Source: a virus. From it: 22,012 nt of DNA. The DNA lies in IMG/VR virus record IMGVR_UViG_3300037110_000322, positions 1 through 22,012 of that record. The stretch is one strand, 5' to 3'. The translations under genes were made by a program, and so were the position numbers. Numbering within the stretch: the first letter of the stretch is position 1; each line of letters starts with the position of its first letter. Under the pieces are notes generated by a model, which saw only the letters and a program-made list of their open reading frames with translations, searched no databases and was not told the DNA's origin. Positions 1-22,012 of this stretch are shown here, one piece after another.

Positions 1-978
1 CTGATCGTAAGCCAAAATAGCACGAGCAACGGAATCGTAGAATCTCGGGGTTGCGGCGGCGTGAATAACGCTCCTCACGAGCATCTCGGCCATAATTGCA
101 CGAACTCGTTTCAAAATCGCCACATCATCCCCGCCAGCGGCACGCTCTTTTGCGAAGATGCGGTTCATGATCTCATAATAAGCTCCTACGAATACTCTCC
201 CAAACGAATGACATTCCGCCGCTAATTGGTTATCAGGGGCATACTGTGGTAGAGTTTCTGGTGTTTGATATACAAAGCTATTGTTAGCTTGTCGTAGAGA
301 GTCTGGTTGATAACCATCACGACCCCCAACGACATGATAAATAGCATTCCCTAATTGGGCCGCCAGTTTGGAAATGATATTGGATTTCATTAAATCCCCA
401 CCAGTTTCTTGCAAGGCCCGTCGCAAAATGCCATCGTAAGTCATGATCGTAAAGATAGCCGTTAGGTCGCCGAATGCCTCATGAAAAGCCCACACTTCTA
501 ATGCTTGGGTACTCCAAAGGTCAGGTCTTAAAGCATCTAACAAACCATGTCCGAATTCGTGCGCAACAACATCGGTTGCGTCGGCGGCATAAACCACTTG
601 TTGTGTTACAGGGTCTTTTCCAAAGAAGAACCGCAAAGCTTGTCCGTCATAGTAAGCATTAAAGTCTTCTCCGGCCTCTGGGAGAACCACAAGGGTGTCT
701 GTTCTCGGCCAACGTGATAACGGCTCCTGTAACGCTGGCTCCATAGCACACAAGCCGCTAGCTACCGTGTACAAAGCTTGGGCTGCACGCCAAGGAGATG
801 ATCCAACGTCTGTTCGTGGGCCGCAATAACCACTTACCATGAATGAAGGATAGGCTGTCGGTAATTCTGGTCGGCTGTCTAACAACGCAAATAAATCTGG
901 GGTGGTTGGGTCTTTAAGTAAGAACTTCATCTCTCCTACAAAACTCTTTTTGACTGACTCCTGATTAGTTAATTCCAT
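1..978 (-). CDS. Thermolysin-like (M4/M36-type) zinc metallopeptidase, partial
   Basis: The reading frame is open from an ATG at 978-976 to the window edge, so at least 326 residues are present and the C-terminus is missing. It carries HEFGH at residues 140-144, a zinc-binding HExxH motif, and EAFGD at 167-171, which supplies the third zinc ligand 23 residues later as in gluzincins. About 35 residues before HEFGH, NAYYDGQALRFFFG resembles the substrate-binding NAFW...G segment of thermolysin. The family hydrolyses peptide bonds using zinc. No signal peptide is visible: the N-terminus MELTNQESVKK is hydrophilic. A propeptide is not obvious. A purine-rich AAAGG lies about 9 nt before the start. 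It is divergent from the gene at 1033. A role in virion assembly, lysis or host-protein attack is inference only. The family call is fairly sure. Confidence 0.8.
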   Translation of the reverse strand, partial: MELTNQESVKKSFVGEMKFLLKDPTTPDLFALLDSRPELPTAYPSFMVSGYCGPRTDVGSSPWRAAQALYTVASGLCAMEPALQEPLSRWPRTDTLVVLPEAGEDFNAYYDGQALRFFFGKDPVTQQVVYAADATDVVAHEFGHGLLDALRPDLWSTQALEVWAFHEAFGDLTAIFTIMTYDGILRRALQETGGDLMKSNIISKLAAQLGNAIYHVVGGRDGYQPDSLRQANNSFVYQTPETLPQYAPDNQLAAECHSFGRVFVGAYYEIMNRIFAKERAAGGDDVAILKRVRAIMAEMLVRSVIHAAATPRFYDSVARAILAYDQ

Positions 979-1032
979 GTTTTTGCAACCTTTCTTTTGT
1001 ACCACATACTCTCTCTAATATAGTGGACCATC
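979..1032. promoter_or_regulatory. Short divergent promoter region
   Basis: These 54 bp separate two divergent starts. A TAATAT element at 1016-1021 could be a -10 box for the + strand gene, which would give a leader of only about 5 nt. Read on the - strand, the same AT-rich patch (CTATATTAG) lies about 32 nt before the peptidase start. No convincing -35 element is seen for either direction, so this is a weak call. Confidence 0.25.
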
Positions 1033-1497
1033 ATGACAAATATCACAGAGCTAAGACGAGAAGCATACAAACTGTGGGGTATCGGAAACCAAACAGTTAT
1101 CTTTGATTTCCCAGAGATTCAGCGAAATTCACCGAATGATTTTCGCTTCAAACTAGACTTCGGCGAGGACAAAGCTTCTTGGCCGAGGATATATGCTATT
1201 GCTGAAAATCCCCAGACCCCGCCGAACGTAAGAGTGATCTTGCCGATCATTATGATGCGGAGGTACTCAACCTTTGCGATGGAGGCAAAGGTTTGGTATG
1301 ATATGCCCTTAAAGGTTCACGAGCAGATTATACGTATCTTTAATGAAACAAAACTAACGAGATCGCTCCCCTTGTGGAGAAGGGCCTTGAATTGGTTCGT
1401 TCCACGTAGTTTCAAGAAGAGCAGTGAGGTATCAGTGGAAGACTATACCTATTGCCTAACAAGATACAACGAAGAGATTATGGTGTTGGTGCATTAA
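1033..1497 (+). CDS. Hypothetical protein, 154 aa
   Basis: I do not recognise the family. The protein is soluble in appearance, with a hydrophobic stretch VRVILPIIMMRRY near the middle that is too short and too charged for a membrane helix. A basic, tryptophan-containing segment (LPLWRRALNWFVPRSFKK) lies near residues 112-130. The start has no good Shine-Dalgarno site and sits just after a TAATAT element. The gene is divergent from the metallopeptidase and its stop codon overlaps by 4 bp with the stop of the convergent gene at 1494-2366. It is probably real because it fills the space exactly between its neighbours and has no competing longer frame. Confidence 0.6.
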   Translation: MTNITELRREAYKLWGIGNQTVIFDFPEIQRNSPNDFRFKLDFGEDKASWPRIYAIAENPQTPPNVRVILPIIMMRRYSTFAMEAKVWYDMPLKVHEQIIRIFNETKLTRSLPLWRRALNWFVPRSFKKSSEVSVEDYTYCLTRYNEEIMVLVH

Positions 1498-2366
1498 AGC
1501 GTTTGTGGCACACACCCAGACTCATTTACATCCACAAACCCGGAACCAGCTTTGGCGATTACGACACAAACTAGTTTGTTTGGTTGTTTATCCGCAAAGG
1601 TTCCCCCACCAGCTTCTGGTCCGCCGTTATAGGTCTCAATGGTCACCCGGTCTGTTTCCAAGGGAATATCAACCAAGTCTGGAATCCAATGGGGTTCAAT
1701 CTTATCAAATGAATGGTTACGAACATAAACGTCATAGAACTTTGTGACCCCACGCACGAGTGGCACAGAGAACATCACTTCAACAGCTTGATTGGTACGC
1801 TTCGCTCTGAAAGTAGGCAATGTCGGTCGCTTTAACTGCGTTTTTGCCCCTTCAATTTGATAGTCAGGCACCCATCTATTCGCCAAGTTTTGTACAAGGG
1901 CTCCCTTATAGAACGATTGCTGTTTTTGATCGTTGTCGTATAAAGTGATGGCGTCTCCGTCAATTTCCTTTACGATCCCAAACATTCTCTTGCTATGATT
2001 GTCTAGGCTTTCTAAAACCACTACAGGATCGCCAACCGACAGATGCAATAACTTCACGCCATCAACAACGAAGGTTAAGTTGCTTGATGGCTCGGATAAT
2101 CTAGTTCTCCAACATCGGGGCGGGTTTGATGTCCGTTTCCCATCTAACAATACCCCCAAAGCCTCAAGCGGACTGATGGCTATGGGTGCGAAGTTCGGCA
2201 AGTGACTTTGATGGTGCGCAATGACAGGATCAGCCCGTAATTGAAGGGTTGAACTAGAATCAGAGGCTTCGTCTGGGCGGACGATTTCAACATCTAAGAT
2301 AATCTCCCTGGTGCGATACTCGCCATCCTGGGGGTCGAGATACTGTTGGCGTACGATAGCTGGCAT
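1494..2366 (-). CDS. Putative phage structural protein with FN3-like C-terminus, 290 aa
   Basis: The start is the ATG at 2366, preceded by AAGAGA in good Shine-Dalgarno position. The protein is rich in beta-strand-like sequence. The middle (about residues 105-150, LHLSVGDPVVVLESLD and IVKEIDGDAITLYDN) looks like a small beta-barrel. The C-terminal 110 residues begin with PTLPTFRAKRTNQAVEVMF and continue with YDVYVRN, a pattern like a fibronectin type III fold, which is common in tail and decoration proteins. There is no transmembrane segment or signal peptide. Its stop overlaps the stop of the convergent upstream gene. A virion role is inference from composition; it could also be an unrelated beta-rich protein. 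Confidence 0.6.
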   Translation of the reverse strand: MPAIVRQQYLDPQDGEYRTREIILDVEIVRPDEASDSSSTLQLRADPVIAHHQSHLPNFAPIAISPLEALGVLLDGKRTSNPPRCWRTRLSEPSSNLTFVVDGVKLLHLSVGDPVVVLESLDNHSKRMFGIVKEIDGDAITLYDNDQKQQSFYKGALVQNLANRWVPDYQIEGAKTQLKRPTLPTFRAKRTNQAVEVMFSVPLVRGVTKFYDVYVRNHSFDKIEPHWIPDLVDIPLETDRVTIETYNGGPEAGGGTFADKQPNKLVCVVIAKAGSGFVDVNESGCVPQTL

Positions 2367-2390
2367 AGTCTCTTAATTGAGCGTGCCTCG

Positions 2391-2402
2391 CTATATAATA
2401 AC
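2391..2402 (-). promoter_or_regulatory. Possible -10 region in the divergent 2366/2403 gap
   Basis: The 36-bp gap between the divergent starts contains CTATATAATA. On the - strand this gives a TTATTATAT -10-like element about 25 nt before the 2366 start, a normal distance. On the + strand TATAAT ends only 3 nt before the ATG at 2403, too close for an ordinary promoter of that gene. No clear -35 box is visible. Confidence 0.3.
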
Positions 2403-2960
2403 ATGAATTTGCAAGAGAATATCGAACGGCTCATTGAGGAAAGGCAAGCTGAAGCTATCAAGAAGAAGCTATCTGAAAAGCTAAGATTGGTAGCCACTAT
2501 GCTTGGTTTCGCAATCCGGGATAAGGTGCTGGGGAGCCGATCCGTTGATACACCTACGGCTATGATGGGCTACAGCAGCCACGAGTTAATAGACGCATGG
2601 GGCGAAGACCCCACAGAAGAAGAGGAAATCCCAACCGATGCGGACATCGGCGAGAGTGCGGTCCTCGGATACTACTTCGACGGCCTGTCAAGTGGTATCA
2701 ATTTGCAAATCTACCTCGAAGATGCCGCCGGATTCATGAAAGCGTCCCACCAGGGGAAGGACGTATATCAAGAAAGTCAGGGAAAACTAGAAATGTATAT
2801 CCCCTCCGCAGAGTGGGAAAATTGGGTAGAATCGCTATACCGTTCGGCAGAGAAACGTGCTAAGGTACAGGACCAGAAGGATCGGGAAATTGAGAAATTA
2901 AGGAAGAAGAAGCTAATGGATCGTGCCCTTGACTTCGTTAAGAAGCATTGGGGAGTTTGA
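2403..2960 (+). CDS. Hypothetical protein with coiled-coil ends, 185 aa
   Basis: I chose the ATG at 2403 rather than the upstream TTG at 2346, because the latter would overlap the divergent gene. No Shine-Dalgarno site is visible. The N-terminal 30 residues (ENIERLIEERQAEAIKKKL) and the C-terminal 40 (QDQKDREIEKLRKKKLMDR) are strongly charged and likely helical or coiled coil. The centre has an acidic patch with EDPTEEEEIP. No catalytic motif is apparent. It is followed 18 nt later by the gene at 2979 on the same strand, and both probably end at the terminator at 3473-3505. Function unknown. Confidence 0.65.
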   Translation: MNLQENIERLIEERQAEAIKKKLSEKLRLVATMLGFAIRDKVLGSRSVDTPTAMMGYSSHELIDAWGEDPTEEEEIPTDADIGESAVLGYYFDGLSSGINLQIYLEDAAGFMKASHQGKDVYQESQGKLEMYIPSAEWENWVESLYRSAEKRAKVQDQKDREIEKLRKKKLMDRALDFVKKHWGV

Positions 2961-2978
2961 TCTTTTACGAGTAAAACC

Positions 2979-3470
2979 ATGAAAACCGAAGAACAAGCAG
3001 CGTTTTACAAGGCCCTCGTCCAGCGTGGGATTTCTATTTTTCCTGCGCCCGCAGAGATGCAGACCAATGGACTGAAGATCGTGGTCCATAAAGTTCTTAC
3101 GACCCTGGATAACCGGGTGCATGTCGAAGGAACTAGCAAAGTCAAAGGGTTCCTCGACGAGGGCGAGGCCATAGGCTTCGTCGTGAGGTTCATTGACTGG
3201 TCGTTTGAGTCGACCGAACAGGAAGAGGTGGCGGTGGAACAAGAAGTCCCCAACTGCTACTTCAACGCCCACATGCTCGTCGACGTTGGGTTCGGCCCCC
3301 AAAATGTCCCATTGGGCCAACTTGTGTCCAGTTGCCAGGATGATGACTGGTACCAGAAATTGCAGACCCAGGCTACGGAGTTGGCAAACAAATACCTGCG
3401 GGCCGAGCATCCTGGTAAAGACCCAGATCGATTCCAGAAGTCCGTCAAGGTGCTGCCGGTTGGCCGTTAA
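2979..3470 (+). CDS. Hypothetical protein, 163 aa
   Basis: Not recognised. It is a mixed alpha/beta soluble protein with an acidic middle (STEQEEVAVEQEVP) and no membrane segment. It sits 18 nt downstream of the 2403 gene and ends 2 nt before a strong hairpin terminator, which supports this strand over the similarly long frame on the opposite strand (2913-3410). The Shine-Dalgarno site is poor (an ACGAG 7 nt upstream of the ATG). The region is more GC-rich than the flanks. Function unknown. Confidence 0.65.
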   Translation: MKTEEQAAFYKALVQRGISIFPAPAEMQTNGLKIVVHKVLTTLDNRVHVEGTSKVKGFLDEGEAIGFVVRFIDWSFESTEQEEVAVEQEVPNCYFNAHMLVDVGFGPQNVPLGQLVSSCQDDDWYQKLQTQATELANKYLRAEHPGKDPDRFQKSVKVLPVGR

Positions 3471-3472
3471 AC

Positions 3473-3505
3473 AAAAAGCACCTCGCCAATGGCGAGGTGC
3501 TTTTT
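3473..3505. terminator. Bidirectional intrinsic terminator
   Basis: A perfect 15-bp inverted repeat (AAAAAGCACCTCGCC and its complement) with a 3-nt loop AAT is bounded by A-runs on one side and T-runs on the other. It can therefore terminate in both directions. It sits between the + strand gene ending at 3470 and the - strand gene ending at 3528. Confidence 0.92.
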
Positions 3506-3527
3506 AGAACCCAAAGATAAGAACAAC

Positions 3528-4397
3528 TTAGAGCAACGAGTATGTTGCCAGCCCAGCGGCGACAGCACAGGCCATCCAAGCAACCGTTGTTAAGGCGGAT
3601 TCAACCTTTGACGGATCGTGTTGAATCACCACATCTGGTACATCTGGTACATCTGGGGCCAGTTTCTTACCCTTAGCGGCTGGAGCAGTCTTCCCGGCCG
3701 TTGGTGTTCGGCGAGCCCAAAGGACTCCCTCATCGTCTTCAAACTCGTCAAGGTCTGGGGCGATCTTCTTACCCTTAGCGGCTGGGTTATTCTTCGGAAG
3801 TGCTGGACTTTTACGAGCCCAAAGGACTCCCTCATCGTCTTCAAACTCGTCAAGGTTTGGGGTAAGCTTCTTGGTAGGAGCCGACTTGCCTGGAGTCTTG
3901 GTTGAAGTCTGTCCGCCGCTTTGACGGCGACCCCAAAGAACCGAAGCTCGTTCTAGGAACGTTGACCCAGACGGAGGTTCGGGGGCCTGTTCTTCCTCAA
4001 CTGGCTGCTCGCATGGCGCACTTACCCCACCAATAGCTTGTCGTAAAGCCCGAACTTCATTGGTAAGCTCATCTAGCTTATCAAGAGGTTTGGGAACCTC
4101 TAATGATGTGTTTTCAAGTTTGCGAATATCGGTCTGTACTGAACCGTCTTCTGCGATGCGCTCGTGGCATTCCTCGATGGGAATTTCCATAAACTTGCGG
4201 CGGATTCTTTCGGCCACACGCATCGGAATTACCTCTTCAAGCAACTCGTGTGTGACTTCTCGTGAGCCGTCATCGTTGCCGACGTTTGTGATATGTTCTT
4301 TTACCCTGCGGCCATCAGTTAGCACTTTCGCATTGGTGACTGCACCCGGCTTGGCAGGCTGTGGGTTAAATTCGTTGAGATAGCTTTGGGTATCCAT
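3528..4397 (-). CDS. Repeat-containing tail-anchored membrane protein, 289 aa
   Basis: I chose the ATG at 4397 because TTGGAG lies 6 nt upstream; an ATG 12 nt earlier lacks a ribosome site. The C-terminus (about residues 268-288, ALTTVAWMACAVAAGLATY) is a single hydrophobic helix, so it is probably anchored in the inner membrane by its tail. Before it are two nearly identical 20-residue units containing LDEFEDDEGVLWAR at about 176-195 and 210-229, with a 34-residue period, and a degenerate third unit that decays into VPDVPDV. An earlier SVLWGRR (152-158) may be another trace. A charged helical segment (LDKLDELTNEVRALRQ) lies at 105-120. No family is recognised. The acidic repeats suggest a protein-binding scaffold. 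Confidence 0.75.
   Translation of the reverse strand: MDTQSYLNEFNPQPAKPGAVTNAKVLTDGRRVKEHITNVGNDDGSREVTHELLEEVIPMRVAERIRRKFMEIPIEECHERIAEDGSVQTDIRKLENTSLEVPKPLDKLDELTNEVRALRQAIGGVSAPCEQPVEEEQAPEPPSGSTFLERASVLWGRRQSGGQTSTKTPGKSAPTKKLTPNLDEFEDDEGVLWARKSPALPKNNPAAKGKKIAPDLDEFEDDEGVLWARRTPTAGKTAPAAKGKKLAPDVPDVPDVVIQHDPSKVESALTTVAWMACAVAAGLATYSLL
3712..3862. repeat. Tandem coding repeat, 102-bp period, two copies
   Basis: The stretches 3712-3760 and 3814-3862 are almost identical (one difference noted, in AGGTCTGGGG versus AGGTTTGGGG). They lie 102 bp apart and encode the LDEFEDDEGVLWAR unit of the membrane protein. Near-identity at the DNA level indicates a recent duplication. Part of a third copy (CTTACCCTTAGCGGCTGG) recurs near 3667 and 3768. 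Confidence 0.85.
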
Positions 4398-4472
4398 TAT
4401 TAGCTCCAAGTTACATCTAAAATGCTCTTAATGTATGATAGTCAACCTAGGAAAGTTTTTACGGAGCGAGCG

Positions 4473-4506
4473 ACCGACCCGCTCCAAAATTTTGGAGCGG
4501 GTCGGT
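4473..4506. repeat. Perfect 34-bp palindrome
   Basis: Two 17-base arms, ACCGACCCGCTCCAAAA and its exact complement, meet without a spacer at 4489/4490. It lies between the WYL-like gene (ends 4523) and the membrane protein gene (starts 4397), both on the - strand. It could fold into a strong hairpin and act as a terminator or RNA-processing site. Neither side has a directly adjacent T-run, so it is not a standard intrinsic terminator. A protein-binding site is also possible. Confidence 0.85.
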
Positions 4507-4522
4507 GTTATCTCGCTATGCG

Positions 4523-4786
4523 TCAGTCGTCGGTGCTAACACCGGCGGACTTCAGCGAAAGTCGCTCGAAGCCCATGATCTTATCACGGGCGAAGGACTT
4601 GATCGGGGCATCGCCCAGATCACAGGTGTTATTGCCCTCACGGACTTCGTAGCCCGTGACCACGTCCTTCCGTAGATCGGTGATGAACACCTCTCGACGA
4701 ATGGCCTTGCTGTGGCTTCCCTTGTAACGGAAGCGAGCAACGGGCCTGTTCCTAAGAATCGGGTAATCAACTGCTGTAATGTTCAT
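4523..4786 (-). CDS. Small WYL-like protein, 87 aa
   Basis: The ATG at 4786 overlaps the stop of the CYTH gene in an ATGA arrangement, which indicates translational coupling. The sequence has an early RYKG, then RREVFITDLRKDVVTGYEV and IKSFARDKI, a spacing of beta-strands reminiscent of WYL or SH3-barrel ligand-binding domains. It lacks an attached DNA-binding domain. At 87 residues it is about one such domain long. If correct, it may sense a small ligand or nucleic acid, possibly related to the CYTH enzyme made from the same message. The family call is tentative. Confidence 0.6.
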   Translation of the reverse strand: MNITAVDYPILRNRPVARFRYKGSHSKAIRREVFITDLRKDVVTGYEVREGNNTCDLGDAPIKSFARDKIMGFERLSLKSAGVSTDD

Positions 4787-5433
4787 ACTTCACTCTCATC
4801 TGAGAAAAGTGACTGGTATAGGCGATTAGCGTATTTCCTATCGCCCAACCTCGTGTTGGAAAACCGTGAGTCCCCCTGTGGGACTTGAAAAACGGTGTTG
4901 TCCCTAACCAATTCAGGGACGGCAAAAAGCGGTTCCGTCACACCTTCTGGAAGCTCTATTTCTGCCAGGACGAAATAGTTGTTGTGGTCCGGCTTCTTGA
5001 AAAAATCAAGCTCCCATGTTTCCTTCCATGCTTGACCGTGTTTATCCATAAATCGGTCTGTCGTGTCCGTCTGATAGTAGTATCGGCTTTTCCGAATCCT
5101 ACCTTTAGTCTTTTTCCAGAAATCTAAAAAATCCCTTTCATCAATCTCCGTTCCGACTTCGATTTGTCGGGCTGACCCCGTGTGTTCCACGGACCCAGAC
5201 ATTAAATATTCCTGGAAATCAACACTATGCTTCATCATGAGCTTAACTTGAAGGTAATGCTTCAAGTCAGTCGATCCATCTGTTTCCTCACGCCTTACTC
5301 GGACGCAGAATTTGCCTTTCCGTCGCAAATATCCTTGTTCGATGATTTGGCAGGAGTTTGCCAGTTTCTTGGCTTCTACTTCTACCTTATCGTCTAATCG
5401 CAAAACAAACTTTAGCTCATTTTCAGTCGGCAT
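4783..5433 (-). CDS. CYTH-domain (triphosphate tunnel metalloenzyme) protein, 216 aa
   Basis: I chose the internal ATG at 5433, preceded by TAGGA, rather than an upstream start at 5487 that would overlap the ferritin-like gene. The protein opens with ENELKF, the ExExK signature of the CYTH superfamily, at about residues 4-8. It continues with alternating basic and acidic strands typical of the tunnel fold: FCVRVRR, YLQVKLM, RQIEVGTEID, KGRIRKSRYYY, WELDFF and LAEIELPEG. The family acts on triphosphates such as inorganic triphosphate, thiamine triphosphate or nucleotides (class IV adenylate cyclases) using a divalent metal. Which substrate applies here cannot be read from the sequence. The start lies 16 nt after the ferritin-like gene and the stop overlaps the WYL-like start. 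Confidence 0.82.
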   Translation of the reverse strand: MPTENELKFVLRLDDKVEVEAKKLANSCQIIEQGYLRRKGKFCVRVRREETDGSTDLKHYLQVKLMMKHSVDFQEYLMSGSVEHTGSARQIEVGTEIDERDFLDFWKKTKGRIRKSRYYYQTDTTDRFMDKHGQAWKETWELDFFKKPDHNNYFVLAEIELPEGVTEPLFAVPELVRDNTVFQVPQGDSRFSNTRLGDRKYANRLYQSLFSDESEV

Positions 5434-5449
5434 GAGATTTTTCCTACTT

Positions 5450-5887
5450 TCAAGCACCCACAACGGCCTGCCGGAGGAAGTCGACAACGGCTCCCCTGCG
5501 GGCTACTTCGTGGGTCAAGAAGGCTTCTACTCTCGCTCCCTTAACGCCGCCCAATTCTTGGGCCATTTTTCGATGGCTGGCGCAATCGGCGAGTACCTTT
5601 TCTTCGGTGGCGAGAGCCGTGCTAAGAACGGTCTTTGGGGAGCTTAATTCTCCGCCAATATTGACGGTTTTGGCACTTGGGGCTCCTCCGAGTCCCAAGA
5701 CTAGGTCGCTAGTATCGAGGACGCATTGCATCTCCGATCCAGCCATTGCGTACAAAGTGGCCCGCAACGAAGCTCGGGACGGCCCTTGGACATACACACA
5801 GCTATTCAAATAGAAGTGCATCAATCCTCTGGCGTTCCCCAAGTCTTCGTGGAGAGCCTCAACTACCTGTGCTACTGATGTTGGCAT
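5450..5887 (-). CDS. Ferritin-like four-helix protein, 145 aa
   Basis: The start is ATG at 5887 with a GAGAAAG site before it. The pattern LHEDLGNARGLMHFYLNS, then a helix with SEMQCVLD followed by LGLGGAPS, then ATEEKVLADCASH and THEVARRGAVVDFL, follows the four-helix order of small bacterioferritin-like proteins, including the LGG-P turn after helix two. Typical di-iron ligands seem partly lost: the helix-one ligand Glu appears to be Ala19 and the ExxH of helix two reads E52-M-Q-C55. It may therefore bind no iron or use a changed site. It is the first gene of a three-gene - strand operon with the CYTH and WYL-like genes. Assignment is by pattern only. Confidence 0.6.
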   Translation of the reverse strand: MPTSVAQVVEALHEDLGNARGLMHFYLNSCVYVQGPSRASLRATLYAMAGSEMQCVLDTSDLVLGLGGAPSAKTVNIGGELSSPKTVLSTALATEEKVLADCASHRKMAQELGGVKGARVEAFLTHEVARRGAVVDFLRQAVVGA

Positions 5888-6032
5888 CGGCTTTCTCTTG
5901 TTGGTGAAAGTTATCGTAACCGTATGGTTATCTTAACGGCAAATGGACCCTCCCTTCTTTAACATTTTTCCATAATTATGAAAAACCGGAAAAATGCGAT
6001 AGTCTTACTAATTTATGGCAAGTGGAGGACGA
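5888..6032. promoter_or_regulatory. Divergent control region upstream of terminase
   Basis: The gap between the ferritin-like operon (-) and terminase (+) holds several symmetric elements. CATTTTTCC at 5963-5971 is matched by GGAAAAATG at 5988-5996, and a perfect palindrome CATAATTATG lies at 5971-5980, just inside. Further left, AACCGTATGGTT is an imperfect palindrome. These look like operator or hairpin sequences. GGAGG at 6024-6028 is the ribosome site that decides the terminase start at 6033. No complete -35/-10 pair is clear. Confidence 0.4.
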
Positions 6033-7724
6033 ATGGCATTTACTGAAGCTTGGCAACAAGACGAATTTTTGAGGTGTGCGAGGAGTTTCGAGTATTGTTC
6101 CAGCAAATACTTTGAGATTCGGAGCATTGAAGAGGGGGCTATCAAATTCAACATGTACCCATTCCAAAAGCGGGTATTGCACGAGTTTGAGTCGCATAGA
6201 TTCAACATTTTGCGAAAGTTCCGGCAGGCCGGGCTCACTACCTTAGCTTGCGCCTGGGCTGTATGGCAGTGCATGTTTCGGGAGAACAAGCAGATTCTTG
6301 TAATCTCAAAAACAGACGTAGAGGCTGTTAAAGCTGGAAAGACAGCCAAACGAATCCTTGACGTGCTGAAAATGGACCACCCCTGGCTGAATCCAACTAT
6401 GGCGGCTGACAGCAAGCACATCATGACCTTCCTTGACACTCGTAGCGAATTAGAGTTCGGTGGCCCATCTCGTGCCCGTGGTCAGGCTTTGAACCTCGTT
6501 ATCATTGACGAGGCAGCGTTCATTCCCAATATGGAAGAGATTTGGGCCGACATGTATCCTACCGTCGCAACTGGTGGTAACGTCATCATAGTTTCTACGG
6601 TGAATGGTATTGGTAATTGGTACCATAAGATGTGGGTTGATGCTAAGGAAGATCGGAACAAGTTCAACGTCATTGATATTCATTATACTGAGCATCCGAA
6701 GTATCAGGCCCCAGGCTGGGCCGAGGAAGCCAAGTCTAACCTAGGGCCAAGACTATTCGCACAGGAAGTTTTAGGGTCGTTCTTAGGATCAGGCGAAACC
6801 TACATCACCCCCGAGGCCCTTACAAGGATCGAGCGAGATACCGAACATCGTAGAGTCCTCAAGAGGTTGTTCCCAGAATGGGATACGTCAGAAAGAGCTT
6901 TTGAGTTGCACGCAAAAAGCGACGACCCACTGTTGCATAAGTGGGATAAGGGAGCGTTGTGGATTTGGCAGGAGCCGCAAGAAGGTCATCAATACATCAT
7001 GGGTGTGGATGTGGCCGAAGGTCGAGGGGAGAACAACGACAATAGTGCAATTCAAGTCTTTGACATGGCGAGTATGGATCAGGTCGCCGAGTTTTGCAGC
7101 AATAAGGTGCCGCCAAATGAGTTCGCTATGGTCGTGTCCAGTATTGGGGTGTATTACAACACTGCTTTGGTGACCGTTGAGAGCGGTGGCCCTGGTTTGG
7201 CGATCTTGGACAAGTTAGAACACAACTTGTATTACGAGAACATCTATTACCATCGTAGTGGGGCGTCGGAAAAGGCTGGGGTGTCGATGAATAAATCCAG
7301 CCGGGCCGTCGTGTTAGAAGCAATGCAAAACTACTTAGAGAACAACTTGGCCCGTATTAACAGTTGCAGACTACTCCGAGAACTAGAAACCTTCCGTCTG
7401 CATGCTGACAAGAAGCGGTTTGAGGCGGAACGAGGACACCATGACGATCTCATTATGTCATTGGCAGTTGCCCTTTACGTGCGTGATCGTTACCTAAGAG
7501 ATGTCCCCGCCGGATTTGATTTGCCGGAGAACATGGCAGATTCCACTTCCAGCTATAAATATGAGAAGATCAAACGAGAGATCGAGAACTCCGGGCCGAG
7601 AGATTGGCTTGCGATGGGGGATGACGAGGAGGACTTGTCATCAAACCTTGAAGACATACTCCCAGGGGTGATCCTTCCGTATGATCGGCCGCACCATAAG
7701 CTACTTAGAGAATTTGGATGGTAA
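6033..7724 (+). CDS. terL: Terminase large subunit (T4 gp17-type), 563 aa
   Basis: This is the ATP-driven DNA-packaging motor and headful nuclease. The ATPase half has a deviant Walker A, RKFRQAGLTT, at 61-70 with the lysine at the front as in many phage terminases. Walker B VIIDEAA is at 156-162 and the coupling motif STVNG at 188-192. The nuclease half has YIMGVDVAEG with Asp325, TVESGGPG with Glu383, and HHDDLIMS with Asp471/Asp472, giving a RNase H-like acidic triad. Length fits the family (about 500-650). I preferred the ATG at 6033, which has GGAGG 4 nt upstream, over the ATG at 6015 with no such site. The next gene starts 1 nt after its stop. Confidence 0.95.
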   Translation: MAFTEAWQQDEFLRCARSFEYCSSKYFEIRSIEEGAIKFNMYPFQKRVLHEFESHRFNILRKFRQAGLTTLACAWAVWQCMFRENKQILVISKTDVEAVKAGKTAKRILDVLKMDHPWLNPTMAADSKHIMTFLDTRSELEFGGPSRARGQALNLVIIDEAAFIPNMEEIWADMYPTVATGGNVIIVSTVNGIGNWYHKMWVDAKEDRNKFNVIDIHYTEHPKYQAPGWAEEAKSNLGPRLFAQEVLGSFLGSGETYITPEALTRIERDTEHRRVLKRLFPEWDTSERAFELHAKSDDPLLHKWDKGALWIWQEPQEGHQYIMGVDVAEGRGENNDNSAIQVFDMASMDQVAEFCSNKVPPNEFAMVVSSIGVYYNTALVTVESGGPGLAILDKLEHNLYYENIYYHRSGASEKAGVSMNKSSRAVVLEAMQNYLENNLARINSCRLLRELETFRLHADKKRFEAERGHHDDLIMSLAVALYVRDRYLRDVPAGFDLPENMADSTSSYKYEKIKREIENSGPRDWLAMGDDEEDLSSNLEDILPGVILPYDRPHHKLLREFGW

Positions 7725-7725
7725 C

Positions 7726-8001
7726 ATGAAACGTAATCATATTGAAGTTGAGCAAGCGATCCAGAAAGCCATTCATTTGTGCTGGCATGACTTTGCGATG
7801 CAGGAAACAACCCAGCATCTACGTCGGGCATTGAATAGCCTTTCGGATGTCAGCCAAAGACGAAATAAGCGACAAAGCAAGATCGACGAGTATAAGGCGA
7901 TTGCAATGGAGAATCAAAAAAAATGGTGGGACCAGATTGTTGAAAACGCTAAGAAGTCAGCAGAGGTCCAGCTAGAAAGGAAGAAAGAACCAGGGTTATA
8001 G
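7726..8001 (+). CDS. Small charged helical protein, 91 aa
   Basis: The ATG at 7726 follows the terminase stop by one nucleotide, so it is probably translated by coupling. An upstream in-frame start inside terminase is less likely. The protein is basic and almost entirely helical by composition (QRRNKRQSKIDEYKAIAMEN and ENAKKSAEVQLERKKE), with two tryptophans at KKWWDQ. There is no recognised family. Its place right after the terminase suggests a packaging or head-assembly accessory protein, but that is position-based inference. Its stop overlaps the convergent gene by 6 bp. Confidence 0.7.
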   Translation: MKRNHIEVEQAIQKAIHLCWHDFAMQETTQHLRRALNSLSDVSQRRNKRQSKIDEYKAIAMENQKKWWDQIVENAKKSAEVQLERKKEPGL

Positions 8002-8595
8002 ACGAGAGCCTACTTCGCTGAATTGTTCTCTTGATTTCATCATTTGAGTTAAGTACTTCTGATATATTCGCTCTGCCTTATCTGCGATTGCTCCTTGGGC
8101 GGGAACGCATTTATCATCTGCTTCGATGGAGAAGTAAATAGGGTTCTTCAGATGCAAAGATTTAGACAAAGCTTTGGAGTGGAGATCATCCAATGTGTCA
8201 TATGTTAAAAGGAAGCTTTTAGGGGTGTTCTTTGCCATTGCTGCTAATCGTTGAAGCCTGAAAGCATAGTGGTCTAGGGCCTTCTGTGGCGGGTAGCCAT
8301 ACTCTTGGATAAGCCTCGTCATTGAATCCCTTGGTTCGTGGAGATAGTACAAGAAGAAACAGATGTTTGAAAGGTCGGTGCATTGGATTGAATGGTTATG
8401 CAGGACGAAGTCACTGACAACACGAGATTTCTTCAATTGATTACAGGCTGTTATTAGGCTGTGTAGGTCCATTGAGTTTGTGTAAACTAAGGGACTTAAG
8501 TTAAGGGAAATTTCACTGTTGGCAACCAAACCACGAATAAACGGATTGAGGTTAGCTCCGTAATGAGTTGCAACCAATAGAAAGTCTTGATGCAT
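7996..8595 (-). CDS. Putative sulfotransferase-like protein, 199 aa
   Basis: I chose the ATG at 8595 because AGGAGA lies 7 nt upstream. The layout hints at a P-loop sulfotransferase-like fold. An N-terminal strand with FLLVATHYGANLNPFIRGL could be the phosphosulfate loop region, and YYLHEPRDSMTRLIQEYGY resembles the RDP/S segment that binds the 3'-phosphate of PAPS. A canonical PKSGTT loop is missing, and the protein is shorter than typical enzymes (about 250-300). It is a single - strand gene between two + strand head genes. If real, it might modify host or phage molecules. It could equally be a diverged kinase-like or unrelated P-loop protein. Confidence 0.5.
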   Translation of the reverse strand: MHQDFLLVATHYGANLNPFIRGLVANSEISLNLSPLVYTNSMDLHSLITACNQLKKSRVVSDFVLHNHSIQCTDLSNICFFLYYLHEPRDSMTRLIQEYGYPPQKALDHYAFRLQRLAAMAKNTPKSFLLTYDTLDDLHSKALSKSLHLKNPIYFSIEADDKCVPAQGAIADKAERIYQKYLTQMMKSREQFSEVGSRL

Positions 8596-8681
8596 TGTAT
8601 CTTCTCCTGTTAACATAATAGTAAAGCTAAAGCTACATACAAATACTAAATTAAGCTAGACGATATTAAGGAAGTTGGCCG

Positions 8682-11324
8682 ATGGCAGTCCCATTTTTTT
8701 CCGACATTTATAAACTGTTCTACTACGCCACCAAACTAGGTCCGTACGAAACCGCCCATGATGACGACAACATTGAGGGCGTTGGTATCGGGTCGCCAGA
8801 TGCCAAATGGAACCTTCAGAACGCCAGTTGGGGTGGTCCCCAATCTCCGACGCTAATCCAGATCGCAGATAGTCAGGATTACATTGACCTATCAACAGTC
8901 ACCAATCGTAAGGCACGATACAAGGAATATGACCGTCTGGAAGTGGTCCCGGAGATATATACGGCCCTGAATACATTTGCTGACGAATCTTGTCTTGCAG
9001 GCGAAACCAAGATCGCTACGCCGTTCGGATTTATCTCCATCCAAGAGAAGGCGGAGACTTGCAAGGAAGGCGAACAGTTCTTAGTTTATTGTTGGGACTT
9101 TGAGAAAAACGATTTCAGTCTCGGATGGGCCTATGACCCAAGATTGGTAAAGAAGGCCGAAACCGTAGAGGTGTCTTTTGATAATGGCAAGAGCCATGTT
9201 TGCACACCAGATCATAGGTTCTTGACGCTTGATAACCAATGGGTATGTGCCGGTGATTTGCAACAAGGCATGCCACTCAAAGCATTTTACCGCCTCCCAG
9301 CTAATCCCGAAGTCACCAAAATGAAGACAAAGCAGTTCCCCCGCATCTTCACCTACAGGGATGGCTGGATGCACGAACGGCAGTTACTTGACGAGTGGAA
9401 GTCCGCTAAGCGGATTGACAAATATCAGAAACTCAACAAGATTTCAAGACACATGGCTCGGGGACTTCATAAGACTCAGTTAATCGAAGCCGCTGATATG
9501 TGGTGGAGGAGTATTGAAGGAGCGTTAAGACGAGAGGGTTTCAGTTACAGGGAGATGTTAGACCTTAATGCTAACTTCGCCAAGGAACGTACTGTTGTTC
9601 GTGTGAAGAAACATAAGGAAGTTGATGTATATGACCTCTCGGTTGAGGGCCATGAGAATTTCGCAACCGACTGCACGATAGTTCATAACTGCCAGACGAA
9701 TGACAAAGGTTATGTTTTCCAAGTCTCATGCTCTAACGAAGAGGTGAAAGAGGAGTCTGACTTCCTGGTTCATAGGCTACTTGGGATGGATGATAGGGCT
9801 TGGGGCATTGAACGAAATCTATGCAAATATGGCGACCAGTTCTTTGAGATCATTATAGACCCACAGAACCCGAAACGTGGTGTATTGAAGCTCCAAGTGC
9901 TGCCCGCCGACAGCATGTATCGCATTGAGACAGTTAAAGGTCGTCTTGTAGAGTTCCAGCAGAGTCAAGAAGGCCCAGACTATCAATCTCTATCCAGAGT
10001 TGAAATTACAAGGGCCTCCGAATCAGAATTGATGCAAGCCACAGCCTTGCGGTTCCACCCGGAACAGGTGGTTCATGCTAAGATTGGAGATGATCGTAAG
10101 ACCTTCTATCCGTATGGCATATCAATGATTGAGGCTGCGAAGGGTCCGGCTAACCAACTCCGTCTTATGGAAGATGCCATGTTAGTCTATAGATTAACAC
10201 GAGCCCCCGAACGAAGAGTCTTTTATATCGATGTTGGTCAAATTGCCCCTAATAGAGCAGAGGCAATGCTAGACCGATTGAAAGACCAGTTCCGTAAGAA
10301 GAAGGTGTTCAGCAATGGACCGGGTGGCTCCAAGCCAGGGGCTTCGGGAGTCGAAGAACGTTGGAACCCGATCCCGCCAGACGAAGACTTCTTTATCGCT
10401 ATGCGGCCAAATAGCCAGACTCGTATTGATACGTTGCCTGGGGCCGAGAACTTGGGTGAGATTGATGATGCGCTTTACTTCCGCCAGAGATTATTCACAG
10501 CCTTACAGTTCCCCAAGAACTACTTAACTAACGAAGACGCACAAGCTACGAAGCTAACGCTATCGCAGCAAGACGTTCGCTTCGCAAGGCTCATCGAACG
10601 TCTGCAAAAACCGTTTGCTCGGGCTGTTCAGGATGTAGTTTTGCGGCACTTGAAGCTACGAGGGTATCCGCAAGAGGCATTTGCCGACCTTGAAATCAAG
10701 ATGACACCGCCATCTGATTGGCGTCAAATTAACCGTAACGAGGTAACGGAAGTTCTTTTCAACCGTGCGGCTGCTATGAAGGGCTCAAAGTTGATGTCAG
10801 ATTATGACATTTACATGAAGATACTTGCCACGGCCTTTAACCTTGATGAACAAGAGGCTAAGGACATGATACAAAGGAACCGAGCCCAGAACATGGAGGA
10901 CTTGAAGATGCAGATCATCGGAGCGAATCCAGAGTCTCTTGGTCTTGTTCCTATGCCAGCGGACCAGGGCCAACAAATTGGTACAGGTGAGGGAGGTCCG
11001 AACCCCATGTTGTCGCCACCAGGAGCAGAGCAGCAATCGGCAAGTACGCCGGGTAGCGAACAGCCCCCAGAAGGCGCACCTCCGGGTGGCCCAGAAGGTC
11101 AAGGTGGTCCTCCACCGGGTCCGGGTGGTCCGGGCGAAGAGCCGCCACCAGATCAAGGCGCACCAGACGGTGGACAGGGTCCGAAACCAGCCCCATCACC
11201 AAAGGGAACCGCTACCAAACTTCCGAAACCATCAGATGATGACATTAAGAAGTATGACCTAACGATCACTGGTAGTAAGTATATGGACGAGGAAGAAACC
11301 GACGTGGGAGAGATTGGGGGCTAA
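8682..11324 (+). CDS. Portal protein (T4 gp20-type) interrupted by an intein, 880 aa precursor
   Basis: The portal forms the dodecameric ring at the head vertex through which DNA enters. After removing the intein (residues 104-336) the mature protein is about 647 residues, above the usual T4 size of about 520 because of a long tail. N-extein LEVVPEIYTALNTFADES joins C-extein CQTNDKGYVFQ. Typical gp20-like regions follow, including GMDDRAWGIERNLCKYGDQF, the ATALRFHPEQVVHAKIG segment and KGPANQLRLMEDAMLVYRLTRAPERRVFYIDVG. The C-terminal part (about 765-850) is strongly Pro/Gly/Gln-rich and probably disordered. AAGGAAG precedes the ATG. The stop overlaps the stop of the convergent lipase gene. 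Confidence 0.92.
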   Translation: MAVPFFSDIYKLFYYATKLGPYETAHDDDNIEGVGIGSPDAKWNLQNASWGGPQSPTLIQIADSQDYIDLSTVTNRKARYKEYDRLEVVPEIYTALNTFADESCLAGETKIATPFGFISIQEKAETCKEGEQFLVYCWDFEKNDFSLGWAYDPRLVKKAETVEVSFDNGKSHVCTPDHRFLTLDNQWVCAGDLQQGMPLKAFYRLPANPEVTKMKTKQFPRIFTYRDGWMHERQLLDEWKSAKRIDKYQKLNKISRHMARGLHKTQLIEAADMWWRSIEGALRREGFSYREMLDLNANFAKERTVVRVKKHKEVDVYDLSVEGHENFATDCTIVHNCQTNDKGYVFQVSCSNEEVKEESDFLVHRLLGMDDRAWGIERNLCKYGDQFFEIIIDPQNPKRGVLKLQVLPADSMYRIETVKGRLVEFQQSQEGPDYQSLSRVEITRASESELMQATALRFHPEQVVHAKIGDDRKTFYPYGISMIEAAKGPANQLRLMEDAMLVYRLTRAPERRVFYIDVGQIAPNRAEAMLDRLKDQFRKKKVFSNGPGGSKPGASGVEERWNPIPPDEDFFIAMRPNSQTRIDTLPGAENLGEIDDALYFRQRLFTALQFPKNYLTNEDAQATKLTLSQQDVRFARLIERLQKPFARAVQDVVLRHLKLRGYPQEAFADLEIKMTPPSDWRQINRNEVTEVLFNRAAAMKGSKLMSDYDIYMKILATAFNLDEQEAKDMIQRNRAQNMEDLKMQIIGANPESLGLVPMPADQGQQIGTGEGGPNPMLSPPGAEQQSASTPGSEQPPEGAPPGGPEGQGGPPPGPGGPGEEPPPDQGAPDGGQGPKPAPSPKGTATKLPKPSDDDIKKYDLTITGSKYMDEEETDVGEIGG
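8991..9689 (+). other. Mini-intein inside the portal, 233 aa
   Basis: Residues 104-336 of the portal precursor have all the expected splicing blocks. Block A starts with Cys: CLAGETKIATPFGFISI. Block B is SHVCTPDHRFLT with the conserved T-x-x-H. Block F is DVYDLSVEGHENFAT. Block G is TIVHN, followed by the +1 Cys of the C-extein. Self-splicing would excise this segment and ligate the exteins. The roughly 95 residues between the splicing halves have no LAGLIDADG or HNH pattern; they are basic and helical with several Trp and Arg, so the homing nuclease has been lost or replaced. Boundaries are firm to the residue. Confidence 0.93.
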
Positions 11325-11977
11325 GCCTCTAACGCCTGGATGTAGTTTGCTACTTCGTGATCGGTGAAAGACCACAAGCCCCACGATTGGTCTCCCAAGG
11401 CTATCGCCTTACTGACATGCCTCCAGCCAAATATAGCTGGGGGCATACAAGGGATAAAATCATGCTCATAAACATAGCGTGAAACGTTTCCACACTTAGT
11501 TTTGAAAGCATTGGCGAAAGCGGCATTACCGCATCTCGGCGAGCCAAATGTGCAGAGCCCGGCTATCGGATGGTTGTGTGCAAGACAGTCGGCCGTAGCT
11601 ATTGTGGCTAAAGCCCCACCAAGACTATGCCCACAAAACCATAAGGGTTTTCTTCTTTGTAAGACTGCGATTTTTAATGTGGGCCAAAATTGGTGTAAAG
11701 CATCCGAAAAACCATCATGAACCTTGCCGCCGAGCCGATTGGGACTCATAGTGGCATTCAAATCAGTAAGTAGATCGCATGGGCAATCCGTCCCTCTGAA
11801 ACAAACCACTACATCTGTATCCGTTTCGGCTATGAACCCGGCAGGAGCAGGGCTCTCTTTCCCCATGAAGTAAAAGGTGTGAAAGCCGTAGCTAGAACAG
11901 CTTGCTTTGATATTAGCACTTTGATCGTATGCAATGTTGGAAATCTTAGCCAGTGTCAAAGCGTTGATGGTGGTCAT
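11321..11977 (-). CDS. Class 3 (alpha/beta-hydrolase) lipase, 218 aa
   Basis: The ATG at 11977 gives a protein with the lipase_3 layout. CFRGTD (oxyanion region) is near residue 59 and VHDGFSDAL near 86. The nucleophile elbow GHSLGGA has Ser118. TFGSPRCGN follows, then RYVYEHDFIPCMPP with the probable catalytic Asp, and FTDHEVANY with the probable His. These enzymes hydrolyse triglycerides or other esters. No signal peptide is visible, so it would act in the cytoplasm or be released at lysis. An upstream start at 12064 would cross the terminator at 11999-12033 and is rejected. There is no Shine-Dalgarno site; a TATTAT motif lies directly before the ATG. Confidence 0.88.
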   Translation of the reverse strand: MTTINALTLAKISNIAYDQSANIKASCSSYGFHTFYFMGKESPAPAGFIAETDTDVVVCFRGTDCPCDLLTDLNATMSPNRLGGKVHDGFSDALHQFWPTLKIAVLQRRKPLWFCGHSLGGALATIATADCLAHNHPIAGLCTFGSPRCGNAAFANAFKTKCGNVSRYVYEHDFIPCMPPAIFGWRHVSKAIALGDQSWGLWSFTDHEVANYIQALEA

Positions 11978-11998
11978 ATAATAGATATCTGTACGCAC

Positions 11999-12033
11999 AA
12001 AAAAAAGCCTTGGCAATGCCAAGGCTTTTTTTT
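11999..12033. terminator. Bidirectional intrinsic terminator
   Basis: A perfect 16-bp inverted repeat (AAAAAAAAGCCTTGGC and its complement) with loop AAT has A- and T-runs at both ends. It sits after the acidic protein gene (- strand, ends 12048) and directly before the lipase gene on the same strand, so the lipase needs its own promoter in the 21 bp left between them or must rely on read-through. Confidence 0.93.
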
Positions 12034-12047
12034 GTTTTGTGTTAACA

Positions 12048-12410
12048 CTACTGATCGCCGCCAAACATACCTTCTGGGGAATCGGCCTTCGGTCTTTGGG
12101 ATAGGTTGCTCATAGGAGCCCCCTCTTGTTCCTCGTTCCCCGGCTTCTGATTCGGGTTCTCGTCTCCCAGACCCTTTTCTCTCATCTCCAAGGCTTTCTT
12201 TGCTAGCTCGATGATCTCTTCAAGAGCGGCAGCGAGGTCAGCATTTGGGTCTTCCTTATCAGGATCAACTTGGAATGTCCCTGGTTGCATTGGGTCTGGG
12301 CCAACATCCTGTGAGTTGCGTTGTTGGTCCATCTCTTCAACAAAGGTATCGAAGCCGAGGATTCCCTTATGGGACTGAATGCGACGGGTATGGGGTAGAG
12401 CGTATCTCAT
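12048..12410 (-). CDS. Small acidic Pro/Gly/Gln-rich protein, 120 aa
   Basis: The ATG at 12410 is preceded by AAGGA about 7 nt upstream, and farther up by TATATAAA, a possible -10 element. The basic N-terminus (MRYALPHTRRIQSHKG) is followed by an acidic helical segment with DLAAALEEIIELAKKALEMREKG (split here for length: DLAAALEEIIELAKK then ALEMREKG), and then a disordered tail rich in Pro, Asn, Gln and Gly ending MFGGDQ. No family is recognised. It ends in the terminator at 11999-12033. The disordered tail is similar in style to the portal C-terminus, which may only reflect composition. Confidence 0.65.
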   Translation of the reverse strand: MRYALPHTRRIQSHKGILGFDTFVEEMDQQRNSQDVGPDPMQPGTFQVDPDKEDPNADLAAALEEIIELAKKALEMREKGLGDENPNQKPGNEEQEGAPMSNLSQRPKADSPEGMFGGDQ

Positions 12411-12556
12411 GTTATGTTCCTTATTTCACTGATTTCTTTATATACGGAGACAGTTAACAAAAATAACTGATCTCGTCTACATATCCTTACAGCTAATTTG
12501 CTGGGATAAATTAACAACCCAAGATAATAACAAATCACTAATCAGGAGAACCGCAT
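12411..12556. promoter_or_regulatory. Divergent control region with hairpin
   Basis: This 146-bp gap separates the acidic protein (-) from the core-like protein (+). CAGTTA at 12451-12456 is matched by TAACTG at 12464-12469, and flanking GAGA/TCTC extends the stem with one bulged base, which could be an operator or leader hairpin. AATCAGGAGAACC just before the ATG at 12557 is a strong ribosome site. AT-rich GATAAA and GATAAT boxes lie between but no clear -35 partner is seen. Confidence 0.35.
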
Positions 12557-14530
12557 ATGAAGCGAAAACTAGTAAGTCGTGACGCCCTCATGAAGATTGA
12601 GGAGCGATCCGTATCCAACGCCGCCTATGAGTTGGCAGAAGCAGAGAAGATGGTCGCTGACATTCTGGGCTTTGATAGCGTAGAGTTACATTGCTATGAC
12701 AAAGAGAACGTATATTATGAGACCAGTGATGGCTCTTACGTTCACGCACAATACACACTTGATGGCAGCCGTGTTAAGCTCTTCAACATTGAAGAGGTTG
12801 CCATTGACACCGAATCTGAGACGAAGTACCGCAAGGAAATCGTCCGGGGCATGGTTGAGGCATTGTTGAATGACGATGAATCTCGTGCTAAGGATCACTT
12901 CCGTCGTTACTTAGAGACTGCCGCCCCGAAGCTTGGGACCGGCCGCACAAAGAAGTCAGCCGTCGACACGATGGCCTCTAACGTCAAGCAGATGGAAGAG
13001 GGCATTGACGTTGCACAAGCTAACAACACCAGCAGCCCCAAGAAGCGTCAAGCCGCTTTGAAGGGCAGCCGTGGTGGAGCCGCCCAGCGAGAAGGTTGGA
13101 AGAAGCGTAAGGCCCACTCTGCGAAGATCAAGCAGCACAAGAGCAGTGCTGAGTTCAAGAAAGAGAAGGGTGCTGTTGAGGCCCTGAAGAAGGGTGGACA
13201 CAAGCGAGCTAGGACCGATTTCTGGCGTGCTGACAAGCCTGAGAAGAAGGGTATGCAAGAGGGTTGGTTGCGTGTTGCTAACAACGTGCTTGAGTACGTT
13301 GATTTCGTTACATCTACACCAGTTCTTTCTGAGATGAAGGTTGCTAGGGATGATTCTGGTAACATCGTCGCCGCAAGCCTTCCGACAATGAAGTTGCGTA
13401 ACGAGGGTAAGTTGCTTGCTCTCCGATACGACACCCTCAAGACGGACGTTAAGGTTATGCGAGAGAAGGCCGTCAAGCTTCGTCTTGAAGAGTCCTTCCA
13501 GAAGTTGGTCGCCAAGATCAAGAGATTGAATAACATCTCGGATCATGACGAGCTACAAGAGGCTCTGACAAGTCTAGTCGCTCAGTTCCCAACGGTTCTG
13601 TATCTCACACATGATGAGCTAGCCCAGAGCGTTTCGGAAGCCTTGGCGAACATTGGAGCCACCAACTATGACGATCAGATTTGCGATTTCATCGCCGAAG
13701 GCATCCTCCGAGTTGCTTTCAGCACGTATCCAGATCGTGTAAGCCGTATTGCATCTTTGGCCGGTGCCGCAAGGCCAACTACCAATGAGGACGCTTACGA
13801 AGTGTTCCGTAATGCAGTCAATGGGTTCTTCCCAACGATTGACGAGCAGATGGAAGTTGAAATTCAGGCATTTGAGGACTTGCGAGAGGCTTTCATGGAA
13901 GTCCGTCGTGAGGCTTTGGCTTGTGGTTATGACGAGCTACGACAAGAAGCCAACAACTACCTAGCATTGCTTGATAGTGTGTTGAATGGCGAGCGTAAGC
14001 CTGACCTGGAAATCGTCGAGCACGCAGCCGCTTTCTTGGCAATGTTGATCGAGGGGGCATTGGACATGCAGGCTTGGGACATTGTAGAGAAGCCATACCT
14101 AACACGTCACGGCGAACACCCAGACATGGAGAAGAAGGCTAAGCTTTCCCTCTCGGTAAAGGACCACATGGGTAAGTATCCTGATCCTCTCACCGTCAGC
14201 GACGGAGAGAAGTGGAGCGGTGAAGACGCCAAGTCCATGCGTAACAAGCAGTGGGGCAACATTGGTGGCGAAGACACCTATCCAGCTTTGGATAACCCAT
14301 ACGTCTTGAAGGCCGGTCATTGGACCATGCCTCACGACACCGGTGTTGATAAGAACGCCGATGATGGTCTAGCCCAGTGGCAAGACGGTAATAAGACATG
14401 GCCGGGTCTTGATAACCCGAACATTCTGAAGCCGCACAGAAACTACGTCAATAGTGACAACCGAGTGGATAATGTTGATAGCCGAGTGGGTATCAAGCAA
14501 ACCTCCGATCTCGATCAGAAGATTAGCTAA
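12557..14530 (+). CDS. Putative prohead core or internal head protein, 657 aa
   Basis: The ATG at 12557 has AGGAG 8 nt upstream. The N-terminal 120 residues are acidic and mixed alpha/beta. Residues about 125-235 are highly basic (KKRQAALKGSRGGAAQREG, WKKRKAHSAKIKQHK) and may bind DNA or the negatively charged core. The following 280 residues look helical. The tail has two similar units, TYPALDNPYVLKAGH and TWPGLDNPNILKPH. The place between portal and protease is where T4 carries small prohead core proteins, so a core or internal protein cleaved by the protease is likely by position. No sequence family is recognised. It is 17 nt from the protease gene. Confidence 0.7.
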   Translation: MKRKLVSRDALMKIEERSVSNAAYELAEAEKMVADILGFDSVELHCYDKENVYYETSDGSYVHAQYTLDGSRVKLFNIEEVAIDTESETKYRKEIVRGMVEALLNDDESRAKDHFRRYLETAAPKLGTGRTKKSAVDTMASNVKQMEEGIDVAQANNTSSPKKRQAALKGSRGGAAQREGWKKRKAHSAKIKQHKSSAEFKKEKGAVEALKKGGHKRARTDFWRADKPEKKGMQEGWLRVANNVLEYVDFVTSTPVLSEMKVARDDSGNIVAASLPTMKLRNEGKLLALRYDTLKTDVKVMREKAVKLRLEESFQKLVAKIKRLNNISDHDELQEALTSLVAQFPTVLYLTHDELAQSVSEALANIGATNYDDQICDFIAEGILRVAFSTYPDRVSRIASLAGAARPTTNEDAYEVFRNAVNGFFPTIDEQMEVEIQAFEDLREAFMEVRREALACGYDELRQEANNYLALLDSVLNGERKPDLEIVEHAAAFLAMLIEGALDMQAWDIVEKPYLTRHGEHPDMEKKAKLSLSVKDHMGKYPDPLTVSDGEKWSGEDAKSMRNKQWGNIGGEDTYPALDNPYVLKAGHWTMPHDTGVDKNADDGLAQWQDGNKTWPGLDNPNILKPHRNYVNSDNRVDNVDSRVGIKQTSDLDQKIS

Positions 14531-14547
14531 CTTACAAGGGAGTCCAC

Positions 14548-15273
14548 ATGAGCTTTGAGCAAATGTTAAGTGAACAAGGCTTTAACGATGGCGTCCTATT
14601 TTTGGACGCCATCGGGACTGCCCAGTTGTTTATCGTTGAGGGCACCACTGGTGGCCCAACGAAGTTCCGTGGGAAGTTCCAAGAAGCGAACAACCCAAAC
14701 AAGAACAAGCGTGAATATCCTTACGATGTTCTACGGAGCAACGTTGATCGGCTCATAGAGACGATCAACGCCCGTGGTCTAGTAGGTGAATTGGATCACC
14801 CCACTGATAGCATCATTCACTTTGAAAAGGCTAGCCATATCATCACACAACTGTGGTGGGAAGGCAACGTCTTGATGGGTGAAGGTGAAATCCTACCAAC
14901 TCCGCATGGAAGAATCCTTGAGAGTCTTATCCAGTCGGGGGTCAGGGTTGGAATTAGTAGCCGTGGTGTAGGCAATGGAAAAGTACGTCCGCAAGATGGC
15001 GTGTTAGTAATTGGAGAAAGCTACAAGTTAATTACTTTTGATGCCGTAGCTGATCCTAGCACGTTTTCCGCATACCAGAAAATAGTAACGGGCTCCCAGC
15101 GTAGGGAGTCAATCAATCCGTTCTCGGTCATGCCGGAAGCCCCGATGGATATTGTTAATTCATCGGGTAAAAATGAAGGCACAGGGATAAATACCGTTAA
15201 CAATGAAGCCTTCGTCGCCTACATTGGGCAACTAATTCGGCATCATATTGATAAGATCAAAGAAGAAATCTAA
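14548..15273 (+). CDS. Prohead core protease (T4 gp21-type, S77), 241 aa
   Basis: The serine protease matures the prohead by cutting scaffold and capsid proteins. GELDHP at 80-85 supplies the catalytic His84, GISSRG at 135-140 the Ser (137 or 138), and FDAVADP near 164-170 a conserved acidic segment. The early NKREYPYDVLRSNVD and LMGEGEILPTPHGR segments also fit the family. Length (about 210-240) is normal. AAGGGAG precedes the ATG. An 11-bp perfect hairpin lies inside its first 25 codons. It is flanked by the putative core protein and the scaffold. Confidence 0.93.
   Translation: MSFEQMLSEQGFNDGVLFLDAIGTAQLFIVEGTTGGPTKFRGKFQEANNPNKNKREYPYDVLRSNVDRLIETINARGLVGELDHPTDSIIHFEKASHIITQLWWEGNVLMGEGEILPTPHGRILESLIQSGVRVGISSRGVGNGKVRPQDGVLVIGESYKLITFDAVADPSTFSAYQKIVTGSQRRESINPFSVMPEAPMDIVNSSGKNEGTGINTVNNEAFVAYIGQLIRHHIDKIKEEI
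14586..14614 (+). repeat. Perfect 11-bp hairpin in the 5' end of the protease gene
   Basis: CGATGGCGTCC at 14586-14596 is exactly complementary to GGACGCCATCG at 14604-14614, with a 7-nt loop TATTTTT. It starts 38 nt after the ATG, inside codons 13-23. In the mRNA it would form a stable stem just downstream of the ribosome footprint at initiation, so it may slow elongation or mark an RNA-processing site. The T-run is in the loop, not after the stem, so it is not an intrinsic terminator. Confidence 0.8.
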
Positions 15274-15294
15274 AACAACAAGAGAGGTTTTCTG

Positions 15295-16227
15295 ATGGCA
15301 TTTATTACACAAGACAAGGTACTTGAAGCCCTCGCTGGTCTCCTCCCCACAGGAACTGACAGGGATAAGGTCGCCGCCGCAGTTGCTTCTCTTCTCGATG
15401 AAGCGGTAGCTAGTGTTAAGGCTCAGGTCGTAGCAGAGTACAACGATAAGTTGGACGAGGGCTATCGTATTATCGCTGAAGAGCGTGAGAAGGACTGGCA
15501 GACCGCAGAGCTTGGCTATAAGCAAGCTTACGATATCATCGCTGACTTGCGAGCACGGCTCACAAGGCAGGAAGAGGAATTCCAAGCCACGTTGGTGGAA
15601 GAGTATGAGAAGGCTTACCAGATGATCTTGGTCGAGCGGGCCAAGAACGAAGAACTGGAAACCGTCCTATACGAGGAATTCAACAAGAGGACCGAAGCGA
15701 TTCGAGAGTACATCGTTGAGAAATGCGACGAGTTCCTCGGAGAGATGGGCGACGAGTATTACGAGTTGGCCCGACGTGAAGTTCTTAACGACCCGTGCAT
15801 GGCTGAGCACCGTGTAGCTTTTGAGCGTGTTCTTGATGTTGCTAAGGATTACCTATCCGACGAAGACATCATGTTGAACACAGGCTCCAAGGTTGCCGAA
15901 CTAGAGCAGCAAGTCGAGCATCTGGCCGTTACGAAGCGTCAGCTTGAGGCCAAGAACATGCGTCTTATGACAGAGAATAGCAGAGTCCATGAGTATCTTC
16001 GAGAGACCAAGGAATTGATCGAGAAGAACATCCTCGTGGAGAGAAATGAAAGACTAGAAGTAGCAGGTAATGTACAGGGTCGTGGTTTTACAGCCAATGA
16101 ACCGAAGCGAGAAGTTATCCTCGGCGAGGTTGTAGATAGTAACCTGACCAGTGGCAATAACAGTGACAAGCCAAAAACCATTACAGAGCAATGGCAAGTT
16201 TTGGCCGGTCTAGCAGAAAACAACTAA
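15295..16227 (+). CDS. Prohead scaffold protein (T4 gp22 position), 310 aa
   Basis: The protein is acidic and almost wholly predicted coiled coil or helix. Heptad-like stretches include AEYNDKLDEGYRIIAEEREK, YEKAYQMILVERAKNEELE and VAELEQQVEHLAVTKRQLE. Such rods form the inner core on which the capsid assembles and are then cut up by the protease. It lies directly between the protease and the major capsid gene, as in T4. Several (L/I)xE sites that could be cleaved by a gp21-type protease are present. AGAGAGG about 10 nt before the ATG is the ribosome site. Assignment rests on position and coiled-coil content rather than sequence identity. Confidence 0.85.
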   Translation: MAFITQDKVLEALAGLLPTGTDRDKVAAAVASLLDEAVASVKAQVVAEYNDKLDEGYRIIAEEREKDWQTAELGYKQAYDIIADLRARLTRQEEEFQATLVEEYEKAYQMILVERAKNEELETVLYEEFNKRTEAIREYIVEKCDEFLGEMGDEYYELARREVLNDPCMAEHRVAFERVLDVAKDYLSDEDIMLNTGSKVAELEQQVEHLAVTKRQLEAKNMRLMTENSRVHEYLRETKELIEKNILVERNERLEVAGNVQGRGFTANEPKREVILGEVVDSNLTSGNNSDKPKTITEQWQVLAGLAENN

Positions 16228-16251
16228 GCTCACAAATTAGGAGAGATTTAT

Positions 16252-17709
16252 ATGTATTTTAACTCACGTTTGCTGAATGAAGCAAAAGAACTAGAGAAAC
16301 TGTGGGCAGAGACAAAGCTACTGGACGGTATCAGTGATCGTGGCGTTCGTGCCACGACCGCCGTTATGCTGGAAAACCAGCGACTTATGAATGAAGTTGC
16401 TACGGATACCAGCGATATCGCCCTGTTCAAGCGAATCTCTATCCCACTCGTACGTCGTATTTTCCCCCAGTTGATCGCAAACAAGATCGTAAGCGTTCAG
16501 CCACTACTCGGCCCAGCCGGTTTGGTTTACTACCTACGATTCCGTTATGCCTCCAACAAGGGCAACATGCGTGGTGGAGTCCTCGGTGGATTCCCAACTG
16601 ACGATGCAACATCGTTGCAGCAGTTGATGTCCGGTGATGCCAACTTGAACATCTTCTTCACGCACCAGTTCGTGCAGAACGAAGTTCAGACCAACGCCGG
16701 TGGTGGTACAACTCTGACCTACACATTGGAGAAGACTCCAGTGATCGCAGGTACAGTAACCGGTACCATCGGAACCGCCCTTAATGGTGACGGACAGACA
16801 TTCAACATCCCACAGGCCAATGCAACCGGTGCGTTGTGGGCATTGCTGAACATCACCAGCATTGGTGCTCAGCCAGCTTCCTATGTGACCGCTGGTACGC
16901 TTGACCCAGTAGCCGGTGTTTTGACCTTGACTTGGGCCGGTTCAGCCGTAGCCAACAACTACGTAACTATGAACTACGAGTATAACCTTGAATGCCAGCA
17001 AGACCTCCCAGAGGTTAACTTGGTGGTCGAGTCCGAGGAAATCGTAGCGAAGACTCGTAAGTTGAAGGCCGCTTGGAGCTATGAGGCTCAGCAAGACCTC
17101 CGTAGCCAGCACAACCTCGACGCCGAGGCTGAATTGACTGCCGTTCTTGCTCAGGAAATCAACCTTGAGATCGACCGTGAAGTGCTAACAGACCTGCGTT
17201 TGAACGCTGGTACAGTTGCCGCATGGGACTTCAATACTGCCCTTGGTGATACCATCAAAGAGAAGTATGAAAGCCTCTATGTTAAGATCGTTGAAATCTC
17301 GAACGTTGTGCATCGTAAGACCCTCCGTGGTGGTGCAAACTGGATCGTAACTTCCCCAGAAGTTGCATCTATCTTTGAGACCGCTACTGCTGGTTTTGCT
17401 CCTCAGCCTTCTGAGAACTTCACAAGCAGCATTGGTATCCAGTATGTTGGAACAGTCGCAGCCCGATGGAGAATGTACAAAGACCCGTTGTTCCCAACAA
17501 ATCAGATTTTGCTTGGTTACCGTGGGGACTCATACATGGACTCGGGGTACTTCTACTGTCCATATGTACCGTTGACCCAGACGCCTGTGGTTCTTGACCC
17601 AGAGAGCTTCTGCCCACGTAAGGGTATTCTTACAAGATACGGAAAAAAATTGTTACGAGAGGGTGCTAAATTCTATGCCCGCATGACTATTGCGAATTTC
17701 GTGGTCTGA
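16252..17709 (+). CDS. Major capsid protein (T4 gp23-type), 485 aa
   Basis: The HK97-fold shell subunit. A strong gp23 signature is VAKTRKLKAAWSYEAQQDL near residues 264-282, followed by SQHNLDAEAELTAVLAQEI and NLEIDREVLTDLR. The N-terminal delta segment (about 1-48) ends in RLMNE, and cleavage after Glu48 before VATDTSDIALF would release it, as the protease does in T4; the exact site is inference. Residues 160-250 contain a Gly/Thr/Ala-rich beta insertion that may be a surface domain. AGGAGAG lies 9 nt before the ATG. The gene is followed by a strong terminator, as expected for the most expressed structural gene. Confidence 0.95.
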   Translation: MYFNSRLLNEAKELEKLWAETKLLDGISDRGVRATTAVMLENQRLMNEVATDTSDIALFKRISIPLVRRIFPQLIANKIVSVQPLLGPAGLVYYLRFRYASNKGNMRGGVLGGFPTDDATSLQQLMSGDANLNIFFTHQFVQNEVQTNAGGGTTLTYTLEKTPVIAGTVTGTIGTALNGDGQTFNIPQANATGALWALLNITSIGAQPASYVTAGTLDPVAGVLTLTWAGSAVANNYVTMNYEYNLECQQDLPEVNLVVESEEIVAKTRKLKAAWSYEAQQDLRSQHNLDAEAELTAVLAQEINLEIDREVLTDLRLNAGTVAAWDFNTALGDTIKEKYESLYVKIVEISNVVHRKTLRGGANWIVTSPEVASIFETATAGFAPQPSENFTSSIGIQYVGTVAARWRMYKDPLFPTNQILLGYRGDSYMDSGYFYCPYVPLTQTPVVLDPESFCPRKGILTRYGKKLLREGAKFYARMTIANFVV

Positions 17710-17746
17710 CGGATAACAAGTTAGCAGCATAGAATGTTAACATAAA

Positions 17747-17782
17747 AAAAAGCTCGCTTATCAAATGATAAGCGAGCTTTTT
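17747..17782. terminator. Bidirectional intrinsic terminator
   Basis: A 17-bp perfect inverted repeat has arms AAAAAGCTCGCTTATCA and its complement separated by 2 nt (a real loop would open the last few pairs). A-runs precede it and T-runs follow it. It stops transcription from the capsid gene on the + strand and from the nuclease gene on the - strand. Confidence 0.93.
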
Positions 17783-17800
17783 ACTTTGGTTAGTAATCAG

Positions 17801-18955
17801 TTATTTGTAGAGCGTAACGGCTGGTGACCCAACCACATCTTCGAGCTTTACACCAAATACAGCTACATCTTCATCAAATAGTAGCGTATAAGTCATGTTA
17901 TGAACGGCTGCGTAGTCTTGTGCCGCTTGCTGCTTGGTTTGTACATCTAAGTTATCCTTGTTCTTCCAAAATTTGGTCTCAAAGATATGCTGTCGATTAT
18001 CGCCCTTGTACTTTACAAGAAAGTCAGGATGGTAATTATGATTAGTACCATCCGTTTTCTTATAAGGAATCACTAAAGCTTCGTAATCATACCACTCAAC
18101 ATTATCATCGTGGTCGAAAATGAAATGCATAATAAGTTCAAGTCCAGACAGAAACCGTGGATTTTCTTTTCTGCATCGTTGCGTTATATACCGGCCTCTA
18201 ACATTGGACTTAAAACCGCCATTCCAGGTGCCAGCTAGAATCTTTGACGACACAGTATCGCTGGCTTTCTTCCTTGTTTCCTCACTCTTTGGCATCCCCT
18301 TTGCCCACGGGTTAGCATAACTCTCAGCAAGCCACTCTTTGCAATGCTCACGAAGATACTCTTTCATCTCCGGTAACTCGTTGTAATGTCGCACTCCAAA
18401 CCGTTCCTCGGTCGTATCTTGCATCTTTTTAACCACATCGGGATTGCCCATTACATTGCCGCAGCCGTACAGGGCTTTGATACTCGCCATCATCTTGGCT
18501 TTGATCTCTTCTGATTTGAGCGGCACCGTCACGCCATAATTTCCCATGAGTGTTTGTTGCTGTTTCTGTTTAACACCTTCATCTTTCATTGGGTGATCCA
18601 CTCCATAATTTTCTTGGAACGTCTTTCGCCGAGCTTCGACGACCTTCTCGGTTCGCTCCTTGGTTCCAAACATTTGGTCTACTCTATTTGCGGTATTTTC
18701 GGCGGTATTCATGGCGCAACTGACGCCGTATTTTTCAAGGTTGGTTTTTTTAATCTTCTCTTGTACCGTTGGTCTTCTTGCTGGGTTGTCATCGGATTTT
18801 AACCAACATGGGCGGCAGATATGCTTACCTTTGTTTTTCATGTAATTCTTATTTGCATCAGACCATTTCAGCGTCCGCTCACCGCCACAACAATCATAAA
18901 CGACCTTAACAAGAGTGGTCGAAAATGGGTTCTCTGGTGGTGGCTCTAGGTACAT
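17801..18955 (-). CDS. Homing-type nuclease with YGV repeats and PD-(D/E)XK domain, 384 aa
   Basis: Three parts are visible. The N-terminus has paired cysteines (C22, C23 and C47-R-P-C50), probably a zinc ribbon. The middle has about five degenerate repeats of the form T-x-x-E-x-YGV-x-x-P (TNLEKYGVSCAMN at 71-83, FQENYGVDHPMK, LMGNYGVTVPLK, ALYGCGNVMGNP, TEERFGVRHYNE). Such repeats are known in phage intron- and intergene-encoded nucleases, where they contact DNA. The C-terminus has GLELI, IPYKKTDG, YHPDFLV with Asp311, and FETK with Glu326 and Lys328: a PD-(D/E)XK catalytic core. It probably cuts DNA site-specifically to spread itself. A very late start is ruled out by the zinc ribbon; the ATG at 18955 has a GAAAG before it. 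Confidence 0.8.
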   Translation of the reverse strand: MYLEPPPENPFSTTLVKVVYDCCGGERTLKWSDANKNYMKNKGKHICRPCWLKSDDNPARRPTVQEKIKKTNLEKYGVSCAMNTAENTANRVDQMFGTKERTEKVVEARRKTFQENYGVDHPMKDEGVKQKQQQTLMGNYGVTVPLKSEEIKAKMMASIKALYGCGNVMGNPDVVKKMQDTTEERFGVRHYNELPEMKEYLREHCKEWLAESYANPWAKGMPKSEETRKKASDTVSSKILAGTWNGGFKSNVRGRYITQRCRKENPRFLSGLELIMHFIFDHDDNVEWYDYEALVIPYKKTDGTNHNYHPDFLVKYKGDNRQHIFETKFWKNKDNLDVQTKQQAAQDYAAVHNMTYTLLFDEDVAVFGVKLEDVVGSPAVTLYK

Positions 18956-19157
18956 AGTATTTTACTTTCTATTATCTCTATCGGTAATAGAGTACAAATA
19001 CTTTAACATTCTTGCATAAAATTTTGCCCTTTCTCTGAAAATTGACTTGATAACATACAACTTCGCACCTTCTCACAAAATTATCTTACGTTGTCAAGTA
19101 ATTGTTTGCAATGGCCGATATAAGTTATAGGCTGATTCTATTGAGGAAAGTGTAAGT
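18956..19157. promoter_or_regulatory. Divergent AT-rich control region with operator-like palindrome
   Basis: On the - strand a TTGTAC box (18992-18997) and an ATAATA box (18970-18975) are 16 bp apart and make a plausible promoter for the nuclease. A 17-bp inverted repeat, CTCTAT-cggta-ATAGAG at 18976-18992, fills the spacer, where a bound repressor would block RNA polymerase. On the + strand TATAAG at 19119-19124 and GAGGAAAG before 19158 could serve the restriction-modification gene. No regulator gene is seen nearby. Confidence 0.5.
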
Positions 19158-21458
19158 ATGAGCGAAAGAAGCAAAACGGATGTAATTACTAGGAAAAAGC
19201 TAGAAGAGGCTGGATTCTATAAGGACTCCGACTGGAATATCTACGAAGAAGAAACGGAAGATTCAATAATTCAAGAACTATTGAAACATGCTAGCAAGCA
19301 GGGTAACAATGGACGTGGAAAACCGGAATTCATAGGGGTTCACAAGAAATCACATACGGTACTTATTGTTGAAGATAAACTTGATCCCAAAAAACACATT
19401 AGCAAAGATTTAGATCACCCAGCCGATTTTGCTGTAGATGGAGTGTTGCATTATGCTTCTAAGTTAATAGATCACTTCGACATAATCGCTGTTGGCTGTA
19501 GTGGCGGGGACGAATCTGAATTCACAGTATCATCATATCTTTGGAGAAAGGGCGAATCCAAACCAGGATTAGTTGCAGACAAATTTTTAAGTTCTCAAGA
19601 TTACCTCTCTGTGATAAATAGAGATGTCGAAATCATTAACCAAGTACGAGGTAATTTGAGAGGATTTTCAAGACAATATCATAACGACTTACGAGATTAT
19701 GCGAAGTTATTAGAAGAACAAAAACCCGTTTTTGTTGGAGCAATACTCACAGCCTTAACCGATCCAGCGTTCAGAAAAACTTATAGAGAATACAAAGGTA
19801 GGCCGGTAGAACTTGCCGATATGACGGTCAATCACATCAGGCAAGTTCTTAACATATGGATAGATGACGAGCAGAAAAGGCAGTACATCTTACATAGCGT
19901 TGGCTTTATAAAAGTGCATCCAACGTTCGCAAACGTCAAGAGTAACGTGTTGATGGACTTGATTGATTCATTAGAGAGAAATGTTCACCCCGAAGTAGAT
20001 AAAGATGTTACCCACCTCGATATGTTAACGGAATTCTATCGAGAATTTGTTCGTTACTCAGGTGGCGATGGGAAGGGTCTTGGGATTGTAATGACGCCGC
20101 CGCATATTTGTGATTTGTTTGCTGAGATGGCGAACTTACACGAAAACTCCAGGGTGCTTGATTGTTGTATGGGGACTGGTGGGTTTCTTGTAGCAAGTTT
20201 GTCTAATCTAAAAATGAAATTTGGTAATGATGAAGCTGGGCTGGCTGAGTTTCAACGTAACAATCTTATTGGGGTCGAACAACAAGCCAACATGTTTACA
20301 TTGTCTTGCATCAATATGATGTTGAGAAAATGCAATCCCGACAACTTTTATCTTGGAAGCTGCTTTAATCTAACTGAGGATGTTAAATCGCATAGATGTA
20401 ATGTAGGATTTCTCAATCCTCCTTATTCTCAGAAGGGGCAAAATCTCAAAGAATTTGATTTTGTTGAACATATGATGAATTGTCTAACAGAGGGCTCACT
20501 AGGATTCGCAATTCTGCCTATGAGTTGCGCTGTTGGGGGTAGCGTAGAAAAATCCCGCCTATTGAAAAATCATACGCTTGTGGCGGCGATGTCGATGCCC
20601 GATGATCTGTTTTATCCCACGGGAGTTGTACCATGCATTTTAGTTTTTAAGGCCCATATACCGCATAACAGCAAGATAGAGACATGGTTTGGTTATTGGA
20701 AAGACGATGGACATATTAAAATAAAGAAGGAAGGAAGGGTAGATTATTATAACCAATGGGCTCAAATTAAGTGTCAATGGGTCGATATGTTCCTCAACCA
20801 AAAAGAGTTACCAGGGATAGGCGTAAAACACAAGGTATCATCGGAAGACGAATGGTGTGCAGAAGCCTATGTAGAAACAGATTATAATAAGATATCAGCA
20901 AACGATTTCAGGGCTAACACATTGAGCTACTTATCCCATCGAGTGTTACGTGGCGACTTAGGTGTGGTGAAAGGCATCGATGCAGGCAAATCAAATATTA
21001 TCTTAGATAGCAATAAATGGTCTCCATTCTCATTAGCAGAATTATTTCAACTAAAAAAAGGTCGACGGATAGTGAAAAAAGACAGTATTCTAGGCTCAAC
21101 CGCCTTTGTCAGTGCTACAGACGCAAATAATGGAATTAGCAACTATCTTGATATTGAACCAGATTATCAAGGAAATGCTATCACCGTTAATTATGACGGA
21201 AGCGTAGGTGAGGCGTTCTACCAAATAGACCCGTTCTTTGCTCTTGATTCTGTCAATGTTCTAATACCTAAATTCGACTTGAATGTCTACCGAGCGATGT
21301 TTCTAATTACCATTATTAAGATGGAGCGGTTTAAGTTTAGTTATGGCAGAAAATGGCATCTTGGTAGGATGCGGCAGTCAAAGATCAAGTTACCAGTGAC
21401 GATAGAGGGTGATCCTGACTGGGGGTTAATGGAGAATTATATCAAGTCAATTATTTGA
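19158..21458 (+). CDS. Single-chain restriction-modification enzyme (type IIG-like), 766 aa
   Basis: Domain order: an N-terminal nuclease-like region with KPEFIGV and IVEDKLD (Glu57, Glu72, Lys74 as a PD-(D/E)XK-type core); a helical linker; a type I HsdM-like N6-adenine methyltransferase with VMTPPHICDLF (311-321), SAM motif VLDCCMGTGGFL (333-344) and catalytic NPPY (420-423); and a C-terminal single target-recognition domain beginning WSPFSLAELFQLKKGRRI, as in HsdS half-subunits. Fused nuclease-methylase-specificity proteins of this kind cut outside their recognition site and methylate it. One recognition domain only suggests a half-site or dimer. GAGGAAAG supports the start. Base composition is more AT-rich than the head genes, which suggests recent acquisition. 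Confidence 0.88.
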   Translation: MSERSKTDVITRKKLEEAGFYKDSDWNIYEEETEDSIIQELLKHASKQGNNGRGKPEFIGVHKKSHTVLIVEDKLDPKKHISKDLDHPADFAVDGVLHYASKLIDHFDIIAVGCSGGDESEFTVSSYLWRKGESKPGLVADKFLSSQDYLSVINRDVEIINQVRGNLRGFSRQYHNDLRDYAKLLEEQKPVFVGAILTALTDPAFRKTYREYKGRPVELADMTVNHIRQVLNIWIDDEQKRQYILHSVGFIKVHPTFANVKSNVLMDLIDSLERNVHPEVDKDVTHLDMLTEFYREFVRYSGGDGKGLGIVMTPPHICDLFAEMANLHENSRVLDCCMGTGGFLVASLSNLKMKFGNDEAGLAEFQRNNLIGVEQQANMFTLSCINMMLRKCNPDNFYLGSCFNLTEDVKSHRCNVGFLNPPYSQKGQNLKEFDFVEHMMNCLTEGSLGFAILPMSCAVGGSVEKSRLLKNHTLVAAMSMPDDLFYPTGVVPCILVFKAHIPHNSKIETWFGYWKDDGHIKIKKEGRVDYYNQWAQIKCQWVDMFLNQKELPGIGVKHKVSSEDEWCAEAYVETDYNKISANDFRANTLSYLSHRVLRGDLGVVKGIDAGKSNIILDSNKWSPFSLAELFQLKKGRRIVKKDSILGSTAFVSATDANNGISNYLDIEPDYQGNAITVNYDGSVGEAFYQIDPFFALDSVNVLIPKFDLNVYRAMFLITIIKMERFKFSYGRKWHLGRMRQSKIKLPVTIEGDPDWGLMENYIKSII

Positions 21459-21484
21459 TATAAGTTAAGTTAAGTTAACTTGAT
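21459..21484 (+). repeat. Short AAGTT tandem repeat with palindrome
   Basis: The gap between the convergent ends has three directly repeated AAGTT units, the last overlapping the palindrome AAGTTAACTT. It does not form a clear terminator, and no T-run follows. Confidence 0.6.
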
Positions 21485-22012
21485 CTAAACATCGGCACGA
21501 TTGCAGAGGGCATGCCAATCAATATGTGGTCCGCAACGATCAAATGCTTCAAAATCTATAAAGCGTTTTCGTAATTGACGATTAGCCTTGATTGCTTTAT
21601 GTAAGACATTACGAAATGTAAGAAAGATATCCACGGATGATTGGTTTGGGGATGTCCCCATTTCAAGCAATTTATCTCTCCATTCAATTTTCTTGCGGTT
21701 GCTAAAACAAACATGCTTAGATTTAGTGAAATACCAATCTGCTCGAATCTGAGTACATACAGCATGTATTTCTATAGCTCCAATAAGTTCATTATACTTG
21801 ACTGGATAGAGTGATCCTTGTAAAAGTTTTTGTTGTAGTCTGTCTCGATCCTCCACAGAAAAATATGGCACAAGAGCATTTGGATAACAATTATCAACCA
21901 CTTTAGCCAATCTATCACTTTGCCGTCGATAGAAACTACTTTGGTCGCATACATACACCAAGATTTCAAATATCGTGTCGTTTATCATATGATATAAGAG
22001 ATATTGAAACAA
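21485..22012 (-). CDS. Hypothetical protein, AT-rich, possibly truncated by the window
   Basis: The frame is open to the right edge, so the start may lie outside. An internal ATG at 21988 (MINDTIFEILVYVC) would give 167 residues but has no clear Shine-Dalgarno site. The protein is basic, with Cys, His and aromatic residues, and a segment DIFLTFRNVLHKAIKANRQLRKRF that is helical. I see no recognised domain, signal peptide or membrane segment. It is convergent with the restriction-modification gene and shares its AT-rich composition, so the two may have been acquired together. A role linked to that system is speculation. Confidence 0.55.
   Translation of the reverse strand: MFQYLLYHMINDTIFEILVYVCDQSSFYRRQSDRLAKVVDNCYPNALVPYFSVEDRDRLQQKLLQGSLYPVKYNELIGAIEIHAVCTQIRADWYFTKSKHVCFSNRKKIEWRDKLLEMGTSPNQSSVDIFLTFRNVLHKAIKANRQLRKRFIDFEAFDRCGPHIDWHALCNRADV

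Follow-up and report, generated by a model that had tools for sequence, protein, structure and literature searches.

The 22,012-base IMG/VR viral record analysed here over its full length (the window) carries an intact 766-aa open reading frame that joins a nuclease, an adenine methylase and one target recognition domain (TRD) in a single chain. We consider it probable that this is an intact BcgI-family Type IIG restriction-modification (RM) enzyme with the layout of HaeIV, gained horizontally as phage cargo, which would work as a dimer and both methylate and cut DNA in infection. The enzyme design is an established one, and a giant phage is a new carrier of this known RM weapon. If the enzyme is active, a giant phage would possess a complete sequence-specific cut-and-mark weapon of a class usually viewed as host defence. 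This would offer a simple test of whether RM serves giant phages for keeping out rivals or for shredding the DNA of the host, as has been proposed for algal and amoebal giant viruses.

Table 1. Coordinates of the RM gene, its parts and the neighbouring features in the window
Feature	Position	Strand	Basis
gp23-type major capsid protein; marks the carrier as a giant T4-like phage	16252..17709	+	profiles, capsid comparisons
Two-way intrinsic terminator, 16-pair stem; closes the gp23 transcript	17747..17782	.	sequence
Homing-endonuclease-type gene with DUF7487 and TnsA-like nuclease domains; follows gp23 and precedes the RM gene	17801..18955	-	profiles, phage matches
Good ribosome-binding site GAGGAAAG, 7 nt 5' of the ATG	19143..19150	+	sequence
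Single-chain Type IIG/IIB-like RM enzyme (nuclease - methylase - one TRD)	19158..21458	+	ORF, profiles, AF2 model
Nuclease core, about aa 24-130 (PE57, E72-x-K74, D94)	19227..19547	+	conserved columns, secondary structure
HsdM-type gamma-class N6-adenine methylase domain, aa 262-593	19941..20936	+	profiles, conserved columns, solved relatives
Single TRD (aa 616-766); corresponds to the C-terminal half (TRD2) of two-TRD BcgI-type S subunits	21003..21455	+	alignment, profiles

Domain structure and conserved residues

The reading frame starts with an ATG at 19158 and ends with a TGA at 21456-21458. Residues 5-591 of its product matched the Type IIG RM profile of PADLOC (REase_MTase_IIG) with an E value of 1.6e-98, and separate profile matches placed all three parts of the protein far above chance: the N-terminal 250 aa alone matched the Type IIG profile (1.5e-20), the N6_Mtase profile covered aa 288-593 (1.4e-22), and the Methylase_S profile covered aa 620-763 (9.8e-16). 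By profile match, the protein is a nuclease fused N-terminally to a gamma-class adenine methylase, which is the arrangement of Type IIG enzymes. The first-pass annotation had proposed a nuclease, an HsdM-type methylase and one TRD in one chain, an N terminus from a nuclease family, and an affinity to BcgI and Type IIG enzymes in a phage; these profile searches, together with the T4-type head genes described below, bear this out.

Alignment with 91 homologues revealed a nuclease motif consisting of P56-E57 and E72-x-K74, followed by D94-G95 and Y99. The columns of P56, E57, E72, K74 and D94 are at least 97% conserved in the homologues, and all of these residues are kept in the window copy. The order of strands and helices in the N-terminal domain, taken from the secondary structure of an AF2 model, fits PD-(D/E)XK folds; with PE57, E72 and K74 in the family-wide conserved set, the active site is of the PD-(D/E)XK type. 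The HSDR_N_2, VRR_NUC and PDDEXK_11 profiles gave weak matches only, to relatives, and the isolated nuclease domain gave no significant Foldseek match (HincII and MunI were among the weak ones). The nuclease motif of BsaXI, a Type IIB enzyme, is of the same type. Mutation has shown its residues E73, D90, E105 and K107 to be catalytic, and Type IIB enzymes in general conserve them (PMC11997821). No sequence alignment of the BsaXI N terminus to the N-terminal domain of the window enzyme was obtained; judged from motif order, E57, E72 and K74 are likely the equivalents of D90, E105 and K107.

In the methylase domain, motif I is kept in the D335-CCMGTGG-F343 region (catalytic stretch D335-G339) and motif IV is kept as NPPY at residues 420-423. 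Solved HsdM relatives of this domain are 2okc and 5ybb, and the methylase part of BsaXI (8w0p, 8w2p) was profile matched at 3.8e-6. The AF2 model had a mean pLDDT of 91.3 over the whole protein and 91.4 over the N-terminal domain. Foldseek analysis of the whole model revealed matches to HsdM subunits, to the Type IIG enzymes BpuSI and DrdV, and to BsaXI over large stretches. The TM-scores were low (0.3-0.4 of the query), as would be expected if the domains are arranged differently. Unlike the window enzyme, which is a single 766-aa chain including the TRD, BsaXI has a 916-aa RM chain and a separate S subunit.

The 91-homologue alignment has 73 columns with a conservation of 97% or more; the window copy keeps 66 of these, and its consensus identity is only 46% over all columns. 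Among the near-invariant columns, D392-G393 is lost and C73 is replaced by D. These departures, along with the long branch of the copy in the tree, could reflect relaxed constraint.

The single TRD and the fused layout

When analysed alone, the last 168 aa matched positions 176-325 of a 341-position Type II specificity subunit (2.6e-25) and therefore represent the second half of a two-TRD subunit. Indeed, the TRD was up to 57% identical to TRD2 of BcgI-type S subunits (55% for the S subunit of locus L185), and the first TRD is missing. The single ORF holds the TRD2 equivalent alone, in place of a separate S gene with two TRDs. HaeIV from Haemophilus aegyptius, a Type IIG/IIB enzyme, likewise combines a nuclease, a gamma methylase and one TRD in a single polypeptide (PMC3874165). 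The likeness to HaeIV is one of layout; the window enzyme differs in being carried by a giant phage. BcgI-type two-gene systems are homologous over the whole RM part, with about 35-45% identity, but have a separate two-TRD S gene, whereas in the window TRD2 is fused to the RM chain and TRD1 is absent. A single-sequence search of solved structures with the window TRD gave no match, and for half-site prediction the BcgI-type S subunit of the gonococcus (L205) offered too remote a match (28.7%, confined to its first TRD).

The same layout was observed in 32 of 97 homologues (sequences with most of the RM part) and is therefore not a new kind; in the remaining 65, a separate S gene or none was seen. 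Single-chain carriers include Burkholderiales, Streptomyces, Planctomycetes, Fibrobacter, Bacteroidota, several candidate phyla, DPANN archaea and viral contigs. A single origin of the layout was rejected: a quick tree with SH-aLRT support needs about 19 layout changes, at least 12 of them forced by well-supported branches, and fusion or splitting has therefore recurred. We also noted separate half-length S genes with one TRD (154-164 aa) in loci L139, L141, L145, L152, L162, L189 and L192, which stand midway between S genes with two TRDs and the fused layout.

HaeIV, written R~M~[GAY], is a single chain with a symmetric site and is thought to be a homodimer (PMC3874165; PMC4027205). An EcoDXXI S subunit with the C-TRD only reads the interrupted palindrome of that TRD (PMC3874165), and engineered M-half-S fusions form dimers that methylate a palindrome (PMC6158711). 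Given these precedents and the TRD count, the best prediction for the window enzyme is a homodimer on an interrupted palindrome. Two chains would pair via their TRDs in opposite orientation, and the dimer would read a half-site, a gap of about 5-8 bp and the inverted half-site. Adenine N6 would be methylated in both half-sites, on both strands, and sites without any methyl group would be cut on both sides.

Homologues and other viral copies

The first-pass annotation regarded a complete RM enzyme within phage structural genes as unusual. This calls for correction: Sau42I is a characterised BcgI-like RM system on Staphylococcus phage phi42 (PMC4190342), and RM systems have been noted in jumbo phages, for which an action against rivals during pseudolysogeny has been proposed (PMC7824862). 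Proteins of phi42 and its relatives gave near-full-length matches to the window RM protein at about 30% identity. Unlike the single-chain window enzyme, Sau42I is encoded by two genes (bcgIA/bcgIB in a relative) in an accessory region of a temperate phage.

Three scans of viral contigs yielded about 30 BcgI-type loci. Contigs of about 40 kb hold many of them, several of these contigs also encoding tyrosine integrases, and such loci look like ordinary prophage cargo; the copies on such prophage-sized contigs also look like ordinary bacterial ones. Full RM copies were found in the giant T4-like phage of the window, in phage contigs of 204 kb (L184; single chain, beside RecA and primase-helicase genes) and 215 kb (L190; two genes, near primase and sigma-factor genes), and in a T4-like contig of 104 kb (L201; two genes, near gp5-type baseplate and topoisomerase genes). 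A further single-chain viral copy lies on a contig of 73 kb (L177). The records of L184, L190 and L177 yielded no tyrosine integrase.

The RM tree is patchy and mixed, and cellular homologues reach at most about 45% identity over the RM part. The end branches of the window copy (1.49), L184 (2.27) and L190 (2.06) are about 7-11 times the median of 0.21, yet the nuclease and methylase residues of these copies are kept. In the 91-homologue alignment, the nuclease core is kept in the window, L184, L190, L172 and L177, whereas L193 does not clearly retain it. Constraining the large-phage copies together, as a common origin would require, made the tree 26.7 log-units worse (AU p 0.048); this comparison, made post hoc and on long branches, is not decisive against a common origin. 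It is possible, although on balance doubtful, that large, seemingly non-temperate phages have repeatedly acquired RM enzymes of the BcgI family and retain them as weapons that evolve fast. Were this true, it would define a class of RM directed at other phages or at the host chromosome independently of lysogeny. The modestly new element is the long-branch copies in the window and the two 200-kb phage contigs with both active sites kept, and the main value lies in such recurrent, fast-diverging and apparently intact RM copies in large phages.

Two other loci appear to depart from the intact form. The very divergent viral BcgI-type copy L193 (851-2605) has other residues in place of the PE of the nuclease motif, and is possibly a nuclease-altered variant. 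In L205 (2447-4925; Neisseria gonorrhoeae), a transposase-like ORF occupies the place expected for the nuclease part and the front of the methylase, and a full two-TRD S gene follows; this BcgI-type RM gene appears to be broken.

Genomic position and candidate roles

Profile searches of the genes near the RM gene identified a terminase, a T4-type portal, a prohead protease and the gp23 capsid protein. The capsid protein is 70.7% identical to that of a 595-kb uncultured phage and 72-86% identical to those of 80 IMG/VR contigs, some of 223-533 kb. Most likely, then, the window derives from the genome of a giant T4-like phage, of which it is a fragment. The T4-type head genes and these close relatives identify the RM gene as giant-phage cargo, with the caveat that it stops 554 bp before the contig end. 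The first-pass annotation placed it within phage structural genes. Head genes are indeed present, but the RM gene lies beyond both the terminator and a gene whose product is matched by phage homing endonucleases, in a slot that varies: the rest of the region downstream of gp23 differs among relatives. No RM match was present in the relatives' MCP loci, nor was the gene found in 16 whole relative contigs (58-533 kb, possibly incomplete; the profile search had no positive control among these records). A conserved part in the head cluster was rejected on these grounds; the RM gene is accessory cargo in a variable slot behind gp23, outside the head module. The two-way terminator separates gp23 from the convergent homing-endonuclease-type gene, homologues of which occur behind gp23 in both orientations in many relatives. 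Counts of sigma-70-like promoters near the RM gene barely exceeded those in shuffled sequence, with none at the gene start.

An AT-rich ORF (21485-22012, minus strand) is convergent with the RM gene and is cut by the contig end. The suggestion that it is a partner of the enzyme was dropped as unsupported: no match was found in Pfam, PHROGs, phage records, viral contigs or 204 fetched loci, a single NCBIfam match was weak and sub-threshold (SelO, 0.022), and this enzyme type needs no partner.

In infection, newly made enzyme would maintain methylation on replicated phage DNA, which would exit the cell methylated and enter the next cell protected. Unmethylated DNA would be cut, whether of superinfecting phages or plasmids or perhaps of the host chromosome. 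Protection of phage DNA, destruction of other DNA and addiction, all raised by the first-pass annotation, are each possible, and sequence does not choose among them. Rival exclusion is the role we prefer, at a little short of even confidence, ahead of cutting of the host chromosome, anti-restriction methylation and selfish persistence. Chloroviruses and marseilleviruses are large lytic viruses that also carry a full RM system thought to act against rivals, and the RM enzymes of marseilleviruses can cut the DNA of rival viruses but do not degrade that of the host (PMC7253447). Unlike the window enzyme, these are Type II systems with separate nuclease and methylase genes, and their hosts are eukaryotic.

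Alternatively, the enzyme may be selfish cargo that moves with the homing endonuclease and persists by mobility or post-segregational killing, with no benefit to the phage. The adjoining homing-endonuclease-type gene does recur behind gp23, in 13 of 56 relatives by direct match and 22 of 34 by clustering, and the enzyme's patchy, mixed tree and the failure to find it in the 16 relatives fit such a history. However, the two genes occur together in no relative examined, the L184, L190 and L201 copies lie in other surroundings, and addiction would be hard to envisage if the window phage is lytic. We regard this explanation as unlikely. Somewhat less likely again is an anti-restriction methylase, in which methylation protects phage DNA against a host RM system that shares the enzyme's specificity, and cutting is weak or irrelevant. 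Phage methylases used in this way are common (PMC4190342), and the several departures from conserved columns would agree with it, but E57, E72, K74 and D94 have been kept after long divergence, which is unexpected for a dispensable domain, and the nuclease shares one chain with the methylase. Joining of a bacterial RM gene to a phage contig by mis-assembly is very improbable: the gene ends close to the contig end, the last ORF has no phage homologue and GC drops from 0.50 to 0.39 in the window, but GC falls behind gp23 in most relatives too, a clade-typical homing endonuclease directly precedes the RM gene, and its cellular homologues show no more than about 45% identity in the RM part.

We also observed that the T4-type portal gene (8682-11324) bears an intein at aa 104-336 (PF14890, 7e-14). 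Among the roughly 44 relative loci that gave a portal match, 41 have an intein homologue, and the element seems to be nearly fixed in this giant-phage clade.
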